Assembly: GCF_016765655.2 (NCBI RefSeq)
Contig: NZ_CP086109.1
Location: 1-64,000 of the forward strand
DNA length: 64,000 bases
From: Skermanella mucosa
Lineage (GTDB): Bacteria > Pseudomonadota > Alphaproteobacteria > Azospirillales > Azospirillaceae
Direction: 5' to 3'
Part shown: positions 1 through 64,000 of the stretch, piece by piece
Numbering within the stretch: the first letter of the stretch is position 1
Layout: every line of letters begins with the position of its first letter
The notes under the pieces: model-generated
The model's input: the letters and a program-made list of their open reading frames with translations, nothing else
Told to the model about the DNA's origin: nothing
The model's database searches: none
Position numbers and translations under genes: made by a program

Positions 1-1
1 C

Positions 2-397
2 CCGCCGGCCGCGTTCGGACCGACCCAGACGATCCGCAGGGCGCTGGCCGACCTGGCGCGGCTGCACGGCATTCCCTGGACCGAGGTCGAAGCCATGCTC
101 GCCCGGCTGCGCCTCGCGCCGAGGCTGCTCGACCGCCTGCCGGGCCAGATCTCCGGTGGTGAGCTGCAGCGCTTCGCGCTGGCCCGCGCGCTGCTGCTCG
201 ATCCGGTCTTCCTGTTCGCCGACGAGCCAACCTCCCGCCTTGACCCGGTCAGCCAGCAGGAGGTCACGGACCTGCTGCTGGAAATCGTCCGCGATACCGG
301 CCTGGGTGTCCTGCTGGTAACGCACGACCTGACGCTCGCCGAGCGGATCTCCAACCGCGTGCTGAGACTCCGGCCGGAAGGGGATGCCGCCGCCTGA
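2..397 (+). CDS. ABC transporter ATP-binding protein, peptide/nickel type (5' truncated)
   Basis: The C-terminal part of an ABC ATPase; the reading frame is open from base 2, so the start and Walker A lie outside the window. Visible are the signature SGGELQRFALARAL, the Walker B/D-loop stretch FLFADEPTSRLD and the H-loop LLVTHD. The order and the short C-terminus after the H-loop resemble the second ATPase of dipeptide/oligopeptide/nickel importers (DppF/OppF/NikE), which energise uptake on the cytoplasmic face. The substrate cannot be told from this fragment. It ends 115 bases before a toxin-antitoxin pair that is probably a separate unit. Confidence 0.85.
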   Translation, partial: PPAAFGPTQTIRRALADLARLHGIPWTEVEAMLARLRLAPRLLDRLPGQISGGELQRFALARALLLDPVFLFADEPTSRLDPVSQQEVTDLLLEIVRDTGLGVLLVTHDLTLAERISNRVLRLRPEGDAAA

Positions 398-467
398 CGG
401 GAAGCGCCGACCGTCGCTCGCTCAGTCCATTACTCCCCTTGACGCCGCTACCGGATTGCAGGATCAT

Positions 468-496
468 TTGACAGACATTATGTCGCCGATTGATAC
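468..496 (+). promoter_or_regulatory. candidate promoter/operator of the Xre-RES pair
   Basis: A perfect TTGACA (468-473) is followed by the inverted repeat GACA-TTA-TGTC (474-484) and a weak -10-like GATACG about 18 bases downstream (492-497). An inverted repeat in the spacer upstream of an antitoxin gene is the usual arrangement for autorepression by the DNA-binding antitoxin. Assigned by position and sequence only. Confidence 0.4.
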
Positions 497-518
497 GAGA
501 TGATCCTGGTAGGTGAGC

Positions 519-956
519 ATGGAAGCGGACGTTGCCGGCATCGCCAAGGTTCTGGGAGGGCGAGAGGTTCTCGGGACCGATCTCCGATCTCTGGGAGACC
601 TCGAACGCGCCGTGGTCGAGGGGCTGCCCAAGGAGACCGTGCGGAGACTTGCGCGCGCCGTCTACAGCGATGCTCATCACCAGCGCGTCCTGATCCATGC
701 CATCATTCCTGAAGCCACATACAAACGGCGTCAAGCGCGGCTCAATCAGTCGGAGAGCGAGCGGACGGAACGCTTGGCCCGGATCGTGTCCAGGGCACGC
801 GCGGTTTGGAACGACGACGGCGATGCGGCCGAGTTCCTGACACGGCCCCATCCTCTCCTTGAAGGCAGAACGCCTTTGGAGGTGGTTCGAAGCGAGGTTG
901 GAGCCAAGCGCGTCGAACAGATCCTGGGCGCCCTCGACTATGGCTTGCCCGTCTGA
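519..956 (+). CDS. Xre/MbcA/ParS-type antitoxin
   Basis: Antitoxin of a type II toxin-antitoxin pair, expected to bind and neutralise the RES toxin encoded next and to repress the shared promoter. About 145 residues, the usual size. The C-terminal half (PLLEGRTPLEVVRSEVGAKRVEQIL) is the conserved toxin-binding DUF2384/MbcA-ParS segment; the N-terminal half carries a helix-turn-helix-like region around LPKETVRRLARAV. ATG at 519 is chosen because AGG(TGAGC) sits just upstream; a GTG at 513 in the same frame is the alternative. The toxin gene begins 44 bases downstream. Confidence 0.85.
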   Translation: MEADVAGIAKVLGGREVLGTDLRSLGDLERAVVEGLPKETVRRLARAVYSDAHHQRVLIHAIIPEATYKRRQARLNQSESERTERLARIVSRARAVWNDDGDAAEFLTRPHPLLEGRTPLEVVRSEVGAKRVEQILGALDYGLPV

Positions 957-1000
957 TGAGGTCTTTGCTTCCTGTTGCGGTTCCTTGAGGCCATCGCCGC

Positions 1001-1471
1001 ATGAAGGTGTGGCGTATCGGCGGTGGATCGCATCCCGTATTCGCGGGCGAGGGAGCGCGTCTGTTCGGTGGCCGCTGGAACTCCCCTGGGCTTGCGGTCA
1101 TTTATTGCGGATCGAGTTTCGCCATCTGCATGCTGGAGCGGCTGGTCTGGTCCGGCATCGGGCACGTGCCGAAGAATGACCGTTATGTAACGGCGGAGTT
1201 CCCGGAAAGCTTCGTCGAGAACCTCGATGAATCGGTATTGCCGGACTGGCAGGTCGAAGGGTCCGCCGCCGCGCGCCGCTTCGGCGACCAATGGCTCTCG
1301 GACAGGCGTTCCGCCGTGTTGTCCGTTCCGTCGGCCGTCACCGGGATAGACCGGAATTTTCTGGTCAATCCATACCATCCTGATTTCGGATCGATCGTGA
1401 CGTCGGACGAGCAACCCGTCGATTGGGATCGGCGCCTGTTCGGTGAACGGACGAGTTCAACGATGAAATGA
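1001..1471 (+). CDS. RES-domain toxin
   Basis: RES-family toxin of 156 residues, paired with the upstream Xre/ParS-type antitoxin. Characterised relatives such as MbcT degrade NAD+ and ParT modifies a metabolic enzyme by ADP-ribosyl transfer; which applies here is not visible. The conserved core is seen near the N-terminus: GGRWNSPG (arginine of the RES signature), the following YCGSSFAICMLERLVW (serine and glutamate positions), and DRNFLVNPYHPDF near the C-terminus, typical of the family end. Start ATG 1001 follows GAGGCCATCGCCGC. The gene is full length and uninterrupted, so the module may be functional. Confidence 0.87.
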   Translation: MKVWRIGGGSHPVFAGEGARLFGGRWNSPGLAVIYCGSSFAICMLERLVWSGIGHVPKNDRYVTAEFPESFVENLDESVLPDWQVEGSAAARRFGDQWLSDRRSAVLSVPSAVTGIDRNFLVNPYHPDFGSIVTSDEQPVDWDRRLFGERTSSTMK

Positions 1472-1500
1472 GAATGATCCCCGGACTCCGTTGAGCACCC

Positions 1501-1532
1501 GAATGCGTTGGGTCCGAAAACCCAACGCATTC
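1501..1532. repeat. REP-like palindrome / hairpin between convergent genes
   Basis: A perfect 13-base stem, GAATGCGTTGGGT at 1501-1513 and its complement at 1520-1532, with loop CCGAAA. The stem contains the ATGCGTTGGG core shared with the palindromes at 30462-30551 and 54339-54368. It lies between the 3' ends of the RES gene and creA, so it may also act as a two-way terminator. Confidence 0.7.
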
Positions 1533-1539
1533 GATCCGC

Positions 1540-2022
1540 TCACTCGGGCCTGCCGTTGCTCCAGGACACCTGTTCGTCGAAGAGCGGGATGGTGGAGACG
1601 GCCATCTTGGCGCTGCCCTCCTGGACCTGCCGGGAGTAGGAGACATAGACCAGCGTGTTGTTCTTCCGGTCGTAGATCCGGCGGACCGCCAGCGACTTGA
1701 AGATCAGGCTCTGGCGCTCGCTGAAGATCTCGTCGCCGTTCTCGTCGGTGTCGATGTCGCCGATCACGATCGGCCCGGTCTGCCGGCAGGCGATGGACGA
1801 GTTGGACGGGTCCTGGAACCAGTCGCCCTGGCGCAGGCGGTCGATCAGGCCCCGGCTGAAATAGGTCATGTGGCAGGTGACGCCCTGGACCTCCGGATCG
1901 CTGATCGCCTCGATCACGATGTCGTTGCCGGTCCAGTCCGTCCCGATCTTGCCGACTTCCTCGGCCAGGGCCGGCGTCGCGGCGGCCATCGCCGCCGCCA
2001 GTATGAGCGTTTTCCGAAGCAT
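1540..2022 (-). CDS. creA: CreA family periplasmic protein
   Basis: A 160-residue exported protein of the CreA family, whose molecular role is unknown. A Sec signal peptide occupies about residues 1-21 (LRKTLILAAAMAAATPALAEE, ending in an ALA-E cleavage site). The mature part shows the family hallmarks: GNDIVIEAISDPEVQGVTCH, SNSSIACRQTGPI, and RKNNTLVYVSYSR. Two cysteines, VTCH and IACR, may form a disulfide. ATG 2022 is preferred over the in-frame ATG 2034 because GGAG lies six bases upstream of it. It stands alone, between the REP-like hairpin and the terminator of the liv operon. Confidence 0.9.
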   Translation of the reverse strand: MLRKTLILAAAMAAATPALAEEVGKIGTDWTGNDIVIEAISDPEVQGVTCHMTYFSRGLIDRLRQGDWFQDPSNSSIACRQTGPIVIGDIDTDENGDEIFSERQSLIFKSLAVRRIYDRKNNTLVYVSYSRQVQEGSAKMAVSTIPLFDEQVSWSNGRPE

Positions 2023-2049
2023 TCCGATCTCCATGGTATGGGATGCTAA

Positions 2050-2083
2050 ACCCGTCGGCGGGCAATTTGTCCCGCCGACGGGT
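2050..2083 (-). terminator. terminator hairpin of the liv operon
   Basis: A perfect 13-base GC-rich stem (2050-2062 with 2071-2083) around the loop CAATTTGT, 18 bases past the stop of the LivMGF fusion gene and upstream of creA on the same strand. There is no clear U-run. Confidence 0.6.
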
Positions 2084-2101
2084 CCCGGGAACCGGAGAAC
2101 T

Positions 2102-4711
2102 TCAGAGCCAGAGGACTTCGCGCCGGTATTCCAGGTCCTCCAGCAGCGGACGGCTCGGCCCCTGGTGGACGACCCGGCCGCGTTCCAGCGCGTAGGTGCG
2201 GTCGGACAGCGCCAGCACGAGGTCGAGGTTGTGGTCCACGATGATTATGGAGACCTCCCGGCGCAGCCGGTCGAACACGGTGAACAGTTCCTCCGTGATG
2301 GCGGGGGACAGGCCCTCGAACGGTTCGTCCAGCAGAAGCACGCGGACATCGCCGTGCAGGGCGCGGGCGACCGCCACCATCTGCTGCTCGCCGCCCGAGA
2401 GATAATCGGCCGGCGTGTCCAGCCGCTCGCGCAGGCGGGGGAAGAACTCGAAGATCCGGTCCTCGTCCCAGTGCCTGCCGGCCCCGGTGCGCCGGCGGAG
2501 CCGCCCCAGCATCAGGTTCTCGGCCACGGTCATGCCGGCGAACAGGCCGCGGCCCTGGGGCACGTAGCCGACGCCGAGGCGGGCGATCTCCGGAGCACCC
2601 AGGCCGACCAGGTTTCGCCCGCCATAGTCGATGGTGCCGGAAGCCGGCGGCGCCGTGCCGATGATGCCCTTGAGCAGCGTCGATTTGCCGGCGCCGTTGC
2701 GGCCCAGCAGGGCCACGATCTCCCCCTCGTGCAGATCGAACGACACGTCGTTGATGATATGGCTCTTGCCGTACAGGACATTGAGCCCGCGCGCCTCCAT
2801 CACCTTGCCGCTGCCGGCGGCACTCTCTCGGGCGCGGGCCGCGATCGCGGAGGTGCCGGAGCCGATATAGACCTCCTGCACGCGGGCATCGCTCCGCGCC
2901 TCCTCCACCGTGCCGTCGACCAGCACGCGGCCCTGGTTCATCACCGTGACCTGGTCGGCGAGGCCGAACACCCGGTCCACGTCGTGCTCGACCAGCAGCA
3001 CCGGGATATGGTCGGCGATGCGCCGGATCAGGGCGGAGATGCGCTCCCGCTCGGCCGCGGCGAGGCCGGCCAGCGGCTCGTCGAGCAACAGGATCGACGG
3101 CCGGGATGCGAGTGCTATGCCCATGTCCACCAGCCGCTGCCCGCCATAGGACAGGCTGCCGGCCAGCGCCCGCTCGGTCCCGCCCAGCCCCATGAAGGAG
3201 ATCACCTCGCGGGCCTCGGCGTTGATCTCCTCGATCGCGTCGGCCGGGCGCCAGGCGTTGAAGCGGTGGGCGTGGCGGGCCTGGGAGGCCAGACGGATGT
3301 TCTCCTCCACCGACAGGTCGGGGAACAGGTTGGTGATCTGGAACGACCGGGCAAGCCCGGCCTGGCAGATCCGGTCGGGCGCCATGCCGGAGACCGTCCC
3401 GCCACCAAGCTTCACGGTGCCGGTGGTCGGCGGGAACATGCCGGAGATCAGGTTGAACACCGTCGTCTTGCCGGCGCCGTTCGGGCCGATCAGCGCGTGC
3501 AGCGTCCGGTTCCGGACGGTGAAGGACACCTCGTCCACGGCGGCCAGGCCGCCGAAGCGCTTGCCGATCCCGTCGCAGACCAGGACCGGGCCGCTGCCGG
3601 CCGGAACGTCGCGCAGGAACGAGGGCACCGTCGTGTCGCCGGCCCCGCGGCGGGCGGAGACCCGGTTCGCCATGGCCGCCTCGCCGACCGGGGCGGGGCG
3701 GAACATCGACCAGATCCGGGAGCCGACCCCGACCAGCCCGGTCGGCGAGAACAGGATGAACCCGACGAACAGCAGGCCGAACCAGAGCAGCCAGTTCGCC
3801 GTCCACATGGACAGGTATTCGCGGAACAGGATGTAGAAGACGGCGCCGATCGCCGGGCCGAGGAAGCTGCGCATGCCGCCGATCACGACCATCGCCAGCA
3901 GCTCGCCCGAGAAGGCGATGCTGGTCGGCTCGGCCGAGGCGAAGCGGTTCTGGAGCACGAACAGCGCGCCCGCGAATCCGGTGACGGTGGACGAGATCAC
4001 GAAGGCGACCAGCTTGTAGCGCCGCGTCGGGTACCCCGCGAAGGAGGCGCGCTGCTCGTTCTCGCGGATCGCCACCAGCGTCCGCCCCAGCGGCGAGCCG
4101 AGCAGACGCCACAGGCCCCCCATCACGAGGAGGGTCAGGACGGCGACCAGGGCGTAGAAGGCGCGCTGGTCGTTGAAGTCGAGGCCCAACATCACCGGCC
4201 GCTGGATTCCGCCCAGGCCGTTCTCGCCGCCGGTCAGCGCCGTCCAGCGGAAGGATGTCGCGAAGGTCATGGCGGTGAAGGCCAGGGTCAGCAGCGAGAA
4301 ATAGACGCCGCGCCGGCGCAGGAAGAAGAAGCCGGCGACCACGGCCAGCGCCGCGACCACGGCGACCGCGCCGAGCACGGGGGTGAACAGGCCGCCGGGC
4401 ATCCAGTTCAGCTGGATCAGCGCCGCCGCGTAGGCGCCGATGCCGAACCAGGCGCCGTGCCCGAAGGAGACCAGGCCGGTGTATCCCACCAGCAGGTTCA
4501 GCCCGAGCGCCGCGATCACCAGGATGAGGCAGACCGTGGCCGCGTCGAAGGTGAGGCCGATCGCCTCGAACAGGAAGGGCAGGGCGAGGATGCCGGCCGC
4601 GGCGGCGACGAGCTGCATCGGAACGGGGGAGGCGGCCCGCGACGCCGGAGCCGCCGGGGCGACCCCGCGCGCCGGCTCGATGATTTTCTTGGTAGCCATG
4701 GGCGGCCTCAC
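2102..4711 (-). CDS. branched-chain amino acid-type ABC transporter, LivM-LivG-LivF fusion
   Basis: A single 869-residue polypeptide carrying what are normally three proteins of a HAAT-family importer. Residues about 30-335 are a LivM-type permease with multiple membrane spans. Residues about 375-615 are a LivG-type ATPase: Walker A GPNGAGKTT (409-417), signature LSYGGQ (520-525), Walker B ILLLDEP (540-546). Residues about 638-869 are a LivF-type ATPase: Walker A GRNGAGKST (670-678), signature LSGGEQ (771-776), Walker B VLLLDEP (791-797). All catalytic motifs are intact and the frame is continuous. The GTG at 4711 overlaps the livH stop (GTGA); ATG at 4699 with TGAGG upstream is the likelier start. 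Substrate unknown; the family imports branched-chain amino acids, amides, urea or aromatic compounds. Confidence 0.93.
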   Translation of the reverse strand: MRPPMATKKIIEPARGVAPAAPASRAASPVPMQLVAAAAGILALPFLFEAIGLTFDAATVCLILVIAALGLNLLVGYTGLVSFGHGAWFGIGAYAAALIQLNWMPGGLFTPVLGAVAVVAALAVVAGFFFLRRRGVYFSLLTLAFTAMTFATSFRWTALTGGENGLGGIQRPVMLGLDFNDQRAFYALVAVLTLLVMGGLWRLLGSPLGRTLVAIRENEQRASFAGYPTRRYKLVAFVISSTVTGFAGALFVLQNRFASAEPTSIAFSGELLAMVVIGGMRSFLGPAIGAVFYILFREYLSMWTANWLLWFGLLFVGFILFSPTGLVGVGSRIWSMFRPAPVGEAAMANRVSARRGAGDTTVPSFLRDVPAGSGPVLVCDGIGKRFGGLAAVDEVSFTVRNRTLHALIGPNGAGKTTVFNLISGMFPPTTGTVKLGGGTVSGMAPDRICQAGLARSFQITNLFPDLSVEENIRLASQARHAHRFNAWRPADAIEEINAEAREVISFMGLGGTERALAGSLSYGGQRLVDMGIALASRPSILLLDEPLAGLAAAERERISALIRRIADHIPVLLVEHDVDRVFGLADQVTVMNQGRVLVDGTVEEARSDARVQEVYIGSGTSAIAARARESAAGSGKVMEARGLNVLYGKSHIINDVSFDLHEGEIVALLGRNGAGKSTLLKGIIGTAPPASGTIDYGGRNLVGLGAPEIARLGVGYVPQGRGLFAGMTVAENLMLGRLRRRTGAGRHWDEDRIFEFFPRLRERLDTPADYLSGGEQQMVAVARALHGDVRVLLLDEPFEGLSPAITEELFTVFDRLRREVSIIIVDHNLDLVLALSDRTYALERGRVVHQGPSRPLLEDLEYRREVLWL

Positions 4712-5586
4712 TCAAATCGCATGATGCGCTCGCCGAACAGGCCGCGCGGACGGAGCAGAAGGACCAGCAGCATCAGCAGGTAGATCGATGCCTCGGCGGC
4801 GGCCGGGACGAAATGGATCGCCAGCCCGCGCACCACGCCGACCAGCAGGGCCGCGACCACCACGCCCCAGAAGCTGCCCAGCCCGCCGATGACGACCACG
4901 ACGAAGGCGGCGGTGATGATCTCCGCGCCCATGGCGGGATGGACGCCCGAGATCGGGGCGAGCAGCACGCCGGCAAGCCCGGCCAGCCCGATCCCCAGCG
5001 CCACCACGGCGGTCATGATCGGGGCCAGCGAGATCCCCAGGACCGCGACCATGTCCGGGTTCTGGACGCCGGCCTTGACCACCCGGCCGAACGAGGTCTT
5101 GTTCAGCAGCAGCCAGGTTCCCGTCACGGCCAGGGCCGCCACCGCCAGCATCGCCAGCCGGTAATAGGGGAAGATCATGTCGCCGACGAACAGCTGGCCC
5201 TGGATGAAGGGCGGAATGCGGAAGGGCAGGGGGGCGGCACCCCAGACGATGCGGATGGCCTGCTCGATCACCATGGCGAGGCCGAAGGTCAGCAGCAGCC
5301 CGAGGATCGGGTCGGAGCGGTAGAACCGCCGGAACATGGTCCGTTCCAGCGCGATGCCGACCATGGCCACCAGGATCGGGGACAGCACGAGCGCCCCGCC
5401 GAACCCGAGATAGCGTTCGATCTCCACGGCGAAATAGGCGCCGAGCGCATAGAAGGCGCCGTGCGCCAGGTTGACGATCCCGCCCAGGCTGAAGATCAGG
5501 GACAGGCCGAGGGCGATGAGCAGGTAGTAGGCGCTGACGACGACGCCGTTGAGCACCTGCTCCAGGATGAAGGGTAGCTCTTCCAA
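4708..5586 (-). CDS. branched-chain amino acid-type ABC transporter permease, LivH-like
   Basis: A 292-residue inner-membrane permease with about eight hydrophobic segments, the partner of the LivM domain in the fusion protein encoded directly downstream. The family motif LGLSLIFSLGGIVNLAHGAFYALGAY (given in part: GGIVNLAHGAFYALGAY) is in the first third, and FVVVVIGGLGSFWG near the end. The start is TTG 5586, with GAGG eight bases before it; no ATG upstream in frame fits better. Its stop overlaps the start of the next gene, so translation is coupled. Upstream lies the binding-protein gene, separated by a strong hairpin. Confidence 0.93.
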   Translation of the reverse strand: MEELPFILEQVLNGVVVSAYYLLIALGLSLIFSLGGIVNLAHGAFYALGAYFAVEIERYLGFGGALVLSPILVAMVGIALERTMFRRFYRSDPILGLLLTFGLAMVIEQAIRIVWGAAPLPFRIPPFIQGQLFVGDMIFPYYRLAMLAVAALAVTGTWLLLNKTSFGRVVKAGVQNPDMVAVLGISLAPIMTAVVALGIGLAGLAGVLLAPISGVHPAMGAEIITAAFVVVVIGGLGSFWGVVVAALLVGVVRGLAIHFVPAAAEASIYLLMLLVLLLRPRGLFGERIMRFE

Positions 5587-5631
5587 GGGCGGGGCCTCGC
5601 GGTATGGGAACGGGCGCGGGACGGGGAGGAG

Positions 5632-5659
5632 TCCCGGCGCGGCATGCGCCGCGCCGGGA
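5632..5659 (-). promoter_or_regulatory. intercistronic stem-loop between the binding-protein and permease genes
   Basis: A perfect 12-base stem (5632-5643 with 5648-5659) around ATGC, in the 79-base spacer after the binding-protein stop. Stem-loops here commonly stabilise the upstream message or partially terminate, so that more binding protein than permease is made. There is no U-run, so stabilisation or attenuation is likelier than full termination. Confidence 0.55.
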
Positions 5660-5665
5660 TCGGCG

Positions 5666-6931
5666 TTACCCGAGGTTGCAGGCGCTGTCGGCCCGCGTGG
5701 TCGCGATGCTCTCCAGGTCCTCGCCGGGGCCGGGGACCGGGTCGCCGAGAAGCAGCATGTCCCACTGGTCCGCCTGCTTGTCGGCGGGCTTCGGCCGGAT
5801 CGAGTACATCTCGTTCATCAGCTGGTGGTCCCAGCTGCGGAAATAGCCTTCCCGGCCCTTCAGCACGTCGAACTTGGCCCCCGATTCAAGGTGCCCGACG
5901 ATGCCGTCGGCGTCGGTCGATCCGGTCTCGGCGATCGCCTGCGCCAGGATCTTCATGCCGAGATAGTCGCCCCAGGCCTGGTTCTCCGGCGGCTTGCCCC
6001 AGCGCTTGGTGAAGGCCGCGGTGAAGGCCTTGGCGCTGGGCGTGTCGAGCGAATGGTGCCAGATCGCCGGCCAGATCCCGGCGAAGGCCGCCGGCCCGGC
6101 GCCCCAGGCGGCGGCGGTGTCGAACCCGCCGCCGGCGAGCGGGTAGTCCAGGCCGTATTCCTTGTACTGCTTGATGAAGTTGGTGATCTGGTTGCCCGCC
6201 AGGTTGGACACGACGACGTCGGGCCGGGCACGGCGGATCTTCAGGATGAAGGGGCTGAAGTCGGTGCTGTCGGTCGGCACCAGCTCGTTCTGCGCGAGGT
6301 CGGCGCCGTTCTTCTTGGCATAGTTCCGGCACACCTCCAGCAGATCGTGGCCGTAGGCGTAGTCGGCGGTCAGGCCGAACCAGGTCTTGCCCTCCACCAG
6401 GTTCTCGCGCTTCAGGCTGTCGCCGACCGCGTTGATGTACATCGTGTTCGCGCCCTCGATATGGAACATGTATCGATTGCACGACTTGCCGCGAAGCTCA
6501 TCGGAGTTGCAGCCGGTCTGGATGAACGGGATCTTCTCGCGCCCCGCCACCTGGGAGATCGCGAGACCGGACGCCGAGCTGATCTCGCCCAGGATGGCGA
6601 TCACGTTGTCGCGGCCGATCATGCGGTCCGCCTTGGTCGAGGCGGTGGACGGGTTGACGCTGTCCTCGGCCAGCAGATCGATCTTGCGGCCCAGCACGCC
6701 GCCGGCCGCGTTGATCTCTTCGGCGGCGAGGGTGACGCCCATGACGCCGTATTCCCCCAGCGGGCCGAGGAATCCGGTGCGGGGGGTCAGGTGCCCGACG
6801 CGGATGACGTCGGACTGCGCCCGGACGATGGCCGGCGCACCGATGGTCGCCAGCGCCGCCACCCCTGCGGAGCCCTTCAGGATCGATCGGCGGGTCAGGC
6901 CCATCATGCCGGGATTCTTCTCGTTGAACAT
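5666..6931 (-). CDS. ABC transporter substrate-binding protein, LivK/HAAT family
   Basis: A 421-residue periplasmic binding protein, first gene of the operon with LivH and the LivMGF fusion. The leader contains a twin-arginine-like motif (LTRRSILKG) followed by a hydrophobic stretch and APAIVRAQS, so export may be through Tat. The mature domain is a type 1 periplasmic binding fold: VIRVGHLTPRTGFLGPLGEYG at the start, then AAEEINAAGGVLGRKIDL and AILGEISSASGLAISQVA, as in amide/urea/branched-chain binders. Start ATG 6931 has GGGAG nine bases upstream. A GntR regulator is transcribed divergently. Confidence 0.92.
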   Translation of the reverse strand: MFNEKNPGMMGLTRRSILKGSAGVAALATIGAPAIVRAQSDVIRVGHLTPRTGFLGPLGEYGVMGVTLAAEEINAAGGVLGRKIDLLAEDSVNPSTASTKADRMIGRDNVIAILGEISSASGLAISQVAGREKIPFIQTGCNSDELRGKSCNRYMFHIEGANTMYINAVGDSLKRENLVEGKTWFGLTADYAYGHDLLEVCRNYAKKNGADLAQNELVPTDSTDFSPFILKIRRARPDVVVSNLAGNQITNFIKQYKEYGLDYPLAGGGFDTAAAWGAGPAAFAGIWPAIWHHSLDTPSAKAFTAAFTKRWGKPPENQAWGDYLGMKILAQAIAETGSTDADGIVGHLESGAKFDVLKGREGYFRSWDHQLMNEMYSIRPKPADKQADQWDMLLLGDPVPGPGEDLESIATTRADSACNLG

Positions 6932-6984
6932 GGTTTCGCTCCCAGTTTGCGGTTTGTTGTTGATTGATTAACCATCCGCGATAT

Positions 6985-6994
6985 GTGATCACAG
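6985..6994. promoter_or_regulatory. palindromic operator candidate in the divergent liv/gntR region
   Basis: The perfect 10-base palindrome TGTGATCACA lies between the divergent binding-protein gene (start 6931) and the GntR gene (start 7048). Its position suggests a shared operator, most simply for the GntR protein itself. No footprint or second copy supports this. Confidence 0.4.
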
Positions 6995-7047
6995 TAAGCG
7001 AAACGCAGCCAGCGTCAAGGTTCGAAATCATACCGTGGGGAGGAGCG

Positions 7048-7767
7048 ATGGTCGGTGCCACGATCGACGGGCTGGAGCGTATCCACCGCGAGACCGTAGC
7101 GGGGCGGGTCTACCGCGATCTGCGGAACCTGATCATGGCCGGCCAGGTGTCGCCCGGCGAGGGCCTGACCATCCGCACCCTGGCCACGACACTGGGAACC
7201 AGCATGATGCCGGTTCGCGACGCGATCGCCCGGCTGGCGGCGGAGCGCGCGCTGGAGGTGCTGCCCAACCGGACGGTGCGGGTGCCGCTTATGTCGCGCA
7301 GCCGGTTCGAGGAGCTGCGGACGATCCGGCTGATGGTCGAGGGGCACGCGGTGGAGGCGGGGGTGCGGCGCATGACCCCGGATGGGCTCGACCGGCTGCG
7401 CGAGATCCATGACGCGTTCAAGGCCGAGCACGACCTGTCCGACCCGGACGCCGGCGCCCTGATCCGGCTGAACAAGGATTTCCACTTCCACGTCTACGCG
7501 GCGGCCGGGATGCCGTCGCTGCTCCAGATCATCGAGGGGCTGTGGCTCCAGATCGGGCCGGTGCTGAATTTCGACCTGCGTTCCAGATCCCGGCGCATGA
7601 CTGAACGGGCGGCCCTGGGCTACCACGAGGAGCTGGTCCGGGCGGCGCTGCGCGGCGACGCCGCCGCCGCGCGCGCGGCGCTGGTCGGCGACATCACCAG
7701 CGCCGGCGACTTCATCCTGGAATGCGGCGCCCTGCTGACGGAGCCTTTTCCGAACATGGACGGTTGA
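7048..7767 (+). CDS. GntR family transcriptional regulator, FadR/FCD subfamily
   Basis: A 239-residue DNA-binding regulator. The N-terminal winged helix (about residues 10-75) reads GRVYRDLRNLIMAGQVSPGEGLTIRTLA..., with the recognition helix in TSMMPVRDAIARLAAERALE. The C-terminal FCD ligand domain shows ELRTIRLMVEGHAVEAGVRR, NKDFHFHVYAAAG and the histidine of ALGYHEELVRAALRGDAAAA, positions that bind a metal and an organic acid in this subfamily. ATG 7048 is chosen because GGGGAGGAG precedes it; the frame stays open to 6964. Divergent from the liv-type operon, which it probably controls in response to the imported substrate. Confidence 0.92.
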   Translation: MVGATIDGLERIHRETVAGRVYRDLRNLIMAGQVSPGEGLTIRTLATTLGTSMMPVRDAIARLAAERALEVLPNRTVRVPLMSRSRFEELRTIRLMVEGHAVEAGVRRMTPDGLDRLREIHDAFKAEHDLSDPDAGALIRLNKDFHFHVYAAAGMPSLLQIIEGLWLQIGPVLNFDLRSRSRRMTERAALGYHEELVRAALRGDAAAARAALVGDITSAGDFILECGALLTEPFPNMDG

Positions 7768-7826
7768 CAAGTTTCGAACCCGCCTCAGCTACATGCGGGT
7801 AACTTCCCACCGATGGAGTGCCCAAG

Positions 7827-8006
7827 ATGCGTATGATGATTGCCGCAACGGCCCTCGCCTTCGCCGTCTCCGCCGCCGCACCGGCCCTGGCCGGCGAGGG
7901 TGGCTGCTCCTGGAGCCAGAGCGTCAAGGCGCCGACCTCCTCGACCACCCAGACTGCGCAGACCACCCCGGCCACGACGCCGGCCACCACCCAGAACGGC
8001 GGCTGA
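7827..8006 (+). CDS. small secreted Ser/Thr-rich protein
   Basis: A 59-residue protein beginning with a clear Sec signal peptide (IAATALAFAVSAAAPALAG, about residues 4-22). The mature part is about 37 residues: GEGGCSWSQSVKAPTSS, then a threonine/alanine/glutamine/proline-rich tail ending in QNGG. A single cysteine follows the cleavage site at some distance, so it is not an obvious lipoprotein. GGAG lies eight bases before ATG 7827. Similar short GxGCSxxxS proteins occur in alphaproteobacteria, with no function that I know. It is followed by a strong hairpin. Confidence 0.7.
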   Translation: MRMMIAATALAFAVSAAAPALAGEGGCSWSQSVKAPTSSTTQTAQTTPATTPATTQNGG

Positions 8007-8038
8007 TCCGGTTCGCCTCCATGACGGGGTGACTGGGG

Positions 8039-8064
8039 AAAGGGACCGCCCCGGCGGTCCCTTT
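8039..8064. terminator. bidirectional terminator hairpin
   Basis: A perfect 12-base stem, AAAGGGACCGCC (8039-8050) and its complement (8053-8064), with a two-base loop. The A-rich foot on one side and T-rich foot on the other suit termination of both convergent genes (7827-8006 on plus, 8072-9412 on minus). Confidence 0.75.
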
Positions 8065-8071
8065 CGATCCG

Positions 8072-9412
8072 TCAGGCCTGGGCGGTGCCGAGCGCCCGGT
8101 AGGTCTCCGTCTCGAACTGCGTGAAAGTCCCGATCGCCTGGGGCTCCACGAAGGGCAGCATCTGCATCAGGATGACGCCGGTCACCCGCCGCGCCGGGTC
8201 GATCCAGAAGAAGGTGTTCGCCAGCCCCGCCCAGGCCAGGCTGCCGGGGCTCCGCCCCGTGGGAGCCCGCTCGGTGTTGAGCATGAAGGCGGTGCTCCAT
8301 TTCTTGACCATGCCGGGGAAGAACTCCGCGTCGACCGACCGGGCGGGGTCCTGGGTCCGCAACATGGTGACGTTCAGGTCCCCCATCTGGTTGCGGCCCA
8401 TGGCGGCCACTGTCTCGGGACGCAGGACCTGCCGGCCGTCCGCCGACTTTCCATCGTGCAGGAACATCCGGCAGAACTTCATGTAGTCGCCCGCGGTGGA
8501 ATAGAGCCCGCCGCCGCCCGCCTCGAACTCCGGGTCCTGCTTGATTTCGAAATCGATCGGCCGGAGCGATCCGTCGGGCTGGCGGGTATGGACCTTGACC
8601 AGGCGCGCGCGCTGGCTGGGCGTCAGCTTGAAGCCCGTGCTTGTCATGCCGAGAGGCGAGAAGATGTTCTCCTGGAAATAGTCGCCGAGCCTGAGGCCGC
8701 TGACCCGCTCGACCGCTTGGCCGGCCCAGTCGATGTTGATCCCGTATTCCCATCGTTCGCCCGGATCGAACATGAGCGGCAGGTAGAGGGACTGCTTGAG
8801 GCCCGTCGAGGTCGGCGGGTGGCCGGTCTCCCGCATGAAGCGGTCGAGATCGGCGTTCCAGGTCGGATAGCAGAAGCCCGCGGTGTGGGTCAGCAGGTGG
8901 CGCAGCGTGATCGGGCGGCGGGCCGGCCGGTACTGCGGACGGCCCGCCGCGGAGAACCCGGTGAGAACCCGCGGCGATGCCAGTTCGGGCAGCACTGAAC
9001 CGATCGGCGCGTCGAGGTCGAGCCTGCCCTGCTCCACCATCTGCATCGCCGCGGTGCAGGTGACCGGCTTGGTCATGGAAGCGATCCAGAACACCGAGTC
9101 GGCGGTCATGTCCACCTCCCGGTCGAGCGCGCGCTTGCCGTAGGCCGCCTCGTAGAAGGTGCCTTCGTCGTTGGCGGCCATCGCGACCAGGCCGGCCACC
9201 CTGTCGGGGCCGACGGCCTGGCGCAGGACGCGGTCGATCCCCGCGGTGTCAATGCCGACGCTGTCGATGCCGGTGGAGCCCGCATCGGCCGGGGCTATGG
9301 ACGCCTGGTTCGACAGGAAGGACGGACCCTCGGCGGCACACCCGGCAGTCAGCGCCGCGGCCCCCAGCATGACCGCGCGCCTGCTGAATTTCTGCATCGT
9401 GCGTTTCCCCAT
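8072..9412 (-). CDS. serine hydrolase, class C beta-lactamase-like (lipoprotein)
   Basis: A 446-residue member of the beta-lactamase/esterase family (PF00144). The leader has FSRRAVMLGAAALTAGC: twin arginines followed by a lipobox ending in Cys, so it is probably a Tat-exported lipoprotein. The nucleophile motif SxxK is SMTKPV, in the context DSVFWIASMTKPVTCTAAMQMVEQG. The second-motif tyrosine is likely in WEYGINIDWAG. Such proteins hydrolyse esters, D-amino peptides or beta-lactams; substrate cannot be assigned and resistance should not be assumed. ATG 9397 is an alternative start with GGGGAAA upstream. It stands alone between a terminator and the MpaB-like gene. Confidence 0.85.
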   Translation of the reverse strand: MGKRTMQKFSRRAVMLGAAALTAGCAAEGPSFLSNQASIAPADAGSTGIDSVGIDTAGIDRVLRQAVGPDRVAGLVAMAANDEGTFYEAAYGKRALDREVDMTADSVFWIASMTKPVTCTAAMQMVEQGRLDLDAPIGSVLPELASPRVLTGFSAAGRPQYRPARRPITLRHLLTHTAGFCYPTWNADLDRFMRETGHPPTSTGLKQSLYLPLMFDPGERWEYGINIDWAGQAVERVSGLRLGDYFQENIFSPLGMTSTGFKLTPSQRARLVKVHTRQPDGSLRPIDFEIKQDPEFEAGGGGLYSTAGDYMKFCRMFLHDGKSADGRQVLRPETVAAMGRNQMGDLNVTMLRTQDPARSVDAEFFPGMVKKWSTAFMLNTERAPTGRSPGSLAWAGLANTFFWIDPARRVTGVILMQMLPFVEPQAIGTFTQFETETYRALGTAQA

Positions 9413-9505
9413 GTTCTTATCGTTGTGCCGACTTGAGCGACGGCGGACTGAAAAAACTTTCAGTTGCAGGCTAAACCAACGCTACGGGGGAGCAAACTAC
9501 AATCT

Positions 9506-10534
9506 TCAGCGGCGGGACAGGGCACTGCGGCCGATCCACAGGCGGTTGCCGGCGCGCGTCAGGGCGTCCGGGCGCGATCGTCCCGACAGGCGCCCCACGG
9601 CCTCGTGGTACGGCCCGACGAAGCGCAGGCGGGCCGGGAGCCGGGGATAGGCCCGCCGCATCCAGTCCAGCTGCCGCCGGGCGGTCCGGAGCAGGTCGGG
9701 GTCGTCCGGCAGTCCGAATTCGTCCCGGAGGCGGTCCGGCAGCAGGTCCCCGGTGAGCGCCCGGTAGGTGGAGGGAACGAACAGCCACCAGGCGCCCGCC
9801 CCGCGGAGAAGCCCGTCGGCCAGCTCGCCGGCGGCCGGCATGACCGTGAGGACCGGTGACGCGACCATGGCGCCGACATAGGCGTGGAAGCCGGACCAGG
9901 TCGGCGGCAGCGCCGCGTCCGGAATGCCGAAGCAGGCGGCGAACCGGCGGCTTTCGGCATAATAGGCTTCGAGCTCGGCCTCGCGGAGGGGCGGCAGGAC
10001 CAGATCATGGGCGACCACGGCGGAATCGACGAGCGTCGCGAAAACCCATGTCAGCGCGGCGACGTCGTTCGCCCGGTAGCGGCTTCCCGCCTCGAAGGGG
10101 CCGGCCGCGGCCGGCATCGCCCCCTCGACGCGGCCATGCCCCCGGTTCAGCGCGCGGGACGACGCCAGCGCCTGGTCCACGGTGCCGAAGACGATGGAAT
10201 AGACCGCCTGGAAAGTGCGGTGGAAACGCCCGATCGGATCGTCGAGCGTCCGCGAATGCTCCAGGACGCCCGCCGCCACCCAGGGATGGGCCAGCTGAAG
10301 CAGCAAGGCCCGTCCCGCCCCGAGGAAGACCGCCGCCTCGCGGTCGATCCTCCAGCGCATCGAGCGGGGGCCGAACAGGCCGGACAGGGGATCGGGCGCC
10401 AGCGCCGCGGCACGGGCGAGGCGGCTCTCGAACTGTTCCGGAGAAACCGGCTCAGCACCTTCGGCGATCACGTATCCTCCCCGAGCGATCAAACGGCCAC
10501 GGTCCTGCAACAGGAATTCGCCGGGCTTCGTCAC
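9506..10534 (-). CDS. MpaB-like oxygenase / DUF2236 family protein
   Basis: A 342-residue protein of the DUF2236 family, which includes latex-clearing protein Lcp and fungal MpaB, haem or haem-like oxygenases. Family features seen: FGPRSMRWRIDREAAVFLGAGRALLLQLAHPWVAAGVLEHS (cited in part: LLLQLAHPWVAAGVLEHS), a second block FHRTFQAVYSIVFGTVDQAL, and RANDVAALTWVFATLVDSAV, with histidines at AHPW, EHS and FHR as likely ligands or catalytic residues. No signal peptide, so cytoplasmic or membrane-associated. The reaction is unknown. Apparently single-gene, facing the unrelated small gene at 10633. Confidence 0.78.
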   Translation of the reverse strand: MTKPGEFLLQDRGRLIARGGYVIAEGAEPVSPEQFESRLARAAALAPDPLSGLFGPRSMRWRIDREAAVFLGAGRALLLQLAHPWVAAGVLEHSRTLDDPIGRFHRTFQAVYSIVFGTVDQALASSRALNRGHGRVEGAMPAAAGPFEAGSRYRANDVAALTWVFATLVDSAVVAHDLVLPPLREAELEAYYAESRRFAACFGIPDAALPPTWSGFHAYVGAMVASPVLTVMPAAGELADGLLRGAGAWWLFVPSTYRALTGDLLPDRLRDEFGLPDDPDLLRTARRQLDWMRRAYPRLPARLRFVGPYHEAVGRLSGRSRPDALTRAGNRLWIGRSALSRR

Positions 10535-10632
10535 AGCCCCGTCACCGCCGCCGTGACCTGGCCCGGTTTACAGTCCCGCCGTTCGGCCACATATGTGGTT
10601 CAGGCGGGGTCCGGGACGGCCCCCGCGCACCG

Positions 10633-10947
10633 ATGACCAGGGTATCGCCGCTAGTGGATCAGAGAGAGCGTGGAGTCCGGCTGTCCGACCTTGTCGAGCC
10701 GCTGTTGAGGGTGCCGGAGGCGGACGACGGGGAACTCCTCGACGCGGTCAACCTCGTGGCCGAAGCGATCGCGGCCCTCGGCGTCGCCGTCACGGATGGG
10801 CAAGGGCGGCCTTTGCCCGGCGTTTCGGACAAGGTCGCCGTCCTTGCCCTTCTGCAGAGCTACCGCCAGGATCTCGCCCGCCGCGGCCGGACGGAGGATG
10901 CGGTGGGCCTTGGCGACCTGGCGCGGCGGATCGGGCGGGTCGCATAG
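10633..10947 (+). CDS. hypothetical protein, 104 residues
   Basis: A small soluble helical protein that I do not recognise. It reads MTRVSPLVDQRERGVRLSDL at the start, then an acidic helical middle (ADDGELLDAVNLVAEAIAAL) and a basic end (YRQDLARRGRTEDAVGLGDL). There is no signal peptide, membrane segment or cysteine. The ATG at 10633 is the first after a divergent gap from the MpaB-like gene; no strong ribosome-binding site is visible. The gene is followed by a GC-rich hairpin. Codon use fits its neighbours. Confidence 0.5.
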   Translation: MTRVSPLVDQRERGVRLSDLVEPLLRVPEADDGELLDAVNLVAEAIAALGVAVTDGQGRPLPGVSDKVAVLALLQSYRQDLARRGRTEDAVGLGDLARRIGRVA

Positions 10948-10961
10948 GTGCGGACGAAGGG

Positions 10962-10990
10962 AAGGGGGCAGCGCGAACGCCGCCCCCCTT
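10962..10990. terminator. terminator-like hairpin between convergent genes
   Basis: AAGGGGGC (10962-10969) pairs with GCCCCCCTT (10982-10990) with one bulged C, with an inner GCG/CGC pair and a CGAA loop. It separates the 3' ends of the 104-residue protein gene and the secreted Ig-like protein gene. Confidence 0.5.
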
Positions 10991-11036
10991 GTTTCGACCA
11001 GTCGAGGTTTCGATCGGCCGAGGCTTTCTCCCGGTT

Positions 11037-12893
11037 TCAGCGTCGGGTCGTATAGCCGACCGGGGAGACCGTGGTGCCCTTGCTGCTCTTCAGGGCCATG
11101 ACCGCGCCGGCCCCCGGGGCCGCGGCGTTGGTCACCCGGATGTCGAAGGCGCCCGTCGCGTCCACCGCGGCGCTTCCCAGCGCCGTGCCGTTCAGGGTGG
11201 CCGTGATCGTGTTGTTGGCGACCGCGTTGGTAGTGCCGCGGATACGCCAACTCCTGTCACCGGAGCGATATTCCGCCTGGGCGACGTTGATCGTCTCGGC
11301 GATGACTTCGATGCTCACCTTCGCCGGCGCGGAACGGTTGCCCTTCGTATCGGCCACCGTGTATTCGAAAGTGATCGTACCCGTGTAGCCGGTTGCCGGC
11401 TTGACCTGGATACCCGCGATGTCCATCAGGCCGATGGTCCCCATGGCGGCGGTCGGCGGGGTCGATATCTGGATGCTGGCCGGGTTCAGCCCGTCCGCGT
11501 CGGTGTCGTTCGCCAGCACGTTGACGACGACGTTGGTGTTGATCGGGGTGTTCGTTGAGTCGAGGCTCGCGACCGGGACGCTTTCCGTCGGCTGCGGTGC
11601 CGGCGTGGTGCCGGGTGCCGAGGGTGCGGGCGGGCTGATGTTCGAGATGGTGACGATCTTCAGTTCCGACCCCTTGTAGCTGGACGTCACCTTGACGTGG
11701 GCCGGCGGAACCGTGATGCCGGTGATTTCCGCCCTGTAGTCGACCGGGATGATGGTGCCGAACGGCTCCACTTTCAGGACAGCCGCGCCCGTGGCCTCGG
11801 TGGTGACCGACATGCTGGACTTCGCCGCCACCGTCAGGGTTTTCACGTCGGGATCATAGGTCGCCTCGGTGATGTTGACGATGTCGCTGACATCGGCCAC
11901 CAGGGAGTTCTCGGTGTTGCCGGGCTGGGTCGCCTTGATGGTGACCGTCTTCGGCATCGGCGTGACCGGCGTCGACAGGTAGAAGAAGCCGCGGCCGTCT
12001 CCGACGAGAGGGTTCGTCACCGCCCCGTAGCTGGCCGTCACCGTCGCGTTGGGCGCCGAGGAGGCCAGGACCTCCAGGCGGTAGCCGTCATAGGTGACGC
12101 GCCTCTTGCCGAGCGGCGTCTCGACCTGTCCGCCCCACTTCTTGCCGGAAATGACGAACAGGTCGGTTTCGGCGACCGGGCCGCCACCCACCTTCTCGAC
12201 GCGGAACTTGTTGAAGCCGCCCGGCGAGCCGGTGACCTTGTGGGGTGTCGCCCCGTCTCCGACATATCCCGGAGGTGCGCCGGTATCCCAGACCAGGAAA
12301 GCACCGATCAGGCTCTTCAGGGGACCGCTGCCGTCAGGGGAGAAGGTCCCCGTATCCAGCGTCGTGTTGATCGCCTTGACGCCCGGCGCGTCGACGGTGA
12401 AGGTCTCTTCGCCGAACGGGTAGGTCACCTTGTAGGTGCCGGCTTCCGGCACGTCGATGCGCATGCGGACGCGGCCGAAGGCGAACTCGTCGCCCGGGAT
12501 CGGATCCTCGGCGGCGAAGGCGGCTTCCACGGCCAGAACGAGGGACGCCGTGCCGGTGCCGAAAGGCATCGAGGAGTCGGCCGCCCACCAGAAAGCCTCG
12601 GCACCGAACCCGATGCTCTCGGAGAAGGTGTTTCCCGCGATCACCGGATCATAGATGCAGGCGTTGATCAGGTCGTTGCCCTGCGTGCAGAGTTCCAGGG
12701 CGATCCCGTTCCGGTCCGAATAATATCGCGGGAACGTGGAATCGGCGTGCTTGCCGCCGAAACCGGTCAGGTGGGCGGGCTGGTCGGGTTCCAGCAGGAC
12801 CTGTTGGGCAAGGGCCGGCCCCGACAGCGATACGACTGCCATGGTCGCGAGTACGGGCAGGCTGAGAAGCGCCCGCGTCTTGGGTGCAAACAA
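11037..12893 (-). CDS. secreted protein with Ig/cadherin-like domain
   Basis: A 618-residue exported protein. Signal peptide about residues 1-29, ending GPALAQQ. The N-terminal 400 residues are beta-rich and unassigned, with one motif of interest, TQGNDLINACIYDPV. Around residues 440-535 is a tandem-95/cadherin-like Ig module: TPINTNVVVNVLANDTDADG, then GYTGTITFEYTVADTKGN. The final ~80 residues form another beta-sandwich-like repeat (ATLNGTALGSAAVDATGAFD). Such modules occur in surface or adhesive proteins; no sortase or T1SS signal is seen. The start is TTG 12893, with GGAGGAG eight bases upstream. Upstream, 12894-13160 holds no recognisable gene. Confidence 0.7.
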   Translation of the reverse strand: MFAPKTRALLSLPVLATMAVVSLSGPALAQQVLLEPDQPAHLTGFGGKHADSTFPRYYSDRNGIALELCTQGNDLINACIYDPVIAGNTFSESIGFGAEAFWWAADSSMPFGTGTASLVLAVEAAFAAEDPIPGDEFAFGRVRMRIDVPEAGTYKVTYPFGEETFTVDAPGVKAINTTLDTGTFSPDGSGPLKSLIGAFLVWDTGAPPGYVGDGATPHKVTGSPGGFNKFRVEKVGGGPVAETDLFVISGKKWGGQVETPLGKRRVTYDGYRLEVLASSAPNATVTASYGAVTNPLVGDGRGFFYLSTPVTPMPKTVTIKATQPGNTENSLVADVSDIVNITEATYDPDVKTLTVAAKSSMSVTTEATGAAVLKVEPFGTIIPVDYRAEITGITVPPAHVKVTSSYKGSELKIVTISNISPPAPSAPGTTPAPQPTESVPVASLDSTNTPINTNVVVNVLANDTDADGLNPASIQISTPPTAAMGTIGLMDIAGIQVKPATGYTGTITFEYTVADTKGNRSAPAKVSIEVIAETINVAQAEYRSGDRSWRIRGTTNAVANNTITATLNGTALGSAAVDATGAFDIRVTNAAAPGAGAVMALKSSKGTTVSPVGYTTRR

Positions 12894-13160
12894 GTTGATC
12901 TCCTCCGAAAGGGCACAGGTCCGTCTTGCGAGGATCGCTACAGTAAACCGGGGAACCTCATGGGGACGTGGGCGGGTTGACTTCTTGGCCCGCCTTTGAC
13001 TTTGTCAGTTTGTTACCTTGGGATGTTTGATTCTTTTCAACGTTTTATTGGCCTTGTCGATTCCAAGACGCACCAGGGTTGGCAATAGTCCTGCCGTTCC
13101 CTAGCGCGTTCGGACTAGGCCTTCCGGTGGATACCGGACGGGGGATCGGGGCGTGTGTGG

Positions 13161-13787
13161 TCAACCGCGGCGGGTAAGCGGCTCGACCGATCCGACCACG
13201 CGGATGATCTCTTCCGGATCGGAGAAGGCCGGGCAGGCGGCCCAGCGCCCGATCGCGTCGTTGCCGATCTTGACGACCCCGATATGGGTTTCCAGGTCGG
13301 CGTCCAGTTCCGGGTCGGGATCGACGAACCCCAGTTGCCGGCGGAGCAGTTCGGTATCGTCCCGCGACCCTCTCAGGAACAGCCAGCCGGGCCCGACGCC
13401 ATAAATCTCCTTGTAGTCCCGGAGCACGGCTTCGCTGTCCAGATCGGGATTGAGGGTGATGGAGTACATGAAGATGTCGCGGCCGACCCGGTCCGCCAGT
13501 TTCTCCTGGACCTGGACCAGGTTCTGCGTGCTGAGCGGGCAGACGTCGCCGCAACCGGTGAAGAAGAGGTTGACCATGACGATCCTGTCGCGGATCAGGT
13601 CGTCGTAGAACCGGTAGGACCGTCCGTCGTCGCCCTGGAGCACCACGTTGGGAAACACCCCGTCGGGCGATCCGTCGAACGCCTCCGCCGGATCGGCGAA
13701 ACCGCCGCCCAGCCCCAGGGCCCCCGCGAGTCCGGCGCCGGCCACAGCGGCGGCGCCCCACAGCAAGCTTCTTCTGCTCGGATTCAT
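13161..13787 (-). CDS. SCO1/SenC family copper chaperone
   Basis: A 208-residue thioredoxin-fold protein of the SCO family, which delivers copper to or reduces cysteines of copper enzymes in the periplasm. The copper-binding CxxxC is in FFTGCGDVCPLSTQNL, and the distal histidine is in DLETHIGVV. The N-terminus (NPSRRSLLWGAAAVAGAGLAG) is a twin-arginine-like leader or a signal anchor. ATG 13787 has GGGAGAG upstream. It lies 32 bases downstream of the multicopper oxidase gene on the same strand, so it probably serves that enzyme rather than cytochrome oxidase, for which no genes are nearby. Confidence 0.92.
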   Translation of the reverse strand: MNPSRRSLLWGAAAVAGAGLAGALGLGGGFADPAEAFDGSPDGVFPNVVLQGDDGRSYRFYDDLIRDRIVMVNLFFTGCGDVCPLSTQNLVQVQEKLADRVGRDIFMYSITLNPDLDSEAVLRDYKEIYGVGPGWLFLRGSRDDTELLRRQLGFVDPDPELDADLETHIGVVKIGNDAIGRWAACPAFSDPEEIIRVVGSVEPLTRRG

Positions 13788-13819
13788 GATCGCTCTCCCG
13801 CCATCGTCCGGTGCCGCCG

Positions 13820-15562
13820 TCAGGAAGGATTGCCGTCGACGATGTCGTACCGCGCCATCATGGCGTGATCCTCGTGGACGACGTTGTGGCAGTGCAGCGG
13901 GTACTTGCCGAGGAAGTCGCGGAACCGGACGAAGATCCTGACGGTCTCGTTGGGGTGGAGCCAGATCACGTCCTTCCGGGCCTTCTCGACGTCGCCGGCC
14001 TTGATCGCGACCCCGTTGCGCGACAGGATCTGGAACTCCTCGTAATGCATGTGGATGGGGTGCGCCCAGCCGCCCGAGGCGTTGGTGATGTTCCAGATCT
14101 CGGCGGAACCGCGCTTGCAGCGGGCGTTCACGATGCTCCTGTTGAACACTTCGCCGTTGACCACCCAGGCGCCGTTGCGGCGGTTGAAGGTCCAGTTCCG
14201 CTCCTTGACGACTTGGCCGAGGTCGATGCTGGGGAGGTCGCGCAGCTTCGTGGTCCGGGTCAGCACCCGGCTGGGGTCGGCGACCTTTTCGCCGATCCGG
14301 AACTGCAGGATCCTGATCCCCTGGCCGACCGGAAAGATCTTGCCGGTCGGGCCGGTGCCGCTGGTCTGTTCCAGGACATTGACGAGATAGACGACGCTGT
14401 CCGTCACGTTGGCGAAATCGACGACGATATCGACCCGTTCGGCCACGGCGAGGCTGATGGTGTCGCGCTCGACCGGCATCGGCAGGAGATTGCCGTCGTT
14501 GGAGACCTGCCAGAACTTCATGCCGTTGCTGAACCGGAACTGGTAGAAGCGCGACGGGCCGGAGTTCAGGATCCGGAAACGGTAGCGCCGCTTCTTGACC
14601 TCGTAGAACGGCTGGATCTTTCCGTTCACCAGGAACCGGTCGCCGAGGATCCCGTCGAGATTGAACAGGTCGAAATAGGCTATGCCGGTCTTGGGATCGA
14701 ACACCTTGTCGCCGAACACGAGCGGCTGGTCGTACTCACCGCTGGGCAGACGCAGGGCGGCGGGGTTGAGGTCCTCCTCGTTGCCGCTGTCGATCTCGTC
14801 GTACAGCAGATAGGCTCCGACGAGGCCGCGGTAGACGTTCTGGGCGGTGTAGTCCATGCAGTGGTCGTGGAACCACAGGAAGCCCAGCGCCTCGTTGGGA
14901 TCGCCCCCGGCGTACATGTTGGGATAGTGGAAGGTCTTGTAGAGGCCCGGAGCATAGTAGTCGATCGGGTTGCCGTCGCTCTCGGACGCACTGTGGGCGT
15001 TGTGCAGGTGGGTCGTGACCTGGGGATTGCCGTATCCCTTGTGGTTCGGGTCCAGCTTGTTGTGGTTGCGCACCAGCACGGGCTCGCCGTAGCGGGCATG
15101 GATCATCGCGTGCGGCGCTTCACCGTCGCCGTCCTTGAAGTCGGCATAGCTCCAGATCTTCTGCTTGGGGAGCCTGGGATGGGGCGTCCAGTCGCGGGCC
15201 TGCTGTTCGAAATCGTAGAGCACCTGCGGCCTGGCTTGGCTCCACAATTGATGATCGACGCGCCGGACCTCCGTCGGGTCGTCCGAACATACTGCCGTCA
15301 GTCTGCCCAGATGCTCCGGGTCGCGGTCCCCCGACAGGGGCTTCAGTGTCGGCAGGGGCTGGACGAACGCCGGCGTCGGCGGACTTGTCGGGGAGGAAGC
15401 CCCCGCCGCGCGGGTGCTGAGGCCGCTTTTGGCGACCAGCGCGCCGCCGGCGGTCAGGAGGCCGTACCTGATCATGTCGCGCCTGGTCAGCTTCGCGTCG
15501 ATGATTTCGATGCGATTGCGCCTGGCCTGCTCCTGCGATTTCTCGATATCTCTTGAAATCAT
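13820..15562 (-). CDS. multicopper oxidase (Tat-exported)
   Basis: A 580-residue three-domain multicopper oxidase. All four copper-binding blocks are present: TTHLHNAH, LWFHDHCMDY, HPIHMHYEEF and the type 1/trinuclear block HCHNVVHEDHAMM, with Met as the likely axial ligand. The leader carries LTRRDMIRYGLLTAGG, a twin-arginine signal. ATG 15562 is preferred because GGGAG precedes it; the frame is open upstream to 15625. The long substrate-side insert and methionine-poor sequence resemble CotA/bilirubin-oxidase-like enzymes more than CueO; substrates could be Mn(II), phenols or metals. Paired with an SCO chaperone. Confidence 0.93.
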   Translation of the reverse strand: MISRDIEKSQEQARRNRIEIIDAKLTRRDMIRYGLLTAGGALVAKSGLSTRAAGASSPTSPPTPAFVQPLPTLKPLSGDRDPEHLGRLTAVCSDDPTEVRRVDHQLWSQARPQVLYDFEQQARDWTPHPRLPKQKIWSYADFKDGDGEAPHAMIHARYGEPVLVRNHNKLDPNHKGYGNPQVTTHLHNAHSASESDGNPIDYYAPGLYKTFHYPNMYAGGDPNEALGFLWFHDHCMDYTAQNVYRGLVGAYLLYDEIDSGNEEDLNPAALRLPSGEYDQPLVFGDKVFDPKTGIAYFDLFNLDGILGDRFLVNGKIQPFYEVKKRRYRFRILNSGPSRFYQFRFSNGMKFWQVSNDGNLLPMPVERDTISLAVAERVDIVVDFANVTDSVVYLVNVLEQTSGTGPTGKIFPVGQGIRILQFRIGEKVADPSRVLTRTTKLRDLPSIDLGQVVKERNWTFNRRNGAWVVNGEVFNRSIVNARCKRGSAEIWNITNASGGWAHPIHMHYEEFQILSRNGVAIKAGDVEKARKDVIWLHPNETVRIFVRFRDFLGKYPLHCHNVVHEDHAMMARYDIVDGNPS

Positions 15563-15873
15563 TTGCCCATCTCCCGAAAGCTTGTTCGAGGCACCCAACG
15601 AATCTGCTGAATACGCCCGGGTCAACTTCCCGAGGGTGGGCGGAACCGGGTGTCTGGGTGATGACGGGACGGGGGATTTCTTTATTTCATGTTTTGTTGT
15701 GGGTAATACTCGATGATAAATACTCCCCCTCGTGCAAGATTAAAAATTTTTCATGAACCGGTTTTAACTTGTCGGTAATCTTGGAAATAACATTTCTGAT
15801 CTGCGGTTTCATTTGGAAAAGTCACAACGGATGGTTTCAACTGTGCTGGAATCGCCGCAAGCCGGACAGGCAT
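15563..15873. promoter_or_regulatory. AT-rich intergenic region upstream of the multicopper oxidase
   Basis: About 310 bases without a gene. It contains a markedly AT-rich core (about 15680-15830) that must hold the promoter of the multicopper oxidase/SCO pair on the minus strand. No copper-box or other operator could be recognised. Confidence 0.45.
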
Positions 15874-15903
15874 CGGGAGGGACCGCCGGGGCAGCCCCTC
15901 CCG
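15874..15903 (-). terminator. terminator hairpin after the cyclase-family gene
   Basis: An 8-base stem, CGGGAGGG (15874-15881) with CCCTCCCG (15896-15903), located 19 bases past the stop of the cyclase-family gene on the minus strand. Confidence 0.5.
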
Positions 15904-15921
15904 TCACCGTTCAGACATGGA

Positions 15922-16971
15922 TCAGCGGAGCGCGATCGGCCGCAGGGCCGTTCCCGCCACGGTTCCCCGGATGGCGTTGGTCGTGGCGACGTAGGCGAAC
16001 TCGTAGACCCGGTCGGCCGCGAGTTGTTCCTGGTTGTGGAACTCCAGGATATGGACCCCCTGCTCGACCAGCAGGTAGACATGCACCGGATTGAAGCTGC
16101 CGCCGACGGCCTGCGAATCCTCCGGCCGCGGCGGCAAAACTTCCAGGCCCGAGGTATCGGTGCCGAGGGCTATCGCCCCTTTCTGCTCGACCAGCCATTT
16201 CGCGGCCTTCATCCCCAGTCCCGCGGTATCGTGCTGGCTGATCTTGTCATGGTCGCTGCCGTTGGCTCCCCAGTAGCGCGCCGTTCCGGTGCGGACCAGG
16301 ACGACGGTTCCGGGCGTCACGTCGACCTGCTGGCGGGCAAGGGCAGCCTGCAGGTCCTCGACCGTGATCTCGTAGTTGGACGGCAGAGCATCGACGTTCT
16401 TGTAGCCGGCCACGTCGATCATCACGCCGCGGGCGACGATCGGCGGGATGGTCAGGACGTCGGCCTTGCGCACGCCGAAATTCCCGCTCCAGTCCTCCTC
16501 CTTGAAGCCGTTGTACCAGTGGTTGTCGTCGCCGTGGGTGATATGGGCCAGGCCGTCGATCTGGGTCGCCACGTTGTCATTGATGAACAGGGCGTTGCTG
16601 TGCCAGGCGGTGCCGCCCGTGTTGCCCTGCTCGGGCGTGGTGAAGGCCAGGTCCTTCTGGTCCTTGACGCCGACGGGGGACCGGAAGGTGATGATCTCCC
16701 CCGGGCTATGGCCCGCCCATTTGTAGGAATGGCGGTCATAGGGCAGGCCGAGATCGTAGGTCTTGCCCTGGGTGACCAGCCGCATCGCCGCGAGGCGCGA
16801 CGCGTCGGTCATCTCGTTGAGGGCCCCGACCTCGTCCTCCGGCCCCCAGACCCAGCCCCATCCTTTGCCCTGGGTCCATTTCTTCATGCCGGCATCCTGG
16901 GCGACGGCCTGACCAGCCGCGAGAGCCAAGCCGAGACCTGCCAGGAGAGCGGCGGCCTTCATGGTTTTCAT
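15922..16971 (-). CDS. cyclase family protein (kynurenine formamidase-like), periplasmic
   Basis: A 349-residue metal-dependent hydrolase of the cyclase family (PF04199). Signal peptide about residues 1-24 (MKAAALLAGLGLALAAGQAVAQ). The metal-site region normally HxGTHxDxxxH reads NVATQIDGLAHI, the variant found in the longer exported branch; other conserved pieces are LPYDRHSYKWAGHSPGE, TPGTVVLVRTGTARYWG and LGTDTSGLEVLPP. Possible reactions are hydrolysis of an amide, lactone or formamide. ATG 16971 is set by GGGAGG five bases upstream; the frame runs open to 17160. No pathway genes adjoin it. Confidence 0.85.
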   Translation of the reverse strand: MKTMKAAALLAGLGLALAAGQAVAQDAGMKKWTQGKGWGWVWGPEDEVGALNEMTDASRLAAMRLVTQGKTYDLGLPYDRHSYKWAGHSPGEIITFRSPVGVKDQKDLAFTTPEQGNTGGTAWHSNALFINDNVATQIDGLAHITHGDDNHWYNGFKEEDWSGNFGVRKADVLTIPPIVARGVMIDVAGYKNVDALPSNYEITVEDLQAALARQQVDVTPGTVVLVRTGTARYWGANGSDHDKISQHDTAGLGMKAAKWLVEQKGAIALGTDTSGLEVLPPRPEDSQAVGGSFNPVHVYLLVEQGVHILEFHNQEQLAADRVYEFAYVATTNAIRGTVAGTALRPIALR

Positions 16972-17110
16972 TGTTTCCTCCCTTTGATTTGCCCACCCGA
17001 TCCGGAAAGTTCGGCCCCTCCTGCGTGATCGGCTGGTGTGATGAGCATATCTAAGGGCGGGTTCCGGCAGAAGGTCTAAAACCGGGACCGGAAAAGATCG
17101 CCTTCCCCTC

Positions 17111-17683
17111 TCAGAACCCCTCGGCACCTGGGGCGGCGGTAACTGCCGCCTGCCTTCCACCGACCCTCGGCGTCACGTCGCGCCTGGACTCCCCGCCCGG
17201 CATGACGGCGTAGACCACCGCGTCGGCTCTGTCCGAGCGCAACTGAATCTTTCCGGGATAGATCCCGAGCACGGTCCAGCCACCCACCTCATCCCCGGCG
17301 GCCACGCGCCGCAAGCGGTTGTCCGCGGGATCGAGGACGATCGCCACGGAGCGGTCGGCGGAAGTCGCCGTTCCGCGGACCTCGGGAACCGGGGGAAAAG
17401 TGTCGGAATCCGCCGCGACGGCCGGCACCGCGCCGGGGCTCTCGGCCACGGGTTCGGGAGGGCGCCGTCCGGGCGTGAAAAGCGGGCGCCCATGCAGGGC
17501 CTCGACCAACGCATCGATCGGCCCGGCGTCATCCCGGGCCGGTTCGACCGGGCGCTCGACGCGATGCGGCGCCGGAGGTGCCACGGACACATCGGGCCGC
17601 CATTCCAGCCCTTGAGCGAGTACCGTTCCGCCGGCCGCCAAGGCCACCAGGGACAGTAGTGCCTGCGCCGAAAATTGCGTCAT
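17111..17683 (-). CDS. GspC/PulC-like type II secretion-related protein
   Basis: A 190-residue protein with one N-terminal membrane or signal segment (about residues 6-22, ALLSLVALAAGGTVLAQG). After a proline-rich linker comes RPLFTPGRRPPEP and then a small beta domain (VRGTATSADRSVAIVLDPAD... GDEVGGWTVLGIYPGKIQL), the arrangement of the homology region of GspC/GspN-like proteins. There is no PDZ domain, and no other type II secretion genes are in the window, so an orphan or a gene recruited to another task is possible. ATG 17683 has GGAG nine bases upstream. Confidence 0.55.
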   Translation of the reverse strand: MTQFSAQALLSLVALAAGGTVLAQGLEWRPDVSVAPPAPHRVERPVEPARDDAGPIDALVEALHGRPLFTPGRRPPEPVAESPGAVPAVAADSDTFPPVPEVRGTATSADRSVAIVLDPADNRLRRVAAGDEVGGWTVLGIYPGKIQLRSDRADAVVYAVMPGGESRRDVTPRVGGRQAAVTAAPGAEGF

Positions 17684-19173
17684 TCGCCATACTCCACAAC
17701 GGTCATCCACCGGAAACTGCGCCGAAGTGACCCCGTACGCGATTGCCGGCTTGCCGGCACCGGTACCCCGAAGTTCGGGCAGGGACATTGTTCACCATGA
17801 TGCCGGCACCCTGAAGCCATATGCGCCTTTCGTACAAGCAGATCGGTGGCCCCGGTTGCCGGACACGTCGGAAGACGCTCCCGCCGGGGCAGGGGCGCCT
17901 CGATATCCGGGGCGGTGGCATGCACGGGAGTATCGCCGGAAGCAACAACCAAAGCTTAATCGACCCCCACCCTGGCGCCACCGTGATAGCCGGCACAAGG
18001 ATCCTCAAAGCGCCTTCCAACTTCTCCCAGACCGTCGATGCGACTTTTGGTTCAGGGAGTGTGGAGCCCGAATGAATCTTTTCCGACTGTTTCCTCATCA
18101 CGAGATGCATACCCTCCACCCACATGGAGATCACCACCCAAAACCGAACTGGAAAGGATTTGCTTTTACGCCTAAGGTACATCATCCCTTTAGTAACATG
18201 GTAATTTTTCGGAATTTGAGAGATGTTCATAATCAATGGCGATTGCCGAAAGCTTACGCGAATGGGCAAGGCGCTTCAATGAATAAGATAGGACAAACGC
18301 AATTATTGGTTGGTTCGTAACCACTATTATGGATTTATGCTTACTGGTTTGGTGGAACGACCATTCACAAAGTAACCATCTACAATGAAATTCATAATGC
18401 GTAAAACGAGGTTACTACTGTTCTAAGTGGTATTTCAAGATGATGTTGCACCACACAATGTCAGTAAAACGGTTACTTGCGCTCTGCTCAAACACATCGG
18501 TCGGCAATTGTATTTTTGCCTTCATGGAGTTCAACGTAGAACGCAAAAATTACACATTCAGACGGCTCTCGCACAACCGGCAATCTACTGACGTTACGAA
18601 ATATTACCTCAACAAAAACAGACCAGTTTTCAAAACCACGGGAGGATATACTTCGACAAGAGGCAAACCTGTACTTCATAGATACTGACGTTACCGCCAA
18701 TGATGGTGCCGGAAGCATTCCGCTTCTACGGCAGGTCCCCGATTACGCCAGCCGATTTGACAGGGCGGCTGTGTACCACAATGGAGTACATAAAATGAAT
18801 TCCAAGTTAACGTAATATGCGCCGTTTGAATGATAGGAGTTCAGCGCGAATATAATATAAACTTCGTACGTTAGCAATGATGATAGAAGAAACTGTTGCG
18901 TATTACTTTATTTGCATTATGACTATTTACTTCACTATTCTGAATAAAATCAAGATGATCTCCTGTCAGTTTCTGCTATGGCGCTAGTTAAACTCTCAAG
19001 CTTCCTTCTTAAGCACGCCTCATAGTTTCGTCACTCGCCAGCTTGGTTCGGCCGCATTCCCATGTAGTGGGAACTTGCTCAAACACTCGTTTCTCTTTCA
19101 CGCGGACGGAGCACGCTGGCGCGCGGCGGTACCTCAATGACGAATCCCATAACAATGATTTGCGAGGTGCATC
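17684..19173. other. gene-poor, AT-rich island
   Basis: Nearly 1.5 kb with no coding region I can support. From about 17950 to 19150 the GC content falls far below the surrounding DNA. Short repeated motifs occur: GTAAAACG(AG)GTTACT at 18401-18416 and 18464-18477, and TACTGACGTTAC at 18586-18597 and again exactly 97 bases on at 18683-18694. Small open frames here lack ribosome-binding sites and family resemblance. It may be a decayed foreign insert or a long regulatory region in front of the cytochrome gene at 19174. Confidence 0.6.
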
Positions 19174-20892
19174 ATGTCCCAGGATCAAAAACGCAGGCTG
19201 GCCAGAAATCTCGTTCTTTCAAGCATGATCGCGGGAGCCGGCCTGCTCATGCTTACCGTTCCCTCGGACCCCTTGTTCGCCGCCGAGGATGATTTCACCG
19301 ATCCGGCCACGACACCGCCCGAGGCGCCGCCCCCGGCCAACAGCGAGACCGAGGCCAGCCTTCAGAAAAAGCTCCCTGCCGGAACTCCGGATTACTTCAA
19401 GAAGATCTACTCCCACTTCATGAAGCAGCCGTTGCCGGCCAAGGTCTTCAACCAGGGAGGCATCCCCGTCGTCATACCGAAGCTGGAGATCGACAAGGAT
19501 CCCAACGGCGAAACGGGGTCCTATCAGCCCCTCGGCCAGACGGTGACCTCGCAGAACGCCTTTTTCAAGTCGCTCGGCACGAACGGCCGGGCCTGCGTCA
19601 CCTGCCATCAGCCCGCCAGCGGCATGAGCATCAGCCTCCGTAACATCGACAAGCGGCTGAAAAAGACCAAGGGCGCCGATCCGCTTTTCGCACCCGTGGA
19701 CGGTGCCAACTGTCCCACCCTTGTGCCGGCGTCGGAAACCTCCGGCTCGGTGCTCGGCGGCTACAAGGGCAAGAGCAAGAAGGACTTCAAGGCCGCCCGC
19801 TCGCTCCTGCTGACCAGGGGCGTCTTCCGCATCGCCCTTCCCCTGAAGAAGGACGAATTCACGGTCGAGGTCATCAGCGACCCGACGACGTGCAACACGG
19901 ATCCCCAGACAAACACCAACAAGGACGGCGACCAGATCCTTTCCGTGTTCCGGCGCCCGCTCATGTCCGCCAACCTCCACTTCAAGACCGCCTTCACGAC
20001 TTTTCCCATTCCCGGCGTTCCGGCCCCGGAGTTGAGCGGCAACATCATGTGGGACGGGCGTGAGCCGACCTTGATAAGTCAGGCCATCAGCGCCACGCTG
20101 GGGCACGCCCAGGCGCTGCACCGACCGACCGACGATGAACTGGAAGAGATCGTCGCGTTCGAGACCGGCATCTTCAGCGCCCAGTACAGCGACAAGCAGG
20201 CGGGCGTGCTGTCCGCGGCAGGCGCCCTCGCCGGTCCCGTCAACCTGTCCGCCAACGGCGACGAAATTCCGGCTTTCGGCCCCGTGGTGTTCGATGAATT
20301 CGCGGCTTGGGCCACCCCTCCCGGAAGCGGATCGGCGAAGCGGGAAAGGGAATCGATCGCCCGGGGCGAAGCTCTCTTCCACGGCGTCGGCACGAACGCG
20401 GCGGGAAGCACGAACCGGGGCTCGTTCATCATCAACGGGGTCAACGGTTTCAACAATCTGGTCGGCCCCAATGTGCCGGGAACATGCTCGACATGCCACA
20501 ACTTCAAGCATTCTGGCGCCGACGTTCTGGCGAACTCGCAGCGTGACATCGGCATCGGCGGCCACGCGGTCAGCGTCGGCGGCCCGCCGCCCGCAAAGGA
20601 CCTGCCGATCTTCAAGGTTTCGGGTTGTGCGCCCGGCACCCTCCAATGGGACCTCGGCGCGACGGAAGCGGTGACGAACGACCTTGGCAAGGCCACGCTC
20701 ACCGGCCGCTGCGCCGACATCGGGGTAAGCACCGTGCCGAGCCTGCGCGCCCTCTCGGCCCACGAACCCTACTTCCGCGACGGATCGGCCAAGACGCTGA
20801 TGGACGTCGTCAACATCTACGACAAGCGTTTCGCAATCGGCCTGACGAACCAGGAGAAGCAGGATCTCGCCAATTTCCTGAGCGCTCTCTGA
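19174..20892 (+). CDS. two-haem cytochrome c peroxidase/MauG-like protein
   Basis: A 572-residue exported c-type cytochrome. Signal sequence about residues 10-36 (VLSSMIAGAGLLMLTVPSDPLFAAE). Two CxxCH haem sites are seen: RACVTCHQPASG near residue 140 and GTCSTCHNFKHSG near residue 435. The end, VPSLRALSAHEPYFRDGSAKTLMDVVNIYD and QEKQDLANFLSAL, is typical of the CCP/MauG family. It is longer than classic CcpA (about 330 residues), with insertions before haem 2. Likely role: peroxide reduction or oxidative protein or substrate modification in the periplasm. GAGGTG precedes ATG 19174. Followed by a strong hairpin. Confidence 0.88.
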   Translation: MSQDQKRRLARNLVLSSMIAGAGLLMLTVPSDPLFAAEDDFTDPATTPPEAPPPANSETEASLQKKLPAGTPDYFKKIYSHFMKQPLPAKVFNQGGIPVVIPKLEIDKDPNGETGSYQPLGQTVTSQNAFFKSLGTNGRACVTCHQPASGMSISLRNIDKRLKKTKGADPLFAPVDGANCPTLVPASETSGSVLGGYKGKSKKDFKAARSLLLTRGVFRIALPLKKDEFTVEVISDPTTCNTDPQTNTNKDGDQILSVFRRPLMSANLHFKTAFTTFPIPGVPAPELSGNIMWDGREPTLISQAISATLGHAQALHRPTDDELEEIVAFETGIFSAQYSDKQAGVLSAAGALAGPVNLSANGDEIPAFGPVVFDEFAAWATPPGSGSAKRERESIARGEALFHGVGTNAAGSTNRGSFIINGVNGFNNLVGPNVPGTCSTCHNFKHSGADVLANSQRDIGIGGHAVSVGGPPPAKDLPIFKVSGCAPGTLQWDLGATEAVTNDLGKATLTGRCADIGVSTVPSLRALSAHEPYFRDGSAKTLMDVVNIYDKRFAIGLTNQEKQDLANFLSAL

Positions 20893-20906
20893 GTTCACCT
20901 ACCCAT

Positions 20907-20937
20907 GGCGGCGGGACGCGGCAAGCGTCCCGCCGCC
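20907..20937 (+). terminator. hairpin after the two-haem cytochrome gene
   Basis: A perfect 13-base GC-rich stem (20907-20919 with 20925-20937) around a five-base loop, 14 bases after the stop codon. No U-run follows. Confidence 0.6.
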
Positions 20938-21100
20938 ACTGATTCGAGATTTCCTCCCGTCCTCGCGAGGACGGTGCCGCTCATGCCGGCTGGCCTTTCG
21001 ATCCCGCGTCGCGGGGTCGCAAAGGTGCTACAGTCCTGCCGGCCGCACCCGCTTCGCCGGGTGTCCGGCCAGGGACTGTGAACCGTCATGGGGAGCGGTT

Positions 21101-21877
21101 ATGACGGAAAAAGCGCACATCCTCGTCGTCGATGACGAAGCCGAGGTGCGGGATCTGCTGCGGGAGTATCTGGGCCGGCAGGAGTTCGACGTGACCGCCG
21201 CCGGAAACGTTCCCGAGGCGCGCGCCGTGCTGAACTCCCCGGAGGAGGGCGCCGCGCCCATCGACCTCATCATCCTGGACCTGAAGATGCCGGGGGAGAA
21301 CGGCCTGACCCTGGCCCGCGAACTGCGGGAACGCGGCGACGTGGCGATCATCATGCTGACCGCGTCCGGCGAGACGATCGACCGGGTGGTCGGGCTCGAA
21401 GTGGGCGCCGACGACTATGTCGCCAAGCCGTTCGATCCGCGGGAATTGCTGGCACGCATCCGCAGCGTGCTGAGAAGGGTGGGGGCGGCCCGGCGTACGG
21501 CACCGGGTCCGGATACCGATCCGGGCTCGGAACCGATGGCGCCGGCGCCCGCCCGGATCCCGTTCGGACGGTGCATGCTGGACCTGGAGGCGCGTCGCCT
21601 GTTCGAGGCCGACGGCACCGAGGTTCCGCTCACCGCCATGCAGTTCGACCTGATCGAGGTCTTCCTCGGCAATCCCAATCGCGTGCTGTCCCGCGACCGG
21701 CTGCTGGAGTTGACCCACAAGCGCGGAGACGAACCGTTCGACCGCAGCATCGACATCCGCGTGGCGCGCCTGCGCCGGAAGATCGAGCCCCATCCCGAAA
21801 AGCCCCGGACGATCAAGACGGTGCATGGGGTAGGCTATGTCTATGTGCCGGGCGCGGAAGGCGGGAAACCGGCGTGA
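21101..21877 (+). CDS. OmpR/PhoB-family response regulator
   Basis: A 258-residue response regulator. Receiver domain residues about 6-120: acidic pocket VVDDEAE, phosphoacceptor Asp60 in LIILDLKMPGENG, and the switch region VGADDYVAKPFDPREL. After an unusually long proline-rich linker (about residues 128-155), the winged-helix DNA-binding domain follows (GRCMLDLEARRLFEADGTE ... DRSIDIRVARLRRKIE ... VHGVGYVYV). It is probably phosphorylated by the hybrid kinase encoded 42 bases downstream on the same strand. Target genes are unknown; the adjoining cytochrome gene is separated by a terminator. Confidence 0.93.
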   Translation: MTEKAHILVVDDEAEVRDLLREYLGRQEFDVTAAGNVPEARAVLNSPEEGAAPIDLIILDLKMPGENGLTLARELRERGDVAIIMLTASGETIDRVVGLEVGADDYVAKPFDPRELLARIRSVLRRVGAARRTAPGPDTDPGSEPMAPAPARIPFGRCMLDLEARRLFEADGTEVPLTAMQFDLIEVFLGNPNRVLSRDRLLELTHKRGDEPFDRSIDIRVARLRRKIEPHPEKPRTIKTVHGVGYVYVPGAEGGKPA

Positions 21878-21919
21878 GCGCGCGCCGCGCCGGAAGAACC
21901 GCTTCCGAAAGGAGAAGCC

Positions 21920-24664
21920 ATGGCTCCGGAACGGAAATTCTCGCCGCTCCTCCGCTACTATCGCCGCCAGTCCGAGGCACTGTTCGGCGGGCTCCGCAAC
22001 GGCAGGGCGGCGAAGCGCGCGCTTGAGCAGAGCGAGCGCCGCTTCCGGGCCATCGTCGAGGACCAGACGGAGATGATCTGCCGTTTCGGTCCGGACTTCA
22101 GGATAAACTTCTCGAACCGGGCCCACGCGCGGTTCGTCGGGGACGAGCCGGAGACCCTGCTTGGCCGCGATTTCCTCGACTCGTTTCCGGCCAGGATACA
22201 GAAGTCCCTGCGCGCCGGGCTCCAGGCCCTGACGGCGGAGGACCCGATCCTGCGGTGCGAGCATGACCGGACGACCGAGGCCGGCGAGGTCCAGTGGTTC
22301 GCCTGGACCAACCGGGCCCTGTTCGACGAAGCCGGCCAATGCCTGGGCTACCAGTCGGTCGGCCGCGACATCACCGCGCGCAAGCGGGCCGAGGACGCGC
22401 TCCGGGAGAGCGAGATGCGCTTCCGGACCATCGTCGAGGACCAGACCGAGTTCATCTCCCGCTGCACGCCCGATTTCCGGTTCACCTTCGTCAACGAGGC
22501 CTATGCCCGGCAGCTGGAGCGACCGCGGGACGAGATCATCGGGACCAGCGTCCTCAAGCTGATGACGCCGGATCAGCGGGCGCAGTTCATCGCGCAGCTC
22601 CTGGAGCTTACGCCGTCCAGCCCGACGGTTTCCTACGAAATGTCCTCGGTCGCCTCCGACGGCCGGCTGCTCTGGGAACAGTGGACCGACCGCGCGCTGT
22701 TCGACGAGCGCGGGCAACTCGTCGGCTACCAGTCCGTCGGCCGCGACATCACCAAGTCGAAGACGATCGAGGCGACGCTCAAGGCCAGCGCCGAGGAGCT
22801 TGCCCTGATCGCCGACTGCATGCCGGTCGCCATGGCGATCGCCCGGGTCGACCCCACGGAGATCCTGTTCTCCAACTCGCGGGCGCGGGAGAGCTTCGGC
22901 CTGTGTCCCGGCTGCCCGCCGGAGCGGATCACGGCCCTGTACGAGGACCCGTCGGACCGCGACCGGCTGCTCGGCCTCCTGTCCAGGCACGGCAACGTGG
23001 AAGGGTTCGAAACGTCGCTCCGGCGCGCGGACGGCACGGTCATCCGGGCGCTCATATCGGCGCGGACGATCCAGTTCCGGGGGGCCTCGGCGGTCGTCGC
23101 GGCGATCACCGACATCACGTCGCGCCTCCAGACCGAGCAGGCCCTGCGCACCAGCGAGGCGCGGCTGCAGGCCTTCATGCAGCATGCGCCGGCGGGCATG
23201 TTCCTGAAGGATCTGGAAGGCCGCTACATCGTGGCGAACCCGGAGATGGAGAAGGTCCAGAACCGGCCGGTCTCGAAGATCATCGGGCGGACGCCCCAGG
23301 ACGTCTTCGCCCCGGAAGACGCCGCGCTGATCCGGTACTACGACCAGCAGGTGCTCAATACCGGCGCCGCCGTCGTCAACGAGGAGCATGTTCCCTACAT
23401 GCCGCACTATCCCTGGCGGATGGTCGTCCGGTTTCCCATCCGCGGGCCGGACGGGCAGATCACCCATATCGCCGGGTTCATCTTCGACATCAGCAGCCGC
23501 AAGAACGCCGAGGCCGAGGCGGACCGGCAAAGGGCCGCCATGCACCAGCGGGACAAGCTGGCGGCCCTGGGTTCGCTCCTGGCCGGCGTCGCCCACGAGC
23601 TGAACAACCCGCTGTCGGTCGTGCTCGGCCGGGCCATCATGCTGGAGGAGGAAAGCACCGACGCCGCGATCCGGGAATCCCTGGGCCGCCTCCGCGTCGC
23701 GGCGGAGCGCTGCGCGCGGATCGTCAAGAGCTTCCTCGCCCTGGCCCGCCAGAAGGCCCGCGAGCCCAAGCCGGTCGATGTCCGCGCCGTGCTCGACGGC
23801 AGCATGGAGATCCTGGCCAGCGGCCTGCGCAGCGCCGGCATAGAGGTCGTCCGCGAGGATCCGCCCGACCTGCCGATGGTCATGGCCGATGAGGACGAAC
23901 TCCATCAGGTCTTCATGAACGTCATCATCAATGCCCAGCAGGCCCTGGAGGCGGCCTCGCCGCCGGGCCGGGTTTCCGAAACCGGCCGGACTGTCTGGGT
24001 CAGGACGGCCCACGACGCGGCGGCCGGAACGGTCCGGATCGAGATCGCGGACAACGGCCCCGGCATTCCGGAAACGGTGCGCGGCCAGATCTTCGATCCC
24101 TTCTTCACGACCAAGCCGGTCGGATCGGGCACCGGGCTGGGCCTGTCGGTCTGCCATGGGATCATCTCCGCCCACGGCGGATCGATCACTGTGGAGGATC
24201 GCCCCGGCGGGGGCGCCCTGTTCCGCGTGACTCTCCAGGCCTGCCGGGTGCCGACGGAAACAGCCGCGGCGATGCTCGCGGACGGCGACAGCGGCAACGG
24301 GACCGTCCTGGTGGTCGACGACGAGCCGGAAGTCGTCACCCTGCTTGAGGAGATCCTGACGCGGGAAGGCTACCGCGTCGAGACGGCGGACAACGGGGCG
24401 GCCGCGTTGGAGCTTCTGCGCGACAGGCGGTTCGACGCCATCCTGTGCGACATCCGCATGCCGCTGCTCGACGGGGCCGGCCTGCTCCGGATGCTGGAAA
24501 CGCACCGGCCCGACTTGGCCGGGAAGGTGCTGCTGATGACCGGCGACGTCCTGCGGGCCTCCGCGACGCTGCCGGCCGGCGCCCACGGCCGGCTGCTGGA
24601 GAAACCCCTGGACCCAGCCGAGGTCCGCCGCCGCTTGAGGGACATGGTCGGCCGGCGCCCGTGA
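21920..24664 (+). CDS. hybrid sensor histidine kinase with multiple PAS domains
   Basis: A 914-residue cytoplasmic sensor kinase; no membrane segment is evident. About four PAS domains fill residues 35-540; the first two are clearly related to each other (FRAIVEDQTEMICRFGPDF versus FRTIVEDQTEFISRCTPDF, each followed by GYQSVGRDIT). Then come HisKA with phosphoacceptor His559 in GVAHELNNPLSVVLG, an HATPase domain with N-box INAQQA and G-boxes ADNGPGIPE and GSGTGLGLSV, and a C-terminal receiver with Asp844 in ILCDIRMPLLDGAG. The paired PAS copies suggest internal duplication. AAAGGAGAAGCC precedes ATG 21920. Forms a two-component system with the upstream regulator; the signal is unknown. Confidence 0.93.
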   Translation: MAPERKFSPLLRYYRRQSEALFGGLRNGRAAKRALEQSERRFRAIVEDQTEMICRFGPDFRINFSNRAHARFVGDEPETLLGRDFLDSFPARIQKSLRAGLQALTAEDPILRCEHDRTTEAGEVQWFAWTNRALFDEAGQCLGYQSVGRDITARKRAEDALRESEMRFRTIVEDQTEFISRCTPDFRFTFVNEAYARQLERPRDEIIGTSVLKLMTPDQRAQFIAQLLELTPSSPTVSYEMSSVASDGRLLWEQWTDRALFDERGQLVGYQSVGRDITKSKTIEATLKASAEELALIADCMPVAMAIARVDPTEILFSNSRARESFGLCPGCPPERITALYEDPSDRDRLLGLLSRHGNVEGFETSLRRADGTVIRALISARTIQFRGASAVVAAITDITSRLQTEQALRTSEARLQAFMQHAPAGMFLKDLEGRYIVANPEMEKVQNRPVSKIIGRTPQDVFAPEDAALIRYYDQQVLNTGAAVVNEEHVPYMPHYPWRMVVRFPIRGPDGQITHIAGFIFDISSRKNAEAEADRQRAAMHQRDKLAALGSLLAGVAHELNNPLSVVLGRAIMLEEESTDAAIRESLGRLRVAAERCARIVKSFLALARQKAREPKPVDVRAVLDGSMEILASGLRSAGIEVVREDPPDLPMVMADEDELHQVFMNVIINAQQALEAASPPGRVSETGRTVWVRTAHDAAAGTVRIEIADNGPGIPETVRGQIFDPFFTTKPVGSGTGLGLSVCHGIISAHGGSITVEDRPGGGALFRVTLQACRVPTETAAAMLADGDSGNGTVLVVDDEPEVVTLLEEILTREGYRVETADNGAAALELLRDRRFDAILCDIRMPLLDGAGLLRMLETHRPDLAGKVLLMTGDVLRASATLPAGAHGRLLEKPLDPAEVRRRLRDMVGRRP

Positions 24665-24683
24665 CGAGCGCCCGTCGCGGGCC

Positions 24684-25802
24684 TCAGCGGACGCAGATCG
24701 CCGCCGACATCACCTGGCCGGCGAAGTCGAACCCGACATGGTCGTCGTGGAGGGTCGCTCCCAGGATGCCTCCGGGCTGACCGGCCGACGCGCGGCGCAG
24801 GTCCGGATGGGCCTGGAACCCGGCGTCGCGCAGGCGCGCGAGCCAGCGCGACGCCGTATCGAACCGCTCGCCCCGCCGGTCGGCGGGCGTGCCGAGGACA
24901 TCCATGATCTCCTGCCCGAAGAACATCCTGGCCATGGTCCGCTCCTCTTGGGAAACATCCATGCGGTCCAGGATCCCGAAGCAGGCGCCGTAGAACCGCC
25001 AGGCATGGGCAAGGCGGCGCAGCAGGTCGTCGGTTTCGAAATCGGCACTCGGCTCGGCGATCACCAGCGCTTCCGGCTTCAGCGATTTCACGTTCCGCAG
25101 CACCGCGTCCTTGGCGCCATGCCCGCCGACATGATGAAGCGAGAACACGGCGTTGACGAAGATCCGGCCTCCGATCGAGCGGAAACCGTCCCACTGCGCC
25201 GCTGTCAGGGATTCGACCCGCGACGGCATCGCCAGGAACCGGAAGGGCAGGCCCAGGCCGGAAGCCAGGGACGACAGGGTCGCCTCCGCCTCGGCCAGCG
25301 CGCCGTCGCAAGGATCGATGCCGACGACGGTGAGCGCCCGGGGCAGGGCGCCGCGTCCCGCCAGGGAGCGGAACAGGCCGGCTATCCTCCCGCCATGGCC
25401 GATCCCGATATCGACGAGCACCGCGTCGTCGCAGCGTTCCAGCAGGCCGCCCAGGATCGTGCCGGCAGCCCCGGCCGCGAGTTTCATCGGCGGGAACCGG
25501 TCGGCATGGGACTCGAACAAGGCGCCATGCAAGGAGCCATGGCCTGTCTTCCAGTCTATGTTCTTGAGCAGCGCCTGCGCGAAGCATTGCGTCTTCGTCC
25601 TGAGGTCCGTTCCGCAGGGCTGGATCCGGTCGAGCAGGTCCACGAAGGCGACGAAGGCGCCGTCCTCGTCGGACCGCTCGATGCATTGGGCCATGTCCAG
25701 CAGACGGAGAAGGACGCCGTTCTCGCTCATGTCGGCGGGCTTGATGGGGCCGGCGGACAGGGGTGGTGCCCATCCGGTGTCTCGTGCAAGGCTGTCTGGC
25801 AT
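24684..25802 (-). CDS. bacterial GRAS-domain protein (methyltransferase fold)
   Basis: A 372-residue protein with the full layout of a GRAS domain, best known from plant transcription regulators such as DELLA proteins and found in some bacteria, where it is proposed to be a small-molecule methyltransferase. Seen: an N-terminal leucine-rich helical region (LLRLLDMAQCIERSDEDGAF), the VHIID-like SAM-site block VLVDIGIGHGGRIAGLFRSLA (cited in part: VDIGIGHGGRIAGLF; about residues 130-148), RIFVNAVFSLHHV, VLRNVKSLKPEALVIAEPSA, the PFYRE-like RFYGACFGILDRMDVSQEER, and a SAW-like end. ATG 25802 fits the family start. Probably in an operon with the small membrane protein 32 bases upstream. Substrate unknown. 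Confidence 0.8.
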   Translation of the reverse strand: MPDSLARDTGWAPPLSAGPIKPADMSENGVLLRLLDMAQCIERSDEDGAFVAFVDLLDRIQPCGTDLRTKTQCFAQALLKNIDWKTGHGSLHGALFESHADRFPPMKLAAGAAGTILGGLLERCDDAVLVDIGIGHGGRIAGLFRSLAGRGALPRALTVVGIDPCDGALAEAEATLSSLASGLGLPFRFLAMPSRVESLTAAQWDGFRSIGGRIFVNAVFSLHHVGGHGAKDAVLRNVKSLKPEALVIAEPSADFETDDLLRRLAHAWRFYGACFGILDRMDVSQEERTMARMFFGQEIMDVLGTPADRRGERFDTASRWLARLRDAGFQAHPDLRRASAGQPGGILGATLHDDHVGFDFAGQVMSAAICVR

Positions 25803-25834
25803 GGCTGATCTTTCCGTCCGCCGGGTCTCCGTCT

Positions 25835-25975
25835 TCAGAGCGCCGATCTGAAGACGATGACCGATACCGTCGCCAGGCCGGCTGCCGCCGCAGCCAGCTT
25901 CTCGGCCGGCGACCACCGGGCCCAGTCCTTGGCGATGCTCGCCATGTCGCGCCAAAGTGCGGTTTCTCCAGGCAT
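25835..25975 (-). CDS. small membrane protein upstream of the GRAS gene
   Basis: A 46-residue protein: MPGETALWRDMASIAKDWAR, then WSPAEKLAAAAAGLATVSVIVFRSAL as a C-terminal membrane span. ATG 25975 has GGGAG nine bases upstream. The gene is too short for most annotation and is given on the strength of its ribosome-binding site, its amphipathic-then-hydrophobic design, and the 32-base spacing to the GRAS gene. It might tether or regulate the GRAS protein; this is inference. Confidence 0.5.
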   Translation of the reverse strand: MPGETALWRDMASIAKDWARWSPAEKLAAAAAGLATVSVIVFRSAL

Positions 25976-26260
25976 GTCATGTCGCTCCCGGCTGGATTGC
26001 TGGCGGACGGCGCGGGGGAAAGTCGCGAGGGTCCCGCGACCGTCAAACCGGAGGTTATCGGACCGGTGTTTCACCCGGACGTCCGGCCCTTCGATTTGAT
26101 GTTTCAATTGTTTCGGAGCCGGGTTCCGGCCGCGTTATATACCGCAAGTTATTTCCATAATCTTGATTATGCGTTTCGGGCATCGAGTGGCGACAATTAT
26201 CAGCCTCATCCGCCCCGCCGTTCCATTTTAGCAAGACGCGGGGATCGAACAGCAGGTCCG
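25976..26260. promoter_or_regulatory. intergenic region upstream of the GRAS operon
   Basis: About 285 bases with no supported gene. The centre (about 26100-26200) is AT-rich and contains TATAAC-like elements on the minus strand, so it probably holds the promoter of the small membrane protein/GRAS operon. No operator recognised. Confidence 0.4.
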
Positions 26261-26422
26261 TCAATGGCCGATTTCGAGAAGTGCACCGACTTCGAAAAGC
26301 GTGCCGACCTCGGGATCGGGCTCGTCGAAATCCGGCGCTATGTAGGATACGCCGAGCGAGCCGACCGGCAATCTGGGCTGGTCCAGGTCCGCCTCGGGCT
26401 CGTACAGGTTTACAGGTTCCAT
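26261..26422 (-). CDS. small acidic hypothetical protein, 53 residues
   Basis: MEPVNLYEPEADLDQPRLPV, followed by GSLGVSYIAPDFDEPDPEVG and a hydrophobic end. Strongly acidic and proline-rich, with no cysteine. ATG 26422 has AAGGGA nine bases upstream, which is the main reason for the call. It lies 64 bases downstream of the LysR gene on the same strand. I do not recognise a family; the size and composition would also fit a precursor peptide, but no modification enzyme is adjacent. Confidence 0.4.
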   Translation of the reverse strand: MEPVNLYEPEADLDQPRLPVGSLGVSYIAPDFDEPDPEVGTLFEVGALLEIGH

Positions 26423-26486
26423 CGATATTTCCCTTCCTTCCGGCTTGGCCAACTCTGCGATGCCTGCATTTAGTTGGTCAAGTTGG

Positions 26487-27404
26487 TCAAGCCTCTTCCA
26501 CGAACCGTCGGGGCGGGTCGACTCCCCCACCCTCCAGGAAAGCCCTCGCCGACCGGAGGAACCGCGCGACGACGGCGTCCCCGTCCTCGCGGTACACGAT
26601 CATCACGTCGGCGACGGGACACGGGTCGGCCAGGGGCAGGTAGACGATGCCGCTGCGCGCGAGGTTTCGCACGGTCTCGGGAACCAGCGCCACGCCCAGG
26701 CCCGCCGCGACCAGGCTGGTCAGCGAATAGGCCTCGAAAACCTCCTGCGAGATGCGCGGCATGAATCCCGCCTGGACGCAGCAATCGGCGAGATACTGCG
26801 CGAAGGGTGAATCCCGCAGGCGCAGCGATACGAAGGTTTCGCCCCGCAGGTCCGCCAGCATCACGCTCCCGCGGCCGGACAGCGGATGCCCTTCCGGCAG
26901 CGCCACCACCGTCCGTTCGCTCCAGGCGAATTCCGTCTTCAGGTCCCTATCGGCGGCGGGGCAGCGCAGGAAGCTCACGTCGGTCCGGCGGTCGTGGAGC
27001 GCCGCGATCTGGTCCATGGGCGGCATCTCGTGCAGCCGGACGGCCACTTGGGGATAGGCCGCGGCATAATGGGCGACCAGCTGCGCCAGCGGCCCCAGCA
27101 GCACCGATCCGGTCATTCCGATATCCAGCTTTCCCGTCAGGCCCCGCCCGATCGCCCGCGCCTGCTCGGCGGCCTGGGCGACCTGCTCCAGCACGGCCCG
27201 GGCGTGTCGAAGGAAAGCCATGCCGGCCGGAGTCAATTCCACACGCCTGCTGGTCCGCCTCAGCAGTTCGGTCCCGACCTCGGTCTCCAGGTCGCGGATC
27301 TGCTGGCTCAGGGGCGGCTGGGAAATGTGCAGGCGCAGGGCCGCCGCGGTGAAGCTGAGTTCTTCGGCGACGACGACGAAGTAGCGGAGATGCCGGAGTT
27401 CCAT
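26487..27404 (-). CDS. LysR family transcriptional regulator
   Basis: A 305-residue LysR-type regulator. The N-terminal winged helix is canonical: MELRHLRYFVVVAEELSFTA, LRLHISQPPLSQQIRDLE, LLRRTSRRVELTPAG. The effector domain (residues about 90-290) is of the CatR/BenM-like type, with GRGLTGKLDIGMTGSVLLG and LVAAGLGVALVPETVRNLA. It is divergent from the amidohydrolase/NCS1 permease pair, 164 bases away, and most likely activates it in response to a ureide-like inducer. Confidence 0.92.
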   Translation of the reverse strand: MELRHLRYFVVVAEELSFTAAALRLHISQPPLSQQIRDLETEVGTELLRRTSRRVELTPAGMAFLRHARAVLEQVAQAAEQARAIGRGLTGKLDIGMTGSVLLGPLAQLVAHYAAAYPQVAVRLHEMPPMDQIAALHDRRTDVSFLRCPAADRDLKTEFAWSERTVVALPEGHPLSGRGSVMLADLRGETFVSLRLRDSPFAQYLADCCVQAGFMPRISQEVFEAYSLTSLVAAGLGVALVPETVRNLARSGIVYLPLADPCPVADVMIVYREDGDAVVARFLRSARAFLEGGGVDPPRRFVEEA

Positions 27405-27568
27405 GACGACCCTGCCCGACGGCGGTGACGTCGGAGAATCATAGGTTCTTCATATCAATCCAGTCAAACGACATATTGGACGTCACGATCGGAAGGGTCG
27501 AAGATGTTTCCCACGGGGAGAAAACGATAGCCCGACGCCGCGTGAAGCAGGCGCGAAGGAGGCTTCTC
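27405..27568. promoter_or_regulatory. divergent control region, LysR gene / amidohydrolase gene
   Basis: 164 bases between the LysR start and the amidohydrolase start, expected to hold both promoters and the LysR binding sites. It is AT-richer around 27440-27485 (CATAGGTTCTTCATATC and GACATATTGGACGTC). No exact T-N11-A palindrome could be fixed. Confidence 0.4.
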
Positions 27569-28828
27569 ATGATCAGTCTGGCAGACCAGGATGTGCGCCC
27601 GGGGGCGGAGGTGATGCGGCGCCTCGACCGTCTGGCCCGGTTTTCCCAGGAGGAGGGCACGCTGACCCGCCTCTTCCTGACGCCCGAGCACAAGGCCGCC
27701 GCCCTCCAGGTCAAACTGTGGATGGAAGCCGCCGGCATGGCGGTCCATGTCGATGCGGCCGGCACGGTCGTCGGCCGGTACGACGGCACGGGGGAGTGCC
27801 GGCAGGCGCTGCTGATCGGCTCCCACATCGACACCGTCCGGAACGCCGGAAAATACGACGGCAGCCTCGGCGTGGTCGCCGCGATCCAGGCGGTCGCGGA
27901 GCTCCACCGCCGGGCCAGGCGCCTGCCCTTCCCCATCGAGGTTCTGGCCTTCGGCGACGAGGAAGGCGTCCGTTTCCCGGTGACCCTGCTGGGCAGCAGG
28001 ACGATCGCCGGCACCGTCGATCCCGCCATGCTGGACGCCCGCGACGACGACGGCGTCACGGTCCGCGAAGCCCTCCTCGCCTTCGGCTGCATACCCGAGG
28101 GGATACCGGCCGCCGCCCGCCGGCCGGGCGAAGTCCTGGGCTATGTCGAACTCCACATCGAGCAGGGTCCGGTGCTCGAACGGGAGGATCTGCCGGTCGG
28201 TATCGTCACCGCGATCAACGGCGCCAGCCGTTTCCTGGTCGAGGTGACCGGAGAGGCCGGGCACGCCGGCACCGTCCCCATGGCGCTCCGCCGCGACGCC
28301 CTGGCCGCGGCGGCCGAGATGGTCCTGGCGGTCGAGCGGCGGGCGGCTTCGGTGCCGGAGCTGGTCGGGACCATCGGCAAGCTGGAGGTCCCCGCCGGGG
28401 CGACCAACGTGGTCCCCGGCGCCGTCCGCTTCACCATCGACATGCGCTCCCCCGACGACGGGCAGCGGACTACGGCGATCGCCGACATCATGGCCGAAAT
28501 GGAAGCCATCGCGTCGCGCCGGGCGGTCCGGGCCACGGCCCGGCGGACCTACGAGGAAACGGCCCGGAAATGTGCGCCCTGGCTGATGGACCGGCTGGCG
28601 GCCGCCGTCGCCGCCAACGGGATCGAACCGCTCCGCCTGCCCAGCGGGGCCGGCCACGACGCCTCCGCCCTCGCCGGCCTGACGGACATCGCGATGCTGT
28701 TCGTGCGCTGCGCCGGCGGCATCAGCCACAACCCGGCCGAAGCCATCGCCGAGGCGGACGCCGATACCGCCGTCCGCGTGCTGTTGACGTTCCTGGAGAC
28801 CTTGGAAACAAGAAAAACCATCGACTGA
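27569..28828 (+). CDS. Zn-dependent amidohydrolase, allantoate/N-carbamoyl-amino acid type
   Basis: A 419-residue M20-family hydrolase of the AllC/HyuC group, which release ammonia and CO2 from allantoate or N-carbamoyl amino acids. Metal-binding motifs are present: GSHIDTVRNAGKYDGSLG (His and bridging Asp), AFGDEEGVRFP (Glu pair), ELHIEQGPVLE (His), and SGAGHDASALA near the C-terminus (His). The dimer lid motif GEAGHAGTVPMALRRDAL is intact. ATG 27569 follows GAAGGAGG. With the NCS1 permease 10 bases downstream it forms an uptake-and-hydrolysis unit for an allantoin- or hydantoin-derived compound. The adjoining genes do not distinguish the two. Confidence 0.9.
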   Translation: MISLADQDVRPGAEVMRRLDRLARFSQEEGTLTRLFLTPEHKAAALQVKLWMEAAGMAVHVDAAGTVVGRYDGTGECRQALLIGSHIDTVRNAGKYDGSLGVVAAIQAVAELHRRARRLPFPIEVLAFGDEEGVRFPVTLLGSRTIAGTVDPAMLDARDDDGVTVREALLAFGCIPEGIPAAARRPGEVLGYVELHIEQGPVLEREDLPVGIVTAINGASRFLVEVTGEAGHAGTVPMALRRDALAAAAEMVLAVERRAASVPELVGTIGKLEVPAGATNVVPGAVRFTIDMRSPDDGQRTTAIADIMAEMEAIASRRAVRATARRTYEETARKCAPWLMDRLAAAVAANGIEPLRLPSGAGHDASALAGLTDIAMLFVRCAGGISHNPAEAIAEADADTAVRVLLTFLETLETRKTID

Positions 28829-28838
28829 GGAGGAAGCC

Positions 28839-30305
28839 ATGCCCACCGACGATCTGGCGATCAAGCGGATCGACCCGTCCCTTCACAACGACGATCTGGC
28901 GCCCCTGCCCTTCGAGAAGAGGAAATGGGGCTGGTTCGAGATCTTCAATGTCTGGTCCAACGACATCCAGAGCCTGTTCGGCTACACGCTCGCGGCGACG
29001 CTCTTCATCTCCTACGGGCTCAACGGCTGGACGGTCTTCGCCGCGATCGTGCTGGCCGGCGTCATCGTGATGTTCCTGGTCAACCTGTCGGGCAAGCCGA
29101 GCGTTCGGTACGGCATCCCCTACCCGGTCATGGCGCGCGCCAGCATGGGCGTCCGCGGCGCCAACTTCCCGGCGCTGGTCCGGGGCATCGTCGCGATCTT
29201 CTGGTACGGGGTCCAGACCTATTTCGCCTCGACCGCGGTGGCCCTGCTGATCAACTCGCTGTTCGGCGTCTCCGGCGCGCCGGAGTTTCTCGGCATGACC
29301 CTGGTCGGCTGGATCTCCTACGTCATCGTCTGGACCTTCCAGCTCGCGCTGTTCCTGAAAGGCATCGACTGGATCACCAAGTTCCTGAACTGGGCCGGCC
29401 CGCTGGTCTATGCCGTGATGATCGCCCTGATGCTGGCGATCTGGTACCAGGCCGGCGGCGGGCTGCTGACCGAGCTGGGTAACATCTTCAGCGGCCGGGG
29501 CGACTACGCGGGCGGGACGTTCGCGGCCTTCATGGCGGTCGTCGGCACCATGATCGCCTACTTCGCCGCGGTGATCATCAATTTCGGCGACTTCGCCCGG
29601 TTCTCGAAGAACGAGGCCGAGATGAAGAAAGGCAACCTGATCGGCCTGCCGATCGGCCTCGCCTTCTTCTCCTTCATCGCCCTCTTCATCACCGCCGGAA
29701 CGGTGGTGGTGTTCGGTGAAACCCTGACCAACCCGGCCGACATCGTCGCCCGCGTCGACAACCTGTTCCTGACCGTCGTGGCCGCCCTGACCTTCTTCGC
29801 GGCCACCGTCGGCATCAACCTGGTCGCCAACTTCATCCCGCCGGCCTACGACATCGCCAACCTGGCGCCGTCCCGGATCAGCGCCCGCACCGGCGGCATC
29901 ATCACCGCTGTGATCGCCTTCTTCATCGGCGCCCTGTGGGTGTCGGTCATCAGCGCGATCGGCATCGCCGCCTTCGTCGATACCCTGGGCGCGGTGCTCG
30001 CCCCGCTCTACGGGATCATGATTGCGGACTACTACCTGGTCCAGAAGCAGCGGCTCAACGTCCAGCACCTGTTCTCCGCCGAACCGGGGACGACCTACTA
30101 CTTCAACGAGGGCTGGAACCGCAAAGCCATGGTCTCCTTCGCGATCGCCTCGGTCTTCTCCGTCGCCTCGGTCTGGACGCCGGGTCTGGAGAGCCTGTCA
30201 GGCTTCACCTGGATCATCGGCGCGATCCTGGGCGGGTCCTTCCACTACGCCCTGATGCGCAAGGGATCGGTGGTGCCTTTCGTCTCCTCCGCCCCGGCGC
30301 CCTGA
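28839..30305 (+). CDS. NCS1 family permease (purine/cytosine/allantoin/hydantoin type)
   Basis: A 488-residue inner-membrane transporter with about twelve spans, of the nucleobase:cation symporter-1 family. Family landmarks: NDLAPLPFEKRKWGWFEIFN, VWSNDIQSLFGYTLAA, KPSVRYGIPYPVMARASMGVRGAN (cited: RYGIPYPVMARASMGVRG), FWYGVQTYFAS, and INFGDFARF. Bacterial relatives carry hydantoin (Mhp1), allantoin, uracil or cytosine. Coupled with the upstream M20 hydrolase, ureide or hydantoin uptake is most likely. GAGGAGG precedes ATG 28839. A terminator-like hairpin follows. Confidence 0.92.
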   Translation: MPTDDLAIKRIDPSLHNDDLAPLPFEKRKWGWFEIFNVWSNDIQSLFGYTLAATLFISYGLNGWTVFAAIVLAGVIVMFLVNLSGKPSVRYGIPYPVMARASMGVRGANFPALVRGIVAIFWYGVQTYFASTAVALLINSLFGVSGAPEFLGMTLVGWISYVIVWTFQLALFLKGIDWITKFLNWAGPLVYAVMIALMLAIWYQAGGGLLTELGNIFSGRGDYAGGTFAAFMAVVGTMIAYFAAVIINFGDFARFSKNEAEMKKGNLIGLPIGLAFFSFIALFITAGTVVVFGETLTNPADIVARVDNLFLTVVAALTFFAATVGINLVANFIPPAYDIANLAPSRISARTGGIITAVIAFFIGALWVSVISAIGIAAFVDTLGAVLAPLYGIMIADYYLVQKQRLNVQHLFSAEPGTTYYFNEGWNRKAMVSFAIASVFSVASVWTPGLESLSGFTWIIGAILGGSFHYALMRKGSVVPFVSSAPAP

Positions 30306-30330
30306 TCGCCTGCGTTCGGTCCCGATGCGT

Positions 30331-30357
30331 CCCGCCGGTCCCGCTTGGGCCGGCGGG
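30331..30357 (+). terminator. terminator hairpin after the NCS1 permease
   Basis: An 8-base stem, CCCGCCGG (30331-30338) with CCGGCGGG (30350-30357), 25 bases after the stop codon. No U-run. Confidence 0.5.
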
Positions 30358-30401
30358 CTGCGTGGGACGGACCGGGTCACTGGGAGCGGACGACGTCTAG
30401 A

Positions 30402-30426
30402 GCGGTTTCCGACCAAGTTGAACCGC
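30402..30426. repeat. intergenic inverted repeat (GCGGTT...AACCGC)
   Basis: GCGGTT (30402-30407) and AACCGC (30421-30426) enclose TCCGACCAAGTTG, just upstream of the REPIN-like element. It resembles short dispersed intergenic repeats of alphaproteobacterial genomes. Only one full copy is seen here. Confidence 0.35.
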
Positions 30427-30461
30427 ACCGTTCCATTCAGCCTGCCGCTCCATTCGCTGCC

Positions 30462-30551
30462 ATGCGTTGGGCCACGGCCCAACCTGAGGTTTGATGCAGG
30501 ACAGAGGTGATGCGGGCCGTCGATCATAGGTTGGGCCGTGGCCCAACGCAT
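30462..30551. repeat. REPIN-like element: two REP palindromes in inverted orientation
   Basis: Two 24-base copies (30462-30485 and 30528-30551) are exact inverted repeats of each other, separated by 42 bases. Each itself contains an 18-base palindrome (GTTGGGCC-AC/GT-GGCCCAAC, at 30466-30483 and 30530-30547). The ATGCGTTGGGCC core recurs at 54339-54368 and, in part, at 1501-1532. This is the architecture of a REPIN, normally mobilised by a RAYT transposase encoded elsewhere. Confidence 0.75.
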
Positions 30552-30599
30552 CGGTCCGGCTGTCCCGGGCGGATCGACCTGATCGGGCAAAGCCCTAAG

Positions 30600-30916
30600 G
30601 GAGCGATCGGACGATGCGTCTGAGCGCTGGGAGTCGAAGCGGAACTTCCGGCGTTCAGCCACTCCGCTTTCAGCCGGGCGCTCGCGCGCTCGTCGGTACC
30701 GGCTTCCTCATACCGGCATGCCGCCATATTGGCATCGCTGCGCTCGATCATGCTGCCGAGCACATCGAGCAACTGGCGTTCGGCGGCGATTTCCTCCTCC
30801 TACCTGCGGAGGGCCTCGCGGACCACTTCGCTGGCGTTCCGGTGCAGGCCTGTCTCCACCTGACTATCCACGAAACGGTCGAGACGGGGAGTAAGGGAAA
30901 CGTTGCGACCGCTCAT
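30600..30916 (-). pseudogene. ParD-type antitoxin pseudogene (in-frame amber stop)
   Basis: Starting at ATG 30916 the frame reads MSGRNVSLTPRLDRFVDSQV, then ETGLHRNASEVVREALRR, a clear ribbon-helix-helix ParD N-terminus. Codon 39 is TAG (30800-30802), where ParD proteins usually have tyrosine (RRYEEE), after which the same frame continues EEEIAAERQLLDVLGSM and runs on until it dissolves near the REP element. So a single TAC-to-TAG-like change appears to have killed it. No ParE toxin gene is found beside it; the partner has been lost. Confidence 0.72.
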
Positions 30917-31226
30917 GCCCGGATCCTGTCAAACAATGGTATCAAAAAATGCTGCCAGGGCAGCGGGCAGGGCACCATGCCCCGTGAAGCGGAGCCACCC
31001 TGGCGCAATAAGCTCGCCGGCGTCCGGGATCAAGAAGCACGTTCAAGAACCACTCTGGTGTGCTCACCTGTGAAGCAGATCACACATTCTCTTTCTGCAC
31101 GCCCCCTGAATAGAGATTGTCGTTAAATAATTTTCTATGCGATAAAGGATCAACACAACATTCTTGTTTCAAATGAAAACGTCGGCGGGGTCATTTCCGG
31201 CGTTCTTCACTGTCGTGAGGAGCGAT
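30917..31226. other. intergenic region upstream of the DyP/P450 operon
   Basis: About 310 bases without a gene. The last 120 bases are AT-rich (around 31110-31180, TAAATAATTTTCTATGCGATAAAGG region) and probably carry the promoter of the three-gene operon beginning at 31227. No operator recognised. Confidence 0.4.
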
Positions 31227-32903
31227 ATGTCTCAAACAGTCTTGAGCGTCGTGCTTGAAGCGCAATCCAAAGGGCTTTCTACTCTGCGGGAACTCATCGA
31301 GCAGCTCAAGCACGAGGAAGAGAACCCGCCGCCTCCCTACACCGGCTCCTACAGCCGGCTGAGGAGCCTCGTCCCCACGCTGCACTTCATGTCCATCTCG
31401 GTGTTCGAAGACGACCATTTCGATCCCGTGCTGGTGATCGAGGCGAATTTCGACGGGCCGCAGGGTCCTTTCTGGGCGCAGCTGGAGGCGGCGATCGGTC
31501 CCCGGCTTCGCGAAATCCTCCGCTACTGCGAGCGGCCCGCGGGCCGGACCGGCGAGGCCTTCGACCTGATCACCCGGCCGGGCTCGAAGCATCCGCTGGC
31601 GCCGTTCCTGGAGGCGCACACCGTGATGCCGATGATCTTCCACCAGGGCAACCGGGGCCTCGACCGCCGCCGGATCGACCGGGAGGCCAAGCTTTTCTTC
31701 GCGACGCAGGAGAAACTGGGTAACGGCGCGCAGTACCGATCCACCGACGCCGTCACCCTGCATCGGACCCTGCGGTCGTCCCTGCGCGGGAGCTTCGACT
31801 GGCTGGGCGAGCCGGAACCCGTCCGCATCCCCGGGCGCGAGCGCCTGGCCGATCTGGCGAAGCTGGCCGGGTTCGTCATGGCGGCGCTCCTCGTGCTGTC
31901 CTTCCCGGGCGTGCTGCTGGCCCTGGTCGTGCCGAACGGCTGGCTCGTGGTCATCGTTTCGCTTCTCGCCGCCTTGGCTACCGGTCGCCTGATCAAGGAC
32001 CTGCCCGACCTGTTCCGCCAATTCTCGGGATCGGAGCCGGCGCCGGTATCGGGACCGCCGCCCCGGATGCGCGATGCCTTCGCCAGGGACGCCGCGAAGT
32101 CCGCGGGGTCCGCCGTGGGCTCCGTCCTGATGGCCGTCGCCGCCGCCCTGTTCCTGGCGGTCTACGTGGCCCTTGCGGCGATCGTCTTCGGCGCCGTCAT
32201 CGCCCCCCTGATCCCCGCTCCGTTCGGCGAGACGGCCGCCGCGGCCGCGCGCGTCTTCGCCCTGGGGCTGTCGAGCGTGCCCTTCTCGCTCTGCGCCATC
32301 CTGCTCTGGCTGCGCCGGCTGGAGGACCGCGACCCCAGCCACGACGAGCCGGAAGTGCGGCCCGAACGGCTCCAGGACATGATGCGGCGGGAGGACTTCA
32401 TCGCCCAGAACCACATGGGCAGCATGGTGCTGGTCAAGCCCGGCCTGCTGCGCGCCGTGCTGATCCGGGCCGGGCTGGCCGGCCTGGCGCTGATCCTCCG
32501 CGTGGTGGCCACCAGCGGCTATCTCGGCAGCATGCGGACGATCCATTTCGCCCACTGGGCCATGGTGGGCAACGGCAGCCGCCTGATGTTCTTCAGCAAT
32601 TTCGACGGAAGCTGGGAAAGCTACCTCGACGACTTCATCGAGAAGGCCCATGGCGGCCTGACGCTCGCCTGGGGCAATTGCGTGGGCTTTCCCCCGGCCC
32701 GGTTCCTGAGCCTCGAAGGGGCGACCCACGGCCGGAAGTTCAAGAACTGGGCTCGCCATTCCATGGCGACGACCCTGTTCTGGTTCAGCGCCTACCGCGA
32801 CTACACCGTCAACCAGATCGAGCGCCATGCCCGCGTCGCCAGCGGATTGCGGCAGCCGACGCTCTCGCCGGAGGAGGCCATAGCATGGACCAGGGACTTG
32901 TGA
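31227..32903 (+). CDS. membrane protein with two similar soluble lobes, DyP/P450-associated
   Basis: A 558-residue protein that I cannot assign to a characterised family. Residues about 45-100 and 435-490 look like two copies of one module: hydrophobic strand with HF, then VIEANFDGPQGPFWAQLEAAI in the first (cited in part: EANFDGPQGPFWAQLEAAI) and MFFSNFDGSWESYLDDFIEKA (cited: FFSNFDGSWESYLDDFIEK) in the second, sharing NFDG-x3/4-(F/S)-x-x-(Q/Y)-L. Between them are about four to five membrane spans (residues 210-255, 295-335, 340-362, 405-425). Such NFDG modules recall dimeric alpha/beta-barrel folds. GAGGAG precedes ATG 31227. Its end overlaps the DyP gene by 19 bases, so the products are made together. 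Confidence 0.7.
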   Translation: MSQTVLSVVLEAQSKGLSTLRELIEQLKHEEENPPPPYTGSYSRLRSLVPTLHFMSISVFEDDHFDPVLVIEANFDGPQGPFWAQLEAAIGPRLREILRYCERPAGRTGEAFDLITRPGSKHPLAPFLEAHTVMPMIFHQGNRGLDRRRIDREAKLFFATQEKLGNGAQYRSTDAVTLHRTLRSSLRGSFDWLGEPEPVRIPGRERLADLAKLAGFVMAALLVLSFPGVLLALVVPNGWLVVIVSLLAALATGRLIKDLPDLFRQFSGSEPAPVSGPPPRMRDAFARDAAKSAGSAVGSVLMAVAAALFLAVYVALAAIVFGAVIAPLIPAPFGETAAAAARVFALGLSSVPFSLCAILLWLRRLEDRDPSHDEPEVRPERLQDMMRREDFIAQNHMGSMVLVKPGLLRAVLIRAGLAGLALILRVVATSGYLGSMRTIHFAHWAMVGNGSRLMFFSNFDGSWESYLDDFIEKAHGGLTLAWGNCVGFPPARFLSLEGATHGRKFKNWARHSMATTLFWFSAYRDYTVNQIERHARVASGLRQPTLSPEEAIAWTRDL

Positions 32904-34387
32904 TCGGGGACGACGTCCGCACGGACGGGAAGTGGGGCCTCTCGCCACGACAGCTCGGCCGCATCCAGGGGCTGGTGGTCAGCGGTTTCGCCCATCTGCC
33001 GGTGACCAGGGCGCTGTTCCTGAAGCTGGACCGGCCGGGCGGCGGTTGGCTGAAGGCGTTGGAAAAGGTGGCCCCCGTGACTGCCGCCACCGGCCGGCTG
33101 AACCGGTCCACCGCCATCGCGTTCACCTGCGCCGGGCTGAAGCGGCTCGGTCTCACGGACACGGCGGATCTATCGGCCTTCGCCCTGCCCTTCCGGGAGG
33201 GAATGCACCAGCCTGACCGGCGCCGGCGGCTGGGGGACGAGGAGAAGAACGGCACCGTCATCCCCGGCGGCCCGCTCTGGAGCGGCGATGCCTCGGCCAC
33301 GCCGCAGGCGGCCGATGTCCTTCTCCTCCTCTACGCGGTGGACGAGACCGACCTGGCCGACTGGTGCAACCAGGTCATGGAAGCGCTGGAGCCGGAAGGG
33401 GTGTCGCTCGTGCGGCACCTGGACCTGTCCCTGCGGATCGACCCAGACGGCAGGGCGCGGGAGCATTTCGGCTTCGCCGACGGCTTCTCCCAGCCGGTCC
33501 CCTATCTGGCCGGCCCGTCTACCGCCGACCCCGCCGGCGGGCACGCCGCCAGGGACCCGTGGCACGGGGTGCCGATGGGCGAGGTGCTGATGGGCTATAC
33601 CAACGCCCATGACGAGGCGGCACCCGCCCCGATCGTCCAGCGGCCGGCCGACATCGCGGCGAGGCACCCGGACCTCAAGCCCGACGGCGCGCCCGAAGGC
33701 TTCCTCGATCTCGGCGCCGACGGCTCCTACCTGGTCGTGCGCGAACTGCGTCAGGATGTCGCCGCCTTCTGGAACTCGCTGGACGCCGCGGCCCGGTCGC
33801 TGGGCTGTCCCGGCATCGACGCGGACTGGCTGGCTGACCGGATCGTCGGACGGGAGCACGACGGCGACCTGCTCTGCCCGGCCGGCGTCCATGCGGCGGT
33901 GGACGGGCAGCCGGCCAACGACGTCGGCTTCTTCCGGGAGGATTTCCATGGCCTCGGCTGTCCGCTCGGCTCCCATGTCCGACGGGCGAACCCGCGGGAC
34001 GGCCTGGCCGCGACCGAAGCCGACCGCAGCGCCCTGCTCAATGCGGCCAACAACCACCGCATCCTGCGCCGCGGCCGGAAATACGGCGAGACCATACAGA
34101 ATCGGCTGGAGGACGACCGCAAGGAGCGCGGCCTGCTGTTCATGTGCCTGAACACCGACATCGTCCGGCAGTTCGAGTTCATCCAGCAGACCTGGCTGCT
34201 CAACCGGAACTTCGCCGGCCTCTACGGCGAGACCGACCCGCTGCTCGGCCCCAAGGGTCCGTTCACGATACCCAAGGATCCGGTCCGCTTGAAGGTCGAG
34301 GTCGAGACCTACGTGAAGATGGTCGGCGGCGACTATTTCTTCCTGCCCAGCCTTCCCGCGCTCAAGTTCATGGCGGACCTGACATGA
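32885..34387 (+). CDS. DyP-type haem peroxidase
   Basis: A 500-residue dye-decolourising-type peroxidase, which uses H2O2 or organic hydroperoxides to oxidise bulky substrates. The hallmark GxxDG is GFADGFSQP (about residue 197), giving the distal aspartate. The proximal haem histidine is in LGSHVRRANPRDGL, followed by NNHRILRRGRKYGE (conserved distal arginine region) and GLLFMCLNTDIVRQFEFIQQ. No signal peptide, so cytoplasmic or bound to its membrane partner. It belongs to the long class-C/D-like branch. ATG 32885 overlaps the preceding gene; the stop overlaps the P450 start (ATGA). The coupling implies a joint pathway with the P450. Confidence 0.9.
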   Translation: MDQGLVIGDDVRTDGKWGLSPRQLGRIQGLVVSGFAHLPVTRALFLKLDRPGGGWLKALEKVAPVTAATGRLNRSTAIAFTCAGLKRLGLTDTADLSAFALPFREGMHQPDRRRRLGDEEKNGTVIPGGPLWSGDASATPQAADVLLLLYAVDETDLADWCNQVMEALEPEGVSLVRHLDLSLRIDPDGRAREHFGFADGFSQPVPYLAGPSTADPAGGHAARDPWHGVPMGEVLMGYTNAHDEAAPAPIVQRPADIAARHPDLKPDGAPEGFLDLGADGSYLVVRELRQDVAAFWNSLDAAARSLGCPGIDADWLADRIVGREHDGDLLCPAGVHAAVDGQPANDVGFFREDFHGLGCPLGSHVRRANPRDGLAATEADRSALLNAANNHRILRRGRKYGETIQNRLEDDRKERGLLFMCLNTDIVRQFEFIQQTWLLNRNFAGLYGETDPLLGPKGPFTIPKDPVRLKVEVETYVKMVGGDYFFLPSLPALKFMADLT

Positions 34388-35634
34388 CCGCGGAACAGGT
34401 ATTGCGGCCCCTGCCCGACGGCATCGGGACGCGGCTGAGGGCCTGGGCCTTCGACCACGTGGATCTCGCCTTCGGGCTGCTGCGCACGGTGAAGCCGATC
34501 CTGAAGGTCGGCGGCACGGTGCTGGTCACCCGCTACGACGACGTGCGGGAGGTCTTCCTGACGGACGACGCCTTCCCCGTTCCCTACCGGGCCAAGCTCG
34601 ACGTCATCATGGGCGGATGCCCGTTCTTCCTCGGCATGGCGGACACGCCGGAATACCGGCGCGACACCGCCGCGATGCGCAAAGCCATCCTGCGGGAGGA
34701 CATCCCGGTGCGCCTGGCCGGCGCGGTCGAGGCGCTGGCCGAGGAGATCGTGGAGCAGGCCGGCGGCCGATTGGAGGTCGTCGACGAGCTGGTGCGGCGG
34801 GTCACCTTCACGGTGCTGTCGGATTATCTCGGCGTTCCCGACCCGCACGGCGCGGACCTGCGGGTCTGGGCGACACGCCTGTTCGAGTTCCAGTTCGCCG
34901 ACCCGGGCGACGACCCGGCGCTCCGCGCCGACGTGGACCGGATGGCGCCGGCGCTCCGCGACCATATCGACCGACTGATCGCCGCCCGCCGCGGATCGAA
35001 CACCACCGGCAGCGACTTCGAGGGCGACGACGTGCTCGGCCGCTGCCTCGCCTTGCAGCGCCAGGGCGAGCCCGGTTTCTCCGACGAGCAGATCCGCACC
35101 GCGCTGATGGGCATGATCGTCGGCGGACCGCCGCAGCCGCCCATGGTGGTGCCGCAGGCGATGGAGCAGCTCCTGCGCCGCCCCGACGCCCTGATGGGAG
35201 CGCAGGCGGCGGCGCGGTCGGGCGACGACGCGCTCCTCGCCGGCTATGTGTTCGAGGCGATGCGGTTCGACCCGCTCGCCCCCGCCCTGCCCCGGGTCGC
35301 CGCGCGCGACCACCGCATCGCCGTCGGGACCCCGCGCGAAACGCTGGTTCCCAAGGGAGCCACCGTGCTGGCGGCGTTCCGCTCCGCGATGCACGACGGG
35401 CGCCGGGTCCCCGATCCCGGACGGTTCGATCCGCGCCGGATGCAGCACGAATACATCCATTTCGGCCACGGCCTGCACACCTGTTTCGGCATCCACATGA
35501 ACCGGGTGCTCCTGCCCCTGATGCTGAAGCCGCTGCTCCGGCGGAACCGGCTGAGGCGCGCTCCGGGACCCGAGGGCCACCTGACCAAGCGCGGTCCCTT
35601 CGCCGAGCGGCTTTGGGTGGTCTACGAGGCATAA
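34384..35634 (+). CDS. cytochrome P450 with atypical I-helix
   Basis: A 416-residue soluble bacterial P450. Haem-binding loop FGHGLHTCFG with Cys367, and the K-helix ExxR (FEAMRF, Glu291/Arg294) are intact. The I-helix, which normally contains (A/G)GxD/ET for oxygen activation, instead reads LMGMIVGGPPQPPMVVPQ (residues about 241-257): no acid and no threonine, but several prolines. This is the pattern of P450s that do not use NAD(P)H and O2 in the ordinary way but act on hydroperoxides (peroxygenase, dehydratase or isomerase types). No ferredoxin gene is adjacent, whereas a peroxidase gene is. ATGA overlap with the DyP gene. Confidence 0.88.
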   Translation: MTAEQVLRPLPDGIGTRLRAWAFDHVDLAFGLLRTVKPILKVGGTVLVTRYDDVREVFLTDDAFPVPYRAKLDVIMGGCPFFLGMADTPEYRRDTAAMRKAILREDIPVRLAGAVEALAEEIVEQAGGRLEVVDELVRRVTFTVLSDYLGVPDPHGADLRVWATRLFEFQFADPGDDPALRADVDRMAPALRDHIDRLIAARRGSNTTGSDFEGDDVLGRCLALQRQGEPGFSDEQIRTALMGMIVGGPPQPPMVVPQAMEQLLRRPDALMGAQAAARSGDDALLAGYVFEAMRFDPLAPALPRVAARDHRIAVGTPRETLVPKGATVLAAFRSAMHDGRRVPDPGRFDPRRMQHEYIHFGHGLHTCFGIHMNRVLLPLMLKPLLRRNRLRRAPGPEGHLTKRGPFAERLWVVYEA

Positions 35635-35740
35635 TCAGCGCCCGACCGGCGCTCCGATCTGGCCGGCCCGAGAATCCTCACCATCTCGTGTCTACCGAGC
35701 GGTGAGGTTTGGAGTGGACGGAGGGATCCCGGATCGCGGC

Positions 35741-36229
35741 ATGCGCTTCCTGTGCGACGAGATGCTCCATGGGCTGGGCCGGTGGCTGCGGGGCGCCGGC
35801 TACGACACGGCGATCGCCGAGACCGGCGGGGCGGACGGAGCGCTGCTCGACCTGGCGCTGTCCGAGGGCCGGAAATTCCTGACCCGCGACCGGGCGATCC
35901 TGCAGCGGCGGCGCGCCGCCGATGTCGTCGTGCTGGTGCGGGGCGATACCGTCCGCGAACAGGCGCTCCACCTGGGCCGGAGGCTCGGGGTGGACTGGCT
36001 GGCCGATCCGCTGACGCGCTGCATGGTCTGCAACACCGAACTGGGGCCGGCACCGCCGGGACGCGCCGATCGGGCGCCGGCCAATGTCCGCGCGTCCGGC
36101 CTGCCGATCCGGCACTGCGCCGGCTGCGACCGGCTCTACTGGCCCGGCAGCCACGAGCGCCGCATCCGCGCCACCCTGCGGGAGTTCGCCCGGGCGAGCG
36201 CCCGGGACGCGCCGCGAGGGAACCCATAG
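35741..36229 (+). CDS. Mut7-C RNase domain protein with zinc ribbon
   Basis: A 162-residue protein of the Mut7-C family (PF01927), a PIN-like putative RNase domain followed by a zinc ribbon. The PIN-like part opens MRFLCDEMLHGLGRWLRGAG and continues KFLTRDRAIL with acidic residues at the expected places. The ribbon has two knuckles, CMVCNTELG and RHCAGCDRLYWPGSHERR. Target RNA unknown. ATG 35741 matches the conserved family start; a GTG at 35702 in frame is possible. Probably a single-gene unit. Confidence 0.85.
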   Translation: MRFLCDEMLHGLGRWLRGAGYDTAIAETGGADGALLDLALSEGRKFLTRDRAILQRRRAADVVVLVRGDTVREQALHLGRRLGVDWLADPLTRCMVCNTELGPAPPGRADRAPANVRASGLPIRHCAGCDRLYWPGSHERRIRATLREFARASARDAPRGNP

Positions 36230-36309
36230 GTCGGAACCGTGCCCCCCGGCCGCTGTTGGAACTGCTTTGACCGGAACGGCGCTCCCGAAGGAGCCCCAGG
36301 AGACAGTGA

Positions 36310-37233
36310 ATGAGTGTGCAGCAGCTCGCCGTCGTGACCGGCGGTTCCAGCGGCATCGGCCTGGAACTGGCCCGGCAGTTCGCCCGCCATGGCTACGATC
36401 TCGTGATCGGCGGACAGGACGCCGCGAAGCTCGAAGGTGCCGCCGCCCTGCTCCGCCGGGAAACCGGCCGGGAGGTCCTGGCCGTGGCGGCCGACCTGTC
36501 CGATGCCGATGGGGTCGAGCGGTTCCACCGCAGCGTCCGCGACCTCGGCCGCCCCGTGGACGTGTTCTGCGCCAATGCCGGCGTGGGCGTCGGGGGCGGC
36601 GACTTCAGCCGGACCGACCTGGACGCGGAGCTCAGGCTGATCGACCTCAATGTCCGCAGCCAGGTGCACCTGTCCAAGCTGATCGTCCGGGACATGGTGG
36701 CGCGCGGCAGCGGCAGGATCCTCTTCACAGGATCGATCTCCGGCCTGATGCCGGGTCCGTTCGAGACCGTCTATTCCGCGTCGAAGATGTTCATCCGGTC
36801 CTTCGCCGAGGCCCTGCGGAACGAGTTGGCGCCCAAGGGGATCACCGTCACCGCCCTGATGCCCGGCCCGACCGACACGGATTTCTTCGACCGCGCCGGC
36901 ATGAAGGGCACGCCGGTGGGCGACGGACCCAAGGACGATCCCGCCGAAGTCGCCCGCCAGGGCTTCGAGGCGCTGATGGCCGACCGCCATCACGTGATCT
37001 CCGCCGGCATCAAGACCAAGCTGCAGGGCGCCGCCACCAACCTGATGTCCGACCCGATGCTGGCCGGTGTCCACCGCAGGATGAGCGAGCCCAGGTCCGC
37101 CCGGTCGAACCAGGGGAACGGCTCCCTGGCGATGGTGGGAACCGGGCTGGCGCTCGCCGCCCTGGTCGCCGCCGCCGCGATCGGCCGGTCGGAGTTCCGG
37201 AATCATGGGCGCGACCGGCGTTACCGCAGCTGA
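36310..37233 (+). CDS. short-chain dehydrogenase/reductase
   Basis: A 307-residue SDR-family oxidoreductase. Cofactor motif TGGSSGIG (about residues 12-19), NAG in FCANAGVGVGG, catalytic serine in FTGSISGLMPG, and YxxxK in ETVYSASKMFIRS. It has a C-terminal extension ending in a hydrophobic segment (LAMVGTGLALAALVAAAAIG), so it may be membrane-anchored, as in the lipid-acting branch of SDRs. NADP(H) is suggested by the absence of the acidic residue typical of NAD specificity, but this is weak. ATG 36310 has GGAG nine bases upstream. Substrate unknown. Confidence 0.9.
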   Translation: MSVQQLAVVTGGSSGIGLELARQFARHGYDLVIGGQDAAKLEGAAALLRRETGREVLAVAADLSDADGVERFHRSVRDLGRPVDVFCANAGVGVGGGDFSRTDLDAELRLIDLNVRSQVHLSKLIVRDMVARGSGRILFTGSISGLMPGPFETVYSASKMFIRSFAEALRNELAPKGITVTALMPGPTDTDFFDRAGMKGTPVGDGPKDDPAEVARQGFEALMADRHHVISAGIKTKLQGAATNLMSDPMLAGVHRRMSEPRSARSNQGNGSLAMVGTGLALAALVAAAAIGRSEFRNHGRDRRYRS

Positions 37234-37295
37234 AGCGGGAGGACCCGGCTCCCCGCCGGGCTTGACCGGAAAGCGCGGACGGACGATACTCCTCT

Positions 37296-37310
37296 TAGCT
37301 AACCTAGCTA
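37296..37310. promoter_or_regulatory. operator candidate of the Phd/VapC pair
   Basis: Two copies of the self-complementary hexamer TAGCTA (37296-37301, 37305-37310) lie 14 bases before the antitoxin start, a likely target for Phd-type autorepression. Confidence 0.4.
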
Positions 37311-37323
37311 GAAGGATCATCCG

Positions 37324-37566
37324 GTGTCGGCTACCATCAATATGCACGAAGCGAAGACCACGCTGTCTCGATTGGTGGAGCTTGCGCTGGCGGGCGAGGA
37401 AGTGATCATCGCGCGGGACGGAAGGCCGCTGGTCAAACTGGTTCCGATACACGCATCGCAGGAGCCGCGGCGGCCGGGGCGGTTGCGTGGCCGGTTGCGG
37501 ATGGCCCCGGACTTCGACAGCACGCCGGACGACCTCATCGACGCTTTCGAAGGTAAGGCCGAGTGA
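37324..37566 (+). CDS. Phd/YefM-type antitoxin
   Basis: An 80-residue antitoxin: MSATINMHEAKTTLSRLVEL, then GEEVIIARDGRPLVKLVPI, the classic Phd/YefM DNA-binding N-terminal fold, followed by a toxin-binding C-terminal tail rich in Pro, Arg and acidic residues. It should bind the VapC toxin encoded next and repress the operon. The start codon is GTG 37324 with AAGGA upstream. Its stop overlaps the toxin start (GTGA). Confidence 0.92.
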   Translation: MSATINMHEAKTTLSRLVELALAGEEVIIARDGRPLVKLVPIHASQEPRRPGRLRGRLRMAPDFDSTPDDLIDAFEGKAE

Positions 37567-37937
37567 GGCTTCTTCTCGACACGCACGCGCTGATCTGGTG
37601 GCTGGACGACGCGCCCGAACTATCCGACCGGGCGCGCCCAGCCATCGCGGACCGATCCAACGAGATCCTGGTCAGCATCGCCTCGCTTTGGGAAATCATC
37701 ATCAAGAGGGCTCTTGGAAAGCTGGAATTCCCGGAAGATCTCGAAAAGACGATTTCCGAAGAAGGCTTCGGCCTGTTGGCGATCGGCCTTCCCCATCTCA
37801 AGACCCTGGAAACCTTGCCGGCCCTTCACCGCGACCCGTTCGACCGAATGCTGGTGGCGCAGGCCTTGGCCGATGGCCTCGTCATGGTCAGCGGCGATCC
37901 CGCCGTCGCGCGATACGGCGCGCCCATGCTCTGGTAA
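37563..37937 (+). CDS. VapC-type PIN-domain toxin
   Basis: A 124-residue PIN-domain ribonuclease toxin. Conserved acidic residues are all there: MRLLLDTHALIWWL (Asp6), ASLWEIIIKRALGKLEF (Glu), and DPFDRMLVAQALADG (Asp pair), followed by VSGDPAVARYG. The GTG start at 37563 overlaps the antitoxin stop, so the pair is translationally coupled. RNA target (tRNA or rRNA in studied members) unknown. Intact, so probably active. Confidence 0.92.
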   Translation: MRLLLDTHALIWWLDDAPELSDRARPAIADRSNEILVSIASLWEIIIKRALGKLEFPEDLEKTISEEGFGLLAIGLPHLKTLETLPALHRDPFDRMLVAQALADGLVMVSGDPAVARYGAPMLW

Positions 37938-37988
37938 CGGCGTCCCGCTGCGAAATGACCAGCCCAGCACAGACTCCAGTCAGGAACA

Positions 37989-38672
37989 TCACCGCGGCAG
38001 CAGCCGCCCCAGGCTGTCGGCCGCCGTCTTCGCGACATAGGCCATCCACAGGCTGATGCCGACGAATTTCGCGCCGTCCTCGATCAGGTAGACCACCGTA
38101 TCGCTCTCCCACAGGCCCAAGGGCTGCATCAGGAACGGCGTATCGCACAGGAAGCTCAGGGCGAAGAAGCTCCCGGCGGCGACCACGAGGCGGAGATTGT
38201 TTTCGGCCAGCACCTTTAGGAAACCCAGGCCGAAGGCCGCCGCGACGGCGATATAGCCAAGCTTGACGTACCGCTCCCGGATTCCGAGCCCGACCGGCAG
38301 TATCTCCTCGTGGAGCATGAAGGCATCGTCCAGCAGTAGCAGGGCCGTGAGCAGCCCCGCCGCCAGCCAGAACCGCCGCATCTGGACCGTCTCGTGGAAG
38401 CGAGTCACCGCATAGGTCAGGAAGGCGATGCCGGCGGCGGCGGCCCAGCCGAACAGCCCCAGCATGGAGACCATTCCCAGGAACGGATGGAAGCCCATGC
38501 TGTCGGCAGGATCGTTGAAAAGCTCGCGGTGCCCGAGAGTGGTTTGCCCCATAACGATCAAAAGGATGAGCAGAGGCCCGGCAACCGCCGAAATGATCCA
38601 GGCGTTGACGGATCCCGAAGGCTGAATAGTTTTTCTACTATGAGTTTCATGAACATTAGCCCTGACCGACAT
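37989..38672 (-). CDS. integral membrane protein, unknown function
   Basis: A 227-residue protein with about six or seven membrane spans. Conserved-looking polar residues lie inside or next to the spans: GHRELFNDPADSMGFHPFLG, LLLLDDAFMLHEEILP, and VVYLIEDGAKFVGISLW, a pattern of Asp/His/Glu that could form a metal site. I do not recognise the family. ATG 38672 overlaps an inverted repeat, TGACACC/GGTGTCA (38672-38678 and 38695-38701), which might be an operator. It faces the VapC gene. Confidence 0.7.
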   Translation of the reverse strand: MSVRANVHETHSRKTIQPSGSVNAWIISAVAGPLLILLIVMGQTTLGHRELFNDPADSMGFHPFLGMVSMLGLFGWAAAAGIAFLTYAVTRFHETVQMRRFWLAAGLLTALLLLDDAFMLHEEILPVGLGIRERYVKLGYIAVAAAFGLGFLKVLAENNLRLVVAAGSFFALSFLCDTPFLMQPLGLWESDTVVYLIEDGAKFVGISLWMAYVAKTAADSLGRLLPR

Positions 38673-38997
38673 GACACCATCCAGATTTCATTTTGGTGTC
38701 AGTTTTATGAAAGAAATGACGAATACAAGATGGCGGGATCTGCGATTTAGTCTAACGGCCGATCTCATTCGGTCAGCGGGCTCACTTGCCGGCCCTTCAC
38801 AGACGCCCTTTGTCCTGCTATATGGAACCTGGATCGACCTTTGAGCCTGGGAGGACTGCATGACATCGAAGTGCCTGCTTTTCATTCCCGGCCCGGTCGT
38901 CCGATAGCAAGCGCGACCCGGTCGCCCGCTTCCCCACCCGTTTCCGGGGTCTCACGTCCCATTTGATCGGTTGCGGCATCCCTCCCGCGCGGATGGG
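38673..38997. promoter_or_regulatory. divergent intergenic region
   Basis: About 325 bases between the divergent membrane-protein gene and ABC exporter gene. The first half is AT-rich and contains the arm GGTGTCA (38695-38701) of an inverted repeat whose other arm covers the start codon at 38672. No gene supported. Confidence 0.4.
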
Positions 38998-40857
38998 ATG
39001 ACGCGCGATCCGTTTCGGAGCCGGCGCGCCGACGCGCCGTTCGATTTCATGACCGTCGTTCGACGCACACGACGGGCGGATGCCATGCGCACCGTCCTCT
39101 CCTTCACGTTCCGCCACTGGCGGCGCCAGCCCGCGCTGGTCGCCGGGATCGCCTGCGCCATGGTCACGGCGACGCTGGCGGACGTCTTCATGCCGTACTT
39201 CGCCGGGCGGCTGGTCGACGCGCTGATGCTGGTCTCCACGGACCGGGAGGGTGCGCGCGATGCCGCCCTGGCGGCGTTCGGCGCCATGGCCGGCCTCGGC
39301 CTGGGCATGGTGGTGCTGCGCCATCTCGGCTGGACCGGCATCATCCCGCTGACCCTGCGCATGATGGGCGACATCTCGCAGGACGCCTTCCACCGGGTCC
39401 AGCGCTTCTCGACCGACTGGCACGCCAACAGCTTCGCGGGCGCCGTCGTGCGCAAGATCACGCGCGGCATGAACGCGCTCGACACCCTCAACGACACGCT
39501 GCTGCTGGCCCTGCTGCCCTCTGTCACCGTCCTGCTGGGCACCATGGTGCTGATGGCGCTGCACTGGCCGGTGCTGGGGCTGGTCGTGGGCGGCGGCACG
39601 CTGGCCTACATCGCGCTGACCCTCCACCTGTCCACCTCCTACATCGCGCCCGTGGCGAAGCTGTCCAACGCGCTGGACACGCGGCTGGGCGGGATGCTCG
39701 CCGACGCGATCGGCTGCAACCCCGTGGTCAAGGCGTTCGGCGCCGAGACGCGGGAGGACGAACGCCTCGCCCGCGTCATCGGGAAATGGCGGAACCGCAC
39801 CTGGCATACCTGGACCCGGCACACCCGCAGCGGGACCACGCAGAACGCGGTGCTGCTGCTGATGCGGACCGCCGTCGTCGGCACGTCGCTGGTGCTGTGG
39901 TGGCACGGGCGGGCGACGCCCGGCGACGTGGCCTATGTGCTGACCACCTATTTCGTGGTCCACGGCTACCTGCGCGACATCGGCATGCACATCAACCATC
40001 TCCAGCGCTCGGTCAACGAGATGGAGGAGCTGGTCCTGCTGCACGGCGAGCCGCTCGGCATCGAGGACCGTCCCGACGCCAAGCCGATCCGCATCGGCGC
40101 CGGCGAGATCCGCTTCGACCACGCGGACTTCCACTACGGCGCCCACACCGTGCCGCTCTACCAGGACCTGTCGGTCACCATCCGGGCCGGCGAGCGCGTC
40201 GGGCTGGTCGGCCCCTCGGGATCGGGCAAGACGACCTTCGTCAAGCTGATCCAGCGCCTCTACGACGTCACCGGCGGCCGGGTGCTGATCGACGGCCAGG
40301 ACGTGTCCGGCGCTACCCAGGCGTCCCTGCGGTCGCAGATCGCCATCGTCCCGCAGGAGCCGATCCTGTTCCACCGCTCGCTGGCGGAGAACATCTCCTA
40401 CGCCCGGCCAGGCGCCTCAATGGCGGAGATCGAGCAGGCGGCACGTCTCGCCAACGCCCACGACTTCATCGCGCGCCTGCCCCGCGGCTACGCGACCATG
40501 GTCGGCGAGCGCGGCGTCAAGCTGTCGGGCGGCGAGCGCCAGCGGGTGGCGCTGGCCCGCGCCTTCCTGGCGGACGCGCCGATCCTGATCCTGGACGAGG
40601 CGACCTCCAGCCTGGATTCGGAATCCGAGGCCCTGATCCAGGAGGCGATGGAGCGGCTGATGCAGGGCCGGACCGCCCTGGTCATCGCCCACCGCCTGTC
40701 CACCGTCAGGACCCTCGACCGCATCCTGGTATTCAACCAGGGCCGCATCGTCGAGGAGGGCAGCCACAAGGCGCTGCTCCACCGGCCGGGCGGCCTCTAC
40801 CGCCGGCTGTTCGAGCAGCAGTCGGCTCCGGACCGGGACCGCCGGTCGGCGGGGTGA
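38998..40857 (+). CDS. ABC exporter (permease-ATPase half transporter)
   Basis: A roughly 620-residue type IV ABC half-transporter, expected to dimerise. Residues about 30-330 form a six-span membrane domain with the typical coupling stretch (FGAETREDERLARVIGKWR). The ATPase domain has Walker A GPSGSGKTTFVK, signature LSGGERQRVALARAF, Walker B ILILDEATSSLDS and H-loop VIAHRLSTV. It resembles multidrug/lipid exporters of the MsbA type. The start is uncertain: ATG 38998 or ATG 39085; neither has a strong ribosome-binding site, and the frame is open back to 38971. Substrate unknown. Confidence 0.9.
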   Translation: MTRDPFRSRRADAPFDFMTVVRRTRRADAMRTVLSFTFRHWRRQPALVAGIACAMVTATLADVFMPYFAGRLVDALMLVSTDREGARDAALAAFGAMAGLGLGMVVLRHLGWTGIIPLTLRMMGDISQDAFHRVQRFSTDWHANSFAGAVVRKITRGMNALDTLNDTLLLALLPSVTVLLGTMVLMALHWPVLGLVVGGGTLAYIALTLHLSTSYIAPVAKLSNALDTRLGGMLADAIGCNPVVKAFGAETREDERLARVIGKWRNRTWHTWTRHTRSGTTQNAVLLLMRTAVVGTSLVLWWHGRATPGDVAYVLTTYFVVHGYLRDIGMHINHLQRSVNEMEELVLLHGEPLGIEDRPDAKPIRIGAGEIRFDHADFHYGAHTVPLYQDLSVTIRAGERVGLVGPSGSGKTTFVKLIQRLYDVTGGRVLIDGQDVSGATQASLRSQIAIVPQEPILFHRSLAENISYARPGASMAEIEQAARLANAHDFIARLPRGYATMVGERGVKLSGGERQRVALARAFLADAPILILDEATSSLDSESEALIQEAMERLMQGRTALVIAHRLSTVRTLDRILVFNQGRIVEEGSHKALLHRPGGLYRRLFEQQSAPDRDRRSAG

Positions 40858-40878
40858 TCCCGGCCCGGTCCCCCTGCC

Positions 40879-41097
40879 CTATCGGCCGAACCCCTGGGGA
40901 GGGGTCATGTAGCCGACGAACAGGGAGAGCAGCGTCGTGGCGGCGCTCGCCACCTCGGCGCTGATCTGCATCTCGGGCTTCACGATGCTCAGGACGAAGA
41001 CGATGATCGTGACCAGCGCGCCCGCGACGGCGCTCGTCTGGATCTTGGGAACCGGCATCAGGGAAGGGGCCGCGTTCTGCGTCGCAACTCCGGTCAT
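40879..41097 (-). CDS. small holin-like membrane protein
   Basis: A 72-residue protein with two hydrophobic segments: AVAGALVTIIVFVLSIVKPE and AEVASAATTLLSLFVGYMTP. A membrane pair joined by a short polar turn and ending in PP plus a glycine-rich tail resembles small phage or gene-transfer-agent holins, but no other phage genes are near. AGGAGG lies seven bases before ATG 41097, a strong site. Convergent with the ABC exporter. Confidence 0.6.
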   Translation of the reverse strand: MTGVATQNAAPSLMPVPKIQTSAVAGALVTIIVFVLSIVKPEMQISAEVASAATTLLSLFVGYMTPPQGFGR

Positions 41098-41244
41098 CCA
41101 GTCCTCCTGTCGGATTGAAGCCGCGCCGGGAATGGCGCGGCTTCCCTTCATTAATCGAAGGCGCATGGACCGGCTGCGAACCCCTTCACATCCTTTCGGG
41201 ACTACCTTGAATCTCCGGCAGCGCAGGGCTGTCCGGGCCCCTTG

Positions 41245-42177
41245 TCAGGCCGCAAGGAACGCGTCGTGGTGATGATGGTGCCCGTCCGGAACACCGAGCA
41301 AGGTGATCGGGGCCTGGTCCGCCGGAACCGTGTAGCCCGACGGGCCGTCGGACGAGGCCGACATTCCCGCGACCTGAGCGGCGATGCTGGGCGGATCGAT
41401 CAGGTCGATCTTCACGTTCTTGCTGCCGATGGTCACCGTCTGCGTGACCGGGGCGGCCAGGCCGCCTTCGGAGAATGTCAGCTTGTAGGTGCCGGGAGCC
41501 ACCGCGATGTCGTACCCTCCGGCCGCGCCGGTGATGTCGGTGACCGTCACGGGAGTGGTCGTGCCGGTCGAGACGGCCGTCACCTTGATGCCGCCGCGGC
41601 CTTCGCCGGGCGTGTAGAAGTCGTTGTCGTTCCGGTCGTCATAGGCGACGCCGGTGATGAAGGACGCGGTGCCGGTCTTGGCGAAGTCCTGGGTCACCAT
41701 GGAAGCGTTGTAGTTCCCGAACTTCCCGAACTCGACGCCCAGGCCGACCTCCTTGAAGTTGTCGTTCAGGATATTGACCCGGTGGCCGGGACTCTTGAAC
41801 AGCGAGTCGTGGCGCGCCAAGGTATGGGCCAGCTGGTTGATGGTCCCGGTGCTGCCGCCCCAGGAGATGTTCTCGCCCGCGGTCCAGCTGCCGGAGAACA
41901 CATAGCCCTCGGCCTTCATGCGGGTCGTGAAGCTGGATCCGCCGGCCCCCCTGTGGGAGAAGGTGTCGGTGTCGAGCATCCAGGTGGAATGCTTGTGCGC
42001 CGCGTCGACGAGATCGCCGTCGAAGGCCAGCGGCTGCTTGGGCGCCGTGGAGATCTTCCCTGAACTCAAGCCCTGGTTAAGGGAGATCCCAAGCCGGGAC
42101 GCCTCGGCGGTCGGATTGGCGCGCGCGTTGTTGATCAACTCAAGCATATACTGATCGTAAGCCGTAGGCTCCGGCAT
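41245..42177 (-). CDS. CAP (SCP/PR-1)-domain protein with beta-sandwich C-terminus
   Basis: About 310 residues. The CAP domain (residues about 5-150) is clear: YDQYMLELINNARANPTAEA, DAAHKHSTWMLDTDTFSHRG, GENISWGG, and SPGHRVNILNDNFKEVGLGV with the usual His/Glu positions. Then comes a B-repeat-like module (GVAYDDRNDNDFYTPGEGRG ... AGGYDIAVAPGTYKLTF), as in calcium-binding adhesin repeats. There is no N-terminal signal peptide, so secretion, if any, would be by a C-terminal signal such as type I. The end contains six histidines in a row after PDG. ATG 42177 has GAGGA seven bases upstream. Confidence 0.87.
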   Translation of the reverse strand: MPEPTAYDQYMLELINNARANPTAEASRLGISLNQGLSSGKISTAPKQPLAFDGDLVDAAHKHSTWMLDTDTFSHRGAGGSSFTTRMKAEGYVFSGSWTAGENISWGGSTGTINQLAHTLARHDSLFKSPGHRVNILNDNFKEVGLGVEFGKFGNYNASMVTQDFAKTGTASFITGVAYDDRNDNDFYTPGEGRGGIKVTAVSTGTTTPVTVTDITGAAGGYDIAVAPGTYKLTFSEGGLAAPVTQTVTIGSKNVKIDLIDPPSIAAQVAGMSASSDGPSGYTVPADQAPITLLGVPDGHHHHHDAFLAA

Positions 42178-42343
42178 GGTCATTCCTCATAAGGATTGAT
42201 TTCGATGCCGAAGTGCTACTTTGACTATGCTTTTCGAGTCAACCTATGGCGCAGGGACAATTATAAGTAAGGGATTGGGCGAAAAATCAGTCACCCTGCC
42301 CCGGGCAGCCGGCCGGTCCACCCAGGGCATGATCGCGGAGACT

Positions 42344-42739
42344 TCACGCCGCTTCCAGGACGCGTTCCCGGGTAAGGGTCGCCATCACCGGCCTCTCGTC
42401 GGGTACCTCGTTGACGGGAGGAACCCAGGCGGCCAGCGGCAGGGGTTTGTCGCACCATTCGGCGACGGAATGGGCGTAGACGAGGCGGTAGACGTCGTCG
42501 ATCAGACGGTCGCGCCGGCATCCGATCATCTGAAGCTGACGGCTCGACAGCCGGTTGAGCGCCGCGTGGATTTGGTCGATGTCGCGGTCGAACCGCCATT
42601 CCCGGTAGCGCTCGACCGTGGCCTCCTTCACCCTCCGCCACCAGGTGTCACGGTCGGGCATCTTTTCCGCCGCTGATCGGCCCCCAGCGGAGGTCTCGAC
42701 GGAGGTGTGTTCCGGCCTCAGATCGATCATGAGCGACAT
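42344..42739 (-). CDS. DUF1127-like small protein
   Basis: A 131-residue basic protein. The middle, DRDIDQIHAALNRLSSRQLQ followed by MIGCRRDRLIDDVY, matches the DUF1127/YjiS pattern (L-x-x-L-S-x-R-x-L-x-x-I-G-x-x-R-D), found in small regulators of phosphate, carbon or RNA metabolism. Flanking parts are not recognisable. ATG 42739 has GGAG seven bases upstream. It is divergent from the ECF sigma gene 190 bases away and may belong to its regulon. Confidence 0.6.
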   Translation of the reverse strand: MSLMIDLRPEHTSVETSAGGRSAAEKMPDRDTWWRRVKEATVERYREWRFDRDIDQIHAALNRLSSRQLQMIGCRRDRLIDDVYRLVYAHSVAEWCDKPLPLAAWVPPVNEVPDERPVMATLTRERVLEAA

Positions 42740-42929
42740 GGCTGTCTCCTTCGGGTTCGGTCAAGGATGAGCGGAAAACGCCTGAACCCGGATTTTCATG
42801 CATGGAAAAATCACGTCCCGAATGCTCCCGTGCCGGTCCGGAGGGTTGGCCCGATTATCGTTAACCAAGAATGGATGAAGGTTCGACTTCGTGCGTTCTC
42901 TGCGCAATCCCGGATCACGGAGGTTGAAC

Positions 42930-43445
42930 ATGACGCGCCAGTCCATTGTCGAGACACTTCACGAACACGTCGTCAGCCTTCGCCGTTTCGCCCTGGTCCT
43001 GGCACGCAACCGCGACGATGCGGAGGATCTCGTGCAGGAAACGCTCACGCGGGCGATCGCCGCCATCGACAGCTACCAGCCGGGCACGGACCTCCGGGCA
43101 TGGCTGTTCCGCATCATGAACAACGTGCACATCAGCTCCCTGCGCCGGACCCAGGTGCGCGACGCTTCGCTTGACGAACTGCCCGACGCGGTGGTGGAGG
43201 CGACGCAGTCCCTGCGCATCGAGGTTCGCCAGGTCCTCGCCGCGCTGGACGAATTGCCGGAATCCCAGAGGCAGGCGATCCTGCTGATGGCGCTCGACGA
43301 CATGAAGTACAAGGACGCGGCGCAGATCCTCGACGTGCCCCTCGGAACCTTCATGTCGCGCATCGCACGCGGGCGCGAAGCGCTGCGCCGCGCCATGGAG
43401 GGTGTAAAAAGCATGAAGCTCCGCGTCGTGGGAGGCCGGCCATGA
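42930..43445 (+). CDS. ECF-type RNA polymerase sigma factor
   Basis: A 171-residue sigma-70 family factor with region 2 (FALVLARNRDDAEDLVQETL, then RAWLFRIMNNVHISSLRR) and region 4 (VLAALDELPESQRQAILLMA ... YKDAAQILDVPLGTFMSRIARGREALR). No region 3, so extracytoplasmic-function type. ATG 42930 follows GGAGG. The next gene, overlapping by ATGA, encodes a membrane anti-sigma factor; release of the sigma factor by an envelope signal is the expected control. Recognition sequence not identified. Confidence 0.92.
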   Translation: MTRQSIVETLHEHVVSLRRFALVLARNRDDAEDLVQETLTRAIAAIDSYQPGTDLRAWLFRIMNNVHISSLRRTQVRDASLDELPDAVVEATQSLRIEVRQVLAALDELPESQRQAILLMALDDMKYKDAAQILDVPLGTFMSRIARGREALRRAMEGVKSMKLRVVGGRP

Positions 43446-44245
43446 GAACGAAACTCACGGAGATCGACCTGAACGCCTATGTGGACGGCCAGCTCTCGCC
43501 GGAGCAGGAAGCCCACGTCGAGTTCCTGCTGGAGGATCATCCGGACGACGACGCCAGCGTCAGGGCCATGGCCGAGCAGAAGCGCCTGCTGCGCGACGCG
43601 CTCGCCGCCCTGCCCGCCGAGGAGGGGTCGCTCCGGACGGCCGACCTGGAACGCCGGCTCGCCGACCGCCTCGCGCGGCGGGAGCGCGCCGTCCCGGTCG
43701 ACTGGTTCCGCAAGGCGGCGGCCGTGGTGTTGCTGGTCGGCTCCGGCTGGGGCGGCCACATGGCCTATTCCGGCATGCGGCACCCGATCCCGGAATACGT
43801 GGCGGAGGCGGCGGGGGCGCACCTAGTCTTCGCCGAAAGCCCGGTCCGGCCGGACGGCGTCGACCCGACGCACCCGGTGCAGCTCGCGTCCTGGCTGTCG
43901 AGCCAGCTCGGCCAGTCGATCCGGATTCCGTCGCTGGAGGCGCTCAGCATCGATTTCGTGGGCGGCCGCCTGCTCGGCACCAAGGAAGGCCCGCTCGCCC
44001 ATCTCGTCTACGAGGACCACGGCGGACACCGCCTGACCCTGACCATCGCCCCCCACCGGTACGAGGGCAACACCAGGCTGATGCTGGGCGAACGCGACGG
44101 AGTCTCGCTGGGTTACTGGAGCGACGCGAGCCTGAGCTACGCCGTGGTGGCGAAGACGAGCGACGCCCAGATCGGTGCGATCGCGTCCGAGATCGCCAGT
44201 TCCGGCCGGAGCGGGGGAGAGCGGGACGATCCGTTCGCCGAATAG
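43442..44245 (+). CDS. transmembrane anti-sigma factor
   Basis: A 267-residue anti-sigma factor. The cytoplasmic N-terminus (LTEIDLNAYVDGQLSPEQEA, residues about 3-25) is the usual anti-sigma start; this branch lacks the HxxxCxxC zinc motif. One membrane span lies at about residues 85-108 (AAAVVLLVGSGWGGHMAYSG). The extracytoplasmic domain ends in AVVAKTSDAQIGAIASEIAS, a shape seen in the redox/stress-type members. It overlaps the sigma gene by four bases, so both are made in fixed ratio. Confidence 0.9.
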   Translation: MRTKLTEIDLNAYVDGQLSPEQEAHVEFLLEDHPDDDASVRAMAEQKRLLRDALAALPAEEGSLRTADLERRLADRLARRERAVPVDWFRKAAAVVLLVGSGWGGHMAYSGMRHPIPEYVAEAAGAHLVFAESPVRPDGVDPTHPVQLASWLSSQLGQSIRIPSLEALSIDFVGGRLLGTKEGPLAHLVYEDHGGHRLTLTIAPHRYEGNTRLMLGERDGVSLGYWSDASLSYAVVAKTSDAQIGAIASEIASSGRSGGERDDPFAE

Positions 44246-44260
44246 CGCGGTCCCGCCGGG

Positions 44261-44287
44261 GTGATCTCAGCGGAGTGATCTCAGCGG
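44261..44287. repeat. 13-base tandem direct repeat
   Basis: GTGATCTCAGCGG occurs at 44261-44273 and 44275-44287, one base apart, between the anti-sigma gene and the next gene. Either a recent duplication or a paired binding site. Confidence 0.5.
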
Positions 44288-44334
44288 GTTGGCCCGGGAA
44301 GCCGCCCGCCTTTCCTCCAAGTCGAGGCTTTGCC

Positions 44335-44829
44335 ATGGGATACATGACGCTCATCGGCGGCGGGCGCGCGTTTCGCGCCGGGCTCGCCGCGGGACTGCTG
44401 GCGGCCGCGGCCGGCTTCGCTGGCGGCTACTGGCTGGGGGACCGCAACTCCCGGGAACGCACGCGCGTCGTGGCGACCTCGTGCGGCGTCGCCCCGGCCG
44501 ATGCTCCCTTCTATCTGCCGCTCAGGACGCTTCAGGAAGAGGCATCCCATGTTCCCCTGCTGATCGGCCCGATCAGGATACCCGGGGTGCCGACGGCCGT
44601 GAAGCTGCGGTTCGATCCCGCCTTGGACGGGACCGGCGACACCGTGACCAAGCTGGGCGACGTCCTGCACCTGCCGAAGTTCCTGGGAGAACGTCCGGAG
44701 CCGCCGAAGGAGATCCGGTTGGCCTGTCGCGACGGCACGCTGACGACCGTCCAGTACCTGCTGGACGATGCCTCGACCACGTTCGCCGTGATGCGGCGCG
44801 ACGACCGGAATCCCGCGACGGGCTCGTGA
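44335..44829 (+). CDS. hypothetical membrane-anchored protein
   Basis: A 164-residue protein with one N-terminal hydrophobic segment (AFRAGLAAGLLAAAAGFAGG, about residues 11-32), then a polar domain outside the membrane with two cysteines (ATSCGVAP and RLACRDG). The repeated terms GPIRIPGVPTAVKLRFDPAL and KFLGERPEPPKEIRL suggest a small beta domain. Family not recognised. GAGG lies eight bases before ATG 44335. It may belong to the sigma/anti-sigma regulon upstream. Confidence 0.55.
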   Translation: MGYMTLIGGGRAFRAGLAAGLLAAAAGFAGGYWLGDRNSRERTRVVATSCGVAPADAPFYLPLRTLQEEASHVPLLIGPIRIPGVPTAVKLRFDPALDGTGDTVTKLGDVLHLPKFLGERPEPPKEIRLACRDGTLTTVQYLLDDASTTFAVMRRDDRNPATGS

Positions 44830-44965
44830 CCGCTCTGCGCATCCGAAGTATCGGAGCGGCACTTTCCAGGACAGCCCAAGTCATACCGAAATGATCCCGG
44901 ACGCGGGGATGAATTCACCGGCTGCGGCGTTTTCCTGCGACTCGAATCACAAGCATGAGGCTGAT

Positions 44966-45316
44966 ATGTCGAGCGGCGATCTCCCGGCCCCCCTGCGGCG
45001 CGCAGGCGCCGGGCTCCTCCGGCGCAGCGGTTTCGGACCCATGGCGGGCGTGCTGTCCCGCCATCCCCTTCTGGCCCAATGCCTTCTCGTCCCGGCGGCG
45101 GGCTGCGTGGCCCTGGGCTATTGGGCCGGCGGCCCGCCCGGGATGATCGTCGGGGTCTATCTGGTCGGCCTCGCCGCGATCCTCGCACGGGAGGGCTTCG
45201 CCGGATTGGCCGGCGACGCCGAGCCTTCCCGCGCGGAGAGGGCATCCATTCGTTTGTCCCATTGCAGGACCGGGGAGAATTCTCTTCCCGTTTCATTTAC
45301 CGGGAGGTCACGATGA
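44966..45316 (+). CDS. small hydrophobic protein, unknown
   Basis: A 116-residue protein beginning MSSGDLPAPLRRAGAGLLRR with two membrane spans (LAQCLLVPAAGCVALGYWAG and MIVGVYLVGLAAILAREGFA), then a polar end. Not recognised. No strong ribosome-binding site; GAGG lies 11 bases before ATG 44966. It ends three bases into the SPW gene start, suggesting coupling. Confidence 0.45.
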   Translation: MSSGDLPAPLRRAGAGLLRRSGFGPMAGVLSRHPLLAQCLLVPAAGCVALGYWAGGPPGMIVGVYLVGLAAILAREGFAGLAGDAEPSRAERASIRLSHCRTGENSLPVSFTGRSR

Positions 45317-45711
45317 CTAAGCAGTACCTTGAGAAGTCCCCTTCCGCCAGCCGCGCCCCGCACGATATCCTGGCGCTCGTCGCCGGCGCCGCGCTGTTCC
45401 TGTCGCCGCTGGCGTTCGGGTTCGGCGGCGGTGCGGTCAGCTGGGCCGCCTATGCCGCCGGCGCCCTGGTCGCCGCCGTGTCGGTGAAGATGCTGTTCAC
45501 CCCGGCCGAGTGGAACAAGTGGGCCTACATCGTTCTTGGCCTCGGCACCTTCGTGGCGCCCTGGGTCCTCGGCTTCTCCGGGACGACCGACGCCCTGTGG
45601 ACCTTCGTCGTCCTCGGCCTGGCGGTGGCGGCGGCCGGCCTCTGGCGGCTTTTCGCACCCTTGGGCTCCGAGACCTCAGGCCACGTCGGACCGGACGCGC
45701 ATTCGACGTGA
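45313..45711 (+). CDS. SPW-repeat membrane protein
   Basis: A 132-residue protein with four membrane spans arranged as two SPW repeats: the first LFLSPLAFGFGGGAVSWAAY and the second VAPWVLGFSGTTDALWTFVV. The SPW family is of unknown function, common in alphaproteobacteria and often near stress genes. GGGAGG precedes ATG 45313. A strong terminator follows. Confidence 0.87.
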   Translation: MTKQYLEKSPSASRAPHDILALVAGAALFLSPLAFGFGGGAVSWAAYAAGALVAAVSVKMLFTPAEWNKWAYIVLGLGTFVAPWVLGFSGTTDALWTFVVLGLAVAAAGLWRLFAPLGSETSGHVGPDAHST

Positions 45712-45718
45712 GGCCGCC

Positions 45719-45748
45719 GCGGGGCGGGCCGTGCAAAGCCCGCCCCGC
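45719..45748 (+). terminator. terminator hairpin after the SPW gene
   Basis: A perfect 11-base stem, GCGGGGCGGGC (45719-45729) and its complement (45738-45748), with loop CGTGCAAA, just past the stop codon. Confidence 0.7.
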
Positions 45749-45804
45749 GCTGCCGGTTCACGGCCCCCTTTCCCGCCACCTGATCTTCTTCACGGAGCGA
45801 CCGG

Positions 45805-46785
45805 ATGGTCCTGTTCAGCGGAACCCCGCGCCCGCGACTTGGCGGCTGGACCCAGGGCACCGCCCCGGCGCGATGGAAAACGGGCGCGTCGCGCGTCCTT
45901 GTCGTCCTCGCGGTGCTGCTCGCGGCCTATTTCACGATCGGAAGCTTCGCCCTGCACAGGATCGACGACGACACCGGCTTCGCGCCGCCGAACCCCGTCA
46001 TCGGGGGGAGCCATACCGTCAACATGGCCGCGGCGCTGATCGAACGCGAGGTCGTCCTTCACGAGTGGCAGCCCAACGATCCCTGGTTCACGCCGGACGG
46101 GCTGCTCGACAACACTCCCAACTTCCAGCAGGGCATCCTCAGCGCGATCGGCCGACTGTCCTTCGAATTGCTGGACCAGTTCGGCCGCATGCGCGGATCG
46201 TCCCAGGCCGACCCCGACCTGGAGCGCGCCGCCGGCCTGCTCCAGTTCCCGGGCAATGTCTGGATCATCGACTTCAGCAAGTCCCTGATGCCGACCATTC
46301 CCAGCGAGGACCAGTACCGGGCGGCTCTGCGGGCGCTGGTTTCCTACAATACCCGCGTCGCCGCCGGCAACGCGGTGTTCGACCGGCGGGCCGACAGCCT
46401 GGCGGCCACCATCCTGCGCGTCGCCGCCGATCTCGGTTCCCAGTCCGCCCTGATCGACGCGCATCTGGAACAATCCAGCGGCTTCATCTTCAACCGCTCG
46501 GCGGACGACCTGTTCTACCAGACCAAGGGCAAGCTCTATGCCTACCACATGCTGCTGCGCGAGGTCGGCCGCGACTTCGAGCGCGTCATCCTGGAGCGCA
46601 ACCTGAAGACCGTCTGGGAACAGACCATGGAGAGCCTGCGCGAAGCCGCCGTGCTCCAGCCGCCCGTGGTGCTCGACGCATCCACCGACAGCCGCCTGTT
46701 CGCCAGCCATCTCGCCAGCCAGGGCTTCTATCTCCTGCGGGCCCTGGTCCAGCTCAACGAAGCGGCGAAAGTGCTGGGCGTATGA
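45805..46785 (+). CDS. DUF2333 family membrane protein
   Basis: A 326-residue protein of the DUF2333 family. One N-terminal membrane span (about residues 28-50, VLVVLAVLLAAYFTIGSFAL), followed by a helical periplasmic domain with the family blocks HTVNMAAALIEREVVLHEWQ, PNDPWFTPDGLLDNTPNFQQ, and LFYQTKGKLYAYHMLLREVG. Function unknown. Start ATG 45805 follows GGAG(CGACCG). Its stop overlaps an ATG of the next gene (ATGA). Confidence 0.87.
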   Translation: MVLFSGTPRPRLGGWTQGTAPARWKTGASRVLVVLAVLLAAYFTIGSFALHRIDDDTGFAPPNPVIGGSHTVNMAAALIEREVVLHEWQPNDPWFTPDGLLDNTPNFQQGILSAIGRLSFELLDQFGRMRGSSQADPDLERAAGLLQFPGNVWIIDFSKSLMPTIPSEDQYRAALRALVSYNTRVAAGNAVFDRRADSLAATILRVAADLGSQSALIDAHLEQSSGFIFNRSADDLFYQTKGKLYAYHMLLREVGRDFERVILERNLKTVWEQTMESLREAAVLQPPVVLDASTDSRLFASHLASQGFYLLRALVQLNEAAKVLGV

Positions 46786-46802
46786 CGACCGGAGTTTTCC
46801 AG

Positions 46803-47477
46803 ATGAATTCGACATCCACGCTCGCCGGGCAGTCCCGCCAGGGTGCCGGGCGAACCGACTTGCCGCCCCTGCCGCCCGCCCCGCTCCCCCTCGCCGTCCT
46901 TCCCGAGCATGAAGGGGAGGGAAACAGCTTCGAACGGATGGTCGGACGAATGATCCTGGTCAGCCGCTACATCCTGATCGTCTTCTACCTGGGGCTGGTG
47001 GTGGCGCTGGGCGTATACGCCATCGTCTATGCCCGGCTCATCTACGACATGGCGGTGGCCTACGACGAGCTCTCGGGCGTGGAGGCGCTGGCCACCATCC
47101 TGTCGCTGATCGACTTCGCCCTGGTGGCCAGCCTGGTCGTGATGGTGATCATCAGCAACTACGAGAATTTCGTGGGCCGCATCGTGTCGAACCGGAGCCT
47201 GACTGTTTCCTGGGTGGCGAGGCTCGATCCCGGTTCCCTCAAGATCAAGATCGGCTCGACCATCATCACGATATCCTCGATCTATCTTCTCAAGATCATG
47301 ATCGACGTGGAGCAGTACCGGAGCGAGGTGCTGCTGTGGAAGCTCGCGATCTTCTTCTTCTTCATCCTGGCGGCCCTGGCCCTGGTGTGGATCGACCGGA
47401 TCGGCGCCGTCTACCGCGACGCGACCGGCGAAAGCCGGCTCCACCCCGGGGGCAAGCGCCCGGACGACCACGCCTGA
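46803..47477 (+). CDS. UPF0114/YqhA-family membrane protein
   Basis: A roughly 224-residue inner-membrane protein of the UPF0114 (TIGR00645) family with four spans. Conserved blocks: MILVSRYILIVFYLGLVVAL, ILSLIDFALVASLVVMVIIS followed by NYENFVGRI, and LDPGSLKIKIGSTIITISSI. Function unknown. ATG 46803 is preferred (GGAG eight bases before); an upstream ATG at 46782 overlaps the DUF2333 stop. A proline-rich tail precedes the first span, longer than in typical members. Followed by a small terminator. Confidence 0.88.
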   Translation: MNSTSTLAGQSRQGAGRTDLPPLPPAPLPLAVLPEHEGEGNSFERMVGRMILVSRYILIVFYLGLVVALGVYAIVYARLIYDMAVAYDELSGVEALATILSLIDFALVASLVVMVIISNYENFVGRIVSNRSLTVSWVARLDPGSLKIKIGSTIITISSIYLLKIMIDVEQYRSEVLLWKLAIFFFFILAALALVWIDRIGAVYRDATGESRLHPGGKRPDDHA

Positions 47478-47484
47478 GGCGTGG
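47468..47484 (+). terminator. terminator hairpin at the end of the UPF0114 gene
   Basis: CCACGCC (47468-47474) and GGCGTGG (47478-47484) with the stop codon TGA as the loop, followed by AAAATT. Confidence 0.5.
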
Positions 47485-47510
47485 AAAATTCCGTAAATCC
47501 CTCCGCCGAC

Positions 47511-47524
47511 CTGATGCAGGTTAA
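47511..47524 (+). promoter_or_regulatory. weak FNR-box-like site
   Basis: CTGATGCAGGTTAA resembles the anaerobox TTGAT-N4-ATCAA in only part of each half. It is mentioned because it lies upstream of the attachment protein/cytochrome c pair and an FNR-type regulator gene is nearby. Confidence 0.25.
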
Positions 47525-47592
47525 TGAAGGAAGGCCGCCGACGCGGAACGATGGGTCACCATGAAGGGTCCATCGTTCCGGGAGGCTTCACC

Positions 47593-48045
47593 ATGCGCAG
47601 GCATGCCGACATCTGGTTCGTCCTCGTCAACGGCGCCAAGGCCCGCGTCCTTCGGTACCGCTCCTCGCATCCCGGCGAGTTCGAGTCCGTCCACGAAGAG
47701 GAATCCCGGGAGGCGGCGATGGCCGCCCACGACCTCGTCACCGACCGCCCCGGCCGGAGCCACGAGAGCGCCTCGCCGCTCCGGCACGCGATCGAGGGGT
47801 CGGATCCACACGAAGCCGCGATGGCGCGGTTCGAAACCGGCGTCGCCGACATGGTCAACCGGGCCGCGTCGCAGGACCGGTTTGACGGCCTGGTGCTGGT
47901 GGCACCCCCGCGCGTGCTCGGCAGGATGCGCCAGGCGCTGGACGACCGGGCCAGGGAACGGCTGATCCTGGAGGAAGGCAAGGATCTCCTTGGCCTGCCC
48001 GACGCGGAACTGAAGCCCCGCCTGTCGGCGCTGGTGACCCGATGA
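47593..48045 (+). CDS. host attachment family protein
   Basis: A 150-residue soluble protein of the host-attachment family (PF10116), related to archaeal release factor-like folds and named from an Agrobacterium attachment gene. Typical elements: DIWFVLVNGAKARVLRY, LVTDRPGRSHES, FDGLVLVAPPRVLGRMRQAL and the ending DLLGLPDAELKPRLSALV. Actual role unclear, possibly RNA or ribosome-linked stress response. ATG 47593 has GGGAGG upstream; the frame is open back to 47524. It overlaps the cytochrome gene by four bases. Confidence 0.88.
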   Translation: MRRHADIWFVLVNGAKARVLRYRSSHPGEFESVHEEESREAAMAAHDLVTDRPGRSHESASPLRHAIEGSDPHEAAMARFETGVADMVNRAASQDRFDGLVLVAPPRVLGRMRQALDDRARERLILEEGKDLLGLPDAELKPRLSALVTR

Positions 48046-48371
48046 TGCGGCGCGGGATGCTGGCCGCGGCGCTGGTGACGTTGGCGGCCCAGGCGACGGC
48101 CGACGCCCAGTCCGTCGGCAGCCCGGTCCGCGGCCGGGAACAGGCGGACCGGCTCTGCGGCGACTGCCATGTCGTCGCTCCCGGCCAGGACGGATCCCGG
48201 TCGCTGGGGCCGAACCTCGCCGAGTATGTCCGCGATCCGGCGATCACCGAGATGGCCCTGCGGAGCTACCTGCAGACCTCGCATCCGGTCATGCCCAACA
48301 TCATGCTGACCGCGGAGGAGACCGACGACATCGTGGCATACCTGCTCGACCGGAAGGCCCCCCGGCAATGA
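48042..48371 (+). CDS. monohaem cytochrome c
   Basis: A 109-residue exported class I cytochrome c. Signal peptide about residues 1-22 (MLAAALVTLAAQATADAQ). Haem motif CGDCH in ADRLCGDCHVVAPGQ, distal Met in TSHPVMPNIMLTAEE, and the closing helix ETDDIVAYLLDRK. Electron carrier of the periplasm; partners unknown. It is coupled by ATGA overlap to the attachment-family gene, an odd pairing. Confidence 0.9.
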   Translation: MMRRGMLAAALVTLAAQATADAQSVGSPVRGREQADRLCGDCHVVAPGQDGSRSLGPNLAEYVRDPAITEMALRSYLQTSHPVMPNIMLTAEETDDIVAYLLDRKAPRQ

Positions 48372-48380
48372 CCCCGGCGG

Positions 48381-49142
48381 CTACTGCAACGCCGCCAGTT
48401 CACCCGCCGCCGCCCGCCGAGGCGGCGACGCCTCGTCCTCGATGCCGGCCAGCGCGATCAGCCGCGACCGGTCCAGCACATGCAGGTGCTGCCGGACGAA
48501 GGTCAGCAGCCCGGCCTCGCGCATCTCCTTCAGGGTGCGGCAGACATGGACGGGCGTCAGGCCCGTGGCGTCGGCGATCTGGATCTGGCTGATCGGCAGG
48601 ACGGCGTCGGTGTCCGGCGGCGTCTCCCGCGCTCCGGCCCGGTGCTGACGGTCGCCCAGGTCCAGCAGCAGCCGCGCGATCCGCTCGGCGGCGGAACAGC
48701 AGCCGAGCCCGCCCAGCAGGCGCCAGTCGGAGATCGTCTCGCCGGCCAGCAGGGACGCCATGCGCAAGGCGACGTTGGGAGCCCCCTCGCAGAACCGCAG
48801 GAGCTGCCCGCGGGACAGCGAGCATACCGTCAGGTCGGTCAGCGCCTCGACCGTGCAGGGCATGGTGCCGTCGGGGGCGGTCTCGAACCCGATCAGGCTG
48901 CCCGGCATGGCGAAGCGCAGGATCTGGCGGCGCCCGCTCTCGCGGACGGTGGAGGCTACGGCCCAGCCCGTGCGGACGATGTAGACGGCATCGTTCCGCT
49001 CGTGCTCCGTGCAGATTCCGGCGCCGGATCGGTGACGGCGGACCGGCCGTTTCAGGGCTCCGAATTCCGACAGCTGCTCGTCCGACATGCTTGCGCACAG
49101 CCCCTCCCGGCGCACCGGGCATGTTTGGCATTCCGATCGCAT
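48381..49142 (-). CDS. Crp/FNR-family regulator, FNR/FixK-like with N-terminal cysteines
   Basis: A 253-residue regulator. The N-terminus (MRSECQTCPVRREGLCASMS) bears the cysteine arrangement C-x2-C-x6-C of oxygen-sensing FNR proteins; a further Cys at GICTEHE could be the fourth [4Fe-4S] ligand. The cyclic-nucleotide-like fold (YIVRTGWAVASTVRESGRRQ) and a C-terminal helix-turn-helix (ISQIQIADATGLTPVHVCRTLKEM) follow. Expected to activate microaerobic or anaerobic genes when oxygen is low, through TTGAT-N4-ATCAA sites; one such site lies at 49662. Start ATG 49142. Confidence 0.9.
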   Translation of the reverse strand: MRSECQTCPVRREGLCASMSDEQLSEFGALKRPVRRHRSGAGICTEHERNDAVYIVRTGWAVASTVRESGRRQILRFAMPGSLIGFETAPDGTMPCTVEALTDLTVCSLSRGQLLRFCEGAPNVALRMASLLAGETISDWRLLGGLGCCSAAERIARLLLDLGDRQHRAGARETPPDTDAVLPISQIQIADATGLTPVHVCRTLKEMREAGLLTFVRQHLHVLDRSRLIALAGIEDEASPPRRAAAGELAALQ

Positions 49143-49162
49143 GGTTGACCTCGTCAGTCGTT

Positions 49163-49591
49163 TCAGTGCCGCGAAGGCTGGGATCCCGACGGCGGATGCT
49201 CCTGGAGCAACCGGTACTGGATGACGATGTCGATGAATGCCGAGACGACCACGTGACTGCCGTCCGGACCGTCGGGCGCTTCCCGGGCGGCCTCGAAATG
49301 ACCGTTGAGCTGGCACGCGACCGCCAGCTTGGCGGCGATCCCCAGCACGCTGCGCGCCGGCAGGGACGCCATAGACCGCAGCAGGTCGCGCCGCAGCGTC
49401 TCCCCCGCCGGGGCCGAAGCCTCGCCTTGTCCCCTAGGATCCGGCGGCACCCATCCAGTCCCGCGGAAATGCTCGTGCAGGACCAGCAGGTCGTGGTCGC
49501 AGTGCTGGCCGCTGGAGATTGCCTCCAGGATGGCCCCCTGCAGCTCGGCCCGCAGGAAATCCTGGTCGTTCGCGCGTTTCCTCGACGGCAT
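49163..49591 (-). CDS. hypothetical protein, 142 residues, with FNR-box-like site upstream
   Basis: A soluble mostly helical protein: MPSRKRANDQDFLRAELQGA at the start, then CDHDLLVLHEHFRGTGWVPP, LRRDLLRSMASLPARSVLGI and VVSAFIDIVIQYRLLQEHPP. Not recognised. GGGAGG sits four bases before ATG 49591. An FNR-type site lies 71 bases upstream, and the FNR-like regulator gene is 20 bases downstream on the same strand, so it may be in the same operon and FNR-controlled. Confidence 0.6.
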   Translation of the reverse strand: MPSRKRANDQDFLRAELQGAILEAISSGQHCDHDLLVLHEHFRGTGWVPPDPRGQGEASAPAGETLRRDLLRSMASLPARSVLGIAAKLAVACQLNGHFEAAREAPDGPDGSHVVVSAFIDIVIQYRLLQEHPPSGSQPSRH

Positions 49592-50071
49592 GGCCGCCTC
49601 CCGTAGCGGCGATTTCCCCCCTCGCAGTACGGGAATACTACCGCTAGCGCCTGGAGATTTGTTGATCCAGATCATCCCGGGCGACCAGTAGCCGGAATCT
49701 CTAGAATAATACGAAAGAGAAGGCGGTAGTGTCGGTCGGCAATCTGACGCTCCTGGTCTAACCCGTGCCCGCGGCTGCCCTTGTGGTAATGAGCGGCACC
49801 TAGATTTAGCTGTTGCAGCGGCACGTCGGAGAAGATTTGTTAGAATATGCCCTTGCGGAAACATTCTGCGGCATTAACGTATCCGATGGCGACAACTACG
49901 CCGTCGCGAATGCTTCCCGTGACATCTGCACCTGAGAGGAACCAGTGCTGATATATGATCCTTCAGCGAAACAGGCATTCAATTCACTCGCAGGTCAGAT
50001 CGGTTCCGACGCCTGCCTAATGCGGTCTCATTACCTCTTTATCAATTCTCACCCGCTGTACGCTAAATTAC
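49592..50071. other. intergenic region of 480 bases
   Basis: No gene supported. GC content drops after about 49690. It contains the FNR-type site at 49662-49675 and probably the 3' end signals of the pentapeptide gene; nothing else recognised. Confidence 0.45.
49662..49675 (-). promoter_or_regulatory. FNR/anaerobox-type site
   Basis: TTGATCCAGATCAT matches the alphaproteobacterial anaerobox TTGAT-N4-ATCAA at 9 of 10 positions. It sits 71 bases upstream of the 142-residue protein gene that lies next to an FNR-like regulator gene. Confidence 0.6.
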
Positions 50072-51512
50072 CTAATTTATCAGAGAGGCCTCCGGGAAAA
50101 GGGCATTCGTCATATCGGCGTCATTCAGATTCGTGTTTTTTAGAAATACATATCTCAGGTCAGCGTCGTTAAGGTAGGCGCCCCTCAGATCGGCGCACAT
50201 AAGGTTGGCGTCTCTCAGGAAGGCGTCCATTAAGTTGGCGTTCGTCAGGACGGCGTTACTCAGATCGGCGCTCGTCAGGTTGGCGTCCCTCAGTTTAGCG
50301 CCTCTCAGATCGGTGAACGCAAGATTGGCATGCCTTAAGTTGGCTTCTGCCAAGTTGGCACTTTCTAGAACGGCACCGCTCAGGTCCGCGCTCCTCAGGT
50401 CGGCTTTCTCCAGGTTGGCGCCACTTAGGTTGGCGCCTCTCAGGTTCGCCCTACTCAGGTTTGCGCCACTCAGGTAGGCTCTCGTCAGGTTGGCGCGACT
50501 CAGGCCGGCGTCACTCAGGTTAGCGCCTATTAAATTGGCCCCTAACAGTTTGGCGTCCATCAGATCTGTCGCCCTCAGGTCGGCGTACATCAAATAATGC
50601 GGCAGTTTGATAGCATTCAAGCAACGGCGGGCGATGGAGTCCTCTGAACAAGATCCCAGCAGGCGATGCAATGACCTTCCTTCATCCCCATCAGGAATAT
50701 TTGCGCGCGGCTCATCATTGTCGGCAGTTGCAGACACAGTGCCGGAGAGTGCCGCCAGCAAACTGACCTCGGCGTTTTGGATTCCGCGTTCCGCCAACCT
50801 CGCCGGCCCCGGGGGCATTGATATGCCTTTGGAGAGGCAGGTATTGACCAGATCAACCAGGATCCGCCGCCAAACGAGCACGTCGTGCTGTGAATCCGCC
50901 GTCGCGGCCATCACCTCCGCCCGCAGGAATTTGAACAGCGAGTGGTCCATTTCGGTCGCGCCGCAAAGGGCGAGCCAAGCCTGAAGCTGGGCTTCCCGCT
51001 CGGGGGGACCGGACTCATATGCAAGGACTCGGTGCAGGCGCTGCACTTGGCGAAGGATGCGTCGGGCGACCAGGAACTGGCCAAAACTTTTGTGGGTGAA
51101 TTCCACAACCCGGTGCTCGGCACCGCTGAACGCCCGGCAGAAGAAGCTGTCCAGCAGTGCTGAGAGCGCACCGTCAGGCCGTTCGGCGATACGTTGCAAG
51201 TCGTCGGCGAGATCCTGCGAGCGAAGCCGTTCGGCAACAAACTTCAGCGGCACGACGCGGTCGCCACCAGCGTGCCAGGCTGCTACCGCCACCTCCTCGA
51301 GCATGCGGCTCAGGCGGTCGGGATCGACGGCGTCGATGGCTTCGCTTTTCGGGTCGCGATGCACCCGGTCCAGCACATGACGGAACAGGCGGGTGTAGAG
51401 GTCGTGGACTCCCGCCAGCGTTGCCGCCTTCTCCGGCCCTTCCAGCGTCAGCACCTGCGCCAGCAGCCAGTTCAGCAACGGCTGTGCGGTCAACTCGTCC
51501 AGGTGCTTGTCC
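50072..51512 (-). pseudogene. NACHT/STAND-pentapeptide protein, C-terminal part (split by IS256 element)
   Basis: The 3' part of the gene whose 5' part is 52834-54211. It contains the end of the ATPase-associated helical region (TAQPLLNWLLAQVLTLEGPE, FVAERLRSQDLADDLQRIAE, VVEFTHKSFGQFLVARRILR, a block seen in NACHT proteins after the ATPase), an acidic linker, and from about 50570 down a run of some 20 to 30 pentapeptide repeats (A-N/D-L-x-x, for example LIGANLSDAGLSRANLTRAY). Such repeats fold as a right-handed beta-helix. In the present state it has no start of its own and is probably not made. Confidence 0.88.
51505..51512. repeat. target site duplication, left copy
   Basis: GCTTGTCC directly outside the left inverted repeat of the IS256-family element; the second copy is 52834-52841. 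Confidence 0.92.
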
Positions 51513-52833
51513 GGGACTGTCGGGAATTCCGTGCTTGGCGGGGCGGGTTCAGTATCAGGCGGTCATCGCCTTTGCGAACCGGTCGCCGAAGATGACAGCC
51601 ATCTGGGCTTTGGCGGCCGTCCATTCCCGGGGCGGCATCTTCCAGTCTTTCTCCGCGCGGTTCAAGACGAGAAACAGGAGCTTCAGCGCGGCCTCGTCAT
51701 TGGGGAAATGCCCCCTGGCCCGGACCGCCCGGCGCAGCTTTGAGTTCAACGCTTCAATGGCATTGGTCGTGTAAAGGATGCGCCGGACCTCGCGCGGGAA
51801 GGCAAAGAAGGGGATGACCTCCGGCCACGCCCGCCGCCAAGCCTTGCCGATGGCCGCGTATTTTTCGCCCCAAGGCCCGGTCTCAAAGGCGCTCAGAGCC
51901 ATCTCGGCGGCCTTGTCGTCGACAGCGTCGTAGACCGTCTTCAGGGCGGCGGCGATGGCCTTGCGGTCCTTCCAGGACGCGAACTCCATGCTGTGGCGCA
52001 GCAGATGAACGACGCAAGTCTGAACAATCGTCTCCGGATAGGCAGCCGCGATCGCCTCGGGAAAGCCTTTCAGCCCATCGACGACGGCCAGCAGGATGTC
52101 CTCCACACCCCGGTTCTTCAACTCGTTCAGGACGCGCAGCCAGAACTTGGCGCCCTCGTTCTGTTCGATCCACAGGCCCAGCACCTCCTTGGCGCCGTCG
52201 GCCCGCACGCCGATGGCGACATGGATGGCCTTGTTGCGGACCAGACCTTCGTCGCGGATCTTGACCCGGATGGCATCCAGGAACACCAGGGGGTAGATCG
52301 CCTCCAGCGGCCGGTTCTGCCAGGCCGTCACCTCCTCGATCACGGCGTCCGTCACCGTGGAGATCAGGTCGGCCGACACCTCGATGCCATAGAGCTCCCG
52401 CAGGTGTCCCGTGATCTCCCGGGTTGACATGCCGCGTGCGTACATTGAGATGATCTTCTCGTCGAAGCCGGGGAAGCGCCGCTGGTATTTGCCGATCAGC
52501 GCCGGATCGAACGTCCCCGACCGATCGCGGGGAATGGACAGACCCATCGAGCCGCCATCGGTCAGCACCGTCTTGTGGCCGTAACCGTTGCGACGGTTGC
52601 CGCTCTCATCTCCAGCCAGATGATGATCCAGCTCCGCCTTCAGCGCCCGCTCCGTCAGCGCCTTCTTCAGCTGGTCGAGCAGGCCGTTCTGGTCGAATGC
52701 CGTCTTCGCATCGGCTCCAGCCAGCAGCTGGTCAAGGATCGCGTCAGGGATAACAGGATCTTTGCGTCGGGCCATTCAGGGTCTCCTTCTGTTTCAGGAT
52801 AACCCCGCCAAGCACGAAATTCCCGATAGTCCC
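51513..52833. mobile_element. IS256-family insertion sequence, complete
   Basis: 1321 bases with 31-base terminal inverted repeats (51513-51543 and 52803-52833; 29 of 31 identical, both beginning GGGACT and ending TGCTTGGCGGGG on the outward-in reading) and an 8-base target duplication, GCTTGTCC, on each side. It carries one intact transposase gene. The good inverted repeats and exact duplication indicate a recent insertion; it interrupts the NACHT-pentapeptide gene. Confidence 0.95.
51555..52775 (-). CDS. IS256-family transposase
   Basis: A 406-residue Mutator-like transposase, full length. The catalytic acids are recognisable: Asp in PLVFLDAIRVKIRDEG, Asp in LLAVVDGLKGFPEAI, and Glu in YTTNAIEALNSKLRR. 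The signature around CVVHLLRHSMEF matches the family C/H block. It cuts and pastes the surrounding 1321-base element via its 31-base ends. ATG 52775 has AGGAGACCC(TGA) upstream. No frameshift, so the element may still be mobile. Confidence 0.96.
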   Translation of the reverse strand: MARRKDPVIPDAILDQLLAGADAKTAFDQNGLLDQLKKALTERALKAELDHHLAGDESGNRRNGYGHKTVLTDGGSMGLSIPRDRSGTFDPALIGKYQRRFPGFDEKIISMYARGMSTREITGHLRELYGIEVSADLISTVTDAVIEEVTAWQNRPLEAIYPLVFLDAIRVKIRDEGLVRNKAIHVAIGVRADGAKEVLGLWIEQNEGAKFWLRVLNELKNRGVEDILLAVVDGLKGFPEAIAAAYPETIVQTCVVHLLRHSMEFASWKDRKAIAAALKTVYDAVDDKAAEMALSAFETGPWGEKYAAIGKAWRRAWPEVIPFFAFPREVRRILYTTNAIEALNSKLRRAVRARGHFPNDEAALKLLFLVLNRAEKDWKMPPREWTAAKAQMAVIFGDRFAKAMTA

Positions 52834-54211
52834 GCTTGTCCCGTCCGGCGGCTAGCAGATTTGGCAGGCCGCCCTTGGGGTCGAACCGGCGCCACCACTC
52901 GCCGCATTGGTCGATGTCCGCCAGCGGGTCGCCGACCACCCGACCTTCCATGGATTCGTCCAACCTAAAGCGTACTGCGTGCAGCCGCGTTTCGTCGGCC
53001 CGTGCGATGGCGCCCGCGCGGTCAACGGCGCCGGGACGGCCCGCGAGCAGAAGGAGGACGCAGGTTCCGCCGTCATTTAAACGACCGATACGGCGATCGA
53101 GGCTCGAAACGAACTGCGCGACCGCATCGGCTCCGGTCTCGCCGGCCTTGACCAGTTCGTCCAGCCCGTCGAGGATCAGCAGCAGGGGTTCTCCGCGGCT
53201 GTCGCGGAGGAGGTTCTCAGCCAGGGGGTCGTGACCCAGTTTTCCCTTGGCATAGTCGCTCACTTCCCTCCAGGCGTCGCCATGGTAGTCGAGGCGGCCG
53301 AGCGGCACCAGAAGCACCCGCCGCCCTTGCCTCGCCAGCCGGGCGGCCAGCATAGCGCAGGAACTCGACTTGCCGGCCCCCGCCTCGCCCGACAGCACGC
53401 GCACCGGGTCGTTCCGATCGGCCGCTGCGAGCCAGGCGTCCAATGCCTCGTCCAACCAGACGAGCCGTTCTTTTGCTTGGCCATCATCCACTGCCGTGGC
53501 GGCCGCCGACAGGGCGCCCCGTATTGTTATCAGCGCGCGCAGCGGGATGTAGAGATCGGACAGTGCGTAGCGCGGCACCCGCTCGGAATCGATGGAGCGC
53601 AGCGGCTGCCGCACCGCCTCTACCAGCCACGCCCGATAGGCTCGCCAGTCGCGCGCACGCCGCGCCGCGTCGTCGAGGGGCGTGGTGCGGGTCACCTCCA
53701 TATCCAGCGCGCGATAGTCGCCATCAAGGCGATCGCGCAGCTCGCCGGCCAGGGCAAGCACGATCTCCTCGTGGAAGTACCGGCCCATCGCCGCCCGGCT
53801 CGTTTCCGGCACGTGGCAAACCCGCATCCATCCGGCGAACGCCTTCGCCATCACCGTCAACGCGGGCCAACGCTCGGGGCAGGCGAACGCATCGGCGGTC
53901 AGTTCCAGCGGAGCATCGGCGGCAAGGCCCGAGATCTCCGCTTCGATCTCGGCCAGATCGGCATCCACGGCGAGAGCGCCGGCGCTGCGGGCGTGATTCT
54001 GGATCGTCCGAATGGCAGCGAGGTAAGTGGCGCGCTGAAGAAGCAGGCGCGCGCCCTCCTCCGCGTCGGGTACGCCGGCGCCCTCCGTCGAAAAGGCGCC
54101 TACGACGTCCACTGCGCCCTTGAATACCCCACCGATACTGAGCGTCGCCGCGTCCACACCAACCTTCCACAGGGCGAACGCGAGCTTTTTCCGGTCAACA
54201 GAGATTCCCAT
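52834..54211 (-). pseudogene. NACHT/STAND-type ATPase, N-terminal part (split by IS256 element)
   Basis: The 5' part of a gene split by the IS. It begins at ATG 54211 (GGAAGAG upstream) with MGISVDRKKLAFALWKVGVD and a helical N-terminal domain of about 290 residues, then a P-loop ATPase: Walker A LSGEAGAGKSSSCAML, Walker B PLLLILDGLDELVKAG and LLLLAGRPGAVD (sensor region), the order of NACHT proteins. At the insertion point it reads LLAAGRDK; joining to base 51504 after removing the element and one duplication copy gives GRDKHLDELTAQPLLN without loss of frame, 936 codons in all. NACHT/STAND proteins include antiphage sensors; function here is inference. As it stands it reads into the element. 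Confidence 0.88.
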
Positions 54212-54338
54212 GCCGCTCTTCCGAAAGGGGTATTTTGAATAGAGTATAGAAATACACGAAGGGAGTAAACTGGAGGGGGAAATCGCTCGTCCTGGGAGTT
54301 CCTTGGAGCGGTACCCGATCCGGCCAGGGCAGCCGGGG
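54212..54338. promoter_or_regulatory. upstream region of the split NACHT gene
   Basis: About 130 bases, AT-rich around 54225-54270, probably with the promoter of the minus-strand NACHT gene. It ends at the REP palindrome. Confidence 0.4.
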
Positions 54339-54368
54339 CGATGCGTTGGGCCGTGGCCCAACGCATCG
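54339..54368. repeat. REP palindrome
   Basis: A perfect 14-base stem, CGATGCGTTGGGCC (54339-54352) with its complement (54355-54368), loop GT. It shares its core with the REPIN-like element at 30462-30551 and the hairpin at 1501. Confidence 0.75.
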
Positions 54369-54451
54369 CGGCGGCCGGAACGGCAGGCCGCATGGACCGG
54401 AGCGGTTCGACCTGTTCCAAGCATGGGATGCGGGCCGCCACGGGTCGAAGG

Positions 54452-54618
54452 TCACGGCAAGTTGCGGCGCCATGCCTCCGACCCGGTCGCGTGGACCGAC
54501 CGCCCGTCGGAGTCGATGGCCACCGTGACCGGCATGTCCCGGACCCGGAACTCGTAGACCGCCTCCATGCCCAGGTCGGCGAAGGCGACCATCCGGGCCG
54601 ACGTGATCGCCTTGGACA
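54452..54618 (-). pseudogene. fumarase C-terminal fragment (duplicate of part of the gene at 60638)
   Basis: About 165 bases nearly identical to the 3' end of the class I fumarase gene at 60638-62140, including its TGA. Translated it reads SKAITSARMVAFADLGMEAV, then EFRVRDMPVTVAIDSDGRSV and ends WRRNLP. It breaks off exactly where an IS5-type inverted repeat starts (54619). It is an untranslatable scrap of a second fumarase copy, or of a segmental duplication later cut by the IS. Confidence 0.88.
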
Positions 54619-54976
54619 TTGGTGCAGAAATCAGCGGGCGGGCGGACTTCTCCCTTTCCCGCGGTGGTCAGGCAATCCGACGGGACACCGGCATGCCGAG
54701 GCCGGTCTTGATACTGATCACCCCGCCGCCCGGTCGCCGCCGGGGTCCACGCCGCGAGCGCCACGGGCGTCACCCAGACCGTCAGACTGCCGCGCCGGCG
54801 CAGCGCCGCGTCATACTCCGCCCAGTTCTCAACCTTGTAGCGGGCTCTCGGGATCTTGTGACGCCGCGGTTCATTCGCCTTGTACGGCATCAGGGTCCTC
54901 GGGGGACAAGCAGCGGGCATCCTCTATACCTACCCGCCTGCCGCTGCGTCAGCCCCCACAGCGATCTTTGCACCAA
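54619..54976. mobile_element. internally deleted IS5-type element
   Basis: Terminal inverted repeats TTGGTGCAGAAATC (54619-54632) and its near complement GATCTTTGCACCAA (54963-54976) enclose 358 bases, too short for a complete element. Inside, on the minus strand, ATG 54890 opens a transposase N-terminus: MPYKANEPRRHKIPRARYKV, then ENWAEYDAALRRRGSLTVWV and TPAATGRRG, after which the frame decays. The rest of the transposase is missing. Confidence 0.75.
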
Positions 54977-55475
54977 GATCCGGCCCGGAGGTTCGAGGCG
55001 GAGATTCGCTAGGGTGAAGCCACAGGACGGACGGGATCATACGCTAAGCCGGTCTGCATCCCTGTCCCTCAACCGCTGGCAGCACCAGAACTTGTGTCAA
55101 GAGGGTCGGAGCCGGCCTTCAGCGACGGCTATAACCTCGCGCGGCGCGGGAACGGGCTGAAATCAAACGCTGATCCGCCGCCAACCCGATCGCGGAACGA
55201 ACGCTATGGCAGGTCCGCTACTGGGAAGTGTTGTCGCGCTTGATGCGCAACTTCGCCGGCAGGACCTTCAACCTTGCTCCGCCTGTCGGGCCTGAGCAAT
55301 CGCCTGAAGCGCTTTTTTGAAAATATTTACTCCGTGACAAAATAAAAACTATCTGGTTTGATGTATCGAAGATAATGAACTCAAATATTATCTATTGATT
55401 TTATTCCGTGAGAGGGCTATGTATACGAAGAGGTTACTTTCACATTTTCACACAATCAGGTGTAAGGCGGGAACC
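54977..55475. other. gene-poor stretch
   Basis: About 500 bases with no supported gene. GC-rich in its first half, AT-rich from about 55315 to 55450, probably the promoter region of the small gene at 55476. Nothing else recognised. Confidence 0.4.
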
Positions 55476-55703
55476 ATGAGCGCGATAGCACATATCAAAT
55501 ACTTGGTCGAAAAGTACCGTGGCTATTGGACAGTCAGCTCCAGTGGTAAGCACAATGGCGAGTTCGCCAGCCGTGGAGAGGCATGTCATAGCGCATTGAA
55601 AGACGGCATCCGGGTCGGCAACCTGGGGCACGACGTCAAGATCGATGCACATGAGAAGAACGGGGATACTCGGACAGTCTGGACCAGCGGGCCCGGGAAG
55701 TAA
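55476..55703 (+). CDS. small hypothetical protein, 75 residues
   Basis: MSAIAHIKYLVEKYRGYWTV, then SSSGKHNGEFASRGEACHSA and a basic/acidic end finishing TVWTSGPGK. The layout (a strand pair with W, then a helix with EAxxxA, then a final strand) resembles DUF2188-like small domains. GGCGGGA precedes ATG 55476. It lies within IS debris and is less GC-rich than its surroundings, so horizontal origin is possible. Confidence 0.45.
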   Translation: MSAIAHIKYLVEKYRGYWTVSSSGKHNGEFASRGEACHSALKDGIRVGNLGHDVKIDAHEKNGDTRTVWTSGPGK

Positions 55704-55865
55704 GTTTTTCCTCAGTCCACAAGTGCTCTGGATAAACTTGCTTGGATGCGGTGTGCGAAAGGATGGCGGCAATGGCATATCAGGACATTCTTGTACACGT
55801 CCGGCCTTATGGTTCAATTGAGCCTTGTGAACCGCGCCGGGATTTCCGGAGGCCGATTTGGTTGA
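55704..55865. other. intergenic stretch within the IS graveyard
   Basis: No gene recognised; lies between the 75-residue protein and an IS3-type transposase scrap. Confidence 0.35.
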
Positions 55866-55953
55866 GTCACTCCGCCCCGGCGACGTCCTCGATTTGAGCA
55901 TAGTGGCGTGCTTCGGCCTCTGCGGGCGGAATGTTGCCGATCGGCTCGAGCAG
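55866..55953 (-). pseudogene. IS3-family transposase (OrfB) C-terminal scrap
   Basis: On the minus strand the frame reads RLLEPIGNIPPAEAEARHYA, then QIEDVAGAE and a stop (55866-55868), the characteristic end of IS3-type OrfB proteins. The upstream side is lost within two codons (AAG TAG before CGC), so only about 29 codons remain. Confidence 0.8.
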
Positions 55954-56013
55954 GCGCTACTTGGTTGCAACGAGGTAATTTCAGTCGCAGGAACCCCTTT
56001 CACAGCGTCCGGA

Positions 56014-56330
56014 TTACGCAACGCGGACGGAGTCCGGGCGCCCGAGGTCGAGCATGCGGTTGTGAATAGTGACGGCGATGCGGGTTTCGGTCTGCTGGGT
56101 CAGCCGCCATGGGAACGCAAGGTGTCGCCGATGATCCGCTTGTATAGACGCATCGTTCCCTCGGCACCGGCCCTCGCATTGTAGCCGGAAATTCGCTGCC
56201 AGCCCTTCCGGCCCTGCTCGGCAATGACCTGGATATGGCAGTCGCGCCGGGTTGAATCAGTTTCGGCCGATGGACTGAGCACGGCCGTCGAGCGCGGCGG
56301 CACGACAACCGCGGCATCCCTGCACCAAAC
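56014..56330 (-). pseudogene. IS5-type transposase C-terminal remnant, frameshifted
   Basis: Minus-strand reading gives VVVPPRSTAVLSPSAETDST, then HIQVIAEQGRKGWQRISGYN and RLYKRIIGDTLRSHGG, which is the DDE-domain end of IS5-type transposases (usual form GYNWRALVEA...RWKRVIGDALRSQ). After a frameshift the next frame gives AVTIHNRMLDLGRPDSVRVA and the stop (56014-56016). It may be the missing half of the element at 54619, rearranged, or a separate relative. Confidence 0.72.
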
Positions 56331-56394
56331 CATCTTCCTCCTCCGTACGACAAGCCATCTCGTCCATTCGGCGCCGGGAGTGGTCTTCCAGCGG

Positions 56395-57978
56395 TCATTC
56401 CGGCAGTCCAGCCTTGCGCAGGCCCTCCGTGAACACGGCGAGATCTTCCGGCCGCCGGAGCAGAACCCAGTCCTTGAGATTGGAGATGCGCAGCTCCGGA
56501 TCGAGCCCGCGCAGATGACGCAACGCCTGACGCGCCTCGTCCGTTCGGCCGGCGAGCGCATGGCTTGCCGCGATGATGCCGGCTACCAGCAGGAATCCCG
56601 GCAAGTCTCTGAATGCTTTCTCCGCCCATGACGATGCGGCGTCGAAGCGTCCGGCAAACAAATGGGCCATCGCCGTTCCCGCCTGCATTCGGACCATCTC
56701 CGGGTCGAGGGGGCTCAGGCGCATGGCATGTGCGATGCGCCCGATGGCATCATCGTGTTCCCCTCGGGAAATCCGCTGGAAGCCGCCGAGATACCAAGCG
56801 GCCGACAGGTTGGGGTTGAGCACCAGCGCCCTGTCGAGCAGCGCGATGCAGCCGTCGAGGTCGCCGCCGAAATGGCCGAGCGCGTGACCGCCCCTGGTGA
56901 GGGCGACCGCATCGTTCACGCCCAGCTCCACCGCCCGGCGGGCCAGTCGGGCGCCCTCGGCGGCCTCCTCGGCGGGATCGGTCATCCAGCCGTTGATCTT
57001 GCGCCAGAAATGGCACCACGCCGCCATTCCATAGGCCGAGGCGAAATCCCGATCGAGCTCAGTCGCCTTGTGGAACAACGGCAGCGCCTGGGTGACAGCC
57101 TCCCTGGTTCGCTGGTGAAAGTTCGCCATTCCGCGCAGATAGTAGTCGTAGGCGCCCAGGCTTTCGGTCGGCTTCCGCTTGGCGCGATCGATCTCCGCCC
57201 GCTCCAGCTGCGGTGCTATCGCGCCGACGACGCTCTCGGCCACCTGATCCTGCAACTCGAAGATATCGTCGAGAGCGCTTTCGAAACGCTCCGCCCAGAG
57301 ATGCGCGCCCGTTGTCGCATCAATGAGCTGGCCTGTGATGCGCACGCGGTGCGCCGCTTTGCGCACGCTGCCTTCCAGCACGTAACGCACGCCCAGCTCG
57401 CGGCCCACCTGTTTCACGTCCACCGACCGGCCTTTGTAGGTGAAGCTCGAGTTTCGCGAGATGACGAACAGCCAGCCGATGCGGGATAGCGCCGAGATGA
57501 TGTCCTCGACGATGCCGTCGGCGAAATACTCCTGTTCCGGATCGCCGCTCAAATTCAGGAACGGCAAGGTGGCGATGGAAGGCTTGTCGGGAAGGGCCAG
57601 GGCATGTGCCGGTGGTTCATCCGAGCTGAAAGTTCCGGTCCTTGATGCTTCGAAGCCGTCCGATGATCGCATCTCCCGGACGTCTCCAACGAACCGAAAT
57701 CCTTTCCGGGCGACTGTTCGGATCAGCCTCTGTTCCTCACCATTGTCGCCGATCGCCTTGCGCACCGCATTGATATGACTGGTCAGTGTCGATTCAGAGA
57801 CGATCCGCCCACCCCACACCGCGTCCAGCAGACCATCCTTGCTGACGACGCGCTCGCGGTTTCGCACCAGATGGACCAGCAGGTCAAAGACTTGCGGTCC
57901 GATAGCGATCGCGTCGGCGCCCCGTGAGAGCTCCCGCCGGTCAAGGTCGAGCAGGTAGTCCCCAAACACGAATTGCAT
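56395..57978 (-). CDS. winged-helix / TolB-like / TPR regulator
   Basis: A 527-residue protein. Residues about 1-100 are an OmpR-type winged helix (MQFVFGDYLLDLDRRELSRG ... VVSKDGLLDAVWGGRIVSES ... RTVARKGFRFVGDV) with no receiver domain. Residues about 130-250 resemble the adenylate-cyclase-associated TolB-like domain (IATLPFLNLSGDPEQEYFAD, IGWLFVISRNSSFTYKGRSV). The remainder is TPR-like helices (LDRALVLNPNLSAAWYLGGF). This architecture, often called CadC-like, is widespread in Rhizobiales and Rhodospirillales. No membrane span is seen. It is divergent from the NmrA-type reductase cluster and probably regulates it. The 3' end abuts IS debris. Confidence 0.88.
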   Translation of the reverse strand: MQFVFGDYLLDLDRRELSRGADAIAIGPQVFDLLVHLVRNRERVVSKDGLLDAVWGGRIVSESTLTSHINAVRKAIGDNGEEQRLIRTVARKGFRFVGDVREMRSSDGFEASRTGTFSSDEPPAHALALPDKPSIATLPFLNLSGDPEQEYFADGIVEDIISALSRIGWLFVISRNSSFTYKGRSVDVKQVGRELGVRYVLEGSVRKAAHRVRITGQLIDATTGAHLWAERFESALDDIFELQDQVAESVVGAIAPQLERAEIDRAKRKPTESLGAYDYYLRGMANFHQRTREAVTQALPLFHKATELDRDFASAYGMAAWCHFWRKINGWMTDPAEEAAEGARLARRAVELGVNDAVALTRGGHALGHFGGDLDGCIALLDRALVLNPNLSAAWYLGGFQRISRGEHDDAIGRIAHAMRLSPLDPEMVRMQAGTAMAHLFAGRFDAASSWAEKAFRDLPGFLLVAGIIAASHALAGRTDEARQALRHLRGLDPELRISNLKDWVLLRRPEDLAVFTEGLRKAGLPE

Positions 57979-58198
57979 TTCGGCGCTCAGCAGGCTGGTA
58001 GTCCGAAAGGTCAGGCAGCCACCGCCGGGCCAGCTCTCATAAGCCGGGCAGTGCCAGGATAGCGGCCCATTTGGACAATCTTTGAAGCTGAACTCAATGG
58101 AAATTCAAGGAAGCCGCAAGGTCTTCCGGTCAGTTTCCAGGCATCCTCCGCTCATCGGTCGCCACGGACGTGGTCGATATGAAATGGAGGAGCGAAGC

Positions 58199-58954
58199 AT
58201 GAAGATCGTCGTTATCGGAGGCAGCGGCCTTATCGGGACCAAGCTTGTCGGCAGGCTTCGTCAGAGTGGACATGAGGTCGTGGCGGCGTCCCCCAGTTCC
58301 GGCGTCGATACCATCACCGGCGAGGGGTTGTCAGAGGCGCTTGCCGGCGTTCAGGTGGTCGTCGATGTCGCGAACTCGCCGTCGTTCGAGGACAGGAAGG
58401 TCCTGGAATTCTTCGAGACTTCCGGCCGCAACCTTCTCGCCGCGGAACGGGCGGCAGGCGTGGGGCATCACGTGGCACTGTCCGTCGTCGGCACCGATCG
58501 CCTTCCCGAAAACGGTTACTTCCGCGCCAAGATCGCCCAGGAGAACCTGATCAAGGCATCCGGAATTCCCTATACGATCCTCCGCTCGACGCAGTTCTTC
58601 GAGTTCATCGCCGGCATCATCGAGGCTGGTGCCGACGGCGATGTCATCCGCCTGTCGCCCGCCCTCGTGCAGCCCATCGCGTCGGATGACGTCGCCGCCA
58701 CGCTGGCCGATCTTGCGGCAGCACCTCCGGTGAACGGCACCATCGAGGTGGCCGGTCCGGAGCCGATCGCCCTCGACAAGCTGGCTGGAGAGGTCATGGC
58801 CGCGAATGGGGACGGCCGCCGGGTGGTCGCAGACATCCACGCGCGCTACTTCGGCTCGGTGCTGAACGACCAGTCGCTGACGCCGGGCCAAAACCCGCGC
58901 ACCGGACCGACGAGGTTCGAGGAGTGGCACGCCAGCTCATCGGCGCGGAGATAG
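58199..58954 (+). CDS. NAD(P)-binding NmrA-like reductase
   Basis: A 251-residue atypical SDR. Cofactor motif GGSGLIG in MKIVVIGGSGLIGTKLVGRL; then DVANSPSFEDRKVLEFFETS, HHVALSVVGTDRLPENGYFR (with AKIAQENLIKASGIPYTILR) and RSTQFFEFIAG, as in NmrA/azoreductase-like proteins. It lacks the YxxxK triad, so it may be a redox sensor or quinone/NAD(P)H oxidoreductase. ATG 58199 is chosen because GGAGGAG lies eight bases upstream; the frame is open back to 58082. First gene of a three-gene plus-strand cluster. Confidence 0.88.
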   Translation: MKIVVIGGSGLIGTKLVGRLRQSGHEVVAASPSSGVDTITGEGLSEALAGVQVVVDVANSPSFEDRKVLEFFETSGRNLLAAERAAGVGHHVALSVVGTDRLPENGYFRAKIAQENLIKASGIPYTILRSTQFFEFIAGIIEAGADGDVIRLSPALVQPIASDDVAATLADLAAAPPVNGTIEVAGPEPIALDKLAGEVMAANGDGRRVVADIHARYFGSVLNDQSLTPGQNPRTGPTRFEEWHASSSARR

Positions 58955-59048
58955 GCCGACACGGAGACAGGTCAGAGCGGCGCACGCAAGCCTGAAATGG
59001 CGCGGTGTGTATCGCGGCGCCCCGATCCCGAAGCGAAAGGATGAAATC

Positions 59049-59489
59049 GTGAAGACGATCCTACGTCATGAAGGCGCCCCGGTCGCGGTCACCGCTTTGG
59101 TGACGCTCAACGCGATCTTTCTTTGCGCGAACGGGCTCTTCATGCTCGTCGCTCCGCAGGTTTGGTATGATTTCGTGCCGGGCGTGACCGATACCGGCTT
59201 CTTCAATCAGCACTTCATCCGCGATATCGGGATCATCCAGCTCTTCCTGGGCGTCGCGTTCATCGGCGGCCTGCTGCGGCCGGAGCGCCGCATCGGCCTC
59301 TGGGCCGCCGCCACTTTATGGCTGTCCGCGCACGCCCTGTTCCACCTGTGGGAAGTCGCAGTCGGCATCTGCGCGCCCTCGGCCATCCCGCGCGATTTTC
59401 CTGCCGTCACCCTGCCAGCACTCATCGGCATCGCGCTCACGCTCTGGGCGATCCGTCGCTCCCGCGCCGGAAGAGCGGCTTTCGCCTGA
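59049..59489 (+). CDS. small integral membrane protein (four spans)
   Basis: A 146-residue protein with four membrane spans: VTALVTLNAIFLCANGLFML, FIRDIGIIQLFLGVAFIGGL, IGLWAAATLWLSAHALFHLW and FPAVTLPALIGIALTLWAIR. Histidines in FNQHFIRDIG and SAHALFHLWE might bind a cofactor. Layout resembles DoxX/DUF4345-type proteins. The likely start is GTG 59049, with AAAGGA eight bases upstream. Sits between the reductase and the metallo-hydrolase genes. Confidence 0.72.
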   Translation: MKTILRHEGAPVAVTALVTLNAIFLCANGLFMLVAPQVWYDFVPGVTDTGFFNQHFIRDIGIIQLFLGVAFIGGLLRPERRIGLWAAATLWLSAHALFHLWEVAVGICAPSAIPRDFPAVTLPALIGIALTLWAIRRSRAGRAAFA

Positions 59490-59533
59490 GATCCTCAACT
59501 CAATCACTCGACCCAAGCAACCGGAGAACGACC

Positions 59534-60526
59534 ATGACAAACCGTCTGAACTACCTCGCCCAAAAGAATGAACCCCGTCGGAATAGGGAAGACCGGCAGG
59601 AAACGACCTTGAGCTTCGACAACGCCTCACACCCCGGCAGATCGGGGCATGACGAGCTGGTTCCGTCGCGCTACGCGCTACGAATCGGCGAGATCGACGT
59701 GCTGGTGCTCAGCGATGGGGTGCTGCCGCTCCCAACCGCGATGTTGGCGCACAACGCGGAACCGGCCGTCCGGGCAGCCTGGCTGGACGACATGTTCCTG
59801 CCGCCGGACGCCTTCGACTGGGCGTTGAACGTGGTCGTGGTGCGTAGCGGCGGGCAGACCATACTCATCGACACCGGGCTGGGATCGGACCCGGACCTGA
59901 ACCTGCCTCGGGCCGGGCAGTTGGTCAAGCGACTGGAGGCCGCCGGCGTCGATCTGGCGTCCGTGACCGACGTCGTGCTTACCCACATGCACATGGACCA
60001 CATCGGCGGGCTGCTCGTCGAAGGAGTGAAGGAGCGGCTGCGTCCGAACCTGCGGATCCACGTGGCGGCCTCCGAGGTGGAATTCTGGGAGGCACCCGAT
60101 TTCTCCCGCACCTCCATGCCGCAGGGATTCCCGGACGCGCTTCGGTCGACCGCAAAGCGGTTCGTCAAGGAGTACGAGGGCCATCTGCGGACATTCGAGG
60201 AGGAGTACGAGGTGGCGCCGGGGGTGGTCGTCCGCCGCACCGGCGGCCACACTCCCGGGCACAGCGTGGTCCGCCTGGCATCCGGCGGCGATAGGCTGAC
60301 GTTCGCCGGCGACGCCGTGTTCGCCGTCGGGTTCGACCAACCTGACTGGCATAACGGTTTCGAACACGACCCCGAAGAGGCGGCACGCGTTCGGATCTGT
60401 CTTTTGCGGGAACTGGCGGCAAGCGGTGAACTGCTGGTGGCCACTCACCTGCCGTTTCCATCCCTCGGCCGGGTGGCGGTCGACGGTGATGCCTTCCGCT
60501 GGGTAGCAGCCTTCTGGGACTACTGA
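59534..60526 (+). CDS. MBL-fold metallo-hydrolase
   Basis: A 330-residue metallo-beta-lactamase-fold hydrolase. Metal motif HxHxDH is VLTHMHMDHIGG, with further ligands in GGHTPGHSV, FAGDAVF and VATHLPFPS. It resembles the quinolone signal/methyl-parathion/AHL lactonase-like branch with a roughly 45-residue N-terminal extension rich in charged residues. Activity (lactone, ester or thioester hydrolysis) cannot be set. GGAG lies seven bases before ATG 59534. Last gene of the cluster controlled, presumably, by the divergent winged-helix/TPR protein. Confidence 0.87.
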   Translation: MTNRLNYLAQKNEPRRNREDRQETTLSFDNASHPGRSGHDELVPSRYALRIGEIDVLVLSDGVLPLPTAMLAHNAEPAVRAAWLDDMFLPPDAFDWALNVVVVRSGGQTILIDTGLGSDPDLNLPRAGQLVKRLEAAGVDLASVTDVVLTHMHMDHIGGLLVEGVKERLRPNLRIHVAASEVEFWEAPDFSRTSMPQGFPDALRSTAKRFVKEYEGHLRTFEEEYEVAPGVVVRRTGGHTPGHSVVRLASGGDRLTFAGDAVFAVGFDQPDWHNGFEHDPEEAARVRICLLRELAASGELLVATHLPFPSLGRVAVDGDAFRWVAAFWDY

Positions 60527-60637
60527 CGGCTTCGGTGCGGCGAGCACAGTGTTGGCGGAGTGGGCCTATCCGCCCCGATCGGTTACATGGTGCGGACGAG
60601 CTCCGGGCGTGATCATGCAGGCCGGCACGGGCCGGGT

Positions 60638-62140
60638 TCAGGGCAAGTTGCGGCGCCAAGCCTCCGGCCCGGTCGCGTGGACCGACCGCCCGTTTGAATC
60701 GACCGCCACCGTGACCGGCATGTCCTGGACCCGGAACTCGTAGACCGCCTCCATGCCCAGCTCGGCGAAGGCGACCACCCGGGCCGACGTGATCGCCTTG
60801 GACACCAGATAGGCCGCACCGCCGATCGCCACCAGCGAGACGGCCCCATGGGCCCGGATCGCCTCGATCGCCGCCGGCCCCCGCTCGGCCTTGCCGATCA
60901 TGCCGAGCAGGCCGGTGCGGCCGAGCATCAGGTCGGTGAAGCGGTCCATCCGCGTCGCCGTCGTCGGCCCCGCCGGCCCGACCACCTCGCCGGCCACCGG
61001 ATCGACCGGACCGACGTAGTAGATCAGCCGGCCGGTGAAATCCAAGCCCTCGGGCAGCGGCTCGCCCCGGCCCAGCAGGTCGGCGATCCGCTTGTGGGCG
61101 GCGTCGCGGCCGGTCAGCAAGGTCCCGCTGAGCAGGAGCCGCTCCCCGGCGCGCCATTCCGACACCTGCTCCCGGGTCAGCCGGTCCAGGTCGACCCGGC
61201 GGGCGGTCCCGGGAGGCTCCAGGTGAACCTCGGGCCAGACGCCGGGATCGACCGGCGGAAGCCGCGCCGGCCCCTGCCCGTCCAGGGTGAAATGGATGTG
61301 CCGCGTCGCCGCGCAGTTGGGGATCAGCGCTACCGGGAGCGAGGCGGCATGGCAGGGATAATCCCGGATCTTGACGTCCAGCACCGTCGTCAGGCCGCCC
61401 AGCCCCTGGGCGCCGATCCCCAGCGCGTTGACCCGGTCGTGGATGGCCACACGCAGCTCCTCGATCCGGCCGCGCGGGCCGCGCTCCTTCAGCTCATGGA
61501 TGTCGATCGGCTCCATCAGCGCTTCCTTGGCCAGGATCATGGCCTTCTCGGCGCTGCCGCCGATCCCGATGCCCAGCATCCCGGGCGGGCACCAGCCGGC
61601 CCCCATCTCCGGCACCCTTTCCAACACCCACTCGACGATGTCGTCGGACGGGTTGAGCGTGGCGAAGACGGCCTTGTTCTCCGACCCGCCGCCCTTGGCG
61701 GCCACCACCGCCTCGACGCGGTCGCCCGGCACCACCTCCATATGGACGATCGCCGGGCTGTTGTCGCCGGTGTTCCGGCGCGCCCCGGCCGGATCGGAAA
61801 CCATCGAGGCGCGCAGCGGATTGTCCATGTCGCGGTAGGCCCGGCGCACGCCCTCGTCGACCATGGCGGCGACGCCCATGCGGGCGTCCCAGCGCACGTC
61901 CATGCCGACCTTCAGGAACACGACCACGAGGCCGGTATCCTGGCAGATCGGCCGCCTTCCCTCCGCGCACATCCGCGAATTGACCAGGATCTGGGCCATG
62001 GCGTCGCGGGCCGCGGGCGATCGTTCGCGCCGGTAGGCCTCGCCCAGCGCCCGGATGAAATCGGGGGGATGGAAATAGGAAATGTATTGCAGCGCATCGG
62101 CGATGCTGTCGATGAAGTCGTCCTGGCGAATGACGGTCAC
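60638..62140 (-). CDS. fumarate hydratase, class I (iron-sulfur)
   Basis: A 500-residue Fe-S fumarase, converting fumarate and malate in the citric acid cycle. The cluster cysteines appear in RPICQDTGLVVV, IPNCAATRHIHF and GAGWCPPGMLGIGIGG; the C-terminal domain includes GRLIYYVGPVDPVAGEVVGP, TTATRMDRFTDLMLG and AYLVSKAITSARVV, as in FumA-type enzymes. The start is GTG 62140 (GGAAGA upstream); the stop of the PAS_5 gene overlaps it. Class I enzymes are oxygen-labile. The last 55 codons exist a second time at 54452-54618. Confidence 0.94.
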   Translation of the reverse strand: MTVIRQDDFIDSIADALQYISYFHPPDFIRALGEAYRRERSPAARDAMAQILVNSRMCAEGRRPICQDTGLVVVFLKVGMDVRWDARMGVAAMVDEGVRRAYRDMDNPLRASMVSDPAGARRNTGDNSPAIVHMEVVPGDRVEAVVAAKGGGSENKAVFATLNPSDDIVEWVLERVPEMGAGWCPPGMLGIGIGGSAEKAMILAKEALMEPIDIHELKERGPRGRIEELRVAIHDRVNALGIGAQGLGGLTTVLDVKIRDYPCHAASLPVALIPNCAATRHIHFTLDGQGPARLPPVDPGVWPEVHLEPPGTARRVDLDRLTREQVSEWRAGERLLLSGTLLTGRDAAHKRIADLLGRGEPLPEGLDFTGRLIYYVGPVDPVAGEVVGPAGPTTATRMDRFTDLMLGRTGLLGMIGKAERGPAAIEAIRAHGAVSLVAIGGAAYLVSKAITSARVVAFAELGMEAVYEFRVQDMPVTVAVDSNGRSVHATGPEAWRRNLP

Positions 62141-62610
62141 GGGTTCTTCCTTCCATCGTCCGGCCAAGGGGGCCTGGGAGCGGGGTGCAATCCCTGGACG
62201 ACCTGCCATACCACCCGGCCGTCCTCCCGCCGGTCCTCCCGCACCGGGAGCGTGATCCGGTGGAAGGCCAGGAAGTCCTTCGCCGCCGGGGAATAGAGCC
62301 GGTCAACCACCGGCCGGCGCTCGCTCACCGCCCGGCGGAGCACCTCCAGCACGGGCGCCGCGACCCGCGGGTCCAGGTCGGACATGCGGCGCCCTGTCCA
62401 TTCGTGCCCGGTCAGCGCGACGATGTTGGTGCCGTCCAGCCGGACCATGAAGTCGGCCCCGCCGTCCAGTTCCTCGTAGATCGCCAGCCAGCCGAGCCAG
62501 GGCCGGAGCGCGAAGGCGTCGAACCCGGCGCGCCGCGGAACTTCCCCGGAAGGGCACTTGGAGTACCAGAACTGGAGCAGGCCGGCGATAAACGGATGGA
62601 GTTCTTCCAA
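62137..62610 (-). CDS. PAS_5 domain protein
   Basis: A roughly 157-residue protein of the PAS_5 (DUF1488-neighbour) type common in Rhodospirillales. Conserved pieces: LLQFWYSKCPSGEVPRRAGF, DAFALRPWLGWLAIYEELDG, DFMVRLDGTNIVALTGHEWT (cited in part), GRRMSDLDP and DFLAFHRITLPVRED. It probably binds a small ligand; no output domain is present. The start is unsure: TTG 62610 has GGAGAGG close upstream and fits the family; the frame is open back to 62724. Its stop overlaps the fumarase GTG start by four bases, so the two are co-translated. Confidence 0.8.
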   Translation of the reverse strand: MEELHPFIAGLLQFWYSKCPSGEVPRRAGFDAFALRPWLGWLAIYEELDGGADFMVRLDGTNIVALTGHEWTGRRMSDLDPRVAAPVLEVLRRAVSERRPVVDRLYSPAAKDFLAFHRITLPVREDRREDGRVVWQVVQGLHPAPRPPWPDDGRKNP

Positions 62611-62690
62611 GATCCTCTCCGGACAGGGGCGGCGCGATGATGAGGCGCCATCCTGCCGGAAGGCAAGCACGACTTCGGGACGAGGCCCGC

Positions 62691-62739
62691 CCCCCCAAGT
62701 CCTTCCCTCAAGGATTCCCCCCAAGTCCTTCCCTCAAGG
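62691..62739. repeat. two perfect 23-base direct repeats
   Basis: CCCCCCAAGTCCTTCCCTC(AAGG) at 62691-62713 is repeated at 62717-62739 with ATT between, so the period is 26 bases. The second copy overlaps the stop codon of the binding-protein gene. Could be a slippage duplication or a pair of binding sites. Confidence 0.65.
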
Positions 62740-63561
62740 CCCCTTTACCGGGCCGGTGGCGGCGATTTCCAACCCGTACTTTCCCAGTATCCGGGCCAGC
62801 GACCCGTCCGCCTCCAGCCGGTCCAGGACCGCCTCGACCGCCTCGACCGTCGCCAGGTCGGACCTGCGCAGCGCTATGGCCGCGTCGTAGTCCAGCGACG
62901 GATCGATGCCGACGCCCTTCACGGCGTCGATCGTCCCGTCACCGGTGTGTTTCCGGTACCAGCCGAGGCCGGGCAGCGAGACCACCCCGGCGTCGGCCTC
63001 TCCCCCCGCCACCGCCGCCAGGATCTCGGCATCGGTCGTGAAGCGGACCCGGACCGGAATTCCCCGCTCGTTGAGCACGTAATGGGCCCAGGATCCGCTC
63101 GGCACCGCCACGCGGCCGGCGCGGAGATCGTCCAGGCCCCGGATATCGTCCCGGGAGACGGGGGCCACCAGGACGAAACGCACCGGCAGGTAGGGGCGCG
63201 TCAGCAGCCGCGGGAAACGCCGCGCCGCGGGCGCGGTCCCGGCCTCGGCGCGCTCCGCCGCGTCCTCGGGAAGGCTGGCGGCCGACATGAAGGCGTCGCA
63301 GCCGGTCCGGCCCGCATATTCCTTGCTCTTGATCCAGGTGACCTTGAAGTCCAGACCCAGCCCGCGCGCGATCTCCTCGCCCAGTTCGAGCTGGAATCCC
63401 GGCGGTCCCGGCTCGCGGCTGGAGAACGGCAGGGCGTCGGGCGCCGCGCAGATCTCGAAGCGGCCGGCGCGGCGCATGTCTTCCAGCGTTCCGGCGGACG
63501 CCGTGCCGGAGACGGCCAGCGCGACGCAGCCCGCCGTCATCCAGTCTGGCCGGGCTCTCAT
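62734..63561 (-). CDS. XoxJ/MoxJ-like periplasmic binding protein
   Basis: A 275-residue exported protein of the extracellular solute-binding family 3 in the branch that accompanies PQQ-dependent alcohol dehydrogenases. Signal peptide about residues 1-23 (MTAGCVALAVSGTASAGT). Landmarks: FEICAAPDALPFSSREPGPP, GFQLELGEEIARGLGLDFKV, GRTGCDAFMSAASLPEDAAE and RAGRVAVPSGSWAHYVLNER. In such loci the J protein is thought to help assemble or activate the dehydrogenase, not to transport. ATG 63561 overlaps the stop of the cytochrome c gene (ATGA), so the genes are coupled. Confidence 0.75.
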   Translation of the reverse strand: MRARPDWMTAGCVALAVSGTASAGTLEDMRRAGRFEICAAPDALPFSSREPGPPGFQLELGEEIARGLGLDFKVTWIKSKEYAGRTGCDAFMSAASLPEDAAERAEAGTAPAARRFPRLLTRPYLPVRFVLVAPVSRDDIRGLDDLRAGRVAVPSGSWAHYVLNERGIPVRVRFTTDAEILAAVAGGEADAGVVSLPGLGWYRKHTGDGTIDAVKGVGIDPSLDYDAAIALRRSDLATVEAVEAVLDRLEADGSLARILGKYGLEIAATGPVKGP

Positions 63562-63944
63562 GACTTCTGCTCCGGCCCGGCGCGCAGCGACAGGATATAG
63601 GCCGCCAGCTCCCAGATCTCCTCCTCGCTCAGCGTGTTCTTCCAGGGCGGCATGACCAGCGCGCCGCGCTTCCTGCCGTTGGCGATGACGGTGAAAAGGG
63701 CCGCCGGCGTCAGGTCGGCGCGCCGCTGCAAGGTGGCGCCCTTGCCGCCCGAACCGGCGTAGCCGTGGCAATAGACGCAGCTCTGGTTGAACCGCGTCGA
63801 GCCCTTCTCGATGGACTCGGGCGCCTCCAGGTCGATGCTCGGAACCGGCTCGGCCGCTGCCGGCGCCCCGGGGAACGCGGCCAGCAGCCCGGCCAGGGCG
63901 AGCCCGCGCAGTTCGGGCCGGAGGGAGTTTCGTGTCATGGGCAT
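63558..63944 (-). CDS. monohaem cytochrome c (XoxG-like candidate)
   Basis: A 128-residue exported cytochrome c. Signal peptide about residues 12-31 (LRGLALAGLLAAFPGAPAAAEP). Haem motif CVYCH in RFNQSCVYCHGYAGSGGKGA; distal Met in GALVMPPWKNTLSEEEIWEL, followed by AAYILSLRAG, the end of class I cytochromes. Coupled to the XoxJ-like gene, it is likely the electron acceptor of a PQQ-dependent alcohol dehydrogenase whose gene would lie beyond base 64000. ATG 63938 is an alternative start; neither has a clear ribosome-binding site. Confidence 0.85.
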   Translation of the reverse strand: MPMTRNSLRPELRGLALAGLLAAFPGAPAAAEPVPSIDLEAPESIEKGSTRFNQSCVYCHGYAGSGGKGATLQRRADLTPAALFTVIANGRKRGALVMPPWKNTLSEEEIWELAAYILSLRAGPEQKS

Positions 63945-64000
63945 GATGATCGTGTCCGACGTAGTGGGATGCGACGATCCGGGCCGGCGCCCTGATCCAC

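Follow-up and report, generated by a model that had tools for sequence, protein, structure and literature searches.

A cassette of a membrane protein, a DyP-type peroxidase and a cytochrome P450, conserved in bacteria and apparently undescribed so far

Analysis of a 64,000-nt stretch of Skermanella mucosa DNA (GCF_016765655.2, contig NZ_CP086109.1, positions 1-64,000; hereafter the window) revealed a cassette encoding a membrane protein, a DyP-type peroxidase and a cytochrome P450, which is conserved in bacteria and has apparently not been described so far; its members are currently filed as hypothetical protein, Dyp-type peroxidase, catalase family protein or cytochrome P450. Coordinates and translations confirmed the preliminary description of this DNA, in that the three genes overlap (ORF 1 and ORF 2 by 19 bases, ORF 2 and ORF 3 by ATGA) and the motifs named there are present. 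The features, all on the forward strand, are as follows.

31227..32903, +, ORF 1, protein 1 (the NFDG protein), 558 aa
31227..31646, +, N-terminal NFDG module, residues 1-140, beta-alpha-beta-beta-alpha-beta (predicted model, fold comparison and profile matches in relatives)
31833..32330, +, predicted membrane insert of four helices, residues 203-368 (model)
32394..32795, +, C-terminal NFDG module, residues 390-523, the most conserved part of protein 1
32885..34387, +, ORF 2, DyP-type peroxidase, 500 aa
33470..33484, +, GFADG distal motif of the DyP, residues 196-200, with Asp199
33974..33976, +, His364 of the DyP (alignment)
34067..34069, +, Arg395 of the DyP (alignment)
34384..35634, +, ORF 3, cytochrome P450, 416 aa
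35122..35142, +, I-helix GGPPQPP, residues 247-253, replacing the acid/alcohol pair
35254..35265, +, ExxR, E291-R294 (sequence and alignment)
35482..35484, +, haem-ligand Cys367 (sequence FGHGLHTCFG and alignment)

Orthologues on a plasmid of Skermanella rosea had identities of 92.5, 91.4 and 96.4% for ORFs 1, 2 and 3, respectively. Chance or artefact was ruled out, as the overlapping gene order and the motifs recur in orthologues and in many families. It was also noticed that in Skermanella the triad is followed downstream by genes for a Mut7-C RNase and an SDR; a larger operon was dismissed, since no neighbour was constant among the Skermanella-type loci.

Protein 1 matched no family above cut-off in Pfam and NCBIfam, and the Pfam ABM profile gave no match to it at E up to 1. 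It contains EANFDG at residues 72-77 and SNFDG at 457-461, and the two surrounding modules are related, because a profile of the C-terminal module also detects the N-terminal one in three relatives (G347, E 1.7e-14; G554, 1.4e-13; G608, 1.4e-15). In S. rosea the annotated start codon of ORF 1 lies 54 codons further downstream; nonetheless, the N-terminal strand is conserved among relatives. The predicted model has two ABM-like half-barrels, each of beta-alpha-beta-beta-alpha-beta topology, packed as one barrel with four membrane helices in between. Foldseek performed poorly with this model, giving ABM-like matches at E of about 0.06-0.4, and its sole match below 0.001 was set aside as a meaningless partial alignment to a pump. 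The fold claim rests on VIA scores of Z 14.0 and 11.1, VIA re-aligning only Foldseek's own list, the former score being against ABM/SchA-like proteins (WhiE-ORFI, 9LMN; rmsd 4.1, 225 residues aligned, 10% identity). The comparison with dimeric alpha/beta-barrel folds proposed in the preliminary description thus pointed to an ABM/SchA-like fold, and its two-lobed membrane protein agrees with the model, in which four helices are predicted to anchor the protein with both modules on the same side. Loops 1-2 and 3-4 of the insert are uncharged, and loop 2-3 contains five Lys/Arg and five Asp/Glu.

The GXXDG motif, His and Arg expected of a DyP peroxidase were found in ORF 2 as GFADG, His364 and Arg395, none of which varies among the 28 aligned rows; from their roles in the family, we take His364 to be the proximal haem ligand and Arg395 the distal Arg. 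Dyp_perox_C was matched above its Pfam cut-off (3.5e-5), DyP_N remained under its own, and TIGR01413 of NCBIfam scored 1.7e-24, yet under its cut-off. To our knowledge, the natural substrates of DyP peroxidases are mostly unknown, and the cassette gives these enzymes physiological company.

ORF 3 is a member of the P450 superfamily, matching Pfam p450 above cut-off (1.7e-12), having a P450 fold in its model and sharing the Cys, Glu and Arg kept in all 69 scorable rows, window included (71 aligned rows minus 2 without both motif columns). Its I-helix reads VGGPPQPP at residues 246-253, where L171, the one paralogue aligned among four other P450 matches in the same genome, reads AGHETT; Pro250-Gln251 thus takes the place of the acid/alcohol pair of ordinary O2-activating monooxygenases, and in the predicted model the I-helix is interrupted at residues 248-251. 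Among the 69 rows the acid position is Pro in 66 and Asp in 3, the pairs being Pro-Gln (44), Pro-Thr (22) and Asp-Thr (3), and GG-x-P-Q was found in 43 of 44 Skermanella-type rows, those of the window and S. rosea included; most fusion-type P450s (see below) retain the Thr. A second, overlapping set contained the normal Asp-Thr pair in 4 of 39 rows (40 rows minus L147_983, a Glu-Thr protein that is a second P450 next to its locus; pieces of 250 residues or less excluded). The earlier claim of a P450 without oxygen-activating residues therefore stands for the window and for most relatives, but not as a blanket rule. A degenerate P450 was ruled out by the near-invariant motif together with the retained Cys and ExxR, and a haem-less partner like TIGR04515, the best NCBIfam match though far under cut-off, by the retained Cys. 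The P450 tree had long branches and weak deep support, and we claim no single clade; the Novosphingobium P450 may be CYP219.

The cassette is taxonomically wide though sparse. Of 349 Pseudomonadota genomes sampled, 23 had a relative of protein 1, as did 5 of 246 genomes drawn from the phylum to which an Actinomycetota MAG belongs. Each sample included one carrier known beforehand, namely the window's genome (counted among the 23) in the first and G608, around which the draw was centred, in the second. The preliminary description had staked its reading on a conserved neighbourhood, and a DyP was indeed present at the locus in all 28 sampled carriers (23/23 and 5/5), up to fusion into a single polypeptide. 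Many of the loci are plasmid-borne, one of them on an Acinetobacter plasmid of 12.4 kb, and others are chromosomal. The neighbours of rhizobial versions that lack the P450 include S8 peptidases, nucleases or a phospholipase D-like protein, L065 is adjoined by an endonuclease/phosphatase-family protein, and the P450-bearing L042 has a weak, below-cut-off Exo_endo_phos match alongside.

Among the more distant loci L076-L100, 25 in number, 18 have a single open frame of 1,386-1,470 residues that spans the P450, both NFDG modules and the DyP. The order P450-N-C-DyP in a single ORF was also found in L146 and L181-L184, of which L183 probably repeats L087, and in L150 the DyP and P450 share a 1,015-residue frame. 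A Pfam scan of six fused proteins detected P450 and DyP families only and no redox-partner domain in any of them; therefore, these proteins have no built-in reductase, consistent with the earlier proposal that the P450 works without an NAD(P)H partner. Such natural P450-peroxidase fusions could be of use for biocatalysis. Fusion-type loci often have a cyclase-TPR gene alongside, and some have Crp/Fnr genes.

Where the P450 is missing, a catalase-like haem protein can stand in for it, a replacement that was absent from the preliminary description. A profile search of 70 hand-picked loci (32 of the 80 scan loci, themselves 80 of 265 relatives, plus 20 from further genomes and 18 plasmid loci; not a random sample) found a P450 in 39, a catalase-like protein in 12, both in 0 and neither in 19, one of the last (L161) having a Pfam catalase. 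The 23 Pseudomonadota genomes, an even draw, gave 14, 6, 0 and 3, respectively. The catalase-like profile matched catalases (3.8e-8), 3E4W (5.4e-8), which we take to be a catalase-related peroxidase of M. avium, and the coral allene oxide synthase 1U5U (5.7e-4). As in catalase-related proteins, Y348 is invariant and H52 nearly so (10 rows), presumably, by analogy, as proximal Tyr and distal His of the haem. Because the catalase-like protein replaces the P450 and never accompanies it (0/70), the swap argues for an organic hydroperoxide step over plain use of H2O2. The Deinococcus radiodurans member, probably DR_A0146, is described in passages of PMC7247583 and PMC7775534 as having no catalase activity, and the cassette suggests a possible role for catalase-like proteins of this kind.

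Our preferred reading, held tentatively, is that the cassette is one functional unit at the inner membrane, presumably on its cytosolic face, in which an anchored tandem ABM-like barrel, a DyP and a self-sufficient P450 working on peroxide would be physically associated even when unfused. The four-helix-anchored barrel would present a lipid-like substrate, the DyP would make an organic peroxide from it, using H2O2 or a radical or dioxygenase-like step, and the P450 would then cleave the O-O bond and rearrange or hydroxylate the product; elsewhere, the catalase-like protein would perform the step of the P450. The P450 lacks the proton-relay pair that normally activates O2 with electrons from NAD(P)H. 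On this reading the P450 or its catalase-like stand-in would act on a peroxide, most likely a hydroperoxide of the lipid type, without NAD(P)H partners. The peroxide-driven membrane pathway of the preliminary description gained partial support, from conservation, fold, predicted anchoring and the lack of a reductase in the fused proteins, and the peroxide drive itself is what we infer. Against our reading stand the Cys loop of ordinary bacterial type, the relatives that retain Asp-Thr, the Thr of most fusion-type P450s, the weak lipid link, the want of a constant neighbour at Skermanella-type loci and the 19 of 70 loci in which neither a P450 nor a catalase-like protein was matched.

As for the substrate, which had been suggested to be lipids or terpenes, a few neighbours lean weakly towards lipids: patatin and FadL at L141, an LCAT-like protein at L149, a thioesterase and patatin at L159, and 3-hydroxyacyl-CoA dehydrogenase (3HCDH) at L155 and L157. 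A GC-frame filter reduced the 283 near ORFs to 138 and the 203 far ones to 99, of which 116 and 99 were scanned. Near ORFs contained patatin 3 times (two being those of L141 and L159), 3HCDH twice and guanylate cyclase 4 times, and in the far ORFs all three were absent among the best 25 of 138 families, which leaves room for about one match at most; the difference is too weak for a claim of enrichment. A terpene pathway was dropped, as nothing in scans not aimed at terpene genes pointed to it.

A related possibility, which we consider doubtful, is that bacteria have independently evolved an oxylipin-type synthase, in which the DyP oxygenates a lipid, or primes it to a hydroperoxide, and passes it within a single membrane-anchored protein or complex to the P450 or a catalase-like isomerase. 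We know of no DyP acting as a fatty-acid dioxygenase; if true, this would be the first, and the cassette would join plant LOX-CYP74, fungal DOX-CYP and coral LOX-cAOS. It is unlikely that the P450 is instead an H2O2-driven peroxygenase like CYP152, with the DyP sharing or buffering H2O2 and no organic hydroperoxide as intermediate. The lost acid/alcohol pair and the Pro at the acid position, where CYP152 has Arg-Pro (PMC5818669), would suit such an enzyme, as would P450BioI with acyl-ACP as closest structure to the P450 model (Z 36.7, with CYP134A1 and CYP109E1 just 1.2 lower). However, the motif has no Arg for carboxylate binding, the enzyme would compete with the DyP for H2O2, and a catalase-like stand-in would be odd. 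That stand-in, like the near-constant motif across families and the six fusions, is hard to reconcile with a monooxygenase of the ordinary kind, driven by O2 and NAD(P)H but with protons taking an unusual route and partners encoded elsewhere, in a cassette that makes a secondary metabolite, a very unlikely reading despite the canonical Cys loop, the Asp-Thr of some relatives and the polyketide-pathway ABM proteins that are the best fold neighbours of protein 1. The partners required could be those of a separate P450 system, the genome having four other P450 matches.

Detoxification, in which the DyP and the third haem protein clear lipid hydroperoxides arising from oxidative stress at the membrane, is distinctly unlikely, as the sparse distribution (23/349 genomes), elaborate fusions and specialised I-helix motif speak against it. 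It would fit the presence in D. radiodurans, where, in a CRP mutant, PMC4868304 reports the probable member DR_A0146 as twofold lower in the absence of H2O2 and 1.33-fold lower in its presence, the plasmid carriage, down to the 12.4-kb Acinetobacter replicon, and the cyclase-TPR (often) and Crp/Fnr genes (sometimes) next to fusion-type loci. That the haem pair is the damaging effector of a plasmid-borne conflict or defence module is highly improbable: many loci are on plasmids, and peptidases, nucleases, phospholipase D-like and endonuclease/phosphatase-family proteins occur nearby, but mainly at P450-less versions, with the weak match at L042 as an exception.

Among the papers listed by a narrow literature search, none dealt with a DyP-P450 or DyP-catalase-like cassette, which is thin evidence of absence, and dye-decolorizing does not occur in the initial 300,000 characters of the octadecanoid review PMC11719350. 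Among known systems, protein 1 shares the tandem half-barrel fold of ABM/SchA-like proteins such as WhiE-ORFI, but differs by membrane helices between the halves, low identity and the lack of a Pfam ABM match. CYP152 likewise has no acid/alcohol pair and a Pro in the motif, as given in part of PMC5818669, whereas the window P450 has Pro-Gln instead of Arg-Pro, an ordinary Cys loop and a place within a three-part cassette. In the fungal DOX-CYP proteins (linoleate diol and allene oxide synthases), too, one chain carries both an enzyme resembling haem peroxidases and a P450 that is self-sufficient and altered in its I-helix, and SRS4 of the 9S/9R-AOS type in these dioxygenase-P450 fusions also has a Pro, judged by eye from LDS-AOS strings quoted in an excerpt of PMC13049297. 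In contrast, the peroxidase domain of the cassette, fusions included, is a DyP and not of the peroxidase-COX superfamily, an ABM-like membrane part is added and the order is P450-NFDG-NFDG-DyP. Catalase-related allene oxide synthase systems pair a catalase-like haem protein with a peroxide-making enzyme (PMC5617202), and Nostoc combines a dioxygenase with a catalase-related lyase (excerpt of PMC13049297). The match of the catalase-like profile to 1U5U links the cassette to these coral and cyanobacterial allene oxide synthases and hydroperoxide lyases, from which it differs in that the partner is a DyP with an NFDG protein and that the window carries the P450 version. By analogy, the alternation between P450 and catalase-like protein may resemble that between the P450 oxylipin enzymes of plants and fungi and the catalase-related ones of corals and cyanobacteria.

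The cassette in the window consists of three overlapping genes, protein 1 and DyP sharing 19 bases and DyP and P450 sharing ATGA, in a genome of 7.84 Mb:
31227-32903, + strand, protein 1 gene, 558 aa
32885-34387, + strand, DyP peroxidase gene, 500 aa
34384-35634, + strand, P450 gene, 416 aa
Skermanella rosea, the closest named relative found, had the orthologues in the same gene order on plasmid pSR-3, with identities of 92.5% (protein 1), 91.4% (DyP) and 96.4% (P450). Upstream of the cassette, this plasmid carries a gene whose annotation reads GRAS family protein (L011, 5954-7072).

Protein 1 matched no Pfam family above cut-off and no NCBIfam family. Its predicted model (mean pLDDT 90.2) combined four membrane helices with a pair of beta-alpha-beta-beta-alpha-beta modules, which jointly aligned with ABM/SchA-like tandem barrels (9LMN: Z 14.0, rmsd 4.1, 225 residues; 9LTX: Z 11.1, rmsd 4.7, 203 residues), the Foldseek E-values being weak. 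Loops 1-2 and 3-4 between the helices were short and uncharged, and loop 2-3 had five Lys/Arg and five Asp/Glu. Since the number of helices is even, both modules (NFDG modules N and C) would lie on one side of the membrane, which is probably the cytosolic one.

In the DyP, GFADG, His364 and Arg395 were kept, and none of them varied among the 28 rows aligned. The P450 retained Cys367 and E291xxR294, and its I-helix read VGGPPQPP, with Pro250 and Gln251 at the acid and alcohol positions as judged by alignment with other P450s; the AlphaFold model (mean pLDDT 90.5) had this helix broken at 248-251. Five P450 matches were present in the genome, and the only other one aligned had the usual AGHETT. 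Among the 69 of 71 aligned rows that covered both sites, the acid/alcohol positions were Pro-Gln in 44, Pro-Thr in 22 and Asp-Thr in 3, with the Cys, Glu and Arg retained in all 69, and GG-x-P-Q occurred in 43 of the 44 Skermanella-type rows. A second, broader and overlapping set (n = 39) had Pro-Gln in 19, Pro-Thr in 11, Asp-Thr in 4 and others in 5. Thus, cassette P450s as a rule lack the I-helix acid, only those of the Skermanella type lack the alcohol as well, and a minority are canonical.

Genome contigs were scanned with the C-terminal module, and the best 80 of 265 relatives were taken (L021-L100). By BLAST, the 55 close loci among them (L021-L075) had a recognisable DyP in 53, reduced in L055 to a fragment of a broken copy, and a P450 in 44. 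The two loci without DyP, L053 and L074, both stop at a contig edge, and HMM detected the beginning of a DyP in L053. Of the 11 without P450, L053, L073 and L074 were at contig edges, and L023, L027, L055, L059, L065, L069, L070 and L072 had none within the locus sequence examined. The 25 distant loci within these 80 (L076-L100) had DyP in 25 and P450 in 21 by BLAST, with weak HMM matches to P450 in L080 and L095, two of the remaining four; in 18, a single ORF had the order P450-N-C-DyP. In some distant loci, N and C were separate genes, so that the arrangements form a series from split genes to giant fusion. A Pfam scan of six fused proteins revealed P450 and DyP in all six (the P450 match of L013 being below cut-off) and no redox-partner domain in any. 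In the Pseudomonadota sample, 23 of 349 genomes, including that of the window, carried the module, all 23 with DyP at the locus, the third part being P450 in 14, a catalase-like protein in 6 and neither in 3; in the phylum of G608 (the L090 genome, a MAG titled Actinomycetota bacterium), 5 of 246 genomes, including G608 itself, carried it, all with DyP at the locus.

Several individual loci were also noticed. In L150 (713-4130), DyP and P450 domains shared one 1015-residue open frame, the NFDG module being in a separate adjoining frame. Citrobacter sp. FP75 had a full Skermanella-type set (L062, 8894-13325), apparently transferred from alphaproteobacteria. The NFDG and DyP genes were broken in Methylocapsa acidiphila B2 (L055, 9974-10935). 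Rhizobial plasmids (L015, L018-L020) had NFDG-DyP fusions or pairs without P450, in the vicinity of S8 peptidases, DNA/RNA non-specific endonucleases, a CHAT protein or a phospholipase D-like protein.

In 70 chosen loci, the third part was P450 in 39, catalase-like in 12, both in none and neither in 19, the last group including L161, in which a Pfam catalase was missed by the catalase-like profile. Third parts annotated as catalase family were found in Rhodococcus koreensis, Acinetobacter lwoffii, Deinococcus radiodurans, Sphingomonas and Microvirga. A profile from ten catalase-like proteins matched catalases, 3E4W (presumably a catalase-related peroxidase; putative uncharacterized protein in the structure table) and coral allene oxide synthase 1U5U. 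The 12.4-kb plasmid pALWED3.4 of permafrost A. lwoffii (L155, 1039-8524) had NFDG, DyP and the catalase-like protein, together with 3-hydroxyacyl-CoA dehydrogenase and alkanesulfonate monooxygenase. The same three parts were seen in D. radiodurans (L157, 5854-9087; NZ_OV024759.1, 22298-25531), where the catalase-like gene, probably DR_A0146, adjoins hutH and hutI. In PMC7247583 and PMC7775534, both citing a 2016 study, DR_A0146 is said to have no catalase activity; PMC7143949 goes no further than calling KatE1 the more efficient of the two. On Nostoc and Streptomyces plasmids, the third slot was occupied by another protein (L156, 8819-9859; L158, 6487-7500) of 337-346 aa, 62% identical between the two and without a Pfam match.

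No constant neighbour was found for Skermanella-type loci. Some loci had lipid genes beside them: patatin and FadL at L141, an LCAT-like gene at L149, thioesterase and patatin at L159, and 3-hydroxyacyl-CoA dehydrogenase at L155 and L157. Patatin was matched in 3 of 116 ORFs near the cassettes and was absent among the matches listed for 99 far ORFs, a difference only suggestive of a lipid link. Among L076-L100, an adenylate/guanylate cyclase-TPR gene cluster (cluster 2, identified by Pfam of one member) was nearby in 16 of 25, lying immediately upstream of the cassette in all three fusion-type loci mapped; a Crp/Fnr-type regulator cluster was near 9 of the 25.

The component families are already known, and their combination was not found among the titles and abstract openings of the open-access papers listed in literature searches. 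The cassette would represent a two-haem peroxide-processing enzyme system in which DyP takes the peroxidase role. The analysis establishes the anatomy of the genes, their linkage and fusion, the motifs and the predicted folds. As for the chemistry, substrate and order of steps, all of which we infer, the favoured reading, held with somewhat less than even confidence, is that the P450 acts on a peroxide, with an organic hydroperoxide as the likeliest kind. Plain peroxygenation with H2O2 seems unlikely, a detoxification role of the cassette is slightly more doubtful, ordinary monooxygenation by the P450 is less probable again, and a role in conflict is very improbable.

Action of the P450 on a peroxide is suggested by analogy. 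Several P450s acting on H2O2 or hydroperoxides lack the acid/alcohol pair (PMC5818669, PMC13049297) and some retain the Thr (PMC13049297); the latter source also describes fungal haem dioxygenases fused to P450s of this kind, acting on peroxides, and a Nostoc haem dioxygenase paired with a catalase-related lyase. The cassette follows the same logic, its haem peroxidase being joined to a P450 without the usual pair, as in the fungal fusions, or to a catalase-like protein, as in the Nostoc pair, and this likeness favours a peroxide as the target of the P450.
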